A stretch of DNA of 64,000 nucleotides, taken from NCBI RefSeq assembly GCF_003144115.1, contig NW_020312002.1:538859-602858 (forward strand), read 5' to 3'. The translations under genes were made by a program, and so were the position numbers. Source of the DNA: Tilletiopsis washingtonensis (lineage: Eukaryota > Basidiomycota > Exobasidiomycetes > Entylomatales). Below are positions 1 through 64,000 of the stretch, piece by piece (the first letter of the stretch is position 1; every line of letters starts with the position of its first letter). The notes beneath the pieces are model-generated. The model was not told the origin of the DNA and did not search any database. It saw nothing but the letters and a program-made list of their open reading frames with translations.

Positions 1-996
1 CAGGCGTGCGAAGCTCGGCGTGACGGCGGAGCGCCGCTCTCTCTGCCAGACGCGCTGTCCACGCTTTCGGCCGCACAAAGCCAGCCCGGCTCAGTCACGT
101 GACGCAGCGCCCTTTTCGTCGCCAATCGCTCCACCTCGCAGCCAGCATGGGCCAGGCGGGTGATCGGCAGCATCGTCCCTGCAGATCATCTCAGGCCTGC
201 ATCTGTTGCTGCGTCTGAGCATGGCCCCGCCATGGCGAGCTCGGTGCTGAGCGTGGCGCGGAGGCGCGTGACCACGGCGCGCGGCGAGGACGATCTCTCC
301 GGCCGCCGCGCAGCCCCGCGCCGGCGCGGCCGGTCTGGGCCCTGCGTCTGTCTGCCGGAGATGCTGCTGCTGAGCGACATGCTTGATGCGCTGCTTCCTG
401 CGCATGCAGAGCGAGCTGTATCAGCGGGCAGGCTGTTGCTGCGTCTGCATGCAGAGGCAGAGCGGCCGCCTTTGCGCGCGGCGAGGGCGCGCGTCACCGC
501 CTTCGCCTCCGCTGCGCCACGCCGCGCGGCCCGTCGGCGAGCGGCAGGCAGGCGCAGGCAGACAGCCTCGCCGGGCAGACGCAGCAGCGCAGCAGAGGCA
601 GCGCCACGCACGCACGCGGCCGCCGGGCGGCACACTCAACGTCTGCTGGCCGAGCATCGCCCGTCCTTCTCCTCCTCCACCCTCGCCGCTGCCACCTGCT
701 CCTGCGGCCCTCGTCTGACTGCACTTCCTTGCGTCTTGCGTCTCTAGCCTCTCCGCTCCTCCACGCCGGCCGTTCTCCGCTTGCGCGCGCACTCGTCCGT
801 CCGTCTTGCACGTCGCACTCTCATACCCTTCGTGCACCCATCCAAGCTCAAGCTCGCCTCGACTTGCTTCTATCTCCCGACCTCGCTTCTTGGCTATCTT
901 GCTAGACCGCCTGCCTTGTCCTCTCGAGAGACAGCGCCAGCGCCCGACTTCCGCTCCCTCTTTTCTCGCCGCCTCGCGCCGCGCACCTGACTCATC
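1..996. other. 5' flank of the PP2C gene
   Basis: No gene is supported here. The open frames are Ala/Arg-rich, as expected from GC-rich non-coding DNA. From about 655 to 990 the plus strand becomes strongly C/T-rich, a pattern seen before several start codons in this window, and probably marks the promoter or 5' leader of the phosphatase that starts at 997. Confidence 0.5.
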
Positions 997-3342
997 ATGG
1001 GTCAGACTCTCAGCGAGCCCGTCATCGACAAGGTGCGCATGTCGCCGCTGCTCGCTCGCTGGTCGGCTGTCGTCTGGGCTGTAGACCGTGGGCAGGTGCA
1101 GGATGCTGCGTGGCGCGCGCGCGCGCTTGAAGCCCGGGGATGGAGGACGATAAGGTGGAAGCTGTCGAGCTGCGAAGGGAGCGTGGTGGACAGTCCCGTC
1201 AGCTGACGCTGCGGCGCACTGTCAAGAGCAAAGGCTGCATTGCTGCGCAGCGGGCGCCGTCGCATGCATGCTCAGTCGTTCGGCACCGAGCCTGCGGGCA
1301 TGCGCACACCTCAGGGTGCATCTGGGCCTGCCTCCGGGCACTCTATCGCCGAGGCAGGTGAAGTGCAGCGGGGCACAGGTGGTGTTCGTGGCACACACTG
1401 TGACTCCTCGTGCACATGATGTTGCGAGAGGACTGCGCGCGCGGAGGTTGGGACGGGCTGTGCTGCCGAGCGCTGCCGGCAAAATGCCTGTACCGACCGC
1501 CTGTATGCTGACCCTTGCTCCACTCTGCAGCACACTTCGGCTGGCGAAGATGACACACTCGTGTACGGTGTCTCGGAGATGCAGGGATGGCGCATCAGTA
1601 CGTCTTTCGCAGCTCCGCACAGATGAGGCAGTGCTGAGCTGCTCGCGCGCGCAGGCATGGAGGATGCGCACGCAACCATTCTCTCGCTCGACGCAGCCAA
1701 GACTGGCGACGAGAAGGCGAGCTTCTTCGCCGTGTACGACGGCCACGGCGGCTCCAACGTGGCCAAGTTCAGCGGCGAGACGGTGCACACGCGCCTCGCG
1801 GCCACGGAAGAGTACCGGCGCGGCGAGTACGAGGCGGCGCTGAAGCGTGCCTTCCTCGGCACGGACGAGGACCTGCGCGCGAGTGAGTTGCGCGCGCGCT
1901 GAAGCCGCAGCTGTTCGCGGATGACGGCTCATCATGCTCGTGGCGCAGACGCAGAGTTTGCCAACGACCCCTCGGGCTGCACGGCTGTGGCCGCCCTGCT
2001 CGTCGCCGGCCCGCCCGCCGAGGGCGCCGACGGCGCGAAGCAGAAGGTCGCGCGGCGCATCATCGTCGCCAACGCCGGCGACTCGCGGAGTGTGCTGAGC
2101 GTGCGCGGCGAGGCCAAGCCGATGAGCTACGACCACAAGCCTGGGAACAAGGGTGAGTCTGGCGTGCCCGTCTGCGCGCGTAGCTGTGCTCATCACCCAG
2201 ACGCTGCGCAGGCGAGAACGCGCGCATCGTCTCCGCCGGCGGCTTCGTCGAGTTTGGCCGTGTCAACGGCAACCTGGCGCTCTCGCGCGCCATTGGCGAC
2301 TTTGAGTTCAAGCAGAACTACAGCCTCTCGCCCGAGGCGCAGATCGTCACGGCCGACCCGGAGATCATCTCGCACGACGTCGACGGCGAGGAGGAGTTCC
2401 TCGTGCTGGCGTGCGACGGCATCTGGGACTGCCTGAGCAACCAACAGGTGACGGACTTTGTGCGGCGCCGCGTGGCCATGGGCAAGGCGATGCAGGAGAT
2501 CTGCGAGGAGCTCATGGACCGCTGCCTGGCGCCCGACTCGGAGATTGGTGGCGTGGGCTGCGACAACGTGAGCAGTGCTGCATTGCTGCCGCTGTTTTGT
2601 TGCCTGCTGACACGCGCTGCGCAGATGACCGTGTGCGTGGTGGCGCTGCTGGGCGGGCGCACAAAGGAGGAGTGGTACGCGTGGGTCAAGGAGCGCGTCG
2701 ACAACAAGGTCGGCTGGGAGACGCCCGAGGACATTGCGCCCGTGTTCAAGCAGGCGGCGGCCGGCAGCGCTGGTGCCGGTGCTGGTCCCGGCGGCCTGTC
2801 GCTCGGCCGTCTCGGTGCCCTCGGCGGCGGCTCGGTGCTATCTGCCCTCGCCGGCGGCATGGCACAGGGCGAGGAAGACGACGAGCGCGCCGGTGCACTG
2901 AGATTGCCAGGCGGCCTCGCAGGCGCGTGAGTAGCCCGCCACAACATGAGCGTATTGTCTAGCTGACGCATCTCTTCGCAGTCTCGGCGGCGCGGGCATT
3001 GTCTTCCGGCCCGGATCGCAGACGGACGAGGACGGCGATGTGATCTACGAGGTGAGCACTGTGCGCCCGTAGCGCGCACAGCTCTCGCTGACTCCTTTGC
3101 GCCAGGCACACGTCGTCGACCAAGACGACGAGTCGGGCGACAGCGAGCCGAGCGCGCGCGTCGAGGAGCTCGAGGCGGCCGGCGCAGCGGAGGGCGAGGC
3201 GCGCGCCGAGGCCGGCGAGGCCGAGCGTCCGGCCATCCAACATCAGCCGGAGATCGTCGAGAGCCCGCAGGCGCACGCGACGTCGACGCCGTCGGAGAGC
3301 GGCGCCAACGTCGAGGTGCGGGAGAGCAGCGAGGGCAAGTGA
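997..3342 (+). CDS. PTC2: PP2C-type Ser/Thr protein phosphatase (Ptc2/Ptc3-like)
   Basis: Metal-dependent protein phosphatase, 499 residues. Eight exons: 997-1032, 1531-1597, 1655-1882, 1949-2152, 2212-2567, 2625-2926, 2982-3051, 3106-3342; they sum to 500 codons. The N-terminus MGQTLSEPV is typical of yeast Ptc2/Ptc3 and fixes the start. PP2C motifs appear in order: GWRISMEDAHA (about 31-41), the metal-binding DGHGG (63-67), NAGDSRS, SRAIGDFEFK, CDGIWDCLSNQQV and CDNMT. The family dephosphorylates stress MAP kinases and checkpoint kinases with Mg/Mn at the active site. The catalytic domain is followed by a Gly/Ala-rich linker and an acidic Glu/Ala-rich tail of about 100 residues with no recognisable domain. 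The first intron (498 bases) is much longer than the others. Assignment to Ptc2 versus Ptc3 is not possible from sequence alone. Confidence 0.93.
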
Positions 3343-4832
3343 TTGTGGCCGATTCGTCCGCGCACCTGCATTCTTCTCGTCTTCTGTCCTCCCACACTCT
3401 CTGCCTCTGCATTGCCGCTTTCTCTCTCCTCAAGATCATGCGTCACGTCCTGGTCCCTCTCTCTGCGTCTTGCCCTCCATCAGCAGCTCTCCTTCGTGCG
3501 TTGTGTTGCGCTCTGGCTCAAGTGTCCGCACCCTCTCCCCTCCCCATACACCCTTGATTCCTCGCGTTCCCGTGTCCGTCTGCTCGCTCGCCCCCTCCCC
3601 ACCTCCCATCTCCCACGCACCCTCCAGCACCGCCGCGCGCTCTTCCCGTCGTCCCCAAAATGAAAGTGTCACTGACTCCCAGCTAGCTGTAAGTAGCGAT
3701 CCGGCCGGTGGTGTGGAGAAGGCGGCATGGCATTCACGCACGCGCGCGCTGCCGCGCCTGCTGCTTCTTCTAGCGTGCCGCGGCGCAGCGCACTCCGTCC
3801 GCGAGCGTGTCTCACCGTCGGAGGAGCGCCCTGCGCCAAGTTTGTGAGCCCGAGCATGACACTTCTGAGCAGTCGACTCTGGCGGAGCCTGCAAAACAAA
3901 GAGCGCAGCACGAGACCTCCGGCAGCGGCGGCGGCTGTCCCGCTTGCTTTCGCGTTTGTTCTTGTCGGCCGCTCGTCACCCGGGCGCAGGAACGATCGCT
4001 CCACACGCCTCGCAGCCTCACATGCTCGGCCCAGGCCGCGCCAGCTCGGCCTCCGGTGAAGCGCATGCGCCTCGCTCTGCTGCACGGCATGCATCCTCAC
4101 TCCTGCCGCTGCCTCACGTCGACGTCGCAGCGCCTGTCGAGCGTGCCAAGCTTGGCCTCCAAGTCCAAGTCTCGGCCGCAAGCTTGAGGCTTGACGGTTC
4201 TGTGCGCGCTCGAGCCGCCTTCGCTTGCTCCACAAGGCGAAGGCGGGATGCCGCAGCCGCCGGGCGGGATGCTCGTCTGGTGCCGCACCCGGCATGCGGT
4301 CGCGGTGCCGGGACAAGGCAAGCGGTGGCCTCGGCTCGGGCTCGTGCGATGTGGTGCGAGAGAGGCAGGAGAGCAGTGTGCCGGCCGTGCGCCTTCTTCG
4401 GTCCCCCGCATCACATTGCGTGAGCACAGCAAAGAGGCATCTCGCCTGTGTCCGCCCAGGGCCGGCGACCCGCCGTTAGAGCGTGAGTGACGCACGGCAG
4501 CGCGCGCGGCAGGACGGGCGCGGGCCGCCTGCCCGCGCTGTGCCGCCTCTCGTCTGCGGCGTGGCAGCGGGTGCGGCGAGGGCGCAGCGGCAGCACAGAG
4601 CGGCCAGTCGCACGCCGTCGTCGTCGCCGCCGCCGCGCGGCGAGGCCTGTCGCTCCTCCTCCATCGCAGCCCGTCTTCCCAGCACGAGCTCATCCCACAT
4701 CCACCTCTGCCGACCCTCCAGCTCTTCGCAGCACAAGCCGATCTTCGCACCTCCGTTCTGTTCTTTGCTGCGCAGTCCCCTGACGCACCCCTAGCCTGGC
4801 CCGACCTTCCGTCCCACGACACTTCGCCCGTC
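3343..4832. other. Intergenic region between PP2C and Scs2 genes
   Basis: About 1.5 kb with no supported gene. Positions 3355-3660 are C/T-rich on the plus strand, directly after the phosphatase stop. The middle is featureless GC-rich DNA. Positions 4630-4830 are again C/T-rich and probably the promoter or leader of the VAP gene starting at 4833. Confidence 0.5.
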
Positions 4833-6837
4833 ATGTCCGTCGAGTGAGTAGTACACTGGCTCGCTGAGCATGCTGTGCGGTGGGGGAGCAGACGGCTCCA
4901 AGCTGTGGTGCTTTGTCTCTGGACTCATGGCAGCGACGCGCCGGCCGCTCTGCGATCGCTCCTGCGCCGCGGCCTATCCAGCTTTCGTGCCTCGCTCACA
5001 CTTGCCGCCACAGCCTCAACCCGCACGTCCAGCTCGGCTTCCCGAGTAAGTAGTCGTGCTCTGTGCAACTCGATGCGCACGGATGTGCCGGTGTCACGCA
5101 AAAGGACGGAACGATGGGCTGTGGATGCGAGGCGCAGGCGCGGTGCAGATGCAGATGCCTCACGCGCTGCGCAAGAGCCTGGCTCGCAGCGAGCGAGCCA
5201 GGGAGCGATCGCCGCAGCCAGCGAGCCCCTCAGAGCAGCCGCGAGGTGCTTTGCAGCGCTTTGGCTGTGCTGCAGGGCATAGCTCTCTGGCGAGGCGCTC
5301 TGTTCCAGTGCTGCGCGGCCCTGCGCGGCGGAACGTGGAGGCTCGACAGGAGCGCGCGCAAGGTGGCGCGAAGAACCAAGCTGCAGCCCATGATGGAGCG
5401 CGCACGGAGCGTGCCGACTCGCGAGCCTTGCGAGCTCTTTGCGATGCCGCCGTTTGGGAGCTGCGAAGCTCGATCGTTGCTTTCCGTGCGATGCTGGCGC
5501 CTTGTGCGGCAGCGCTGCGCAGGCGCGCGACCGCCGAGCTTGGAGGAAGATCACAATGGCTGCACGGCCTGGCGCTCTGCCGCGCGCCTGAGCGCGATCG
5601 GCCTCGCAACGAAGTGCCCCCATCGAGGCTAGCGCTCTTGCGCGCATGTGCAGTGCTGTTGCACAGCTGTGACGGGCAGCAGAGAGGCGCAACGCCTCTT
5701 TTGCGGTTTCTGCTGTCCTTGCTGCGAGGTGGAGCTGCGAGCAGCAACAGCCACTGACCTCATCCCTTGCGTGCAGGACCCCTGACGCAGCTCGTGAAGC
5801 GCTCGCTGCAGGTCTCGAACCCCAACTCGCAGCCCGTGGCCTTCAAGGTCAAGACGACGGCGCCGAAGCAGTACTGCGTGCGCCCCAACTCCGGCCGCAT
5901 TGAGCCGGGAGAGAAGGTGGAGGTGCAGGGTGAGTGCTGCAGCTGGTCATTTGATGAGAGGGGCGCCCTTGAGAGGAGGGTGCAGCCGTGCGGGGGAGAG
6001 CGTTCGCTCGTCGCGCGCTTGGGCAGGCGCATCACGGCACCGTTTGTGCGGCATGCGCTCTATCTCGCGGCGCTGACAGCTCTTTTGCAGTCCTGCTGCA
6101 GCCGATGAAGGAGGAGCCGCCGACGGCCGCCAAGTGCCGCGACAAGTTCCTCGTGCAGTCGACGATCATCACGCCCGAGCGCGAGACGACGTCGCTCAAC
6201 GACCTGTGGGGCATCGTGGAGAAGGAGAACAAGAACGAGATCCACGAGCAGAAGATCCGCTGCGCCTTCCTGCCCGCGGCCAGCGCGCCGGTGCCCGAGG
6301 AGGGCGAGGAGGTCGGCTCGAGCATGACCAACGGCGGCGACGACGTGCGTAGCAGCGCTGCGTTGTGATGCCCGTTGCGCTGACCCGTGCCCTCTCGTTC
6401 TGCAGAAGTACTCGACGGTCCGCGGCACGCCGTCGCGCGCCAACGGCACATCGCCGAACAACGACGACGGCAGCTTCTCCTCGCCGGCGCAGAACGGCCA
6501 GACGCTGAACCCCATTGCCGCCGCACAAAACGCCGTCGCCAACACGGACGGCGGCGTGCTGGCCTCTACGCGCAACGCAGCCGTCGCGGCCGGCGGCGCC
6601 ACTGTCGCGGCCGGCGGCGCAGCGCTCGCGGCGACGAAGAACGCCGGCTCGCGGGCCGTGGGCGGCGAGAAGAGCTCGGCAGACCTGCAGGCCGAGATCA
6701 AGCGCCTGCAGAGCCAGCTCGACGCGGCGGGCCGCAAGGGCGCCCAGCAGGTGCAGCAGGCCGCCGACGGCGTCAGCCTGCAGGTCGTCGGCGTGCTCAT
6801 GTTCGCCTCGCTGCTCCTCGGCATCTGGCTCTTCTAA
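4833..6837 (+). CDS. SCS2: VAMP-associated protein (Scs2/VAP), tail-anchored ER tether
   Basis: ER membrane protein that recruits FFAT-motif lipid-transfer and regulatory proteins to membrane contact sites. Five exons: 4833-4843, 5014-5045, 5777-5929, 6091-6344, 6406-6837; 293 residues. The first coding exon is only 11 bases and the second 32. An MSP domain covers about residues 1-125, with the family patterns LGFPRPLTQLVK, NPNSQPVAFKVKTTAPKQYC and VRPNSGRIEPGE. Then come a low-complexity Ala/Gly linker, a short coiled coil (DLQAEIKRLQSQLDAAGR) and a C-terminal hydrophobic anchor (VVGVLMFASLLLGIWLF) ending at the stop, which is the tail-anchored layout of Scs2 (244 residues in yeast). The second intron is 731 bases, by far the longest in a coding region here; I see no gene or RNA inside it. 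The first two exons rest on splice motifs and frame. Confidence 0.92.
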
Positions 6838-8994
6838 GAGCATCAGACTTCGGCTCTGCGCGCACGTGTCCCATCGATGGCGGTGCATCCTCGATGGCTA
6901 GTGCGATGCGCAGCCGGCGCAAGCTGCGCCTTTCTCTCTCAGCCTCGTGCGCTTCTCGCGCGCTTCGAAACGAAACATACCTCTCTCCGGGCCATTTCTC
7001 CTTCTATCTCTGCACCCTTGCGTGCGATGGACGAACGCGACGAGCAGGTGCATCTGCGGTGATGCGTTCTGCCGGAGTGCAGCTCGGTCTCTGCTGTGCC
7101 GCTCGCTCTCTTCTTGAACGGGCCCGACAGGGCAGTCCGCCGATCACTCTTCCTCCACTTGACGCCTTCCGCTCAACGGTGCCGCGACGCCAGCAGGTTG
7201 CGCGCCTCTGTCTCTCCCTCTCTCATTCCCATTCTCATTCCCATCTCCTGTCCCATAGTCGTCGATCCCCACCCCCGTGCTCCTGCGCTCCTTGAATCTC
7301 AGCTTCAAATCACGCATCTCGCTCGTCGTGGCGCTCGACCCGCCTCGGCACAACGCCCATGAGCTGCGCGGGAGCAGGCAGGCAGGGTCTAGCGAGACGA
7401 CTCTGACTCCCGAGGCGCCGTCGCTTTGACGTCGGGCGCGGAGCATGTCTAGAATGCTCGAGCACCTAGGCAGAGCGCTACTGAGCTTACCCTGCATGCT
7501 GTAACAGCTAGGAGCTGTCGATCTCACGCAACGAATGAAGACGTGCAGGATCTCCGCGGGCGCTCACGATGCGACGTTGCTCAGAGGCGGACGTGCCGAC
7601 GAGCGCATGCGGCGCGGGCGAGGCGAGCGCTCTCGGCGTCGGCGTGCAGTAGCGCCGCCCGAGGCTATCGACGCCGAGGCGGGCCGAGGCTGGGCGGATG
7701 TGCTGTTCGCGAACACACCCAGCAGCCCAGCCGCAGAGCATGAAGCATCATCGATCGGCCCTGCTGGCGCCCCTCGCCTGACCTGAGGCTGGCGGCTCGG
7801 CGCTGCCGTGGCATCGGCCATGGCCCAGCAGCGGCACGCGCAGGAAGCGTGGGAGCGGCCGCTGCGTGCGGCGCGCAGCAGCAAGCGCTGCCCTTGGGCA
7901 TGCTGCAGCCGCCAGCACGTGGGATGATGACCTTGCCCAGCTTCCGCCTCGGCCTGCGGCAAGCGGCCGTCCCGCGGCGGCGGAAAGAGAGCGCTGGAGC
8001 GATGCGAGCCGAGGCAGGTGCGCATCGCAGCGGAACAGGCGACGGAAGGCGGCCGAGGCGGAGCCGCGATGTGCCTGCGCGGCCGAGGCGCACGCGTCCG
8101 AGCGACGCGCCATGTCAGACGTGCGCGCCGCCGCGGCGCTCGACGCGGCATGCGGCGTGCGTTGTGGAGCAAGCGCCGCTCGGCTGCGCTGCTGCGTGGT
8201 GTTTGCACACCTCGCTCGCCGCACCTCGCACGACCAGCACCAGACAACCGCTCGCCTGCGCTGCGCTGCGCTGCGCCACGCTGCACGCCTCGACAGCTGG
8301 CAGGCCAGCGCAGCGGTGTGCGCTGCCGTGCCCGGCCGCTGCGCTGCGCGGTGCGGCTGCAGGCCAGCCAGAAGGAAGGCGGCGCATGAAGTGAGGTGTT
8401 GCACTCGCTCGCTCTCGCTCCCGCCGGCCAACGCATGCCCAGCGTCCATCGAGTGACCAGCCAGCCGGCGCTTGCCTGCTGCTGCGCTGCTGATCATCGC
8501 TGAGCCGCCGCCGCCGCCGCTGCTGCTGCTTGTCTCTCGCCCTCCACGCCTCTCACTGTCAGTCGCTGCCTGCCGGCGATCCGCAGCCCAACACCACCTC
8601 GCCCTACCTCTCGCCTCCTGCTGCGCCCTCTCATCCTTCTCCTCTTTCCCTCGATCCTTCGCTAGTCGCCCTCTAGCCTTGACCTTCTCTCTCTCTCGCG
8701 CGCGCACGCAGCCCTCCTCACCTCTGCTCCGCCTCTCACCTCCTTTCGCGGCCCGACCTCGCCTGGCCCGCCTCGCCGCTCTCGCAGCCCTGCTCCTCCG
8801 CTAGCCGCTGCATCGTGCCCTACGCCGATCCGGGCCAGAACAGCGCCTGGCTCCGTCTGGTGCAGTCCGCCGCTGGCGACCCTGCGTCTCGGCCAGCTCG
8901 CGCCCGCTCGTCGCTGCAGTGAGCATCGTCTCTCCCTGCTGCTCGCTGCTCCACTCCGTCTGCATCCCGTCTCCCATCTCCCTCTTCTCTCGCC
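6838..8994. other. Intergenic region upstream of the MADS-box gene
   Basis: About 2.15 kb without a supported gene. Positions 7000-7300 hold CT-rich runs that are probably the 3' end of the VAP transcript. Positions 7500-8460 are GC-rich with short CTGCG and GCC/CTG reiterations (for example near 8255-8285 and 8507-8530). Positions 8470-8994 are strongly C/T-rich on the plus strand and look like the promoter or long leader of the MADS-box gene. Long open frames on both strands here are Ala/Arg-rich and judged spurious. Confidence 0.5.
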
Positions 8995-10487
8995 ATGGAT
9001 CCCTCGCTCCTCCTCGCGCGCCCCTCGTCGGGCGGCAGCAGTCTCGACGGCGCCAATGCCGCCGTGCACCGCGTGCCGTACGGCACGCTCGTGCGTGCGC
9101 CGCCAGAGCTCGCGGCGCTCGTCATGGGCAGCACGGGCAGTGCCAACTCGCACGAGCACGAGTACGACGACGACGACTTCCTCGGCGGCGGAGGCGGCGC
9201 GAGCAGCAGTGCGGCGCAGCAGCAGCGGCAGAGCGGCAAGAGCGAGAGTGTGGATGACGTCGAGGGCGAGGAGGAGGAGGACGACTCGGACGACGACGCG
9301 CCGGCCAAGAGCAAGCGCAAGCGGGCACGCACAAACACGGCCGCGTCGGCCAACGGCGCCGACGGCAAGAGCGAGCGCGACAACGCTACGGGCCGCCGTA
9401 AGATCCGCATCGAGTTCATCGAGGACGACAGCCGGCGGCACATCACGTTCAGCAAGCGCAAGGCGGGCATCATGAAGAAGGTGAGCGGCGCGCGGTGTCT
9501 GCGGCAGAGATGCGCCGTCGCACCTCCGATGCATCCTGCTGACGCTGCAAGCAGGCGTACGAGCTCGCGACATTGACCGGCACGCAGGTGCTGCTGCTCG
9601 TCGTCTCGCAGACGGGCCTGGTGTACACATTTACCACGCCCAAGCTGGCGCCGGTGGTCAAGGAGAACGCGGGCAAGGAGCTGATCCGGCGCTGTCTCGA
9701 GTCGGACGAGGGCGGCGCGGCCGACGAGCTCAGTGCGGGCGAGGCACGCAAGAAGGGCGGCGACCAGATGCCGCGCCTGCCGACGGCCAGCAAGCGCAAG
9801 CGTGCCGGCGACATGTCGAGGCAGGGCAGCGGCAGCGGCGGCAGTGCCAATGGCAGTGCGCCGTCGCTCAGCGGCCACGACGAGCTGGGCATGCCGAGCC
9901 TCGTCGGCGGCCACCACCAGAGCAGCCAGAGCCCGCACCTCGGCGGCGCGTACGGCCTGCCGCCCAACATCAACTACAACTTCGGCCCGTCGCCGTACGA
10001 CCTGATGGGCGCGCCGCCGCCGCAGCAACAGCAGCAGCCGCACCACCCGCAACAGCAGCAGCAGCACATGGCGCACGGCCACGACGGCGGCGTGGCGCCG
10101 CAGAACGCCGCATGGGCCTTCGACGGCTTCGACGGCAGACCAAGCAGCGCCGGCAACCCGAGCGCGCACAGCGCAGGCCTGCTGGCGCAGCAGAAATTGT
10201 ACGGCTCGAACGAGGCGGCGCACCATGCGCACCAGCAACAGCAACAGCAGCAGCATCACCAGCAACAACAGCACGCCGCACAGCAGCAGCACGCGCAGCA
10301 GCAGGCACAGCAGCAGCAGCAACACGCACAGCAGCAGCAGCAACATCCGCAGCAGCAGGGCGCGCCCGGCGGCGGCATGTGGCAGCACGGCGCGAGCATG
10401 TCCGGCGGCGCACACATGCACCACATGCCGCCGCACCAGGCCTCGATGGCGCAGAAGCAGCCCGGCGTGCAGTCGTGGGCACGCTGA
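8995..10487 (+). CDS. SRF-type MADS-box transcription factor (Mcm1-like)
   Basis: Nuclear DNA-binding regulator, 472 residues, two exons (8995-9480 and 9555-10487). The MADS box begins near residue 133 (GRRKIRIEFIEDDSRRH, then ITFSKRKAGIMKK). It continues across the intron as AYELATLTGTQVLLLVVSQ, so the 74-base intron splits the DNA-binding domain after the KK pair. The order matches SRF/Mcm1 rather than MEF2 boxes, and Mcm1-type proteins bind CArG sites with cell-type or mating cofactors. N-terminal to the box are an acidic Asp/Glu stretch and a Lys/Arg cluster (KSKRKRAR), a likely nuclear localisation signal. The C-terminal half is rich in Gln, His, Gly and Pro, with CAG-type repeats, as expected of an activation domain. 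No in-frame ATG lies close upstream. Confidence 0.9.
10018..10365 (+). repeat. CAG-type trinucleotide tracts encoding poly-Gln/His
   Basis: Imperfect CAG/CAA runs lie at about 10020-10070 and 10227-10360 inside the MADS-box gene. They encode Gln runs broken by His and Ala. Such tracts are prone to length change between strains. Confidence 0.85.
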
Positions 10488-10872
10488 GTCGCGCGCTCGT
10501 CGTCGCTCCCCTTCCCCATTGCACTGGGTCTCGGCTCGAAGGTGTCCCTCTTCGTCTGCAGACCCGTGCCCGCTTGCTTCCCTCTCTCTTCTCCATCGCG
10601 CCTGCCGTCTCTCCCTGGTCTCCAGCCCCCGCCTTCTCTAATCCGCCGCGACGACCTCACTCTTAATGCCCGTGACGCGCGATACCCCCTCCCCTCTCTA
10701 TTCTCTCGTGCAGCTCCGTCTCCCTCTCCCTGTCAGTCCCCATGCGCTCTCTGTGATCCCTCTGCGGCGCCGCTGCACATTCGCCAGCCGCGCTCATGCA
10801 CTTTGCACATCCCTCGTCAGAATGCATTAGGATGTGCGTGAAAGGGGAGTGTGTGTCTGAGCCCAGGGAGTC
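10488..10872. other. Convergent 3' region, MADS-box and cyclophilin genes
   Basis: A 385-base gap between the MADS-box stop (plus strand) and the end of the alternative cyclophilin exon (minus strand). It is C/T-rich on the plus strand and presumably holds both 3' untranslated regions. No gene is seen. Confidence 0.5.
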
Positions 10873-12481
10873 TTAGCGAGGCAGGTTGCTGTACGCGCCG
10901 CGGCCGTCGCCGCCTCTCCGCGAGCCCTTTGCGCCGGCGCCGACGAGGAGGCGCAGGCGCGCCTGGACGTTGTCGATGCCGCCGAGACGGTGCACGGCAA
11001 AGGCGATGGCGGCGAATGCGGCAAACGAGCCGAGCACGACGAAGAGCGTCGAGCCGAGGCCGCCGGCGGCCGCAGACGTGGCGGCGGCCTTTGCGGCGGA
11101 GGAGGCAGCAGCAGCAGCGATGGCGGCGCCACTCTGCACGGCCACGGCGACCGCGCTCGTGCCGGAGGAGACGGCGGCACCGACGGCCTGCGAGAGGGAA
11201 AGAGTTCAGAACAGTGTTTTCATTGCGAAGGGGGAGAGGATAGAGGGAGAGGGAGGGCAGAAGCGAGGCGGCTCTCGTCTTGCAAAGACTCGAGCACGGC
11301 TCTCGGCGTCCTTCGCAACGCATGATGCGCGCGAGGGACGCGAAAGAAGGAGCGCAGCCAGGAAGGGGATCAGAGCTCGTCCTTCACCTGAGCAGCAGCC
11401 TCCGGCGCGGCGGCATCCGACGCGGCACTGGGCGCCGAGCCCGACGCCGGCAGCTCGCCCGACTTCTTGATGGTGACGGCCTCGCGCGGCCGGTCGCCCG
11501 AGCCCTTGGGCACCTTCTCGATGAACTGCACCACATCCATGCCCTCCAGCACGCGGCCGAACACTGCGGAGACGTGAGCAGACTGTGCGAGCATGGCCGG
11601 ACATGCGGCACTCACCGACGTGGCGGCCGTCGAGCCAGGAGGTCTTGACAGCTGCGAGGAGCGCGTCAGACAAGGCCAGCTGCTTGCGTGTGCGTCACAC
11701 TAACTGCAGATGAAGAACTGGCTGCCGTTGGTGTCCTTGCCCGCGTTGGCCTGCGAAGAGGAGGCCATCAGCAAAGAGCGCTGAGCCGCAGGCGCATCGC
11801 CACGCACCATGCTCAGCGTGCCCGGGCCCTCGTGCTTGAGCGAGAAGTTCTCGTCGGCAAACTTCTCGCCGTAGATGCTCTTGCCGCCGCGGCCGTCGCC
11901 CGACGTGAAGTCACCGCCCTGGATCCTGCATCGTGTGGCGCAGGTGAGCAAGGGAGAGAAGCGTGCGTGGCGCGCAAAGTGCATGGCCGGACAACGCAGA
12001 GCCTGAGGTCCACCGGCTGCAGAGCGGAGATGGCAGCACTGCGCCCAGACTGTCCCGGGACATCTGTGCGCTGCAGGGCGCAGCAGTCTGCGACGTACTA
12101 TCACCCGCCTTGCGCTGCCGCAGCCGGCCTGCATGCCGCTGCGATGGGCTGCATGTGCACTTCGTGCCAGGTCGTGCGTCGCCAGCCATGCGCACCCGCG
12201 GCCGTGCACGGCGACTGCCACAGCGGGCCCACTCACATGAAGCTCTGGATGACGCGGTGGAAGCTGCTGCCCTCGTAGCCGAAGCCCTTGTCGCCCGTCG
12301 CCAGCACGCGGAAGTTCTCGACGGTCTTGGGCACGACGGCGCCGTAGAGGCCCATGACGATGCGCCCAATGTCGCGGCCGCCGTGCGTCATGTCGAAGTA
12401 GACCTTGTGCGTCACCTCGGGCGCGGCGAGCGCCAGCGGCGCCAGGAGCAGGGCGGCGAGAGGAGCAAAGGAGAAACGCAT
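10873..12481 (-). CDS. Secretory-pathway cyclophilin (peptidyl-prolyl isomerase) with alternative KDEL or membrane-anchor ends
   Basis: Proline isomerase of the ER. Exons on the minus strand: 12481-12237, 11925-11808, 11750-11705, 11651-11616, 11563-11370, giving 212 residues. A signal peptide ([19 protein letters not shown]) precedes a full cyclophilin domain with [15 protein letters not shown], the NGSQFFICT core and [12 protein letters not shown]. It ends in KDEL, the ER retrieval signal, as in cyclophilin B. The codons before KDEL read CAG|GTGAAG, a usable donor at 11387. A second last exon (11187-10873) has a CTCTCGCAG acceptor, an upstream CTGAAC branch-like site and no ATG. It joins in phase and would replace KDEL by 104 residues with a hydrophobic segment ([18 protein letters not shown]) and a basic tail, giving a 311-residue type I membrane form. 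The KDEL form ends at 11370. The cyclophilin is certain; the second isoform is inference. Confidence 0.93.
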
Positions 12482-12942
12482 GCTGGACAGAGAGAGGTGG
12501 TGGTGGTGGCGAGAAGGAGCGGTGCCTCCCCTGACGGCGCAACGCGGCATTCTGCGGCATGCGGGGGCGCGAAGGCCGACGTGGCGCGCGCGGCGCCGCC
12601 GCCAGCGCAGCGTCGCGGGGCAGCACAAGTCACGTGTGTGCTTTCGCGCTCATGGCCTGTGCGCCATTTCACACTCCGCCCGCACAGCGGCCTTGCAGAC
12701 ACGCCGGCGGTGCAGCTTCAAGGTGGAGCAAGAGGGCAAAGGAGCGTTGCGAGGTAGCGGTGCGACATCTCTGGAGGTGGGCGGCGGCGCCAACGCGAGG
12801 GCTGCCTCGAGGTCATGCCAGAGCACTCGAGTCTGACTCGCTGTGGGCGCACGTGCCTTGCGCGCGCCGCGGCGGCGTCTTGCCCGATGACGCTTGACCA
12901 TCCTGCGTCCAGGCTCCTCACCACCACACCCCACTCGCAGCC
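12482..12942. other. Divergent promoter, cyclophilin / histidine phosphatase
   Basis: A 461-base region between two start codons pointing apart. It must contain both promoters. I see no clear TATA box and no additional gene. Confidence 0.6.
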
Positions 12943-14407
12943 ATGGCCCCGCACTCGCGCGTCCTCATCTGCCGCCACTCGCAGGCCGAGCACAACGTGC
13001 GTGCCCTGCGCGCCTCGGTCTGCCTGCTACTGACACGTGGTGCGGCAGGTCGACCTCGACTACAGCATCCCCGACGCGCCCCTTACCGCCCTGGGGCGCA
13101 AGCAGTCGGGCGCCCTGCCCCGGCAGACGCAGCAGGAGCAGCAGCAGGTGGACGCCATCCTCAGCAGCGGCCTGCGCCGCACGCTGCAGAGCACGCTGCT
13201 CGGCTGGGCGCCCGCCGTGCAGCGCCTCGGCATCGCCAACGTCGTCGTGATGCCGCAGCTGCAGGGTGAGTGGGGCGTGCTCGCGATGTGCAAGGGCGGC
13301 GGAGAGAGGCGGTAGGGCATGCTTTGTGCGGCAGGGTTGAGCAGGCTCGCACTGCGATTGGCAGCACGTACTTGCACTGCAGGTTGCCGAGCGTACCTGC
13401 ACTGCTCTGGCATAGCGTGCCTTGCACCGTCCTGCCCTTGCTGCCGCACCTCTGCTCTGATGCTGATATCCTGTCGGCGCAGAGTGCAACGACTTCCCGT
13501 GCGACACCGGCTCGGCACGCGAGGAGCTCGAGCGCGACCCCGAGTTCAAGGGCTTCGACTTCTCGCTCCTCACGCCCGACTGGACGAGCAAGAAGGGCTT
13601 CTGGGGTGAGCTGTCTCGCTCGTCCGTACGCAATCAGCTGCTCATGCGGCTCTCGCACCCCAGCGCCCGACCCGGAGAGCATCGACCAGCGCGCACGCTG
13701 GGTGCGCCGGCACGTGCGTGAGCGTCCGGAGAAGACGATCCTCATCGTGGCGCACGGCGACTTCATCCGCCGCCTCACTGGCGACGTGCAGGGTCCCAGC
13801 ACCTACGTGAGTGTGCTCGTGCTCCCGGCATGTGCCATTGCTAATGTGCGTTTGCGCTATCAGCAATGGAAGAACGCAGAGGTGCGCGCCTACCGCTTTG
13901 ACCCGGCAAGCGTCGACAGCGACGCCGCCTTCTTCCAGGCCGAGGGCGAGGTGGCCGTGGCCGGCGGGCACGACCAGACGAGCACCGAGATGATCGAGGA
14001 CGGATCTGCAGCTGACGCATCGACTGGCCCGAGGTGAGGGCCCTCGGACGCGCGCGCAACGCTGAGAAGACTCTCAAGAGCTCACGGAAAGCACGCAGCC
14101 TGCCTGGCCTGAGCTCGACGGGTGCTTCGCTGGGCCTCACGGGAGAGGACTCGTTGCGCGAGATCGAGGAGCGCGTCAAGGTCAAGTGCGTGTCTGTCGC
14201 TGTAGCAGCGGCGAGTTGTGGGGCTGACACACGCTCAGGGCATATGCGGTGCAGAGCCAGGCGTCCGAGCTGCAGGAGCTCGAGGCGCGCCTGGCGGCGG
14301 CGGAGCGCAAGAAGGCGGAGGTGAGTCTGGCGGAGGGCAGCGACCGCACTGGCAGCATGCTCACCGTGCTCCGCGCACAGCTGGAAGCCAAAGGAATCAA
14401 GATCTAG
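12943..14407 (+). CDS. Histidine phosphatase (phosphoglycerate mutase-like) with C-terminal coiled coil
   Basis: Histidine-phosphatase superfamily enzyme; substrate unknown. Seven exons: 12943-12996, 13049-13265, 13483-13605, 13664-13806, 13864-14033, 14099-14185, 14239-14407; 320 residues. The phospho-acceptor motif RHSQAEHN lies at the N-terminus (the family's RHG variant), followed by the Arg-containing SSGLRRTLQST, FPCDTGSAREELE and the second catalytic His in VAHGDFIRRL. Fungal relatives include the yeast YOR283W group, broad phosphatases rather than glycolytic mutases. After the domain, exons 6-7 add a Lys/Glu-rich helix (SLREIEERVK, then QASELQELEARLAAAERKK) likely to form a coiled coil. 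If the intron at 14034-14098 is retained, a TGA arises at the splice site and the protein ends as DASTGPR, without the coiled coil. The core is certain; the tail relies on splice prediction. Confidence 0.85.
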
Positions 14408-14672
14408 ACCCCACCCCTATCTACCTATCTACTAGAGCATTACCATGCGTTCGAGACACGCCTTCGCTCGCGGGTCACGCCCCCGGGCAGGCCAGACGCG
14501 ATGATGCTGCTGGATTAGGACGTCCGAGACAAGAGTAGAGATACAGCGTGATGCGTGGGGAGCCCGAGAAGGGAATGCGAAGACGGAAAGAGGAGCGAGA
14601 CGGCGCAGGTGTGCGAGGGATGAGGGGTATGCGGAGAGCGCGAGATGGAGCGTTGCCGGCTGGCTCGCCCGC

Positions 14673-15353
14673 TCAGAGCAGCATGGCAGCACCGACGAGT
14701 GCACCCGCGCCGAGCGTGAGGCCGAGCGACGAGCCGAGCGAGAGGGCGCCGTCGTGCCGGTCTGCCGAGGCGGCGAGGAGCATGTCAGCGACGCTGTGGC
14801 CAGGGCACCCCGTGCGGACAACTCACAGCGGTGGCCCTCGTCGTCGTAGATGATCTGCGGCACGCCCGTCGATGTTGGGTAGCCCTGCTTGTTGGTGTAA
14901 GTGCGGCTGCGCGTCGCTGGGTCCTGACTGTGTGAGAGGGGCATGGGTGAGCACGGCAAAGCATGTACGGGAGGCAGCGGAGGGTACTGACGTGCGCCAG
15001 CGCATGCTGCTGTTGTCATCATCGTCGTCGTCATCGCCGTTGTTGTTGTTGTTGCCGTTGTAGCCGTTGCCGTTGTACGACGAGCTGTCGTCGTCGTCGT
15101 CGTCGTCGCCGCCCGAGGACCAGTTCCAGCCCTGGCCTTGCCGGCGCACCGGCAGTGCCGCAGCAGGCGTGGCGGCGGCAACGGCGGGGCGCAGCGCCTG
15201 CTCGGCGAGGGCTGCCTTGCGCGCGGCGCCGTTGCTGCCGCGAGGCAGGCCGGCGGGCACACCGGCAGGCACGTCGACGGGCATGCCGGCCGGTACTTGG
15301 GCCGCGGCAAGAGCCAGCAGGCTGGCGAGCAGGGAGAGACGGAAGAGCTGCAT
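14673..15353 (-). CDS. Small secreted or surface-anchored acidic protein
   Basis: Unrecognised protein of 183 residues. Minus-strand exons are 15353-14992, 14927-14827 and 14761-14673. It begins with a signal peptide (MQLFRLSLLASLLALAAAQ), then a Pro/Gly/Val-rich segment with repeated PAG motifs. A low-complexity centre follows, in which two runs of seven Asp flank a Tyr/Asn/Gly-rich stretch. Next comes a short conserved-looking stretch (QDPATRSRTYTNKQGYPT, then VPQIIYDDEGH). The C-terminus is hydrophobic to the last residue with no charged tail (GLTLGAGALVGAAMLL), which suits a GPI-anchor signal or a membrane anchor. Cell-wall or surface location is inferred from these signals only. A TATA-like element lies about 150 bases upstream. 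Confidence 0.8.
15070..15115 (-). repeat. GAC-repeat tract encoding poly-Asp
   Basis: A run of tandem GAC codons (CGT on the plus strand) at about 15089-15110 encodes seven consecutive Asp residues in the secreted protein. A second such run lies at about 15015-15040. Confidence 0.8.
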
Positions 15354-15500
15354 GGCTTGCGAGAGTGAGGGAGTGTGGAGTGCCGTGTGGGCGTAGAAGG
15401 TGGGAGCGCGGGACCGAGAGAGGGAGAAGACGAAGACGGAGAGAGAGGCAGAGAGGACTGAATGCGTGGAGAGAGCAGACTTGGCGACGGGTGCTGGCTC

Positions 15501-15508
15501 TTATGAGC
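15501..15508 (-). promoter_or_regulatory. TATA-like element of the secreted-protein gene
   Basis: On the minus strand the sequence reads GAGCTCATAAGAGCC, about 150 bases upstream of the start codon at 15353. Position and A/T content in a GC-rich context suggest a core promoter element. Confidence 0.35.
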
Positions 15509-16618
15509 TCGCCAAGCCCCGCCCGCGCTCGGAGGCAGGCATGTCATGCTGCCCACTGCCCGCGAAGGGGCGACGGCGGACCGCTGTCCATTCCCGATCC
15601 TGTGCGCGCGCGTGGGGTGCAGCAGAGACGGCGTGCAGAGCATGCTGTGCTGCAGCCCGGTCACATCAGGCTCCTGGGCCTTGAGACGAGGCGACGAGGG
15701 CGAGACCGCATGCGCGCCGCAGCCGTCGTGTGCAGGGGGCTGTCGAGCGCGGCGGAGGCACGGCGCGGCGGTGCGCACGCTGCGAGCAACGGCCGTGGCG
15801 CGCGCGTGGCGCCGCAGCACCTGGGCTCCGCACGCTGCAGGCGCACCGGTACAGCGATACGCATGAGCTGTGCTGATGCTGCAACCAAGCTTGAGGCTCG
15901 CTGCTGGGTGCTGGCGGGGGCCGTCCAGGGGCGTGCGGCGTGCGGTGCGCGCCCGCCAAGGCGCCTGGCGCGAGCCGCGCCCGCGTGCCGTTGGCCTGGG
16001 CAAGCGGCCCTTGCAGACGTCGCGCAGACCGCTATGCTGCGACGCGCACGCCGCCAACCAGCGCCGTCCTGCAGGACGCTGCCGCCATCCCGACCCAGGA
16101 GGCAGCGTGCTCGCGCAGACAGAGAGACAGCCAGAGACGACAGCTGCAAGGCTGCGTCACGGACCCTGCGTGCGGTCCGCGGTGCGAGAGAGACACGTGC
16201 CTGGACCTTCTTCGGCGCATAAGCCCGCTCAGCAGCGCGCAGCGTATGCACCCCATGGGCAGCGAGCAGAGACGTCGCCATGCCTCCACCACCCGTCAAG
16301 GGGCACGAGACGACGATCACACAGAGGTCACACAGAGAGTGGGCAGGGAGACCATGCATTCGGACAATCGTCGCGCCAAGAGCAGCACACAGCTCTCCAG
16401 CCTCTTCAGATCCGGCCGCGCTTCCCCTCGTCCGTCCGCTCGGCCAGCCACAAGGGCAGCGTCGCAGTCGGGCGAGCAAGTCATCGACGGGCGGCGCGAC
16501 GTGCCCGGAGGGGCACGAAGGGCCCGAAGGTCTCGTTGGCAGGGAGGCGCGACGTGCGATCTCATCGTCAGAGGTGAAAATTGTGGCTCAGTTGAGCGCT
16601 AAGATCGGCGGTGTCGAC

Positions 16619-16624
16619 TATAAA
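16619..16624 (+). promoter_or_regulatory. Isolated TATAAA box
   Basis: A consensus TATAAA within GTCGACTATAAAGACG. The nearest plus-strand start codon is 917 bases away (SPX-EXS gene), so it would imply a long leader, possibly with a leader intron since GTGAGC follows at about 16649. It could also drive an unrecognised transcript. Confidence 0.3.
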
Positions 16625-17535
16625 GACGATTCTGCAGGGCGAGTGGAGGGTGAGCACGGCGGCGGCGAGGGCGAGCTTGCGGGTGCGACTAACCCGCGAA
16701 GATGATCTGGCGAGAGGGCACCGGGGGCGGGGCGGCGAGGGTACTTATGCCCCGGCGCTCGCGCAGCGCAGCCGCGCCTCGGCCGAGGCAAAAAATCGCA
16801 CCTGCCGCCGGCGCTGCGTTCGCCAGACGGCCCGCGACACGCTCATCGTCGCCGAGCTTGTGGCTTGCGCCCGCCTCAAATTCGGCCAGCGCCATTTGCA
16901 GCGCCCGCCGCCGCATTTGCAACGTCGACGTAGCCGCGCGCCAGATTTGAGATGCAGGGTCCCCGGCAGCGACGCACAACCACGCCATGGCCGCTCTGGT
17001 AGCCGCGGCGAGATGCTGCGAGATGGTCAGCTGGCGGCTGCGGCTGTTGACAATTTGACGACGGCACCCGAGATCGCCTCAGCAAGGCGAAGCATCTTGC
17101 TGCTGCCTGGCCGCTGCCGCACGCGCTGGCGACCAAGCCAACGTGCCTCGGGGCGCGTCGTCGGGCCGAGGAGCGCGCCTCGCTGCGGTGCGCGCGGCCT
17201 TGGCGCTTGGCCGGTGTTGCACTTCGCTGCGGCAGCGCATTTGACGCTCGTGGCCGCTGCGGCCCATCGTCGTCCAACTTGCTCCGTCTCCACCGTCACC
17301 GCCCGCCGCACCCACACAGCTCCGCTCGTCCGAGCTAGCGCCTCGGAGTCCCTCGCCGCGGCCAGGCCATGGCTCGCGCTCCTTTCTCCTCCTGCCGGTA
17401 GCCCTCGTCTCCGCCTCCACCGCTGCGCGCCATCTTCAGCGCCTCATATACGCGTGCCCATCTGCGGCGCCCTGTTCCGAGCCGGCACTGCCTCCTGACC
17501 TGGCATCTCTGGCGGGACACTGAGCGCCGGGCACC

Positions 17536-20500
17536 ATGAAGTTGTGAGTAGAGAGAGGTCCGCTGCCATGCATGAGCAGTGCTCAGACGCACGCCGGCAG
17601 TGCCCGCTACCTCGAGGACAACGCCGTGGTGGAGTGGCGCAAGGCATACATCAACTACCGCGGCCTCAAGAAGCTCAGTGAGCAGCGTAGATGGTGACGA
17701 GCACGGCGGCCGGGCTGACTTGTCCTCTCAGTCAAGCAGGTCCACGCACGGCATCTGGCCCGCACCTCGCTGGCGCTCACGCGCGCGACACCGACGAACA
17801 GCAGCCTCGGCGGCCTGCGGCGCCGCGGCGTGATCCGCAGCGTGAGCGGAGGCTCCGTCGCCGCCCGCACGCCCGACGGCGAGTACGGCACGTTCGGCGA
17901 CAGCGGCACGCCGGGCGACGAGCGCGGGCCCGATGCGCGCAAGCTGCCGGCCATCGACCTCAAGGGCACCGGCCTGCGCCTGCCCGAGCAGCAGAGCCGC
18001 GACTCCGGCGAGCTGACGGCCGCCGAGAGCGACGACACGCGCGTGCCTTGCTCTAGCGGCGAGAGCGCACAGGCGAAGGCGGCGTTCGACCTCGAGGCAC
18101 AGTCGGCCGATGGGCCGCGCAGGCCGCAGCGGAGCCACGTGCGGCAGCACGCCAAGCAGCACCCCAGGCCCGCGCTGCAGGGCAGGCAGGCGGAGAGCAG
18201 TCGGACACAGCCGGCTGAGGATCACGAGGGAGAGGCTTCTGCACCGCACGAGCCCAAGGCGAAGAAGAAGAAGCACAAGAAGGGCGGCAAGAAGGGTGAG
18301 CGTGGGCGGCTCCTGACGGAGGGGTGACGCGCTGACACGTTCGAGCAGGGCAACACCACGTCACTCTGGACCAGCTGGTGCAGCAGAACTTCGACGCCGA
18401 GGAGCAGAAGTTCTTTGGCGCCCTCGATGTCGAGATCGAGCGCGTGCACGACTTCTTCCAGGCGCGCGAGCGCGAGGCTCACGCCAAGCTCGAGCTGCTG
18501 GCACAGCAGCTGCGCGAGCTGGCTGAGCATCGGCGCGAGTACAAGGCACGCCAGCCGCCGGCGGTGGTCAAGCTCAACACTGGGCTGTCACGCATGGGCA
18601 TGAGGCTGCCGCCCGTGCCGCTCCTTGGCGGCAAGAAGCGTGGACAAGAAGCGAGCGAGGGCACGGCTGCGCAGCCGCAGAGCTCCACAGGCAAGAGCAG
18701 TCCGCACAGTGATCCTGCCCACGCCCAAGGCGAGGACAGCCCGCCCACTGTTGAAGGCGACGAGGGCGACCGGCGCCGCTCGCTCGCGCTCAAGCGCATG
18801 CTCGAGACGGGCCACTACGACTCGCACGACGAGGCCGAGGCGCGCGAGGCCATCCGCGCCGCCGCCATGTCGCACGACCCGCAGCGCTACATTGCCGCAC
18901 GCAAGAAGCTCAAGGCGGCCGTGCTCGAGTACTACCGCGGCCTCGAGCTGCTGAAGAACTACCGCGTGCTCAACCGCGTCGGCTTCGGCAAGGTGCTGAA
19001 GAAGTTCGAGAAGGCCACGGGCGTCGCGGGCATCAACGACGCCTGGTTCCACGCCAAGGTCTCGCCCTCCTTCCTGGTGACGTCGGAGAGTGTTGAGAAG
19101 CTCATCGAGGGCACCGAGGAGATCTACACGGCCTACTTTGAGCACGGCGACCGCAAGAAGGCACTGCAGCGCCTGCGCATGACGGCCGGGCCCGAGCACC
19201 ACTCGCACCACATGAGCGTGGCGCGCGCCGGCTTCTATGTCGGCGTGACGCTGTGTGCCGTCGTCGGTGGCATCGTCGAGGCGATGAAGCAGCACAACGG
19301 CTCGCGCACCGACATACCGGCGTGGCGCGAGCTGCTGCGTCTGTACGGCGCCTTCTTCATCGGCTCGCTCTTTGCGCTGCTCTTTGGCTTCAACCTGGCC
19401 ATCTGGCACGCCGCGCGCATCAATGCCACCTTCATCTTCGAGTGGGACGTGCGCACCACGATGGACTACCAGGAGTACTACGAGCTGCCGGCGTTCCTGC
19501 TGCTGCTGCTCTCCGTCTTCTTCTGGGTCTCCTTCGTCAACCCGTTCCCGTCGTCGATCGCGCCGACGACGTGGCCGCTGGTCTGGCTCGTCATCGTTGT
19601 GCTCATCATGATGGACCCGCTGCCCGTCAACCTGCGTCCCAGCCGGCGCTGGTTCGTCTCGAGCATCCTGCGCGTCTTTGGCGCGGGCCTTATCGCCGGC
19701 GTCGAGTTCCGCGACTTCTTCCTCGGCGACGAGCTCAACTCGCTGGCGTGGCCAATTTCGAATCTCTGGTTCATGGGCTGCAGCTACCACAACCACTGGA
19801 CGCCCGGCGTCTGCGAGCCGAACGGCACGTTCTGGACGGCCGCACTGCAGTCGGTGCCCGCGTTCCTGCGTTTCGGGCAGTGTCTGCGGCGTTTCGAGGA
19901 CAGCAAGCGCACGGCCTGGCTGCACATTGCCAATGCGTGCAAGTACGCCGCCGCCATCTTCTACTACTGGTTCTACATCAACTACCGCTACCACGGCAGC
20001 CAGAACCGCGAGCTCATCCTCTTTGCCTTCTTCGCCACGCTCTACTCGCTGGCCACGAGCGCGTGGGACCTGACGATGGACTGGTCGCTGCTGCGTCCGC
20101 GCGCCCGCTGGCCGCTGCTGCGCGACGAGCTGCTCTTTGCGCCGCCGTGCTACTACGTCGCCATCGTGACGAACGTCATGCTGCGCTTCACCTGGGTCAT
20201 CTACCTGCCTGGCGTTGGCGGGCCGGCGTCGCTCACGCTCAAGGCGTTCTTGATTGCACTGCTCGAGATGCTTCGTGAGTTCGTTGCGAGCACGAAGCTT
20301 GGCTCCTTTGGCTGACATGACTCTACAGGCCGCTGCCAGTGGAACATCTACCGTCTGGAGAACGAGCACCTGGTGAGAGCCGATGCCGCGCCGCAGAATG
20401 CAGCAGCCACTGACGCGCCTTTGCGCTGCAGGGCAACGTCGACCAGTACCGCTCGACGCGCGAGGTGCCGCTGCCGTACCGCTTCCAGAAGCCCACCGCC

Positions 20501-20884
20501 GACGACGAGGAGGACGGCGTGGAGCTGGGCAAGCCGAGCTCGTCGCGCCTGCCCATGCTGCGGCGGCAGTCTGCAAAGACGCCCGCGGCAGACACCGAGG
20601 ACAGCGAGTCGGACGACGAGGTGGAGCAGGCCATGCGTCCGCCGCTGGCTGGCGCGCCCGCGGATGGCGCCTCGCCTCGGTCGAAGCGCGGCTTCCTCAA
20701 GCGCCTGCAGGGCCGCCTCGTGCCCGACGCCGGCGGCGACCGCAGCCTCGGCTCGAAGCTGGCCGACCAGGCCGCCGCGCACGGCGCCGTGGCGCGCGAC
20801 TACCAGCCGCGCGCGCTCGAGCCGGACGGCGGCCTCGACAGCAGCGACGAGGAGGCGCGCAGCGGGCGGCCATCCGACATCTAG
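17536..20884 (+). CDS. SYG1: SPX-EXS membrane protein (Syg1/XPR1-like phosphate exporter family)
   Basis: Member of the family that senses inositol pyrophosphates through an SPX domain and moves phosphate through a helical EXS core. Six exons: 17536-17543, 17580-17677, 17732-18295, 18349-20274, 20329-20372, 20432-20884; 1030 residues. The first exon has just 8 bases; joining to the CAG at 17579 gives MKFAQTHAGSARYLED, the expected SPX start. SPX blocks follow: EWRKAYINYRGLKKL, then after a long polar insert FFGALDVEIERVHDFF, and YRGLELLKNYRVLNRVGFGK with the Lys-rich phosphate-binding helix. Several membrane helices lie between 19220 and 19720. EXS hallmarks are SAWDLTMDW, LRFTWVIYLP and RRCQWNIYRLENEHLGN. 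The C-terminus is a hydrophilic tail of about 140 residues. Transport direction cannot be read from the sequence. Confidence 0.93.
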
Positions 20885-20937
20885 ACCTGGACCTGCACAT
20901 AGACTGCCATGCTACCCTGCTCTTGCTCTGCTCCGCG

Positions 20938-20975
20938 CTCTGCTCCTGCTGTTCTGCTCCTGCTGTTCTGCTCTG
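20938..20975 (+). repeat. Short tandem repeat in a convergent 3' region
   Basis: Two back-to-back copies of a 15-base unit beginning TGCTCCTGCTGTTC lie between the convergent stops of the SPX-EXS gene (20884) and the Ypi1 gene (21054). Probably 3' untranslated sequence. Confidence 0.6.
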
Positions 20976-21053
20976 CAATGCACATGTCACCCGGCCTCGT
21001 TTTCGCAGCGGTGATGCGATGACATGGGTATTTGGTTGACTGCGACAGACTCC

Positions 21054-21852
21054 CTACGCGCCGCGCTCGTATGCGTTCGGAGCTGGCGGTGGCTGCTCTG
21101 CATCAGCGCCGGCGCCAGGCGGCAGCGTCATGGTGCTGCTTCCGCCGTTGCGTCGAGAGCGAGAGCCGCTGCCCGCTGAGCTGCGCTGCGCCTCTTCGTG
21201 CTCGCACGGCCCGTCATGGCCATGATGCGCATGCCGCTTCTTCTTTGCCTTGCCCTTCTTGCTGCGCAGCGTCTTGCTGGCATTGACGCCCGACGCGCCG
21301 CCTGCGCCGCCGTCCGACTCGGAGCTGTGCCCTGAGCGTCGCGCGAGCGATGAGTCCGAGGAGGAGGAGGCGCACGAGGAGTCCGAGTCGGAGCCGGACG
21401 AGGAGCCGGACGAAGAGGACTCGTCGAAGGCGCGTGGCTTGTGGTAGATGCAGCAGACTGAGGGCAGGCGTGAGCAAGATGGCCAGGCGTGCGCACACAC
21501 GCAGACGGAGGTACGCTGGAAGCCACGCGGCAAGCCTCGCTGTGGACTGTGCACGGCGACATCTCCACCACCCCGTCAGCCCTTGCACACACTCACTCTT
21601 GCTGCTCTTGCGTCCCAGGTGCTCATTGTCCACCGTGCCCTCCTCCCACACCACGCGGCGCCCCGTCTTGGCGTCGCTGCCGCGCAGGCGCAGCACGGCG
21701 TCGGGCGCCGGCGAGCTGCTGGGGCCCGCCTCGGGCTGCGTCTGCGTCTGCGTGACGGAGCCGTCGGTGGGAAGGCGGTGCGCGGTGGAGCGGGCGCCGC
21801 CTTGTGCGGCGGCGTGCTGCTGTGCGAAGGCGGCGGAGGGAAGGAGAGGCAT
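21054..21852 (-). CDS. YPI1: Type 1 protein phosphatase inhibitor (Ypi1 / inhibitor-3)
   Basis: Small disordered regulator of protein phosphatase 1 (Glc7 in yeast), 219 residues; yeast Ypi1 has 155. Two exons: 21852-21597 and 21457-21054. The family core is present: VLRLRG, then RRVVWEEGTVDNEHLGRKSSK, in which RVVW is the PP1-docking RVxF-type site. Directly across the intron comes ICCIYHKPRAFDES, the Cys-rich part of the signature. The C-terminal half is Ser/Asp-rich, then Lys/His-rich (KKGKAKKKRHAHHGHDG), likely a nuclear localisation element. The N-terminal 60 residues are polar and poorly conserved. Its 3' end faces the SPX-EXS gene with 169 bases between stops. Confidence 0.9.
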
Positions 21853-23204
21853 GCTGTGTGAGGGGTGGTGGTGGTGCGCAGGCAAGCGGGAGGCCGAGCG
21901 TGCTGCCGGTGTGCACCGCCCAGGGGCGCGCGCTGCCTCCACCACCGGGCGCGCACGTGACCGATGCTCCACACCACCCTCACGGCTGCTTCTGCTCGCC
22001 TTCGGCAGGAGCAGCACGCTCATCTGAATAGCACACAATGACGAGAGCGATCTCAGGTCTGGCTTCACCTCGTCAACTGGCGTACGGTACGCTGCCTGCG
22101 ACAGCTTAACGTTGTGCGCCTCTCCCTCACGACGCGAGCTTGAAGGTCATACTCCGCCCACGCTCAGCGACGAGCAAGCGGCCCTGACAAGCTGGTGCCA
22201 TGAAGGACGCATCGCGTCGGACTGCACTAGCACGCTAGGAAGACGGCGTCTAACCATCTGAAACAGACAGCAGCAGCGCAGGGAGAGACGGAGAGAGAGC
22301 GACAGGCGAGAAGCAAGCCACACGCCGCGATCGTGCAACTCGTCCGCAGACCCGCAGCCGGCGCACCTCCTCTCCCTTCTCGTCGGCGAGAGACACCCCT
22401 TTGTCGGGGATCTCAGAGGATACATGTGCCTTCAGCGAGGGGACAGTCGCTCGTTCGTGTCACCTGGACGTGCCTGAGCGGCTGAACGCCGCAGCGCGCC
22501 TCAGCCGCCCGCGGCGCCGTCACAGCAAATTGGCGGCGGCGGCGCTCAAGGGGCCGTCGATGGAGCTGCCGCGCTGGCAGCTCGGATGATGTTGCGGCGC
22601 GCGCAGCTGTGCTCTCCGCATTTCCAAGCAAGAGCAGAGCTCGACGCTCAGCCTCGAGACCGTCAAGCTGGCGCGGCGGGGCGTGGCATGCCGGTGTGCG
22701 GATTAAGCTCAGGGCGCCGATGCATGTGAGCTCGGAGCTGCGAGCGCTGCGTTCTGCGGGCGAGCGCTAAAAAGTGGGCGCTGGACCCGCTCGAGGGCGA
22801 GAGGCGGCACCGGCACGGCAGCGGCTGCAGCTGCGCGCGCTTGGGGCGCCGCCTTTTGCCGCTTGCCTGAAAGAGAGCGGGGCCGGGCACACTGGCGTAG
22901 TGCCGCAGACGGGCCCAGCTTGCCGCCTCGGCACCGGCGGCGGCGCCTTCGCGCTTCCGTCTCGCGTCTCGTCTGCGCTGCGCCGGCGTGCCTGGCGTGG
23001 GAGCGCTTTCGCAGACACGCCACGTGCCCGGCCGGGCGCCTCTTCGCCATCCACCGCGCCCCTTCATCTGCCGTCCCATCCACCACCGCCAGCACACACC
23101 AGCACGCAGCCACCCACCACCCGTGCCTGCGCAGCCGGGCGCACGCCCCTCTCGTCGCTGCGCATCTCCACCCGCGCCCGCCGAGGCGCGCCCGCTCGCC
23201 CGCC
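21853..23204. other. Divergent intergenic region, Ypi1 / large disordered protein
   Basis: About 1.35 kb with no gene recognised. The part near 22030-22440 is less GC-rich than its surroundings. Positions 23040-23200 are C-rich before the start codon at 23205. No convincing TATA box was seen. Confidence 0.5.
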
Positions 23205-26200
23205 ATGCCCATCTTCCGGCGCCGCCAGAGCTCCAAGAGCAACGGCAGCAGCAGCGGCAGCCGCAGCGGCATCACCATCGGCGCAAAGGGCGATGCGCGC
23301 CAGTCGGCGCCCGCGGCGCCGGCGTCGTTTGCTCGCCCGCCGCGCGACATTGCCCTGCCGCCCGAGTCGGACTACCGTGAGTGGTGCTGGCGCGTGGAGG
23401 CCGAGAGGAGCGTGCGCTGACCTTGTACCGCTCTGCAGGGTGAGCCTTGACGTGCCGCCACGCTGGTGGCCGCCCTGCTGACATCTCTCGCAGCACCTCG
23501 CTGATCATGCCGCACCTGACGCGCCGCTTCACGCTGCTGCGTGCGCCCGACGGCACCATGGTCACGCCCGACGCCATGCGCGCGCACTTGCGGGCCCAGC
23601 GTGCCAGAGCACGGGCACAGGGCGCGCAGGGCGCCCACTTCCTCACCGAGGCAGAGGAGGACGAGATCATCGACCAGCTGCGGCGCCAGACGCACATGGA
23701 GCGCGACTCGGCCGACGAGGCGCGCGAGGAGGAGCACGCGGCGCAGGGCATCTCAGACGGCTTTGGCGGCATCGACAGCTTCTCCGTGCCCGCGGCCAAG
23801 CCGGCGCCGGAGAGCACGTACGCGAGCACGGACGGCTTCGGCGGCACGGACGGCTTCGGCGGCTGGGGCGCCGCCGTGCAGACGGACCGCAGCAGCGCCA
23901 CGGGAGCCAGCCGGGTGAGCGAGAGCCTGGCGGAGAGCCTCGGCAACCTCGAGACGCCGAGCTACCGCATGGGCGGCGAGGCGGGCCTCTTCAGCGGCAG
24001 AGCTTCCGAGCGCGACAATGCGTACCTGCGCAGCTACGACAAGGGCAGAGCGGCGCAGAACGGCAAGGCATGGGGCACGCCGGCCGAGCAGGCGCCCAGC
24101 ATCATCGAGGAGGAGGCAGAAGAGGGCGAGACCGACGATGAGGGCGCCATGCCGGGCGGCTTCTCCGCTGGTGCATCTCGGCGCGTCTCGCGTCCGCCTG
24201 GTACCGCAGGCTCGGATGGCACGCCCTCGGGCCTGCAGGTGCCCGGCGCTGCGCGCAACGGCCTGCAGCGCCAGTCGCAGCTGCTCAACCTCACGCCCGA
24301 CGCCTTCAAGCGCGTCAGTGCCGCACTCGAGGAGGTGTACGGCACTGTGGCCGGGCGCATCGACGACGGCGAGTTCGACGAAGACGAGGAGGAGGAGGGC
24401 GAGAGCGAGGAGGAGCTCGACGACGGCTCGCAGGGCGGTCGCACGCCGTCTGCCGGCTCGCAGCACGACGGAGACGTCACTGTGGGAGCCTCTGCGCCGG
24501 CGCAGGATGCCATGTCTGGCCGCACGTCCGCTGCTCGGCGGTCTACCGACAGCGACGAGCGCTCGTTCGCCTCGGCGCGCTCAGACGTGCTCGGCTCTGT
24601 CGTGAACGGCGGCCGCGACTCGCGGCACTCGCGCAACCAGAGCGCCGCAAGTGCTGCGTCCAGCTCTTTCTCTCCCAGCGGCGCCGGCGCCGGCACGTCG
24701 ACTATGGCTCCCTCGGACAGCGCCGCAACGATGCGTGCGGGCTCTCCGCCAAGCCCGGCCCAGCTCAGCGTGGCCGATGGCAGCAGCTCGATGACGCTCA
24801 GTCAGGCTGCTCAGCCCGACTCGGAGGCGCCACGCGCAGTCGGCAGCTGGCCTTCGCAGGCCGGCGCGTCCGAGGCACAGCTGCGCGCTCCGGCGTCCGA
24901 GAAGCTCTCCACGGGCTCCGGCCAGAGCACGCTGTCGCAGGCAAGCGACGCCGCTCCGACGCCTCAGGCCGTCTCTCAGTGGCCTAGCCGCGCAGCTGCC
25001 GCATCGCCTCTGCAGCACGCCAGCTCCTCGTCGAGCCTCACCACCTCGCCGCCGCGTCCTCGCGGCGCCGGCGTCGTCTCCATCGACGCGGCCAACGGCC
25101 GGATCAAGCGCGGCCCTGCCTCGCCCACTGCTGAGACGTACGGCAGCCCGAGTCTAGACCGGCCGCTCTTTGGCAGCCTGCGCGACACGCACTCGCCCAA
25201 GGCCGAGTCGCTCAGCGCGAGCAGCTCGCTGCAGCGCGACGCGCGCGAGAGAGCCATGTCGCCCGATGGCTTCCGCGCTTCACCCTCGATGACGCCGCAG
25301 GGCGAGCTGGGCCGCCGGCCCTCAGACTTCCTGCGTCGCCCGTCCAACGGCTCTGGCGCCAATTCCGGCCCTAGCACGCCAGTTCTGTCCGCCAACGCCA
25401 TTGCCGCTCGCTCGCCTCGCTACTTCCCGCCCACGTCGAGCTCCATGCAGAACTACGCGGCGGGCTTCCACTCGCCCGCGCAGCCAAGCGGTGTGCTCTC
25501 CGATGCTGGCGCGCCTCTTGGCACTGCGCAGGACGGGCAGCGTCTAGGAGCCAGCGCTGCTCTGCAGCGCGCGCAAGGAGCATCCTCGCCCGATATGAGC
25601 TACCTCGCCAACTCTCCGGCGGCCCTGAGCTCTTTTGCCGCTCCCGGCTCGCTGCTCTCGCCCGGTACGGCCGGCACAGGAGCAGAGCGAGGGCTGACGT
25701 CGGATGCTGTGAGCGTGCGCAGCGGCGTTAGCGATCTTGCTGGGTCAGACGACGACCGCGAGGATCCTGATGACGTCTGGGCCAAGGTGGCGCGCAACAC
25801 GGAGGCGGCACCGGCGAGCGCATCGCGGCCCATCTCCCACCTGCCGCCAGCAGCAGCTGCGGACCAGCTCGCCGAGTCGGGCATCACGATGGTCGACTTT
25901 GCAGATCTGCAGCAGCAGCTCGTGCGCTCCGCCAGCCAGAAGGGCCACTCGCTGGGCATGCCAGCGCTGCAGACGCGCGGCTCTGCACCTGAGGCGCTCC
26001 AAGAGGCGCCTCCGCTTCCGGGCAAAGCGACTGCCAGCGATCGCCTCTACCACACCAACTCGCAGAGCAGTCTCGCGGGCTCGAACTACGCCTCCGGCAG
26101 CCGCGCCTCTCCGCGCATGACACCGTCTTCGCCGAGCGTGCTCGGCACGGCAAAGCTCGAGAAGGCTCGCGAGCGGGCGCGCAGCATCTCGCAGCGCCAG

Positions 26201-29200
26201 CAAGCCGAGGCAGCGAGCGGGACCGGAAGTCCGCGCACCCCCAACCTCTCTCGGCAGGTCAGCGCTGCCACGCTCGGCGGCGATTCGTTCGCGCCGGCCA
26301 TCACAAGCACGCCGCCGTCGCAGCACGCAGGCGAGAGGACGTACAGCCCGCGCATGCGCTCGGGCAGCCGCGAAGACACGCGCATGGCCCACTCGACGTC
26401 GCAGAGCTCCTTCAAGTCTCCCGTACAGTACGACGTAACGTCGAGCCACCGCCCGACCTCGCCGCCGCCGCGCGCATCGGTCAGTACGCTGCCGTCGCTG
26501 CAGGATCTGAACAACTCCGACTTCCAGGGCATCCCGTCGACGCTCGACGGCAACCGAGGCTCCCTCTCGCTGGCTTCGATCATCGAGGCGACTGCCACTC
26601 GCGCGAGCAATGACTGGCACATGAGCTCGAACTCGAGCTCGAGCTCCCTCAAGCAGTCAGCCGACGCCTCAGTGACGAGTCCTGGCCTCGCCGGCATTGG
26701 CGTCAAGGCGCAGCCGATACCGGAGGAGGACACGGCTGAGTGGGAGGGGCTCTATGGCCGAGGCAGCCCGGCTCTGCCGTACGACAGCCCGCCGGCCATG
26801 CCGCGCAGCCAGTCGCACGACGTCCTTTCTGCTCAGCAGCGCGAGACGGAGCCGCAAGCGGACAGCAAGTCGCCTGAGCTCAACGGCCACCTGCAGTCGC
26901 CGCAGACGCCGCAGACAGCCTGGTCCGACCCCGGCGACCGGCCCGTATGGGGCCAGGCCTCGCACGTCAGCGCCGCGCTTTTGGACGACGTCGAGAGCCA
27001 CGCACGGGCAGCCACACTCGCGCTCAAGGGCACAGACGTGGCAGGGCCCCGTGTGGTCGTTCCGGCACGCTCCAAGTCGCTCAGCAGACGCAAGGGCAAG
27101 AACCTGGCCAAGATCGTGTCGCAGCCCCAGCTCATCCAGACGTCGCAACGCCTCGACCACGCGCAGACCCTGCCGCGCCCCGACGCCACTCTGCTGCGGC
27201 GCGCTGGTACTCCAGCGTACCCGCAATCGCCTGCCGTGCCGCCCCTCCCTGTGCACCCGCTTGGCACACCAGGCTCGCTGGCCGTGGCCGACTACAGCCG
27301 CGGCTCGATTCGAACAGAGCCGTCGGTGCAGCACGGTCGCCGGCCCTCGAGCTCCTTCGGCCACGGCGGTCAGCTGGACCAGGCGGAGAGCACTCCAGGC
27401 AGCGTGCGTTCGTCGCGCACGCCGCCCCGACACGCGTCGTCCGCCGCCGGCACGCCTCAGAGCGAGCGCTCCACCGGAAAGGGCCTGAGCCGCTTCCTCT
27501 CGCGCGTCCGCAACCGCAAGCCGAGCGATAGCGGTCCGTACAGCGCGACGGTGGATCCGTTCCCGTCGTCGATGCCGCAGACGGGCTCATCGCCAAGTCA
27601 CTCGCCCGTCTCGTCGCCGGGCCGTGGTGCGCCTCAGTCCGAGTCTTTCGGCTCGCGCAACGAGGCCTCTTCCTCGCCGCTTCAGCCGTTGCCCATGCAC
27701 AAGCCGTCGCGCAGTACCGACCTGGCCGGGCTGTTCGCGCCCATGCCGTCTTCGCCGACGCTGCCGAGCGCGCCAGAAACCGCGCCGGCACCGCAGATCT
27801 CCGTGCAGCCCGACGCGACAGGCGACGCCGAGCCTGCCTCGTCTGAGACCGCCGAGGCAGAGGCTGCGCAAGAGTCTACGCCTGTCCCGAAGCTCGGCTC
27901 GCCCGCACCGATCCAGGACGCCTGGCAGTCTTCTTCGCCTGCACCTGCTGAGGCCGCGCCGCCGGCACAGGCCGAGGTGTCAGACAATGCGCAGGCGCGC
28001 CCGCCGAAGGTCAAGTCCGCGCGCGACACCATCATCCGGCGCACGATCATCATTCCGACGAGCGAGAGCGTCTTTGACGAGCGGAGAAAGGTGCGTGTCT
28101 GGAGGTTGGGACAGCGCGTGCGATACTCACCCTCGCTTCACAGTCCACGATGTCGAGCACCTCGCGCCGCAAGTCGCGGAGACCTGCTGGAGGCGAGGAG
28201 GCATCTACACCGCTCCCGACCGGCTGGCAGCAGCACCAGAACCGCGACTCGGTCGACTCGCCGGTCTCGGCGACCGTCCCTCTAGACACGCCGTTGACGG
28301 CTGGCGGCGACACGACCGCGCTCATGCCGCCGTCGCCGATGACGAACAGGCAGAGCAGAGCGCAGAGCTCGTACGCCGGCAGCCTGTACGACATGTACAT
28401 CGATGGCGCAGACGACGAGCGCACGCCGCAGTTCGCGCGCCAGTCGACGTTTGGCAACGGGCACGCGCGTGCGTCCATGGGCGCTGCGCTCAACCCCGAA
28501 GGCCGCAGCCACATCGAGGTGACCGAGCGCGCCGACGGCAGTGTCGTGTGGCAGGTGATCGCCGGCCTGGCCGACCGCTCGAGCGCATACAGCGGGTCGT
28601 TCCGAGGTGCAGGCCACTCGCGCCAGGCCAGCGACTCGAGCGAGTTCTCCTTCCGGCCGCGCGACAGCACGTACGAGGACCTGCTGCCTGCCGAAGGAAA
28701 CGGCACACCGGTGCGCAGCTTCGCTGGCCTGACCAACGACGACAGCCGTAGCTTCTTCGCCAGATCGCGCGGCAAGGTCGGGCACCGCAAGAGCTGGTCG
28801 TTCGATGCCTCGACCATGCCTGCGCTGCCGAAGCTGCCCGAGCTTAGCAACGCATCTGGCGCAGTTCCTCACGCGCACACAGAAGACGCGGCAGAGGACG
28901 ACGCCTCACACGATCCTTTCGACATGCCGCCGATCCCGTCGCCGAGTCTCGCCGCGGCCGCCGAGCACCCGACGCCGCGCCAGAAGCAGTACAGCCCGCC
29001 GCTCAACAGCGCCGCGTCGCCTCCGCAGCAGCAGCTGGGCTTCGACATGGCCACGCCGAGCGCCGACGCCAGCGCCACGCGCATCGTCTACACCAACGAC
29101 AACGACCTGGCCATGATGCTCGAGTCGCTCGCGCGCGACAATTCGGCGGCCAAGTTTGAGTTCTCGCGCGTGCCCGGCGGCAACGGGCCTGATGCCCGCT

Positions 29201-29361
29201 CGCTCTCGCGGCCGGTCAGCTCGTGGACCGGCTCGAGCGTCGACTCGGGCGAGGCGCGCACGCAGCGGCTGCGCATCGAGGCCGAGATCTTCTCGCTCCT
29301 CTCGCACGATCAGCGCGGCATGGTCGACCTGCAGGCGGCTGCCGCCTCCATCTCTGCCTGA
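23205..29361 (+). CDS. Large disordered protein of unknown function (1995 residues), with a predicted 1-base exon
   Basis: No function recognised. Exons: 23205-23376, 23439-23439, 23494-28090, 28144-29361. The N-terminus (MPIFRRRQSSKS, then ITIGAKGD) leads through LPPESDYR into TSLIMPHLTRRFTLLRAPDG, which looks like the only conserved folded region. Then come a basic Arg/Ala helix, an acidic stretch, and about 1700 residues rich in Ser, Pro, Ala and Gly. The C-terminus is more ordered (IVYTNDNDLAMMLESLARD, then LRIEAEIFSLLSHDQRGMV). Joining exon 1 (172 bases) directly to the long exon breaks the frame at once. Inserting the single G at 23439 restores it, and 172+1+4597 is divisible by three. 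An alternative start at the ATG at 23505 would avoid exon 1 but discard the matching N-terminus. Phosphorylation-rich scaffold roles are possible but unproven. Confidence 0.82.
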
Positions 29362-29464
29362 TGCTGAGACTTCCCGGACACCCCACTCTGGAGCTGGCCC
29401 CGGCTGCGGCGGGCCCGCTCCACCTCCCCTCATTTCGCTGCTCTAATTCATCATCCTTCATTCG

Positions 29465-30720
29465 CTACGCTTCCGCCGCGGGCTGCAGCTCTGGCGTGCG
29501 GCCCTTGATTGCGGCCACAGCATCTTCTGTCGCGATGTCGCTGAGCAGGTGGAAGTACTGGGGGACAGCGTGTCAGCGTTCGCGCAGCCGACGCACAGGA
29601 AGCGACTTGCCTTCTTGATCTGCTCGACACGCTCCGTTTCCGACTTGAGCTGGATGCGCTCCTCGCCGCCGCCGTCGCAGGCTGCTGGCCGCAGCGTGAG
29701 ACCCTGCTGGAACAGCGTACGCAGCCCGATAGTGTTTGGCGGGTAAGGATAGAGCGCTGGCGCGTCCTCGTCGGGCGTCGTCCAGCTGCGTGTGAAGTAG
29801 CACAGCATGATCACGCGGCTGAAGATCGCCTTCTCGGAGCGGCTCGTGTGCGTGTTCATCGCCTGCGAAATGTTCAGCACCCAGACGCGCGCGGCATGGT
29901 GAAACGGCTCACCTCGTAGTCGGTTGGCAGCGTCTCCGTCAGCATGAACACATACTGCGTGAGCCACTCGCCGTCGCCGGTGCGGTGCTGCAGCGCCCAC
30001 ATGTGCTGCGCCGAAGCCGCAAGGTCTGGGATGCAGTGTGGCCCGTCATCGGACTCTTCGAGAGCCGACTGCGGGTGCAGAGTCTGCACTAGCCGATGCG
30101 CCTGTCCCTCGCGTCCTTGCTCCTCATGGCCTTCCCGCAGCAGCAGCGGCCGCAGAGCACATCCGGCGCCGTAGCCCACGTCGCAGTGGTAGAGCACCTC
30201 CGCGCCATTGTCGGTGCTCAGGTGCGACGGCAAGAGAACTAGCACGACCATGTGGCCGAAGCCCGTCAGGCTGGGCTCCTCATTTGCGGGCCGTTCAAGC
30301 ACGCGTCCGGCCGAGGAGAAGCTGCAAGCAGCACAGGTTAGCATGCAGCAGAGCCGCCTGCACCAAGGCAGCGCACCATCTGAAGCCGAGGAAGCGCAGC
30401 ACGTTGAGCAAGACGAGGTTCTGCTGCATGCAGTAGCCGCCGGCGTTGCGCGCCACGAAGCGCTCGAGGCAGTGGTGCGGCTCGATGCGCACCTGGTGCT
30501 CGTGCTCGTAGTGCAGCGACGTGTTCTCGAACGGCATCGTCGTGAGGTGGTGCAGCTGCAGCAGCGCCAGCGTGCGCAGCGTCGGCGGCGGCAGGGCGGC
30601 GGCCCCTGAGGCAGCAGCACTGCCGTCGCCGCTGAGGCCGGGAAAGCCAATATGCGCCAGATAGCGGCGCACCTCCTCCTCGCTGTACACGGACGGCACC
30701 TGGCGCAGCTTCAGCGGCAT
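29465..30720 (-). CDS. Arylamine N-acetyltransferase (NAT) family enzyme
   Basis: Transfers an acetyl or malonyl group from CoA to arylamines; in fungi often a detoxifying enzyme. Minus-strand exons are 30720-30377, 30321-29913, 29862-29611 and 29557-29465; 365 residues, somewhat longer than the usual 280-330. The thiol catalytic triad is in place: Cys97 in NAGGYCMQQN, His138 in TGFGHMVV and Asp162 in YHCDVGYG. N-terminal family features include YLAHIGFPG and LALLQLHHLTTMPFENTSLH. After the triad come the helical region WLTQYVFMLTE and MNTHTSRSEKAIFSRVIMLC. The last intron (29610-29558) begins with GC rather than GT (AAG|GCAAGT). The next gene upstream is divergent, 515 bases away. The start at 30720 is the first ATG of the domain. 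Confidence 0.9.
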
Positions 30721-31235
30721 GGCTGCGACGAGCTTGTCTTGGACCCCTTGAGACGTGTGATGGAAGTGTGCAGCAAGCTGCAAGACGGCTGCCTCGAGAG
30801 CAGCGCCGGCCCGGGCGCGCACGTGCCGCCGGCAGCCGGCGTCCTAACGTCGAGCTGGGGCGCTGTTCCCACGCATGCTCGCGTGCGCCCCGCCGCCCGC
30901 ATGCCGAGTGTTGCTCTGGCCCCACACGATGCAGCCCCGCTGGCGCCCTTCATTCTATTCCGCCTTGGGAGTGCTCATATGCTGGAAGAGGCTCGCAAGC
31001 CGAGAGTGACTGCCTCTGTTGCTGTGCGCTGCCGGACCGGCATGCGCAGCACAGCACCGCCCCTTATAAGGCAGCGGCCGCTCTCACCCTCGCTGCCTCT
31101 CGACCGCCATCCCTCGCCTCGCGCGAACCGGCATCAGCACCACCCACCTGCTCCTCCACTGCCTCGCCGCCTCGCTGCCTCGCCGGCGAACGCTCTCACA
31201 CACTCGACACCTCCACCACCACCGCTCTGCCGACC
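30721..31235. other. Divergent promoter, NAT / small unknown gene
   Basis: 515 bases between two divergent start codons. It contains a clear TATA box for the rightward gene at 31064 and C/T-rich sequence after it. Confidence 0.6.
31064..31069 (+). promoter_or_regulatory. TATA box of the small gene at 31236
   Basis: TTATAA inside CCCCTTATAAGGCAGC, 167 bases before the start codon, followed by C/T-rich sequence. One of the few A/T core elements in this GC-rich window. Confidence 0.5.
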
Positions 31236-31871
31236 ATGTCGACCGTGCCCAGCGCGCTTGCCGGCCACCCTATCGCCAGTGAGTCCCGCTCTCGCACGCT
31301 TCATCACCTGGCCCGCCGCTGACCTCGCGTTGCAGTCCGCGTGGGCGGCCGCCGCACCAGCCACAGCGGCGCCAACCCGCTGCGCTCGCCGTCGAGCAGC
31401 AAGGCTAGGTGAGTGGACTGGGCCTCGGTGCGGGACCCGTGCGAGAGCAGGGTCGGGGAGGGCACCAGCAGCCGGCCTCTCGCTGCGACGCCGGTGCATG
31501 CCGTCACAGAGCACCTCTCGGCCAGCACCACTGACGCTGCCGCCTGCAGCACGTCGCCCGAGTCGCCCACGACGGCATTCACGGCGCCCGTGCCCGCCAC
31601 GGCCGCCACGGCGCCGGGCGACGACTACCCGCGTCCCACGTCGGCCAGCGCCGATGCGCCGGCGGTGCTGCAGACGCAGCACGACGCCGAGGCGGGCTAC
31701 GAGCAGCGCGACGAGGAGAATGCGCGCGAGGGCAAGAAGAAGGGCCTCAAGCACGACCAGGCGCGCAACCTGCAGAAGGAGCACGGCGTGCACGCGCCCG
31801 TGCGCAAGAGCAACTTCGCCAGCTCGAGCAAGCACATGATCCAGCAGCCGGCGCAGAAGCAGATGATCTAG
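31236..31871 (+). CDS. Small basic hydrophilic protein of unknown function
   Basis: 145 residues, no family recognised. Exons: 31236-31278, 31336-31408, 31550-31871. The third exon is placed after a CTGACGCTGCCGCCTGCAG branch-acceptor pair because only this choice keeps the frame open. The N-terminal half is Ser/Pro/Thr-rich ([15 protein letters not shown], then [14 protein letters not shown]). The C-terminal half is highly charged ([20 protein letters not shown], then [18 protein letters not shown]). No membrane segment or signal peptide. The TATA-containing promoter hints at regulated or strong expression. The first and last exons are firmer than the middle one. Confidence 0.6.
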
Positions 31872-32010
31872 TCGCCGTCACGCGCGGCGCGCCCCCGCCC
31901 CCCCGAGTGTGTCGAAATAGCATCGTTTTGTGCTCGCTGCGCCCGAGCCGAGGCGCGAGCCACATGCCCTTCTAGGTGGCCGCTCCCATCCTCCTTCCAT
32001 GCTGCTGCTC

Positions 32011-33906
32011 CTACGAGGTCTCTGCCTCGATGGTCGTGCCCCTGCGTGGTCATTGTCAGCTTCGCGCGCAGCTCACTGGCCGCAGCAGCACTCACGCGCG
32101 CACAGTGCCCCATCCCACGAGACGCCAGTGCTTGTCCTGCAGACGTGTCGCCGTCAGCCCACTGCGCCGCGCCAGGCTCCACGCGGCCACTCACGATACG
32201 TCGGCTCAGCGCAATCTTCTCGCCCACCTCCGTGCACGCCGGCGCCGTCAGCAGGATCTTGGCCAGGTCCGCCTTGACGCTCATCACGCGGCCGCCCGTC
32301 GACGTGGAGCCGATGTTGACCATGAGCACCTCGTTCTTGGCCAGCTTCTGCACCTTGGTCTGCTTCTTGTCGTCGGTCTTGACACCGAGCAACCGCCGCA
32401 GCAGGAAGTACTGGATCTCCAGCTCGACGTAGATGGCCGGCAGCTCGCCGACGGCACCCAGCACCTGGCCGACCAGCCGGTCACCACGGCACAGCGTCGG
32501 GTCGATCTTGGTGCCCACACCGATCAGGCCGCCGGGCACGGCGAACTGCAGGTCGTTGTGCTCGGCGAAGAGCGTGGCGACGGTGGAGAAGAGCGGGCGG
32601 CAGTGCACCTTGCCGTCCTGGTCCTTCTCGATGAGGCCTGGCCGCACCTCGATCTGCTGCCCGAGCTTCAACACGCCCGTCAGGATCGAGCCACCGGCCA
32701 CGCCGCCCTTGAGGTCTGCGACCTCGGCACCCGGCTTGTTCACGTCGAACGAGCGAATGACGATGAGGCGCGGCGACGAGGCAAAGTCGCGGATCGGGAT
32801 CGGCACGCGCTTCACGATGTACTCGTTGACCGCGTCGATGTTGTACTTGAGCTGCGCAGAGACGGGCACAATCGGCGCAGTGCCGGCAACAGTGCCTGCA
32901 CACAGAGCCTCAGCACGATGCTGCTGCTGCCCAGCGTCGACACTGCCACTCACCCTTGACGAAGCTCGCAATGCTCTTCCAGTGCTCCTCCGCCTGCGCC
33001 TCGCGGATCAGGTCCACCTTATTTTGCAGGATGATGATGTGCTTGAGCTTCATGATCTCGACGGCAGCAAGATGCTCCGACGTCTGCGGCTGCGGGCACG
33101 ACTCGTTGGCGGCAATGAGCAGCAGCGCGGCGTCCATGACGGCGGCGCCGTTCAGCATGGTGGCCATGAGAATGTCGTGGCCCGGGCAGTCGACGAAGGA
33201 GACGTGCCTGCATCGTTCGCGCGTCAGATCTGAGCTCCACACTGCTTCCAAACACCTCCATTCCGCCTCCTAAGAGCTCTGGACATGTGCACATCGACTC
33301 ACCGAATCAGCTTCATCTTCGCTCCGCACCCCGGCACCTCGCACGGCGGCTCATCCTCCTTGTTCGAGGGATATGAGCGGTAGCAGCCAGGCCGCTTGCA
33401 CGCCTCGCGCGAGCACTTGAAGATCTGAAGAGCGCAAAAGTCGAGCAGGTCAGCCGACCGTCCTGCAACATGGTATAATGGCACAGAGAGAAGGGCTCTG
33501 TCGCCAGCAGACACGAGTGCTTCCAGTGCGCTGCCGGTCTACACGTCCCTCCGATGCCCATGCCGCCTCGCCTCGCCGGGAGAGGCCCATCGATGTAGCC
33601 GCGCGGCACCCTCTGCACCGCGCCCGCCATTCCACAATGCCCGCATGAGCTGCGCACCTTTGCGTTGGCGTAGCCGAGCTTGATGGTAATGTTGCGCACG
33701 AGCTCCGTCTTGAAGCGCACCGTCTGCACGCCCGAGATGGCCTTGACGACGGTGCTCTTGCCGTGCGCGACGTGGCCGATGGTGCCGATGTTGATCGTCG
33801 CCTGGCGCGAGATGACCTCGGGCGAGAGCGGGTTGAGCTTGGCCGTGTCGATGGCCACGGCAGCAACGCCAGACGCCAGGGCGTCGACGTCTCCGTTGGC
33901 CGACAT
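32011..33906 (-). CDS. GCD11: Translation initiation factor eIF2 gamma subunit
   Basis: GTPase subunit of eIF2, which carries initiator Met-tRNA to the 40S ribosome. Six minus-strand exons: 33906-33658, 33424-33303, 33207-32954, 32895-32195, 32136-32096, 32041-32011; 465 residues. Motifs: G1 GHVAHGKST, then the zinc ribbon ([11 protein letters not shown] and CEVPGC), G3 VDCPGHD, G4 QNKVD and G5 VSAQ. These are followed by the domain II/III blocks [39 protein letters not shown] and KIALSRR. The last two small exons (41 and 31 bases) complete the canonical end with [13 protein letters not shown] and TTIEAETS. The ATG at 33906 gives the usual short N-terminus. Divergent from the PPR-like gene, 435 bases between start codons. 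Confidence 0.96.
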
Positions 33907-34341
33907 TAGGGGCACAGACGCGGAGGAACGGCGCGCGAGAGGGCTGAGCTTCGCACGAGCGCGAAAGTGGGCTGCGCAAGAGGATGCGCGAGTCTGCGGA
34001 GGCGTGCGAGATGTGCGTGGGCCAGGCCGAGGATGAAGGTGGTGGTCGAGGCGCAGTAAGTGGCACGCGAGTCAGGAAGACGGCAGCGCACCGCGCCGCG
34101 ACCTCGGCGCGGCGGAAGAGCAGCGGCAGCGCCGCCGCACAAGAGCCTCGGCGGCTCGGCCAGGCGCGTGCACGTGACCGCAGCGTAAGTCCGCGGCACT
34201 CGATGGCTCGCACATGCCTCTCCTTCTCTCCACAACGACCACCGCACCTCAGCCGCCCTCTCTCGCCGCAAGTCCTCGAGCAGCGGCTCCCATGCACCGC
34301 GAGGCGCGCATCTGAGCGCCGCCGCTTCGAGCTGCAGCAGC
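33907..34341. other. Divergent promoter, eIF2 gamma / PPR-like gene
   Basis: 435 bases between start codons that point apart, so both promoters lie here. No TATA box or extra gene is evident. Confidence 0.6.
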
Positions 34342-37062
34342 ATGGCGGCGCCCGCTGCGCTGCTCGGCGCACCGCTGCGCTCGCTCGCCGCTGCCACGCT
34401 CACTGCGTACCGCCTCGCGCGGCCTCGCACAGCGGCGCACCTGTGGGCGCCTGCGCCTCGGCTGCACCTGCACACCGCGTCTCTGTCCATCGCTGCACAC
34501 GACTCCCATGACGCGGCCGCTCGTCCCTCCGCATCTGCGACAGAAGCAGAGCCAGACCTCGAGTCGGAGTGCATCGCGCCAACCGATGAGCAGGCCGAGA
34601 GAGCGGCGTGCGCAGCGCCGCCCGAGCAGATCGCAAGTCCTGTACAGCGGCGGCTGTACGCCTTCCGAACGGTCCGCCTGCGCGCGCTGAAGAGTCTCTC
34701 GGCGCTTCTGATGCATTTCACGAGGCCCGCCGCTCCTCTCCGAGATCGGCTCGTGAGCTCGTGCGCCGAGCTGGTCGGTCACGATCCCTCGACGGTACAA
34801 GACCTGTACGAGATTCTGGAGCGCCACAGCGTCACGCCAGAAACATTCGTCGCTTGGCGCAACGCGGTCTGCTGCGACAACTGGGCCGCCGCGCTCGAAG
34901 AGCTGTCGCAGGTGCAAGCGCCGTGCCCTGTCTTCGTTCTCGCACGCATGGTCCCGCACGCGCACTCGCCGGTGCAGGTCAGCCAGGCCGTGGCGCTCGC
35001 GCAGTCTCTGCGGGACTCGACCAATTCAGAGGCTGCGCTTCGTGTCCTGCGCATTCTCGCAGAGCGGGCATTGCTGCACCTGCACTCGCCGCATCTCGCC
35101 ATTCCGCTCACCGAGGCTGTTCTTCGACACTGTGATCGCTTCATGGAGACGCACCCGCGCACAAAGTCTTCCACGCCGCAAGACCACGCTCTGTACTTCA
35201 AGTCTGTCGTCGATGCACTGCTGTGGCTCTCCTCTGCACTGACGCGCTTCAACGACGAGCGCTGCCGCGACAGCGCGAGTGCAGTGCTGCACTGGGCGCA
35301 GCAGCAAGAGCGCCTGCCCGCACGCACGTCTAGCCACGTCGCACACGTCTTGCTTGACATGCCTCACGTTCCGAGAATGCTGGCGGCGCGCCGCGTTCAG
35401 CCGCAGTTGCTGGCGCAGGATAAGCTGCCGCGGCGCTCGGAGCGATTCCTCACCCTGCCGCTGGCCAAGGAAGCGCTCGACGCCCTGGATCTCGCACCTC
35501 GGCACCACGCCTTGGCTCTGCCATTGGAGCGTGCTGCGTCAGCAGCGCTCAGAGCAGGCAGCATGCGCGAAGCGCAGGACTTTGCGATGCAGGTGAAAGG
35601 CCTGCGGCAGCCTCGACATGCTTCAGAGCAGGAGCAGGCCAGGCATGCGCGACGGAAGCTTGCGGTCTTCTCGCAGACGTCGCTGAGCAGCGAAGCGTGG
35701 GAGACGCTCGAACGCATGCTCGAGCGCGGCGCCGACCCGGCATGGAACCCGCTCGCGAGCACCGAGGACGACGCAGTGCTTCCTTCGGGTCCATCCTCAG
35801 ACGCACCGCTCGCTGATCATCGAATCTGGCTTTCTATCGTAGCACTGAGCGCGCGGGATCCGCAGGTGCAGCCCTGGGATCTGCTCCAGCTACTGGGCCT
35901 CGACCCGCTGCGCGAGCCAAAGCCAGGCAGCATCCGGCCTCCAGCCAGCCTCCTGCACGAACCCGGCCTCTACGCCGTCCTCGTTCGCAACTTCGAGCTC
36001 CGGCCGCAGCCGTTCTTCGAGGATGCCGAGGCGGTCTGGAACATCATGCAGGAGCGCAAGGTGGCGGTCGATGCCGCCGCGCTCGAAGCATTCTGTGCTG
36101 CACAGCTGCGCGCACGTCGTGTCTCTGGAGCTCTGCGCACGCTGCGCAGGTACACGAGCCGCGGCGCGGGTCGCATCCAGACGTCGATACACCTCTTCAA
36201 CATCTTCCTCGACGCCACCGTGCGACTGGGTTCAGGCGCGGACGTTTGGCGACTCGTCACGGGTCATGCGCGGCGTGCACGCCTGTCGTTAGGTGGCAGG
36301 ACTCTTGTGCTGCTCATGCGTGCCGCAAGGAAGGATGCCGAGCTGGGCCATGCCCACGATGCGCAAATGAGCGGCACCGCCCATCGCAGCTTGAGCCAGA
36401 GCGTTGACGAGCCCGACTCGGAGAAGCCCGGGCACTGGGACGGCGTTCCTGCTCCGATGCGAGCGTGGCAGCTCTTCCGCACACTCCTCCTCTCCCAGCA
36501 CCCGGAGCTCGCAAGCTGCGAGAGCGCACTCGAGAAGGCAGACGGCGGCGGCTGGTTCTGGCGCCGAGAGATGCAGCTTCGCCGGGCGGAGCGCTGGCTC
36601 TGGGATCGTCTCTCGCGCCTCACGGCCGGTCCCTCGGCCGACTCTTCGAAGGAGGCACCCCTGGACGACAGCGTTGCCCTGCACCAATTCTCTCAGCGGC
36701 CCATCGTCTTCAACGACGCCCTCTTCCACGAGTACGTGCGCCTCGTGCAGTTGCTGCGCACGTCCGACGCCGTCTCCGGCATTCCGGCCTCGCGCCTGCC
36801 GGCTCAGGACGAGATCTTCAGGGTGCTGTCTTGGATGCGCGCGCTTCACGTCACGCCGCGCCGCAAGACGCTGCGCATCGTGTGTCTCGAGCTGGCCGAG
36901 CACACGCCGCCCGCAGCCAGCGGCGGGCGCGACACCTCCAGTGCCGCTGGGCCCCTACATGACTGGCTTGCCTCGTGGCTCGGCGAGGAGGCCATCCCCA
37001 CCGAGGCGGAAGTGGGCGCATATTTCAAGCGACACTCAGACACGAGGCAGCACAGACGATGA
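34342..37062 (+). CDS. Mitochondrial helical-repeat (PPR-like) protein
   Basis: Intronless gene of 906 residues. The N-terminus is Arg/Ala/Leu-rich without acids (APAALLGAPLRSLAAATL, then RLARPRTAAHL), a typical mitochondrial presequence. The body is all helical with loosely repeated helix pairs of about 35 residues, for example FFEDAEAVWNIMQERKVAVD, ALEAFCAAQLRARRVSGALR and IHLFNIFLDATVRLGSG. This resembles fungal pentatricopeptide-repeat factors that stabilise or translate specific mitochondrial mRNAs. I cannot assign it to a named yeast factor. Codon use is less GC3-biased than in eIF2 gamma or PEPCK. The stop codon is 37 bases from that of the convergent Mms22-like gene. Confidence 0.65.
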   Translation: MAAPAALLGAPLRSLAAATLTAYRLARPRTAAHLWAPAPRLHLHTASLSIAAHDSHDAAARPSASATEAEPDLESECIAPTDEQAERAACAAPPEQIASPVQRRLYAFRTVRLRALKSLSALLMHFTRPAAPLRDRLVSSCAELVGHDPSTVQDLYEILERHSVTPETFVAWRNAVCCDNWAAALEELSQVQAPCPVFVLARMVPHAHSPVQVSQAVALAQSLRDSTNSEAALRVLRILAERALLHLHSPHLAIPLTEAVLRHCDRFMETHPRTKSSTPQDHALYFKSVVDALLWLSSALTRFNDERCRDSASAVLHWAQQQERLPARTSSHVAHVLLDMPHVPRMLAARRVQPQLLAQDKLPRRSERFLTLPLAKEALDALDLAPRHHALALPLERAASAALRAGSMREAQDFAMQVKGLRQPRHASEQEQARHARRKLAVFSQTSLSSEAWETLERMLERGADPAWNPLASTEDDAVLPSGPSSDAPLADHRIWLSIVALSARDPQVQPWDLLQLLGLDPLREPKPGSIRPPASLLHEPGLYAVLVRNFELRPQPFFEDAEAVWNIMQERKVAVDAAALEAFCAAQLRARRVSGALRTLRRYTSRGAGRIQTSIHLFNIFLDATVRLGSGADVWRLVTGHARRARLSLGGRTLVLLMRAARKDAELGHAHDAQMSGTAHRSLSQSVDEPDSEKPGHWDGVPAPMRAWQLFRTLLLSQHPELASCESALEKADGGGWFWRREMQLRRAERWLWDRLSRLTAGPSADSSKEAPLDDSVALHQFSQRPIVFNDALFHEYVRLVQLLRTSDAVSGIPASRLPAQDEIFRVLSWMRALHVTPRRKTLRIVCLELAEHTPPAASGGRDTSSAAGPLHDWLASWLGEEAIPTEAEVGAYFKRHSDTRQHRR

Positions 37063-37099
37063 CCACTACAAATACATGTATTCTAGCCCGGCAGCGCCT

Positions 37100-40000
37100 C
37101 TACTGGCGAAGCGACGATGAGGCGGACTGAAGGAGCGTGTCAAGCAGCGAAGCGGTCCGACGCAGCTCGGCGTCGGCGCCGCGCAGCAGTGCCAGGCCAG
37201 CTCCAGCGCGCATCGCCTGGCACAGCTCGAGGCCAAAGGCACAGTACTCGCGCTGCTCGGCGGGGGCAGCGCCGCGTCCGTCCTCGGCGTGGATGCGCAG
37301 CGAGGAAAGCAGCGCGGAGAGACACGCGAAGGCAGCAAGGCGGCGCCGGGAGTGTGCGGCGTCTCGCGGTGCCGCGCTCTCGTAGTCGCGGCCCATGCGG
37401 GCAAAGATTGCAGACAGCTCTGCTTGCCGAGTGCTCTCGAAGATCTCGAGGCTGAGCTGTTGCGAGGGTCCTTCGCGCGGCTCTGACAGCCAGATGCTGT
37501 CGCTGAACCAAGGATGCGTGCGATCGAGCGCCAGCAGTGTGCGCGTAAAGCTGTGCTGGATGGAGAGGCGCCGCGCCGCAGCCGCCCCGAACCAGACGGC
37601 GAGCACGTCGCCGGCGTGTGACTCGTACGAGGCGGAGTCGAGGACGAGCATGTTCTGCACGAAGCGCAGGCCCACGTCGCGCTTGGCGGCCGCGTCGTCG
37701 ATGCGCTTCCACGACTCGTTGCCCATGTTCAGGAAGCTGTCCCAGTCGCGCAGCCCGTTCTGCACCAGGACGTTGGCGCAGCCCGCCCAGCAGTCGATGG
37801 CCAGCTCCGCAAAGCAGCGCCGCGCCGCCTGTGCATAGACCAAGTCGAGGCCGCTGCGGGCTCCGCCGGCCGCCGCTGGCTGACGCGCCATGCAGAGACT
37901 GACGCTTTGCTGCGTGCTGGCACGATCCGGATGAAACATGTTCGACACGAGGCGAAAGATGGCCGGCAGCAGGGTGCTGGCGACGCTCGCAGCGAAGAGG
38001 CTGTCCGCCGCGTGTGCGTCGGAGGCTCGCTGCGCCAGATCATTCGTTGCGCCTCCGTCCAGCAGCTCGAGCAGGTCGGCGTTGCCGAGGTCCGTGTCCA
38101 TGAAGAGATCGGCGAAGCTGTCCTGGCTGTCTGCGTCGTTCGCCGGCTGCTGAGCCGGAGGGGCGACTGCGGGTGCTGTGAGAGCAGTTATGGCTGCGTT
38201 CCGTCTGAGCAAGAAGGCGTGCACGACCTTCAACGCTTCGTGGCCGATCGCCGGGTCGACGGCAACCTGCGTCTCCAGCACGTCGCTCGTCCATGCTGCA
38301 GCGGTCTGGTCAGCCGTCTGATGAGTCGCGGACCTGAGCTGGACCCACCTTTGTCGAGCAGCCTGCAATCGGGGTAATCTTGTGCGGTCGTCGACGCATT
38401 GCCGCTCAGATCCGCATGATCGATGATGTGCTGTAAGGAGCGGAGCGCGGCCACGAGCAGACTGGCAACGTGGCGCTGCTGCTTCAGAGCAGCCTGGCGA
38501 CGTGGATCAAGGATCAGGCCGCTGAAGGCTGGGCCAGTGCGCCTCTCGAGCTCTGCGAAATCGTGCAGCAGACTCTTGAAGGCGCTCGCGAACCACGCCA
38601 TGATCGGCGTGATCTCCAGGCCGTGATGCCGGAAGAGGACGGCAGCGTACATCATTGCGCGGATGCACGTCAGCTGCGATGCGACGTCGGCGGTCGAGAA
38701 GGAGAGGAAGCTCTTGATCTGGCGCAGACGCTGCGTTGCAGCTGAAGGAACGAGGTGCAGGAAGAGCATGGCGATCGTGTAGTGGTTGAAGAGCATTGAG
38801 CGCTGCAGCGCGGTCGGCGGAGTCTGCTTCGAGAAGGGCATCACCCGGACCGGCATCATGCGCGAGAGTAGGCGAGACACTTGGCGGTCGCCATCTTGCT
38901 GCTCTGCGCAGCCATCGCGTGCCTGTTGCGCAGCTAAGGCGACGAGCTTGACGAACACGTGGAAGGCCGTCGACTCGTGCCGGGCCGCGTCCAGCAGGAT
39001 GCTCATGTCGTACTCGCGCAAGAAGGGCGCGAAGTCGTGGTCGCGCTCGCACGGCAGGTCCGCCAGCTTGTGGCTCTCGAAGACGTTGAAGAGCTTTGCA
39101 AGCACCGCTTCTGAGCCAGCGAGTGTCCAGCTCCACAAGGAAGTCAGATTGAGGCACCGCTGCATCACCACGCGGATGTACTGGTCGCGTCTGGCCAAAG
39201 CAGCGCTGGGCATGGCCCGCTCCACCGCGTCGTCATATCGCAGCCGAAGCGCAGAGAGGCTGGACACGACCATGCTCCAGTTGGCAGCCAGGTGCGGCCT
39301 GAGAGACACGGCGCCCGACGCGGGCGAGAACTGCGACAGGGCGCAGAGTGCGAGCGTGGCATACCACGTCGTTTCGGCGACAAGCAAGGGCCGCCGGGGC
39401 CCGATGAGCTGCTGCCAGTGTTGGTGGGCGGCTTCGAAGGACGGCCAGAATGCCGCATCAGCGCCGTAGGCGGGCTGAACGAAGTCTTGTGACGTCAAGT
39501 GCAGCAGGCAGACCCAGTACTCGGCAGAGACATCGGTGATGTGTGTGACCCCTTCGCTCGCTGCGTCGGCGCGGCTGCCCTTTTTGACGCTGTGCATGGT
39601 GCGGTGCAGGCCGTGTGCAAGCAGCGCAAGCATCAGTGAACGGCCCGCCTGGCAGAACTCATCGCTCTCGTCGAGCGGCCCCAGTTCGGCTCGATCACGC
39701 TGGCAGGCGTCGAGGACAAGAGCGCGCCAGCGGATCTCGACCGGGAACCAGTAGAGCGAGAGCACAAGGCCGGCGTTGCCGGCCACCGAAGAGCCTTGGC
39801 GCAGGCCCGCGGAGTCGAGACGGTCTAGCAATCGAGTCGTCTCGGACAGAGCTGCACGCTGGGCATGTTCGGCCTCACCGCGACCTTCTTGCTGCTGCAG
39901 ACGGGTGATGCGCAAGCAGAGGAATCGCAGCACATCGTCGAGCGCGCTGGCTGCGCGCTTGAGAGACGACGCAACGTCCTCCGCGTCTGGTCCCACAGCT

Positions 40001-42999
40001 CGCTGCACGGCGCGAAACAAGGCATCAAAGACGTGCGGCAGCTCATCCAAGAGCCTCTGACAGCCCCACTCGGGTCGCAGCTCGACGTCGACAAACGCCA
40101 CCGTGCGGATCTCTGCGGGCGCTTCCTCTGCCTGCTCCAGACGTAGATGGAGCAGCTCGTGCAGTCTGCCGCGGCCGATGTAGCCCTCGGGGTGAAAGCT
40201 GATGCCTGGCGACAGCGGACAGATGCCGAAGTCGAGGGTGAGCGTCTTGTAGTCTGCCCATTCCTCAGCCTCGACCTGCTGTGCGCGCAGATGCTCCGGC
40301 ACGCTATCGTTCGGGCGCGGGGCAAGCGCCACTCGCCCGTCGACGCGTGGCTTCGCATGCGACCCGGTCACGCCCAGCAGCGGGCTCTTCGCTAGCTGTC
40401 GATGATGCGCTAGAGGCGACGAGTCGACTGGATCTGAACGAAGGGTGGAGGGCGACTTGGCGATGAGCGACTGAGGCGTGCGTTGCACGGGCGTCAGGTG
40501 AGCTGCCGCGCCAGGCTCGTGAGCGCCGGGCGCGCTATTGAGGTCACGAGCGGGCCGAGGCGGCATCGCGAGGACCGTCGGAATCTCGAAGTCGAACAGC
40601 AGCGTGTCATCTCGGAGATCGAAGCGCCTCTGCTGCAGAGGGTTGACGACTGGCGGGTTTTGTGCTCTGGGCGCGGCGCCGGAGGCATAGCGGTGCCTGG
40701 ATCGTGCGGCGCTCGGCACAGCCCTAGCAGCATTGCGGCTGGTCTCAGGCCGGCTGCTCTTCGTCAGCGGAGCATGCGTTGATCGCGCCGCGACTGTGTA
40801 GGTCTTGGGTCGAGCCACTGCAGCGCTGCGCCGTCTCGCTGGCTGCGCATGCGATCGAGTGCGCAACAGCAGCTTGTCTACGTCGTCGAGATGGGCCCGC
40901 TGCCGAATCGCGGGCTGTCCGGCATCAGTGGGCGCAGCCCACCATCGAAGATCGCTCTGAAAGGCGCTGGTCTGCTCGTCATCTTCGCTGGAGCTGCTCG
41001 ACATAGTGACAGGGCTCGGCGCGTCGTCTTCGGAGAGCGAGTCTCCAACGATGGCGAAGCGAGCATCGTCCACGTCCTGCCGAGAGACGATCCTGCGGCG
41101 CGCCTCACCGGGCGCGAGCTCGCGTTCCTCTGCTTGTCCCACGCTCGTGGCAGGAGTCGAATGCTGTGGCCGCACCAGCATGTCCGTGTCGCTGCTGCTG
41201 TCCGCCTCTGGCGTCGCAGAGATGTGGCCGTCGGAGTGGTAGTCCTTGCCGCGATGCATCGCGCGCAGGTCGGCAATGTGCCGCTTGGCCATGTTCAGCG
41301 GCATCACACGCCGCAGCATGCGCAGCTGCCGCGCGTAGTACGCCTCACGGTCCTCTCCTTCGCGCATGGCCGAGTGAGATCGACCGCGCCCTCGGCTAGG
41401 CGCACCACTGGACGAAGCGTCATCGCTTGACGATGAAGGGTCGGACGACATGGATATGGCCATCTGCTGCTCGCCATCGCTGCCTGGCAGAGCCGCAGAG
41501 CCTGACGGCATCCGCCGGCGCTTTCGCGGCGGCCGGACCTGAAAAGAGGACGCCGAAGATGCGGACGGCGAGCGTGACTCGTCGTCACGAGCAGCAGCAG
41601 ACTGGCCTCTCCGCCCGTAAGTGCGGGCTGCGTTTCTGGACCCGTCTCTGTCGCCGGGCGCCGCATCGCCATCCTCGTCGTCCGTGATGATGCCGCCGTA
41701 CATCGCGAAGAGGCCCGCAGCATCAGGAGCGCCTCGCAGGCTCTCCGCCTGGCGTGCACTCTCGATGGCTGCGCGCTCCTCGCGACGCCTGGCCGCCTCT
41801 TTGCGCTTCTCTTCGCGCTCTGCCTTCTTCTTGCGGCGCTCCTCTCTCTGCTGCTCGCGCAGCAGGCGCGTCTCTTCGTCGACGGGCTCCTCGCGAGCAC
41901 GTGCTCGCGCCGCCTCGCGCTCCAGGTCTCGCTCGGCGCGCTGACGCTCTCCGACCTCTCGTTGAGAGACGACAGCGTCCTGCCAGTCGTTGCGCACCAG
42001 ACGCCGCTTGTAGCGCATCAGCTCGACCGTGTAGGGGTTGAGCTGATCCGGCTTGCGTGCACGCAGTTGTCGGCGAGGAGGCGAACCCGCGAGAGCCGCA
42101 ATTAGCTCCGCCGAGGGGTCTGCCACAGCTGGTGCCTCCGCTGGTAGTCTCGAGGGCCCGGCCTCAGCGCTCGCACCAAGTTCGAGGGGCACGCCAGACG
42201 GCTCGCGCAGCGGGCTGGCAGAGGCCCTTCGAGGCGCGTCGGGCTGCGCTGGAAGAGGCGGGGGCGCTATGGGTGTCGGAGGAGCAGCCGCACGCTGATC
42301 GGCTCCTGGTCTTGGGCGAGGCTCGAGCGATGCAGCACGCCAAGCAGGCAGTGGCACCCCATGCTCGACGTCGGAGACATCAGAAAGCTCCGAGGACAGA
42401 CTGGCTCTCGAGAGCGGCCGGACAGCTGCAGCCTGCGACACGACGGGCGGCGGCGGAGTTCCGATGGACCAGTCGCTCGGCGCGGGCGAGGGACGAGCCG
42501 CAGCAGCAGCTTCTGCCAGCACTGGCAGGCTCGTCCGTGTACGAGCTTCCGTCCATTCGAGCGGCGGCGCCGAAGACGCGCGAGCAGACGCCTCACGACG
42601 CGTCTCGCCTACTGAGGCGGGCGGGCCAGCGTGCTGGCTGGCGGACTTGAGCGGCACGTGCGGCGAGGTGCTGGCGACTCGCATGTCTGTGGAGGCAGGC
42701 TCGGCGCTTGCATCTGCGTTGAGCTGCTCAGCACCCCGGACCTCGTCCAGGTGCATGTCCTCTGCGGCTGATGCAGCAGCTGAATTCAGCACCCACGCGA
42801 ATTTGCAGAGAGCCCAGCCGGACTCACCGAGACCGGCGTCATGTCGTCCGACACTCATGCCAGCTGCCTCTCGCCCTACTGCGATCTCTCCATCATCTGC
42901 AGACGCCTCGCCCAGGAGCGCCGCCTGACTGCCGGGTGCGGCAGCAGAAGCGCTGGGCGACGCGCGTTGCTCTGCTTGCTGGCTCGAGGGCGCAGCCAT
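37100..42999 (-). CDS. MMS22: Mms22/Mus7-like DNA repair protein
   Basis: Probable subunit of the cullin-type (Rtt101-Mms1) complex acting at stalled replication forks. Minus-strand exons are 42999-42828, 42761-38349 and 38295-37100; 1926 residues. The first half is disordered and charged, with a long Glu/Arg helix (about 41780-41960). It contains the fungal Mms22 block NPYTVELMRYKRRLVRNDW, then a Ser/Asp-rich region. The C-terminal half is ordered; it opens with LTLDFGICPLSPGISFHPEG and YIGRGRLHELLHL, hallmarks of the Mus7/MMS22 family, and continues as helical repeats to the stop. The 66-base intron at 42827-42762 is a multiple of three and free of stops, so it could also be translated. Family assignment rests on these blocks and on overall length. 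Confidence 0.65.
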
Positions 43000-43338
43000 G
43001 CTCCAGCTCTAGTGCATTGCACGGACGGCGGCGATGGCTCTAGAAGGTCCAAGACGGAGACGTGCGAGGCGATGATGGTTGTGACGAGGTCGTGATGGAG
43101 CGCAAGGCGGCGCTGAAGGGCGGGATGGAGGTGGAGCAGAGGCAAGGCCGGCGGCCGGGACGCGCCCACAGAGCAACACCTCGCGCGACGCGCTTCTAGA
43201 GAGCGCGCGTGGGAACAGAACACGCCGCGCGCTGCACTCGCGCGCCCCCGTCTGCTCTCGACTGGCTCTTCCTTCCCACCTCCATCCATTCCCTCTACTG
43301 CGCGCCTCGCACCGACGGGTGCCGACAGCGAGGCCGCC
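43000..43338. other. Divergent promoter, Mms22-like / Rrn5-like
   Basis: 339 bases between two outward-facing start codons; shared promoter space. No recognised element. Confidence 0.55.
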
Positions 43339-46300
43339 ATGCCGTCTTCCGGCGCCGACGATGCGGCGCAGGCGGCGGGCCCTGCTGCCGTGCCTCTCGC
43401 GCTCGGCGCGCCGAAGGAGCGCCTGCGTGCGCTGCCCGGCGTGCACCAGTCGCTCATCCCCTACGCACGGCTGCTGGCACACGAGGCCGCAGCGTTTCAC
43501 GAGCATCTGCACCCACGCGCCTCATCCTCAGCCGCCTCCTCGTCGCTCGGCTCTGACGACTCGCTCGCGTCCTCGGCCGACTCCAATGCCTGGACGACGC
43601 AGCAGCTCGGCGCCTTCTGGCCTTCGCTGCGCCGGCACTCCAAGGCGCGGCCCGACCTCATCGCTCTCGAGACGGGCCGCTCTGTCAAACACGTCGCGGC
43701 GCTGCTCATTGCGCTCGAGCGCCAGCGCACTCTGTCAGCAACCCTTGGCCCCAGTCACTTCCGCAGCGAGCGCATGTTCCCCTCGGCGCGCCAGATGAGC
43801 GAGCGGTGGGTCGCGCTCGAGGAGAAGATGAGCGGCAGGCTCGAGGAGCGGCACGATCAGCTCAGCCGTGTGCTCGCAGGTGAGATGGCACACCTGCCGC
43901 ACGATGCTCTCGCGGCGCCCGAGCCAGAAGGCGCAGGCGAGTCAGCTGCTGGGCCTCCGGGGCAGCCGCCGCTCTCGCCGCGCTCGCGTGCGCTTAGCAC
44001 CTTGCAGCGTCCCGTCGCCTGGGCGGTGCAGACTGTGACGGTACTCCTCTACCTGCGGCATGCCCCGCTCGCTTCTCAGCGCGGACAGCTTGCGGGACGT
44101 GCCGTCAATGTCTACGCTCAACACGCCGTCGAGGAGCTGCTCCTCTCCACGAGCATCGCGCCAGACTCGTACGTCGACTTCGCCACGACTCACCCCGTGC
44201 CGAGCTTTCGTGTGCGGCGCGAGCCATTCGACGAGGTCTCGACGCGCAGCAAGAGCCGGATGCGCAGCCTGCTCGATGCCTTCTGGACCGAGGCGCTAGC
44301 GTCGGGCTGCGTGGCATGGGTCTCCAAGGAGGAGTCCAAAAAGCGCGCAAGCAGAGCTGCCGAGAGCGTCTGGGAGCTCGAGATGGCGCAGCTAGAGGCA
44401 GACTTGTCGCTGCCGCTGCCGGACAGCCAAGGTGGACACTTCGTTTGGACTGAAGAGCTCCTCTCTGAGCTCGAGACGGCTTCCTTCGCTGCCGACGCAC
44501 GGCCAAGCGCCGTGGCATCGAGCTCTGCAGTGCCGATGGGACCAGCGCTCAGCGTCGACGAGGACGAGCTGCTGGCTGCGGCGCGTCGCGGGCAGGCTGC
44601 CCTGGCGCACGCTCGCGATGCTGCTACGCTGCGTGTGCTGGCCTCGCTGTCGCAAGCGGAGCTGGCGTTCGCGCAGGGCGTTCCGCCACCGGCGCCCGCG
44701 CCGCGCAGAGCCATCGTGGTGGCAGAGCGACAGGAGGCTCGGGAGCGCAGGCGGCAAGGACTCGAGCCCGTCTGGTTCCACGGCATCGACATCTCCGACG
44801 TGCCGCTGCGGGACCGGCAGCGCGTGCGCTACCGCATCCTGTCGCGCATCCAGCGCTACGGCCTGGCAAAGACGCAGACGATGGACTGGCGCATGCGCGA
44901 CAAGAAGGTGCGCCCGACACTCGAGGAACGCCGCAAGGCGCGCCGGAGGCGGCGCAGAGAAGAAGACAAGAAGCTCTACTATCCGCTGCCGCCGCTGGCG
45001 CCGCACGTGGCGCCCGAGGTCTACAAAGGCATCGACATTTCCGAAGTGCCACTGCGCCAGCGTAAGCACGTAAAGCAGCGCATCTGCATGCGCGTGCAGC
45101 GCTCTGGGCTTGAGAGGGCCCAGGAGCTCGGCTGGCAGATTCACAACCGCACGGACGAGGACGGGCGCTACATGTTCAAGGGCATCGAGATTGTGCTGGA
45201 GAACAACACACCTGCCGAGCGCAGACGCGTCTCAGACCGCATCGCGCGCCGCATCAGGCTGTTCGGCCTCGAGGCGGCGAAGCTCATGGGCATCGAGTCG
45301 GTCTCCAAGAATCCCGCTGTCAAGGCCCGCTACGACGCGGTCGTCGAGGCGGCCAGGCTGGGACGCCTGGACACCATCGAGCCGCTGCAGGCGGCAGAGG
45401 AGAGCGACAGCGAGGTGGATACAAACGCGGTCGATGAGCTCCTGCAGGCGGCAAATGAGGCGCCAGCCAGTGCCGAGTCATCCAGCGCAGCGGCGCCCGT
45501 CCGGGCGCCTCGTGTCGCGGCTGGACCGGCCAGGTCTGTTCCCGCTGCAGCTCCTCCTGCGCAGCCTCTTGAGCAGCAAGCAGGAGCCACTCGGCGATGG
45601 AAGGCCATCGGCGTCGACGCGCTGCAAACCGGAGGCGTCCTCGGGCGGCTGAAGCAGCTCGATCTTGAGCTGCTCAGCGTCAGTCGCATCGCCCACCTAC
45701 ACTCGTGAGTGGCGCGCTCTTCCGTCTGATCTCGCTCAACGAGACCCGCTGACGGCTCCATTCAGACTACAAACTGCCGTGCCCGCACCGCCGCAAGTAT
45801 CCGCGACCGTCGGCACCGCCGAGGCGCCAGCGCGCTTGAACGCACTGCTGCTGCTCGACCTCCATTCACACGTGTCCGACTTCGTGCGCGCAGTTCTCGG
45901 CCGCGTCATTCACGAGGGCGAGAAGCGGTCTGGGCTCATCAGCGGCGCCGACATCAACGATGCCCTCCTTGCCCACACGCCCATCCTGCCCACATCGCTG
46001 CCGCACTATGGCACGCTGAATGTGCATCCTGAGGAGCGTCTTGCGCGCGCCGCGCGCGAGAACATGGTCGCCGACCCGCCGGTCGACTGGCTCGGCGCCC
46101 TCTTTCCGGACGACGAGGTGCGTGCGCTCAGCGCCGGCGTGGACATCGATGGCGCTGCCGCGCGTGCACCGCCCGGAGACGAGCAGGTCTTTACGGCCCG
46201 GCATGTCTTCTCCCGCGCTCACGTTCCCACTGAGCCGGAGCGAGAACGGCTGGCGGCGCGCATGCGCGAAGAGCTCCGCGAGGCCAAGAGCGGTGAGAAG

Positions 46301-48058
46301 CGCAAGCGTCCGCAGGCTCTGGACGTCGTATCGGACGAGAGCTCGCTCTATGAGGACGACATCGAAGAGGCTGAGGCGACGGCCGCCAAAATCCGCCGCC
46401 TGCAGCGAAGCAACGTCGGCATCAACATGCACGACGAAGTCGTCGGCATCGCTCCGCCGCTCGTCGGACGCAACGCGGTGCCAGAGCGCTACCGCCCGCC
46501 ATTCCTCGTCAAGCCGAGAGGAGAGCGGCGCGACCAGGTGCATCAGGCACGCTGGAAGCAGATCGCAGAGGAGGACAGGCGCCGAGACAAGGAGGCCGAG
46601 GAGGCAGACTGGCGCAGATGGTGGGGCAGGGACATTCGCGTCAGGCTGCAGGGCGAAGATGGCGAGGAGGACGGCGGCTGGGTCGAAGTCAGCGAGGAAG
46701 AGCCGGCGAGCAGCGAGGAGGAGCGCTCGCAGCTCAAGCGCGCTCTCAAGGGCAAGACGAAGATGCGCAACTCGGACGAGGAGGAGACGAGCAGCAGCGA
46801 GGAGGAGAGCAGCGAGGCGGAAGGCAGCCGAGATGACAAGATGGACATCGACGCACTGAGCGAGAGCAGCGATGCAGCCTCCGGCAGTAGCTCAGAGTCA
46901 GAGAGCGACGACGAGGTCAGCCTTGACTCGCGCAGCGACAACAGTCAAAGCTCGAGTGCAGGCAGTGGCGACAGCGGCAGCAGCAGTGATGACGACTCGG
47001 CGCCAAGCGTCATGCAGCAGAGCGTTGCAGCTGGCAGCGCCCGAGCTTGCAGCCGATCGAGCTCAGGCTCAAGCAGCTCGAGCCCAAACTCCAGTAGCTC
47101 GAGCGATGCCTCGTCGCGATCAGCTCCACGCCAGGAGTCTTCCGCGGCGCCCAAGGCATCACCGACGCCAGGGCGCGCCGCTGCCGGCGCATCATCTTCC
47201 TCCTCTTCATCTTCCTCCTCCGGCGTCTCTCCTTCGCGCGCGTCCGCTGGCCAAGCCCCGAAGCTCTCGACGTCCACGAGCAGCTCGTCCTCCAGCAGCG
47301 GCAGCGGCAGTAGCAGCAGCGATAGCGATAGCGACTCGTCCTCGCAAGCTCATGCGCCTGCCGCTACCACGCAGCCTGCACGTCGTCGCTCGCCAAGCGC
47401 CATCTCCATCCGTTCTTCCTCGACCTCGTCTCCGTTCTACCCGGCGACGAGCGTGAGCCATGCACATGCGTCGCGCCCAGCAGGTGCGCCTCTTGTAGCG
47501 CATGATCACGACGTCGTGATGAGAGGCCGTGGCAGCGACAGCGACAGCAGCATCAGCATCAGCAATGCCAGTGGCAGCGGAAGCAGCAGTGGCAGCCAGA
47601 GCGACAGAAGTCCCGGCGACAAGAGTAGCAGCAAGAAGAACGCAAGTGCCAGCGACGGCAGCAGCAGCAGCTCCTCCGGCTCGTCCTCGAGCTCCTCGGG
47701 CAGCAGCTCTGCCTCGCAGTCATCGTCCGCGCGACAAAGCCCCCGCGTCGTTCTAGCGAGGCAGCAGCGCGCTGCCACGAGCAGCACCAGCTCCGGCTCG
47801 AGCAGCTCAGGCAGCTCACGCAGCTCGAGCGGCTCAAGCGACTCTAGCGACTCGTCTGCGTCGACGGCGACACGAGGTCGTGCAGCTGTGCAGCCGGCGG
47901 CGGAAGCTGGCAGCTCCAGCGACAGCTCGAGCGACAGCGACACGTCTTCGTCTTTGTCCGACGCTGCGCCAGCTGCGCCCCTCAGTAGGCTGGGCCCGGC
48001 GCCGCCGTCCGACTCGGACAGCGACACGTCTGACACCAGCAGCGACGACAGCTCTTGA
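43339..48058 (+). CDS. SANT-domain protein, Rrn5-like (RNA polymerase I upstream factor), with Ser/Asp tail
   Basis: 1552 residues, two exons (43339-45704, 45766-48058). A SANT/Myb-like domain lies near residues 84-132 (AWTTQQLGAFWPSLRRHSK, then RPDLIALETGRSVKHVAALL), close in pattern to Rrn5 of the yeast upstream activation factor for rDNA. A helical block after the intron (RLNALLLLDLHSHVSDFVRA) could be the histone-fold-like part reported for Rrn5. Between them are three related repeats of about 40 residues starting GIDISDVPLRDRQ, GIDISEVPLRQRK and GIEIVLENNTPAE. The last 450 residues are almost only Ser, Asp, Glu and Ala with basic breaks, similar to Nopp140/Srp40 nucleolar tails. Yeast Rrn5 is only 363 residues, so this would be a greatly extended relative. 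The assignment is tentative. Confidence 0.55.
46680..48055 (+). repeat. Ser/Asp/Glu low-complexity coding tract
   Basis: Imperfect AGC/TCG/TCC and GAC/GAG codon runs encode blocks of 4-8 Ser separated by acidic or Ala/Pro residues. The tract also produces long spurious antisense open frames. The composition suits a multiply phosphorylated nucleolar tail. Confidence 0.8.
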
Positions 48059-49392
48059 TGTCCTCTGCGGCTAGGCGGACGAGATGCGGCTTGATGAACA
48101 ATGAGATACCATTCCTCAGCACATCTGTCGTGTGTCTTGGTCGCTTGCTGCTGCTCGCGCTTAAACTGCCAGCCGACGGTCTTCGACCCCACGCCGGCAA
48201 ATGCGGGGTACAGCTCGTGGCGCGCGGGCCGGGTAAGCAGCAGCCACAACCCACAAGAGCGACGGCGAGATAGAAAGCTGCTGGCATGCTGGCAGCCCCA
48301 GACGAGAGAAAAGGCAGCTCGGCGTGCCCCGGGCTGCGTCCTTTCAAGCTCCTCCAGGGATGCTGCACCCTGCTGCACGTCCCCCGCCGGCAACGCCGAG
48401 TGCGGCAGCAGTATGCGGACGCCGCCTCCGCAGCGCCGCGCCGCGCGGCGCGAGCCTTGCCCAGCCCCCGGCTGCACGTCGAGCCGCGCCTTTTGCCCCG
48501 TGTGCATCGCTCCAGCACCATGCACCCTTCCGGGGAGCGGAGAGCGGGGCTGCAGAGCACCAGCACTGCCAGCAGCAGATGTTGCAGCACAGCCTTCGAG
48601 CGAGATGGCTGCTGTGGCGCTGGGTGCTGCTCCAGCCGCTCGGCATCGCAGCCGAGGGCGAAGCGCGAAGAAAGCTGCACGGCACCGTTGCCGGTGCATG
48701 CGCCGATGCTCAGGGCCCTTCTACGCCACGGCGGCGGCCGTGAGCTGAGATGCCGCTCTGGGTACGGCTCACTATTCCAGCACCGGCCCCGCCTTCTCGT
48801 TCCGTCTGAGCGTAGCTCTCCGAAGGATCTTAGCTGCTGTGCTTGCCGTCTGAGGTCGATGCCTTCAGGCAGCACTGCACCGCTGTCGCAGCGCTTCCTG
48901 CGGCATGCTCTGCTCTCTGTTTCGGGCAGGTCCTTTACCCCTAGAGTGGCCAGCATAATGAGGTACCGGCTCATCAACGGCACAAGCCGGGCACGTCGAT
49001 GATCGACAGGTCGGCCAGGGCCTGCACGCCGTGTGCGCCCAAGGTCCACCTCTCCGCCTGCTGCTGCAGCGAGCAGCACCGCATCGACGGGCGCCGCGGC
49101 ATGCGCGATGCGGACCGAGGCCGACCGGCAGCATGCAGCAGCTGCACCTTCCAGCGCTCAGCTGCAGCGTGGCAGCTGCAACCCTCTGCTCGTCTGCGTC
49201 ATGCGGAGAGGCCGGGGGGCTGAGCTGCGGCCGCGGCGTGCCGTGCGGGGGAAGGGCGAGGCGCGCCGTGCGCCCGCTCCGATGCGGAGGTCGGCGGCTC
49301 TCGGGTGCGCCGGGAGCGCGCCGCGCGCCTGGCGCCCGGCGCGTTCCGAGCGCACCCGCTCTCCGCCTTCTTCCAGCGCCGCACCGCACAGG

Positions 49393-49400
49393 TACATAAG
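49393..49400 (+). promoter_or_regulatory. TATA-like element of the PEPCK gene
   Basis: TACATAAG in GGTACATAAGGGCTC, followed within 30 bases by a C/T-rich initiator-like region. It is plausible as the core promoter if the leader contains the proposed intron (49508-50087). Confidence 0.35.
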
Positions 49401-50101
49401 GGCTCGCATCTGGGCGTCTCAGGCAAGCACACTCTCTATCCTCTTTCTCGTTCTCGTCTGCCTCGTCACCACCTCGACTGCGACCCCTAGACCGGCTGCC
49501 TATAGACGTGAGTGCTGCTCGCCGTGCGCTGTGGTGCTGGCGCGCGCTGTCCCGAGTCCCGCGCGCGCGTTCCCGGCCTCTATGCGGGGCAGCGCCGGCC
49601 GCTGTCTGCGCTTCCTCAGCGAGGACAATAGAGCAGGTCGAGCTGCTGCCTGGCGAGGTCATCGTCGCCGCCCTTGCTGCGTCTTGGCGCTCTAGCTTCG
49701 CGGCTGGCGAAGACGTCAGAGGCAACCTCGGCTCGGGCATCGGGTGTGCGCGCTTGCTCTTGCGCTGCGGGGCCGCGCGCGCCGCGCGGGCAGCGCCGGA
49801 GCTGTCGGCCTTGCCACTTCGGTGCCTGGCCAGTGCGCGGGCGAGCGGCCTCTGCCAGCCTGCCTGCGCTGTGCCGCTGCTGCAGCGCCGCCGCTGCCAG
49901 CCTGCCTCGCCAGCGCTGGCTGCTGCTCCACCTGCGCGGCACCCGGCGAGTGCCGGCCCTGCGCCCACGCCGGGTCCTCGCCTCGCCTGCGCCGCCGCCG
50001 CCGCCGCCTTCCTGCCCCGCGCCCGCCCTTCCTCTCGCCCACACCCGGCTCACTCTTCTCTCTCCTCCACCACCTCTACCCTCGCAGTAGACACGCCGCA
50101 C

Positions 50102-50120
50102 CACACACACACACACACAC
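50102..50120 (+). repeat. CA dinucleotide microsatellite in the PEPCK leader
   Basis: About nine CA units end 26 bases before the start codon at 50146, within the 5' untranslated leader. Confidence 0.85.
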
Positions 50121-50145
50121 CTTCACACCACCACACTTCGTCACC

Positions 50146-51934
50146 ATGGCCTCGCCCGGAAACCACGTGAGTCGCTGCTCGTCGTCGGCGCGCGTGCTCT
50201 CAACCCGATCTCACCCCTGCTCCTCCAGCACGATGAGCTCCCCGACCAGGGCGAGCACCACGACACGTACCCGCTGCTGCGCGACAACGACCTGTCGCTC
50301 TTCTCCAAGGTGCGCATGTCGAGCGCTCAGTCGCAGCACACGACGCTGACCCTCCACTGCAGGCCGGCTTTGACATGGAGAAGATTCACCTGAAGCGCAA
50401 CGCCTCGGTCGCGCAGCTGTACGAGGACGCCATCAAGAAGGAGGGCGCCGTCATTTCGAGCTCCGGCGCGCTCATCAACTTCTCCGGCAAGAAGACGGGC
50501 CGCTCGCCCAAGGACAAGCGCATCGTCTTCGAGGACTCGTCCAAGGACGACGTCTGGTGGGGCCCCGTCAACATCAAGATGGACGAGCACACGTTCGAGA
50601 TCAACCGCGAGCGTGCCATCGACTATCTGAACACGCGCGAGGACATCTACGTCTTCGACGGCTTCGCGGGCTGGGACCCCAAGTACCGCATCAAGGTCCG
50701 CGTCATCTGCGCGCGTGCCTACCACGCGCTCTTCATGCACAACATGCTCATCCGCCCCACGCAAGAGGAGCTCAAGAACTTCGGCGAGCCGGACTTCATC
50801 ATCTACAACGCCGGCCAGTTCCCGGCGAACCGCTTCACGTCGGGCATGACGTCGTCGACGAGCGTCGAGATCAACTTCAAGCGCCGCGAGATGGTCATCC
50901 TCGGCACCGAGTACGCCGGCGAGATGAAGAAGGGCATCTTCTCCGTCATGCACTACCTGCAGCCCGTCAAGTTCGGCCAGCTCTCGCTGCACTCGAGCGC
51001 CAACGAGGGCCCCAACGGCGACGTGTCGCTCTTCTTCGGCCTCTCGGGCACGGGCAAGACGACGCTCAGCGCCGACCCGCAGCGCCGACTCATCGGCGAC
51101 GACGAGCACGTCTGGTCCGACACGGGTGTCTTCAACATCGAGGGCGGCTGCTACGCCAAGTGCATCGGCCTGTCGGCCGAGAAGGAGCCCGAGATCTTCA
51201 ACGCCATCCGCTACGGCTCCATCCTCGAGAACGTGTCGTACGACAAGAACACGCGCATCGCCGACTACGACGATTCGCACCTGACGGAGAACACGCGCTG
51301 CGCCTACCCCATCGACGCCATCCCCAACGCCAAGATCCCGTGCATTGCCGACACGCCGCCGAAGAACATCATCATGCTCACCTGCGACGCCTACGGCGTG
51401 CTGCCGCCCGTGTCGAAGCTCACGCCCGAGCAGGCGCAGTACCACTTCATCGCCGGCTACACGAGCAAGACGCCCGGCACCGAGGAGGGCGTCGTCGAGC
51501 CGAGCCCGACGTTCAGCACCTGCTACGGCCAGCCCTTCATCGTGCTGCACCCGCGCCGCTACGCCAGCATGCTGGCCGAGCGCATGAGCAAGGTCAAGGC
51601 CGACGCCTGGCTCATCAACACCGGCTGGGTCGGCGGCAAGTTCGGCACGGGCAAGCGCTGCCCGCTCAAGTTCACGCGCGCCATCGTCGACGCCATCCAC
51701 GACGGCTCGCTCGCGCAGGCCGAGTTCGAGAAGTTCGACACGTTCAACCTGCAGGTGCCCAAGGCCGTCAAGAACGTCGACGCCAGCATCCTCAACCCCG
51801 CCAACGCCTGGGCCGACAAGAAGGCCTTCGAGGTCGAGGTCAAGAAGCTCGCCGGCATGTTCAGCAGCGCCTTCGAGAAGTACGCCGCCGACGTGTCGGA
51901 GGAGGTGCTCGCCGCCGGCCCGCAGGTCGCATAA
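50146..51934 (+). CDS. PCK1: Phosphoenolpyruvate carboxykinase (ATP-dependent)
   Basis: Converts oxaloacetate and ATP to phosphoenolpyruvate and CO2, the committed step of gluconeogenesis, in the cytosol. Exons 50146-50166, 50229-50309 and 50363-51934; 557 residues, normal for fungi. The ATP-type kinase loop [14 protein letters not shown] lies near residue 260. The metal-binding [11 protein letters not shown] follows, with [14 protein letters not shown] after it. The substrate-binding and family blocks [31 protein letters not shown] and [20 protein letters not shown] are present. Codon use is extremely GC3-biased (nearly all C or G), the strongest in the window, consistent with high expression. 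The first exon has 21 bases. The promoter is probably carbon-regulated as in other fungi, but I see no site I can name. Confidence 0.97.
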
Positions 51935-52251
51935 GCGCGCCGCCGCCGCCGTGTCTCGTTCCTCCTCGTCGGCGTCCTCCACGCCATCTGTTCCCGCCGT
52001 CGCTTCCACACTCTGGTCTCCCCCCACACATTCGTCCCCAAGACAGACATTTACCTTTTCCCCGTCCCCCTCCGCGTCATCTGCGCTGTGTACCTATTTC
52101 CGCCGACTACTAAAAATCTAGCACATCTGGCACATGGCATCGGGCGTAGCGGAGCACGGCAGTGAGAGTGAGACACGATGAGTCGGTGACGCCCTGTGCC
52201 CAGCATGCAGCAGCAGATAGACGCGCGGCCGCTGCTGCCCCTTCTGTGCTC
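51935..52251. other. 3' region of the PEPCK gene
   Basis: 317 bases. The first 170 are C/T-rich with ACTAAAAATCTAGCAC near 52108, a likely polyadenylation area. The remainder precedes the stop codon of a tentative minus-strand gene. Confidence 0.5.
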
Positions 52252-53160
52252 TCACGCGCGGTCCCGAGGCAGCCCATCGTCCTGTGCCCCGCACTCCACA
52301 AGCAGTCGAGTGAGCTCCTCATGGCTCGGGACATGAGGCTCCGTCGGCGAGCCGCTGTTGCTGAGCGCGCTTCTCCGCGCCAGCGGCAGGCGCGAGGGCT
52401 CCCTTGCAGCAGCGCTGCACCCCGTCCGGTAGCTGGCGCGTGCGTGGGCCGCGGCATCCGGGAACGGCAGCGCAGCGCAGCTCACATCGTGCCTCTCTCA
52501 CACACACGTGCGCAGCACCAACGCACCCGCAAAGGCAAGCTCGAGCATGCAGGAGGCCAGAGCTGACATGAGGTGAGATCTCAGCCGTTGCAACCGACAT
52601 GCGGCCAGCCGCTCCAGGGAGGCGGTGAGCGTGCGAAGAAACGCGACACGCGCCTGGGGGACGCGTAGAGAGCAGCGCAGCGCCCGCCGTCATCTGACTT
52701 GTCCTCGAGCCACCGTGAGGTCTCGCTGTGTATGCACGCTGTGGACGACAAACCGATCTGTCGCTCCTTTCTCGAGGCGCGGAGTAGCTTGAGCTTGCAG
52801 CTCAGCCTCGGGATGTAAGAGCGAAGAGGAACGATGGCTCATGCCGCTCCCAGGCGCGCCAGCAGGCCCGCTGTCTTGACCGGTCGCGAGCTGCTCGAGC
52901 GCCGCTCTTCGGCTCCGCTCAGAGGCATGCAAGCAGAACTCAAGCGCAAGCTCGAATCTCGACATCGCCTGCAGCTGTCGAGGTGGTGGCATGCGGAGGT
53001 GCGCTCTCCAGCGCGGCGAGCTGCCGCCGCCCCTGCATCGTCCCAGCGCAACGGCTGCGGACTTACGCAGCAGCAGCGCGGGAGCAGCGGCGTCGTGGCG
53101 GCAAGACGCGTCTCGAAGCCAACGGACAACCCCTGACAACACGTACCGCACGCCGCTTCG
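52252..53160 (-). CDS. Tentative multi-exon gene of unknown function (C-terminal part modelled)
   Basis: No family recognised. On the minus strand three segments join in phase. The first is an exon starting near 52968 after a GTAAGT-AG intron (53066-52969); it reads MSRFELALEFCLHASERSRR and ends near 52714 or 52699. The second exon is 52653-52508 (FLRTLTASLERLAACRLQRL, then MLELAFAGALVLRT). The third is 52432-52252, ending SHEELTRLLVEC and GLPRDRA before TGA. The phases at 52508/52432 fit, and each intron has GT-AG ends. Upstream, a frame reading LSVGFETRLAATTPLL could be the preceding exon, but the start codon is not found. Amino-acid make-up is like a real helical protein, unlike the Ala/Arg frames around it. 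Codon bias is weak. The whole may extend to about 53450. Confidence 0.4.
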
Positions 53161-54065
53161 CCTGCCGCCTGCCGTGCCTGCCCCTCGCTCGGCCTCGGGC
53201 TCCGACACACGCCGGCCGCTGCAGCGAAGTAGCGCAGCGGTGCATCGACGCAGGTCCCGGCTGGCAGCAGCATGCAGCAAGCGCGAAGCAAGGCCACGCT
53301 CGACGCTCGAAGAGGACGTACGCGCGCGTCTGCACCACGTGTAGACACGAGAGTGCAGCCATGTCGCGGCCGCGAAGGTGGCCTGACCCGCACATGCCTC
53401 ATCGGGCAGGCCGGCGGCACGGCACAAGGGCTGAGCATGCGCACCGTGCAGCGCTGACTTGATAGCGACGGGGCGCAGCGCCCCGGCGCAGTGCGCGTTG
53501 CACCGCGCCGGCGCTGCGATCTTCTCGCGGCTCTGGCGGCCGGGATACTGACGATGTGAGCTCACCCTGCACCTGACCGCTACAGCGGCATCGCAGCGTG
53601 CTCGTCTCAGGGCCTGGCCCTGCATCGCAGGTCCGTTGCGCAAGCCGCAGCTGGCGGACGCAGCGCGATGGACCCCGCCTTGCTCCTCTCCTCCTCACCC
53701 TGTCCTCGGCCTCGGCGTGTGAGCGCTGCTCACGCTCCTTCGCTCCTCGCTCTCGCTCTCTCTCTCGTGTCACCTCCTCGCTGCCATGCGCACCTGAGCC
53801 CTCGCCGCCCTCTGCTCGCCGCACCGGCGCTCCCTGTGACGCCTCGCATTCTCGCATCTCGCACCCTCGCGCCTTCCGACGATCCTCGCTCGGCCACCTT
53901 CTCGCCCTCCTCGCCGTTCCAGACAAACCACGCACCACGTCGCTCGCACTCGAGCAGCTGCCACCCGACCCGACTCGCTCTCTCAATCCCACGCAGCACG
54001 TCCATCTGCTGCACACCATCCGGCCGCTTCTGGCCTCGGCGCTCCTCCGCGCCCTCTCCGTCAGC
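53161..54065. other. Upstream region of the disordered-protein gene at 54066
   Basis: About 900 bases, possibly including the 5' part of the tentative minus-strand gene. From 53660 to 54060 the plus strand is C/T-rich and open in the frame of the next gene but has no in-frame ATG, so it is read as promoter and leader. Confidence 0.45.
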
Positions 54066-57000
54066 ATGCCTCACGCCAGCGACGACTACCTCTCGCGCGG
54101 CGGCGGCAGCGGCAGTGGCCTCGGGTCGTCGCCGCACAGCCGCATCCCCGTGCGGCCACCACTGCGGCGCATGCCTGCCTCGCGGCCCAGCGCGGCGCCC
54201 GACTGCGCCTTTACGTCGCCCGTGGCGCCGCACCGCAGCGCCCGCATGGTCTCGTCGCCCGCGTACAGCCCGCTCCCGGCACCCAGCTCCGAGCGTGCGG
54301 TGCTCTCGCCGCGCACGCCGACGGCCAGCCGCATGCCGCGCTCGCCGCGCCTCACCACCACGCCGGCAGCGCGGCTTGAGTCGCCCAGCTCGGCGCTGCT
54401 CGTGCCCGCTAGTCCGGCGGCGACCTTCTCGCCGCTGCATACCTCTAGCAAGAGCACGCCGCTGGCTCTACGCCGTCCGCCAGGGACCCTGCGACCTGGC
54501 CCACCATCACCGGCGCTCTCGGCCGCGTCGCGCGACTCGTCGCGATCGGGCCGCAGCAGTCGTGCCGCCTCGCCGCTGCCGCAGCCAGTGGCAGCGTCGG
54601 CCAGCGGCGAGACGGCGCCTTCTCGTGTAACCTCACGGATCCCTGCGACGCCTCGCGCAAGCAATGCACTGCGCCCGCGCGACGGCAACGTGCCCGTGCG
54701 TCGCCTGTCGCCGTCGGCACCTCCGCTCAAGGCCGCGCAGAGCCCGGCCATGGTCAGTAGTGCATCGCAGACCACGCCGATCCGCAGTCGCCTGCCCGTC
54801 TCGCCGTCGCGACGAGTACCGGCACCGCTCTTCATTCCCTCGCCCGAGATCGTGCAGCTCGAGCGGCCGCCTCTCGTACGACGGCCGCGCGCAAGTGCCG
54901 AGGCTGCACCGACGCCCAGTCCCGAGCAACAGCCGTGGCCAGCTCGCGTCAGTGCCGACACCAGCGCATCATCGCTGCAGTGGAAGGCACTGCCGGAAGA
55001 GCCAAAGGAAGAGTCGCTCGCTCCGCTGCTCGAGACAGCGCAGCACACCGATGCTCTTCTGCGGTCGCGCCGCATGCGCACCACGAGCGAGGGCGTGCCT
55101 CACGGAGGCTCGCTGCGCGGCAGTGCGACATTCTCGCCCGCTCGATCTGGTCGCCGTCTCGCCAAGCTGCGAGGACTTCCTATGTTCTCCCACACGCGTC
55201 AAGCCTCAGGCAGCGCCTCGGCAAATGACTCTAGCGTACCTTCGCCGACGTCGGCCGTCTTCCCGGAGTTCATGTCTAGCGACGGAAAGTCGAGCAGCAG
55301 CGTCATCTCCTCGTTCATGGAGTCGATGCTGCACCACGCTCATAGTGCCACATCGCGCTCGCGGAAGCGCGCCTCTCACGGCGATGATGCGTTCCTCGGC
55401 GCCAGCCCTGGACGCAGACGAGGTGCAGCTGGTCGCACGCTGTCCGGCAGTCATCAGCCATTCGTGGGCTCGGCAGGCAGCGTCACGAAGCAGCTGATCA
55501 GCGCGCCGATGCCGATTGCCGAGGGTGTGTCGTTTGCCATGCATCCTGCGCAGGTCGAGGCGAAGCTCGCGGCGGCGCCGCAGCTGCGAGGATCGCCATC
55601 TCTGCCGGAGCTTCGCACTGTTGCGCCAGTCGCACGCATCGCCACTTCGGCCTCTGCCACGAAGCTCGACGAGATCGACTCGACGGCTCGGGGCTCGCCG
55701 TCTGCCGGCTTCGCAGCTGACGATCCGCGCAATCTCTGGCTATCGAATGCACCGCACACACCGAGCCACTATGTGACACCTGCGTGGCTGTCGAATGCAC
55801 CGCACACACGGAGCACCTGGGCGACACCTGCACGGCCAGTTGCTCGCATCAGAAGTGCGCCCGAGCCTGGCGACGTCTCTGCTCCGTCAACACCTACCTC
55901 TCCCGCGACAAGTATCGCAACAGCGCCGACGCTCTCGCCCGCGGCGTCTCGGCGAGGGAGCGCAAGCACGGCGTCACTGTCGCCGGTGACACCTGCACGC
56001 TACCCGCGCTACTGTCCAGCGGCCGCTCTGACCAAGCAAGGCCTTTCGTCACTCGAGGCAGAGCTAGAGATTGACTCAAGTCTGACGCCAAAGCTTCGTC
56101 GTCCGGCGCAATTCTCCCTCTCGGCGTACCGCGGCAGTCCGCGAGCGCCGGGCAAAGGCTTTCCGCTCGATGTCGCCTCGCATGACGGCAGCATCAGCTT
56201 CGATGAGACGTGCACCAGCATCAGCTCGGAGTGTCCCAGCCTGATCGACTCCGAGGCTGAGTCTCTCGACCCAGCCTCCGCGTCCGCCTCGAGAGACACC
56301 TCGACGTCTCTTCTGACCGCGACGCAATCGCCGAACCCAGAGGCGCAGGTCCACGCGTGCATCCTGGACGGCATCTCTGTTCTGTCTGAGTCGCCCGAGG
56401 CCATCGGCGCATCGCGCAAGACTGGCGGCAGCAAGTACTGCTTCGAGGTGCTCAATGCCGAAAGTGCTTCGGCAGAGGCTTCGGACGTCATCGTCGCGGA
56501 CGCACAAGACGCGCGCAGCCCTGCCCTCTATGAGCTCTCATCAGTGGAAGGTAGCGACGCCGAGAGCGATGCGAGTGACGACGAGAGCGTTCGCGACAGC
56601 GTCTATAGCTTGCAAGAATTGCTCACGCAGGCGTCACGCAAGCTCGAGGCGCACTGCTCGCCGCAGAACCGTGCATCGTCGCTCGAGGCAGCCGGTGCGC
56701 GCGCACAGGCAGCTCGACCGGACGTGCGGGCCTCGATTCGACGCAGCCACGGACGAACTGAAGGGCAGCGAGAGGTGCCTCCTTCAGTCGAGCTTCCGCC
56801 AGAGGGCCTCGAGCTGCGCATCGTCGATGATGAGCACGGAGGTCCGCCGCGCCTCGAGCTGAGCTGGGAGGTGCGCCTGTCCGGCGCGGACGGCCATCGA
56901 TCAGTCGCAGGCCGTACGCTTGTGCCAGAGGCGGTCTCGGCTTCGCTCTTCGCGTCCTGGGCGAGCAGCACTGGTCTCGGAACATCGCCGGCAAAGCGCA

Positions 57001-57828
57001 AGCCACTGCCAAGGCGCGACGAAGCCAGGCTGACTGGGACCTCTGTCCACAGCGACTGGTCTGCTATCTCTTCCTCCCACCCGTCTTTCGGCGAGCTTGA
57101 GCTGCAGCAGCTCCAGGCGTCAGCACAGGCGCAGCTGCAAGCAAGCCGCGAATGGGGTCTGCAGCCGGCACGAGAGCGCCATCTCTCTCATCCGGTGCAG
57201 GAGTCGCCGAGCCTGCTCGAGCCCAACGCATGGGCAGCCTCGTCGCCACGCTCGCCGTCCTTCTTTCCGCGGCCACTGCTTCTCAGTCGACCAAGCAACG
57301 AACGCCGGCGCACACGAGAGGAGAGTGCACCGGCAGAGACGCAGAGCACTCGTGTGGCAAGAGCATCGCAGCGCAGCGGCGCCGCTGGGCCGCCTGTCGC
57401 CTCGCCGAACCTCCTTGATGTCGCGACTTCCCGGCGCAGCCGCGTCAGCAGCCGTCAGGCCACCACGCCTCGTTCCACGCTCGTGCCCATCGGCACGCCG
57501 CGCAGCACCGTGCCATCCTCTCCCGGTGCCACTCTTGGTGAGTCCGCCGGACGCATGCTGGTGACATTGGCTGACCACGCGCACTCTCACAGGCTACCTA
57601 CCTCGTCTTACCCCTGTCGGCCCCAGCCACGACGCCTCCGTCAACGCCAACACTCTCTTGCTTCTCCAGCGAGCCGCCGAGTCATGCGCCGACATCACGC
57701 CGCGCAGTCGCCGGCCGCCGCTGCCGCGCTCGGAGAGCATCGAGTCGGCGCTGATGGACACGCGGCCGCCGTACCAGATCCTCACGGCCTCCTCGAGTCT
57801 GGCAGAGATCACTGGCGCCGGCAACTAG
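54066..57828 (+). CDS. Large disordered protein of unknown function (1235 residues)
   Basis: No domain recognised. Exons 54066-57537 and 57593-57828. The start is the first ATG in an open frame (MPHASDDYLSR). The N-terminal 450 residues are Ser/Pro/Arg/Ala-rich and basic with many SP/TP sites. The middle contains a possible helix (SVISSFMESMLHHAHSA) and a 16-residue tandem duplication (WLSNAPHT repeated). The part around 56400-56650 is acidic (DASDDESVRDSVYSLQELL). A segment near 56800-56960 looks folded (PPRLELSWEVRLSG, then ASLFASWASSTGLG). The last exon adds NANTLLLLQRAAESCADITP and PPYQILTASSSLAEI. Many potential CDK/MAPK sites suggest a regulated scaffold, but no function can be assigned. 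Confidence 0.75.
55741..55836 (+). repeat. 48-base tandem duplication inside the gene at 54066
   Basis: Two adjacent copies with a period of 48 bases, each beginning with nearly the same 20 bases (TATCGAATGCACCGCACACA and TGTCGAATGCACCGCACACA). They encode two 16-residue units with WLSNAPHT. The copies have diverged mainly in their second halves. Confidence 0.8.
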
Positions 57829-58032
57829 ACTGCGCTCCCTGCAGCACACACCTGCTCGCTGCTTCCCGCTGCTCCACCCTCATTCCTGTGCGCACGTCTC
57901 CGTTCCTCTAATGCGCTCCTCACTCTCGTTGCTGTATCTTTAGCCCCCTCCTGCGTTTCCTCGTTCGACACTCTGTAACTTAGGCCTTCGCACGCTCCGC
58001 GTCTGCTGTGACATCGCATCCATTCCGGCGCC
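57829..58032. other. Convergent 3' region, disordered protein / Noc2
   Basis: 204 bases between convergent stop codons, C/T-rich on the plus strand; presumably both 3' untranslated regions. Confidence 0.55.
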
Positions 58033-60409
58033 TCAGCCACGCACCTCCTGCGCCGCCTGCTCGAGCAGCGCACGCTTCTGCGCCAGCACCTTGCGTGCCA
58101 GCCGGCATGCAGACTCGAGCGGCGCCTCAGCCTTCTCGGTCCGCAGGAACGCCGCCACGGCGCGGCGGTCGTTGGGCGCAAACTCGACCGTGGCGCGCCG
58201 CTTCTCGATCCAGGCCGAGTTCTGCGCGATCTTGTCGAGGATGGCCTTGAGACTCGTGCTCAGCTTCGGGCTCGTCGAGGCCTTGAGCGTGCGCCGCAGC
58301 TGCGTGCGCAGCGGCACGACGAGCTCGGGGAAGGCGATGGAGCGAGCCTGCGTGGAGAGGTACTCGAGCAGCAGGTGCGTCGAGTCCTCGGCGATGACGT
58401 CGGCATACACGCGCGTGCGCACGTAGGCCTGCGGCGCACGCAGCGTCGTCTCGAGGTTCAGCGGCGCCAGCGTCGAGCCCTTGGGCTTGCGCTGGAACTC
58501 GGGTGCGTCGAAGACCTCGAGCAGCGGCGCCGTCAGCGGTACGTAGACGCCCGTCTTCTGGATCAGCCGCAGCAGCGAGCGGATGACGTGCAGGCGCATC
58601 GGGAAGTAGCGCGACGTCGGAATCAGCCTGAGGCGCGGGACGTCAGCAAAGGCAGCAGCAAGCCAGCACGCGTGCGCTCACTTGATGACGCCGGTGGCCA
58701 CCTGCACCAGCGGGTAGATCAGAGGCTGCATCTCGCTGTCCTTGGCCGCGCGCGACTGATCGCACGTCGTGCCGAGGACAAGGCACCAGAAGTCGACGCA
58801 GTGCACAAACTGCCAGTTGAGCACGCTCTTGAAGCTCTCCTGAGTCTTGGCCTTGAGCGCGGTGCGCAGGTGGATGGCCAGCTGCCGAATGAAGCCGAAC
58901 GCGTGCTGGTAGCTCGCCCGCAGGTCGAGGCCGTACAGCTCCGAAGCGCTATTCTTCATCAAGTTGATCGACGGAAGCGTGTGCACCGTCGTGAGCTTTG
59001 TTGACCGCACAAAGCTCTGGTACGCGCCCTGCAAGCCACAGCGTCAGCAGGCATACATTGCACAGTGTTGAGGTCCGCAGCTCACCTTCAAGCACAGGTC
59101 CATCATCGTCTCGTCGGAGGCAGCGGCGATCTTCCGGATGCTCAGGAACGCAGCGATGCGCACTCTGTCCTCCGCAGTCGCCCACTGGTCCAGCAGCAGC
59201 TGTCGAGCGCAGCGTCAGCAGCCACGCGCATGCACACCACCTTGCTTGACTCACCTTGACGTGTTCCCGCGCCAGCTTGCGGCTGTGCAAGAGCCAGGGC
59301 ACCATCTTTGCGCTCTCGCTCACAACGACGTACACGAGACTCGGCTCGGGCAGCGTGCGCAGCAGCCGGTGCAGGTTGGAGTAGTACGACTGGATGGGCC
59401 GCTGCAGCGCCGTGAACTTGGGCGAGTTCGTCGGCAGCTTGTAGCGGCTGTTCGTCTCCTTGTACGGGATGTGGTGCGCCAGCACGACGGGCACGTACTT
59501 GAGCGTCGTGACTATGAGCTTGTTGAACACCTGCGCATCGTTTACGACGTAGCTCGACGCCTCGCCGCCGTAGTTCTCGCTGCCCATGTGCGCGGCAGCG
59601 CGGAAGGCCAGCAACAGCCGCCGGAAGGCGCGCAGCGAGTGGTGCTGCAGGATGCTGCGCTGCCAGCCGGCGAGCATCTTGAGCGTCACGAGCTGCGGCC
59701 CGCTGTCCTCGTCCTCGTCCATCACGTCGTCGCGCGCCTTGGCCTTGCCCTTGGCCTTGGTGGCCGTCGCTGCCATCTCCTCCTCTTCCGACTCGTCAGA
59801 CTCGTCATCGGAAGCGCCACCGAACGCCAGCAGGTTCTCGTCGTTCTCCTGCAGGTACTTGAAGAACTCCGGGTCCTTGGCCGCCAGCGCCTTGAGCTGT
59901 GCAGCGTGCGCCTCCGGGTCGAGCTCCTCGTCCTCATCACCTGCTCGCGGCGTCTCAGCGCCGCGCTGCTGCTATGCTGTATGCCAAGCACTCACCGGAC
60001 AGCTCCTCCATGTCCTCTAGGTCATCGCCCTCGCTCTCATCATCCTCATCGCCCGACTCGTCATCCTCGTCGCCGCCCATGCCGGCCTCGAAGCCGCCGC
60101 CGAGGAACTCGTCTACGCCCATCGGGCCCGCGGCGTCCGACTCGGCATCGCTCTCGTCTTCGCCTGCCGAGCCGGCAAGCGCTGCATCTGCGCCACTCTG
60201 GCGGCCCGCAGCGCCGCTCTTTGCCTTGTGCGCCTTTGCCTGCTTGGAGCGCTCGATGACGGCCTTCTTCTTTGCGCCCTCGCGGCGCGTCTTGAGCGTG
60301 CGATCAAGCTGGCGGGCGGGCAATGAGCGGCTGACGCGTGGTGCAAACAGCACTGTACACTCACGTTGTTCTTGACGAACTTCTTCGTGCGCTTCGTCTG
60401 CTTCGCCAT
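58033..60409 (-). CDS. NOC2: Nucleolar complex protein 2 (ribosome biogenesis)
   Basis: Works with Noc1 and Noc3 in moving pre-60S ribosomes from nucleolus to nucleoplasm. Minus-strand exons: 60409-60365, 60308-59996, 59940-59255, 59199-59086, 59028-58682, 58627-58033; 699 residues against 710 in yeast. The N-terminus is basic (MAKQTKRTKKFVKNN), followed by acidic Asp/Glu stretches and DPEFFKYLQENDENLL, a Noc2 signature. The Noc2 domain follows: PKFTALQRPIQSYYSNLHRL, AYQSFVRSTKLTTVHTLPSI, NLMKNSASELYGLD, VLNWQFVHCVDFW, YPLVQVATGVIKLIP and RYFPMRLHVIRSL. Ends EQAAQEVRG. Divergent from the Taf8 gene with only 229 bases between start codons. Confidence 0.95.
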
Positions 60410-60638
60410 GGTGCGTGTGTCTGGGTGTGAGGGTGGAGAGCAGGCTGGGATGGAGGGGGCCGGGGTGCAGGCGCAGCGCTCCGCCTCAAAAAATCCAGGC
60501 GCGGCGCGGCTCGGCCGAAGCGCCCGATGCGCGATCCCGCGGCTCAGCCGCGCTGCGCCCGAGCCGTGCTTGCCTCTCCACACCTGGCGCCTCTGTCTCT
60601 CCTTCAGCTCCTCCACCGCTCGCTGCTGCTCGTGCGCC
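60410..60638. promoter_or_regulatory. Short bidirectional promoter, Noc2 / Taf8
   Basis: 229 bases separate the outward-facing start codons of a ribosome-assembly gene and a TFIID subunit gene; both promoters must lie here. GC-rich, with a short A-run near 60488. No TATA box. Confidence 0.55.
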
Positions 60639-62413
60639 ATGGCTCGTCCCGAGCTCTCGGCACAGGCCGGCCCTTCGTCGATGCCGGCATCCGCGCCGCG
60701 CATTGTCGCTGCGCCCATGGCCGGCTCGTCGTCGGCGCGTGCCCACGCCGCGCTGCGCTCCTCGATGCGCCGCCTCCTCTCGACGCAGCCGCTCGCTCGC
60801 ACGTCGGAGCGCGCCCTCGACGTGCTCACCGAGGTGGCGGCGCGCTACATCGCCCTTCTCGCCTCGACGGCCGCGTCACGCGCTCAGCACTCGGGCCGCA
60901 CGCGTCCGGCCTTCTGGGACGTCGCGGCAGCCATCGATGATCTGGGCACGGACGTCGAGGAGCTGGCCGACTGGGTGCAGGACGGTGCAGGCCTCTCGGC
61001 GAGCGACGCGCACCGCGATCCCGCTCTCGCAGGTGAGTGACGAGTATAGACGTACGCTGGCAGAGCTGACCGTCCTCGCCAGAGCTCAATGCCCACGGAC
61101 GGCGGCCAGCACCGGCGGCACGGCAAGAGCTGCACTACGTCTCGGTGCCAAAGGCTGCTCTGACGGACCTGAAGCAGCTGCAGCTGCTAGAGGATGAGCC
61201 ATGGCTGGTGCAGGCCGCCGACACGGAGGACGAAGATGAGGCGCGGACGCCGTCTCGCTCGCGGAGCAGCTCGTCCGGCAGCTCGTCGGCGGGCAAGCGG
61301 CGAAGAGTCGGCAAGCAGCCAGACTACGTGCCGTCGTTTCTGCCGCACTTCCCAGACGCGCACTTCCTCACTGCCCATTCCACGGCTAGCGATCTGTCGA
61401 ACGGCTGGGCAGTCGAGGTGCTACATGACGGCGAGTATCGCTCTGCCAAGTCGGAAGCATCGCATCATCTCGAGAACGGCGAGGCCAGGCGCAGCTCGGC
61501 ATCGCCGCTAGACGACAAGGCCGAGGCTCTTCCGAAGACCAACTGCACGGCTCAACATTCAGATCTGGACGACCCGCCGGACGGCGCCAACGACGTGTGG
61601 CGCCGAAGAGTACCATACGACGCCTCTACGCTTGCTACGCAGCAAGGCATATCGGATCTGCCGTCCGTCGATGGGCTCATTGGCCCTGAGCCGAGCGCTC
61701 GCGCTTCCAGCCTACGAGCTTTTGCCGCCGACTATCGGGCACTCGTGGCCGAGCAGGCTCCGCCGACGCTGCTCACCCCCACGGGCGGAGCGCACGCCGG
61801 CGCTGCTGCCACGCGTCGCATGCTGGCGCTGGCGCTGGCAGACCCAGGACGTTTTGTGCCGAGCGACAGCATCTTCGCGGCCGTCGCCGCTCGGCCCTCC
61901 GCCCTGCCCTTCACGCCATCGGCGTCACACTTCGTCACGTCGACGGGCCTCTTCACCGCGACGCGGCCTGGCGGACGACCGGCTGCGCTCATTGCGCCCA
62001 GCGGAGCACTCGCACCCGCACTTGCCCATCGCTGGCCAGCGCACACGATGACGGCCGCCCGCACGGTGTCGGGACCGGCCCTGCTGAAGCGCATCTCGCG
62101 CTCGGCCGACCCGCCGCCCGTGTTCGACGACTCTGGCGTCGAGCGCGTCTTCCAGGGCGGCCCTGCGCCGTCGGACCTGCTCGCGGCGCGCCACTCGGTG
62201 CTGGCGCCGGCGCTGCGCACCATCGTGGCGCAGACGGCCGCCGGTGATGACGAGGCGCCCGCCGAGAAGCCGCGCGAAGGCATGCTGGTGCACACATGGG
62301 ACTGGACGACGCGCGACTACTCGGACTCGTCGCTGCCCGGCCGCCGTGTGCCGGCTCGGGGCCCTGGCGATGCCGAGCTGCCGGCGTCGACGCCGACGTC
62401 CAAGGGGTCCTGA
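60639..62413 (+). CDS. TAF8: TFIID subunit 8 (Taf8), histone-fold protein
   Basis: Component of the general transcription factor TFIID, pairing with Taf10 through a histone fold. Exons 60639-61032 and 61083-62413; 574 residues. Residues about 40-110 form the bromodomain-associated type histone fold (HAALRSSMRRLLSTQP, ALDVLTEVAARYIALLAST, FWDVAAAIDDLGTDVEEL). Near residue 213 is the Taf8 C-terminal motif (YVPSFLPHFPDAHFL; the family consensus is PxFLPPFPDPHTY). The rest is polar and Ala-rich, with a Lys/Arg patch (AGKRRRVGKQ) before the motif that may act as a nuclear signal. The 50-base intron has a GTGAGT donor. Taf3 shares a similar fold, but the FPDAH motif favours Taf8. Confidence 0.75.
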
Positions 62414-62468
62414 GCCGGCCACCTCGGCCACACGTGGTGGGCCAGCCTGCTCCGTCGGGTTGCCACGG
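62414..62468. other. Convergent gap after Taf8
   Basis: 55 bases between the Taf8 stop and the proposed stop codon of the minus-strand gene at the right edge. Confidence 0.35.
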
Positions 62469-62620
62469 TCACGTGTCCAGGCGCGTCCACGACGCGTCGT
62501 CGTCGGCGCAGGACAGCCTCCGCGAAGACTGGCGGCGGAGCTGCAATTGCACGGCCAATTTGTCCGAGAGAAGCGTGAGCGAGACTGGAGGGTGCCGAGC
62601 TCTGAGGGATTCCTGGGTCT
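62469..62620 (-). CDS. Probable 3' exon of a minus-strand gene (partial, function unknown)
   Basis: On the minus strand a frame ending at 62469 reads PVSLTLLSDKLAVQLQLRR, then LSCADDDASWTRLDT and TGA. About nine in ten codons end in G or C, as in accepted genes here, and composition is ordinary. Acceptor-like CTGCAG (exon from about 62620) or CCTCCAG (from 62584) lie upstream. The rest of the gene would extend to the right, but I could not connect upstream exons. No family recognised. Confidence 0.35.
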
Positions 62621-64000
62621 GCAGAGGGCGGACGATTCTCTTCTTTGTCGCGAGTTTCGAATGTCTCCTCGAGGTCCGACCCGGAGAAGGGCCTTCCTCG
62701 GCCCGCGTCGTCAGCGAGAGGAGCCTCGGCGAGATGGAAGCGCGGCGGCACTGGCGCAGGCGCGGCGCCTTCATGCGAAGCTGCGGTACGCGCCATCGGC
62801 GGGAAGCGAGCTCGGGCGCGACGCCGCCGCCGTCAGCCGCACGCCGCACGCCGCACGCCCACGCCGCGCGGCTTCTTGCGATCGCGCCTCACGGGCAATC
62901 CGATGGCGGCGGCCGGGTTTGCGCGCCCTCGCCGAAGCTGACCACGGGGCAGGGCACGGCGCCGCCGGCCGAGCACTCCCATCTCGTCGTCGAAGCATGA
63001 CGGTCTCGTCATGCGCTAAATGCAGTTGCCACGCTATGCGACTCACATGCGCCCTTCGCCGAGGCAGCAGGCACGCCTCGAGAGCAAGGGTCGTCCTGGA
63101 GCACGAGCGCCGTCCCCATCCTCGCATGAGCGCAGCCGGGCGTCCCGCTCGAGGCTCCGCGGCTCGCTGACGATCGCCCCTGCAGCCAAGGGCGGAGCGG
63201 AGCGTCTCTGGGAACATGCGACGAGCTCGCGAGCAGCTCGGCAGCGCCCGCCCGAGGTTCGCCCTGCAGCAGCAGCCGAATGCCGAGCCTTTGCGTCGCT
63301 CATGCCGCCGGAGCTGGCGGGCGCAACTCGTCGTCGTCGCTGACGCGCTTCGCTCGTGCAAGGCCAGGCACATTGCAGCACCGACGGTGGCGGCGCCTCG
63401 ATGCGTTTCACAGGAGAGGACGCCGGGTGCGGGGATGGGGCGACGAGCGTGCATGAGTGCGCGAGCGGGATGCGACCGATCCTGGGAATTGCTGGAGAGC
63501 AACGACGAGCGGCGCACCGGGTGGCCGGCGTCGCAGAAGCTGCGTCCGACAAGGTGCTGTCTCATGCCGCCAGCTGAGCCAGCGTGGTGAGACGAGCGTA
63601 CCGTCATCGTCCGCTGAGACGGCACGTACCCTCCGCACGCGTCGTCATCGTCGGCGGCGGGAGCACCGCATGCAGTGGAGATGGCGGTCAACCCACAAGC
63701 GGAGCACGACGAGGGCGAGATGCGCACGAGGCAAGTGCAGGCCTCCGAGCGGCCACCGTGCATTCGATTGCATGGGCCGTGGGCACGGCCGACGCCAGGG
63801 AGGCGCGAGCCGCCATTGCCGGTTCCGCACTGGCGCCACGCTCGCGAGCACGTGTGAGCCGGCCCACGCTACTGTGTGGTGTGCGGGCGTGGTCGTGCGC
63901 ATGGCTCATGCCCCCCAGGGCTCTTCCGAGCCAGGCGATACTCGGCCCTCTGGAGGGTGCCGCAGCTGCAAGGTGGATCCCGGCTTGCCTCTGCCCGAGG
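62621..64000. other. Right-edge region without a resolved gene
   Basis: About 1.4 kb. Several frames of 100-330 codons are open on both strands, but none shows a recognisable domain. It may hold upstream exons of the minus-strand gene ending at 62469, or promoter sequence. No RNA gene was seen. Confidence 0.4.

What the first reader, a model, noticed from the sequence alone, without database searches (positions are those of the whole stretch)
23377..23493. Predicted single-nucleotide exon in the 1995-residue gene
Exon 1 ends GACTACC with donor GTGAGT at 23377. An acceptor CTCTGCAG ends at 23438, one G follows (23439), and a new donor GTGAGC begins at 23440, ending CTCTCGCAG at 23493. Both introns (62 and 54 bases) contain a CTGAC branch-like site. 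Only with the single G does the Arg codon C-G-C form and the frame run on as TSLIMPHLTRRF for 1500 codons; direct joining gives an early stop. One-base exons are very rare; I know of one reported in Arabidopsis and cannot name a fungal case. A stepwise (recursive-like) removal of one 117-base interval is the alternative view.
Basis: partly seen in the sequence, partly recalled or inferred. Interest (0 to 1): 0.85.

Follow-up and report, generated by a model that had tools for sequence, protein, structure and literature searches.

The report
Predicted one-letter exon in fungal gene
A fungal gene appears to keep a single DNA letter as a whole exon between two short introns; relatives' proteins show that exactly this letter is needed, so the prediction is very likely right, but one-letter exons have been described before in plants and in another fungus.

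Summary
Confirmed at the stated coordinates: exon 1 (23205-23376), intron of 62 nt, G at 23439, intron of 54 nt, exon 23494-28090, intron of 53 nt, last exon to 29361; 1995 codons. The one-nucleotide exon is strongly supported. In homologues from smut-type fungi and one agaricomycete, Arg stands directly before [TQS]SLI in 21 of 21 that keep a comparable upstream stretch, and only the single G rebuilds that Arg (C-G-C). Both introns look ordinary for this genome in length, donor, branch site and acceptor; one ~117-nt intron would be unusual (3 of 66 sampled reach 100 nt). 'Only with the single G' is too strong: nine single GT-AG introns also keep the frame, but each alters the conserved motif. 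The downstream ATG is at 23507, not 23505. Main untested rival: a G missing from the assembly at the exon-1 border. Single-nucleotide exons are known: plant APC11 and VPS55 and, since February 2026, Fusarium CYP621A with the same AGGGT core and middle-of-codon placement. This would be a second fungal gene; the partial listings searched showed no basidiomycete nuclear case. No RNA evidence was available.

The parts
23205..23376 (+). Exon 1 (172 nt, 57 codons plus the C of the split Arg codon); ends LPPESDY-C
   Evidence: Translation; its end with the completed Arg (LPPESDYR) is identical in 4 of 31 homologues; only its frame 0 scores as coding (+13.9 against -15.3 and -6.4)
23377..23438 (+). 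Intron 1, 62 nt, GTGAGT...CTCTGCAG, branch-like CTGAC at 23417-23421 (A to AG end 19 nt)
   Evidence: donor at percentile 0.58 and acceptor at 0.97 of 66 sampled introns
23439..23439 (+). Single-nucleotide exon G, middle base of the Arg codon C-G-C
   Evidence: Frame and conserved Arg
23440..23493 (+). Intron 2, 54 nt, GTGAGC...CTCTCGCAG, branch-like CTGAC at 23478-23482 (A to AG end 13 nt)
   Evidence: donor at percentile 0.44 in place (0.27 after removal of intron 1), acceptor at 0.85
23494..28090 (+). Long exon: last base of the Arg codon, then 1532 codons; begins C-ACC-TCG (TSLIMPHLTRRF)
   Evidence: 29 homologues found with its first 120 codons
28091..28143 (+). Last intron, 53 nt, GTGCGT...CACAG, phase 0
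   Evidence: donor at percentile 0.98 and acceptor at 0.27, only a CTCAC branch-like site
28144..29361 (+). Last exon with stop codon TGA at 29359-29361
   Evidence: no Pfam family at E up to 0.01

Best explanation
The gene carries a true single-nucleotide exon. Two ordinary short U2-type introns (62 and 54 nt) lie one base apart. Each is recognised across itself (intron definition), and they are removed one after the other, because the acceptor of the first and the donor of the second overlap and cannot both be occupied at once. The G between them is kept as the middle base of an Arg codon in a conserved motif near the N-terminus of a large uncharacterised protein, found in Ustilaginomycotina and at least one agaricomycete. 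Likely origin: a phase-2 intron after C-G lost its last exon base, or a second intron was gained one base upstream of an existing donor, and the AG-G-GT inside the interval keeps the frame. Shown here: coordinates, frame, conserved Arg, typical splice signals. Inferred: that the RNA is spliced so, the order of steps, the origin.
For: Frame: 1995 open codons with the G; stops at codons 59-72 when the G is skipped or either or both introns are kept. Homologues: 31 found in two searches; 23 of 31 have at least 8 residues before [TSQ]SLI; Arg directly before it in 22 of 23, and in 21 of 21 once two with unlike upstream residues (P0002, P0013) are set aside; LPPESDYR identical in 4. The hits include Tilletia (NFR-SSLI) and the agaricomycete Thelephora (DFR-TSLI). 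Splice signals: both donors and both acceptors lie within the range of 66 sampled introns, with CTGAC 19 and 13 nt from the acceptor end (sample 11-32 nt; CTGAC in 57 of 66). Lengths 62 and 54 against a sample median of 57.5, middle half 54-65; 3 of 66 reach 100 nt. Rarity: CTGAC-N(5-20)-CAG-N-GTGAG was counted 18 times on both strands of 18.7 Mb (9 for the reversed control), 3 of the 18 with G as the single base, this site included; of 114 YAG-N-GTRNG sites in 264 kb only this one has both intron halves.
Against: No RNA read was available. No genomic DNA of a relative was available (no relative in genome contigs, which holds bacteria and archaea, nor in viral contigs), so conservation of the exon itself is untested. 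Eight of 31 homologue models begin at or after the MPHL methionine, among them the best hit, Ceraceosorus guamensis: an annotation failure at the same place or a real downstream start. One homologue (P0002) has Ser, not Arg, before TSLI; I read it as intron read-through, unproven. The homologues are mostly Ustilaginaceae-like and not independent, and where a model has an intron here the junction may itself be a prediction. A first scan for one-nucleotide exons with a stricter coding threshold missed this locus, since the start of the long exon scores only +5.7 over 40 codons. The intron sample was seeded with GT[AG]NG, YAG and CT[AG]A[CT], so those frequencies are partly built in.
Confidence: 0.87

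Rival explanations
1. Assembly or sequencing error: one G is missing at the exon-1 border. The true sequence would be C-C-G|GTGAGT, and one 117-nt phase-2 intron (23377-23493) would be removed.
For: It would give the same mature mRNA and the same conserved Arg. Homologue P0002 appears to read through an intron end in the same phase as the read-through here (RS-TSLIMPHL), compatible with a phase-2 intron at this place in a relative.
Against: It leaves the internal branch site, acceptor, G and donor as coincidence: 3 CTGAC...CAG-G-GTGAG sites counted on both strands of the 18.7-Mb genome, and 1 of 114 YAG-N-GTRNG sites in 264 kb with both intron halves. A 117-nt intron is long here (3 of 66 at 100 nt or more). 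The 1532 codons after it show no frame break.
Confidence: 0.07
2. A different single intron is used and the protein differs slightly: donor at 23381 (DYRD-TSLI) or 23384 (DYREC-TSLI) with acceptor 23493, or intron 23377-23444 with a 17-residue insertion (DYPLTCRHAGGRPADISRSTSLI).
For: All three keep the reading frame.
Against: Donors 23381 and 23384 (scores -9.4 and -1.2) lie below all 66 sampled donors (minimum 1.2), acceptor 23444 (-6.1) below all 66 acceptors (minimum 3.2). Each separates Arg from TSLI or removes it, while Arg adjoins [TQS]SLI in 21 of 21 comparable homologues. The other six frame-keeping introns have GTC or GTT donors (four) or delete MPHL (two); donors 23394 and 23412 and acceptor 23599 were not scored.
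Confidence: 0.03
3. Exon 1 is not part of the gene; translation starts at the ATG at 23507 (MPHLTRRF), and the double intron is non-coding.
For: Seven of 31 homologue models start at exactly this methionine, including Ceraceosorus guamensis.
Against: Exon 1 codes for LPPESDYR, seen in homologues, and for a start like theirs (MPIFRRR here; MPNPFKRR, MLSNPFRRK, MINPFKKR there), and it scores as coding in that frame only.
Confidence: 0.03

Closest known systems
Fusarium CYP621A single-nucleotide exon (PMC12940212, Int J Mol Sci 2026; parts 1 and 2 of 3 read)
   Same: Fungal nuclear gene; AGGGT core; upstream phase-1 and downstream phase-2 boundaries; the G is the middle base of a codon in a conserved motif; a long interval for the species (139 nt against a median of 56 in F. 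graminearum).
   Different: Ascomycete P450 gene, reported in 20 orthologues (the text also speaks of 24 genes) and backed by 18 RNA reads from two species; here an unrelated gene in one genome related to Ustilaginomycotina, without RNA evidence.
Arabidopsis APC11 single-nucleotide exon (PMC4674806, Sci Rep 2015; parts 1 and 2 of 3 read)
   Same: One retained nucleotide inside what was annotated as the first intron; the authors suggest intron definition combined with stepwise removal.
   Different: The base is A; longer interval (422 nt); shown by cDNA and by changing the base in protoplasts; plant.
1-nt microexons of plant APC11 and VPS55 (PMC8831610, Nat Commun 2022; passages read)
   Same: A good donor follows the 1-nt exon; missed annotation gives shorter or different N-termini, as may have happened in the MPHL-starting models here.
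   Different: Conserved across land plants; RNA-seq and RT-PCR support.
Spliceosomal twin introns, [D1,2] stwintrons (PMC12403724, Microbiol Spectr 2025; abstract and outline read)
   Same: Two adjoining U2 introns in a fungus removed in consecutive reactions.
   Different: By the definition in the abstract an internal intron splits a splice signal of the external one; here both donors and both acceptors are intact and one base is kept.
Recursive splicing at zero-length exons (ratchet points; recalled; passages of PMC13149111 on recursive splicing)
   Same: Stepwise removal, acceptor directly beside donor.
   Different: Described for very long introns, with no base kept (the latter recalled); here introns of about 60 nt and one base kept.

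Membership tests
Single-nucleotide exon (APC11 / VPS55 / CYP621A kind) | Exactly one nucleotide flanked by AG on the left and GT on the right | tested here: met
   CAG-G-GTGAGC at 23436-23445
Single-nucleotide exon (APC11 / VPS55 / CYP621A kind) | Reading frame and conserved protein require that nucleotide | tested here: met
   Frame; Arg in 21 of 21 comparable homologues, 22 of 23 with any upstream stretch. The frame alone does not require it (nine other introns); frame and motif together do
Single-nucleotide exon (APC11 / VPS55 / CYP621A kind) | Both flanking introns have ordinary splice and branch signals for the species | tested here: met
   (66-intron sample, seeded by consensus)
Single-nucleotide exon (APC11 / VPS55 / CYP621A kind) | The nucleotide is present in the spliced RNA | not testable with these tools
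   No RNA reads available
Single-nucleotide exon (APC11 / VPS55 / CYP621A kind) | The same structure in the DNA of related species | tested here: inconclusive
   No relative's DNA found; the two collections scanned hold bacteria and archaea, and viruses; only proteins were available
Stwintron | A donor, branch site or acceptor of an external intron is interrupted by an internal intron | tested here: not met
   Both donors (GTGAGT, GTGAGC), both CTGAC sites and both CAG acceptors are uninterrupted
Recursive splicing, zero-length exon | Acceptor abuts donor (AG|GT) and no base is kept | tested here: not met
   AG|G|GT; removing all 117 bases gives a stop at codon 61

The most novel reading that the evidence does not exclude
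Single-nucleotide exons arise repeatedly and independently in fungi by one route: a base is lost at an intron border inside a conserved motif, and an AG-G-GT already inside or gained in the interval restores it. This locus and Fusarium CYP621A share the AGGGT core, the phase-1 to phase-2 boundaries and the middle-of-codon position. In this gene the splice choice may also act as a check on expression: of the five basic outcomes at these four sites only one is productive, and the other four (G skipped, either intron kept, both kept) stop by codon 72.
Probability: 0.3. Interest if true: 0.65.

Novelty: new member of a known kind. Interest (0 to 1): 0.5.

Why it matters
If confirmed it would be a second fungal gene with a one-nucleotide exon and, as far as the listings seen here show, the first nuclear one in a basidiomycete, pointing to a recurrent event rather than a curiosity of one gene family. 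It also shows how gene models may fail: seven homologue models start just after this junction. The short introns make it a compact test of how two overlapping splice sites are used in turn.

Tried and rejected
Relatives' DNA: scans of genome contigs (bacteria and archaea) and viral contigs with the conserved N-terminus gave no relative, as could be expected of those collections. Function: no Pfam family in the long exon, in P0001 or in P0008 at E up to 1, nor in the last exon at E up to 0.01; the gene stays uncharacterised. Intron duplication as origin: introns 1 and 2 align weakly (47 of 1000 shuffles reach the whole score, 37 of 1000 the core score), too weak to claim. Another copy of intron 1, or of intron 2 with short flanks, was not found in the own genome at E up to 1 (the tool skips very common words), so a recently copied intron is not supported. 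Other one-nucleotide exons in this genome: among the 18 motif loci, one besides this gene passed the loose structural filter (L022, minus strand of the locus), with coding scores below zero on both sides, rejected. A first scan with a stricter coding threshold found none, missing even the present case, and was replaced. Most of the genome was not scanned. Non-canonical single introns (GT-CA 23377-23492 or TG-AG 23378-23493) would give the same mRNA; set aside because such ends are not standard for U2 introns (established knowledge, not tested). Homologues dropped before the 21-of-21 count: 8 of 31 without upstream sequence, P0002 (Ser before TSLI, apparent intron read-through) and P0013 (Arg, but unlike upstream residues). 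The second homologue search scored only the 7983 candidates sharing most words.

Full report
WHAT IS THERE. Exon 1 runs from ATG 23205 to 23376 and ends ...GAC TAC C. GTGAGT starts at 23377 and CTCTGCAG ends at 23438 (62 nt); one G follows at 23439; GTGAGC starts at 23440 and CTCTCGCAG ends at 23493 (54 nt). The next exon reads C ACC TCG CTG ATC ATG... to 28090; a 53-nt phase-0 intron (28091-28143) and a last exon to TGA 29359-29361 complete a frame of 1995 codons. The downstream ATG is at 23507, not 23505.

IS THE SINGLE G NEEDED? Skipping the G gives a stop at codon 61, keeping intron 2 alone a stop at codon 59, keeping intron 1 or both introns a stop at codon 72. The statement that only the G keeps the frame is too strong: nine single GT-AG introns also leave an open frame. 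They use poor splice sites, or remove or add residues, or both. Of the rival sites scored, donors 23303, 23324, 23327, 23366, 23381 and 23384 and acceptor 23444 score below every one of the 66 sampled introns; donors 23394 and 23412 and acceptor 23599 were not scored, but introns that use them delete MPHL.

HOMOLOGUES. The first 120 codons of the long exon found 29 proteins among 412 candidates. A profile of 10 of them found 31, the same 29 and two more (only the 7983 candidates sharing most words were scored). The named ones belong to Ustilaginomycotina genera (names as shown: Ceraceosorus, Meira, Jaminaea, Sympodiomycopsis, Ustilago, Sporisorium, Thecaphora, Testicularia, Tilletiaria, Tilletia and others), except the agaricomycete Thelephora; the placement of the genera is established knowledge, not a call. 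Several have no name. Of the 31, 23 have at least 8 residues before the [TSQ]SLI motif, and 22 of these 23 have Arg directly before it. The exception, P0002, reads ...CPRS-TSLIMPHL, which resembles the intron read-through in our own frame (...DISRS-TSLIMPHL). P0013 has Arg but unlike residues before it. Setting both aside, 21 of 21 have Arg. Of these, 20 read LP[PD]...[YF]R and one (P0027) LPPAAR; LPPESDYR, identical to our exon-1 end plus the rebuilt codon, is in 4, two of them near-relatives of each other (P0003 and P0004, 84% identical). The eight remaining proteins start at or after MPHL and say nothing about the junction. The product predicted with the G (LPPESDYRTSLIMPHLTRRF) is thus what relatives encode at the joint. 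This is the strongest evidence.

ARE THE TWO INTRONS ORDINARY? From 200 kb of this genome (20 stretches of 10 kb) plus the 64-kb window I took 66 introns by a consensus-seeded, coding-score search; none is in the present locus. Median length 57.5 nt, middle half 54-65 nt, 3 of 66 at 100 nt or more; GTGAGT in 24, GTGAGC in 9; CAG acceptors in 64. The donors at 23377 and 23440 rank at 0.58 and 0.44 of the sample, the acceptors at 23438 and 23493 at 0.97 and 0.85, and the CTGAC sites lie 19 and 13 nt from the acceptor ends (sample 11-32). The seed imposed part of the consensus, so the ranks are a check of normality and not an independent discovery.

CHANCE. CTGAC-N(5-20)-CAG-N-GTGAG was counted 18 times on both strands of 18.7 Mb (reversed control 9), 3 of the 18 with G in the single position, this locus included. 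In 264 kb, both strands, 114 YAG-N-GTRNG sites occur; one, this one, is flanked on both sides by intron-like halves with open frames. A stricter version of the scan missed it. The window was chosen for this feature, so the rate is not an estimate of frequency.

HOW IT MOST LIKELY WORKS. The two introns are short and can be recognised by intron definition, so no exon-sized platform is needed. Acceptor and donor overlap at the G and cannot be occupied together, so removal must be stepwise; this is inference, in line with the discussion in PMC4674806. The G stays in the mRNA whichever intron goes first: CCG|GTGAGC after removal of intron 1 is a donor within the sampled range (percentile 0.27), and CTCTGCAG|G remains after removal of intron 2. 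The origin is open. Nelson and Syed propose for Fusarium that a base lost at an intron border is made good by a cryptic AGGGT (PMC12940212); the same would fit here, as would gain of intron 1 one base upstream of an older phase-2 donor. No other copy of either intron was found in the genome, and the two are only weakly alike.

RIVALS. The serious one is a G missing from the assembly at the border of exon 1, which would turn the interval into one phase-2 intron and give the same protein. It cannot be excluded without reads, but it leaves the well-formed internal acceptor, G and donor and the double length as coincidences. Shifted single introns and a start at 23507 are disfavoured by conserved residues in exon 1 and at the junction.

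WHAT IS KNOWN. Searches of the paper library for single-nucleotide exon, one-nucleotide exon, 1-nt exon, 1-nt microexon, 1-bp exon, and microexon with fungal terms (the listings showed 30 of 74 and 20 of 428 papers) list, among others, a plant case (APC11, PMC4674806, parts 1 and 2 of 3 read), plant APC11 and VPS55 (PMC8831610, passages read), a placozoan mitochondrial case (PMC5436844, listing only), two fungal mitochondrial-genome papers that hold the term (PMC12308204, PMC8208691, listing only) and a fungal nuclear case published in February 2026 (PMC12940212, parts 1 and 2 of 3 read). I saw no basidiomycete nuclear case in what was listed; most subscription papers are not held. The locus is therefore a new member of a known, very small kind. 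It is not a stwintron, since no splice signal is interrupted (definition from the abstract of PMC12403724), and not zero-length recursive splicing, since a base is kept.

VERDICT. Observation confirmed, with two small corrections; interpretation supported by homologues and splice-site statistics; RNA proof and relatives' DNA lacking.

Noticed in passing
23377-23444: An acceptor inside the second donor (GGTGAG, ending 23444) would leave an in-frame isoform with about 17 extra residues and no need for intron 2; the site scores below all 66 sampled acceptors, but it is a specific isoform to look for in RNA.
   Followed up: partly
P0001, P0006, P0009, P0010, P0016, P0024, P0029: Seven homologue models begin exactly at the methionine of MPHL, just after this junction; some may be truncated because of an unresolved intron or microexon at the same place.
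   Followed up: no
18336-20315: The upstream neighbour on the + strand encodes an SPX-EXS protein (Pfam PF03105 from profile position 130 on, and PF03124).
   Followed up: partly
30298-30843: An open frame downstream on the - strand matches the first 69 of 240 positions of the N-acetyltransferase family Acetyltransf_2 (PF00797); the rest may lie in further exons.
   Followed up: partly
28144-29361: The C-terminal part carries a stretch largely invariant in the ten aligned homologues (HIEVTERADGSVVWQVIAGL), with a similar stretch in Thelephora, yet the last exon matches no Pfam family: possibly an unnamed conserved basidiomycete domain.
   Followed up: no
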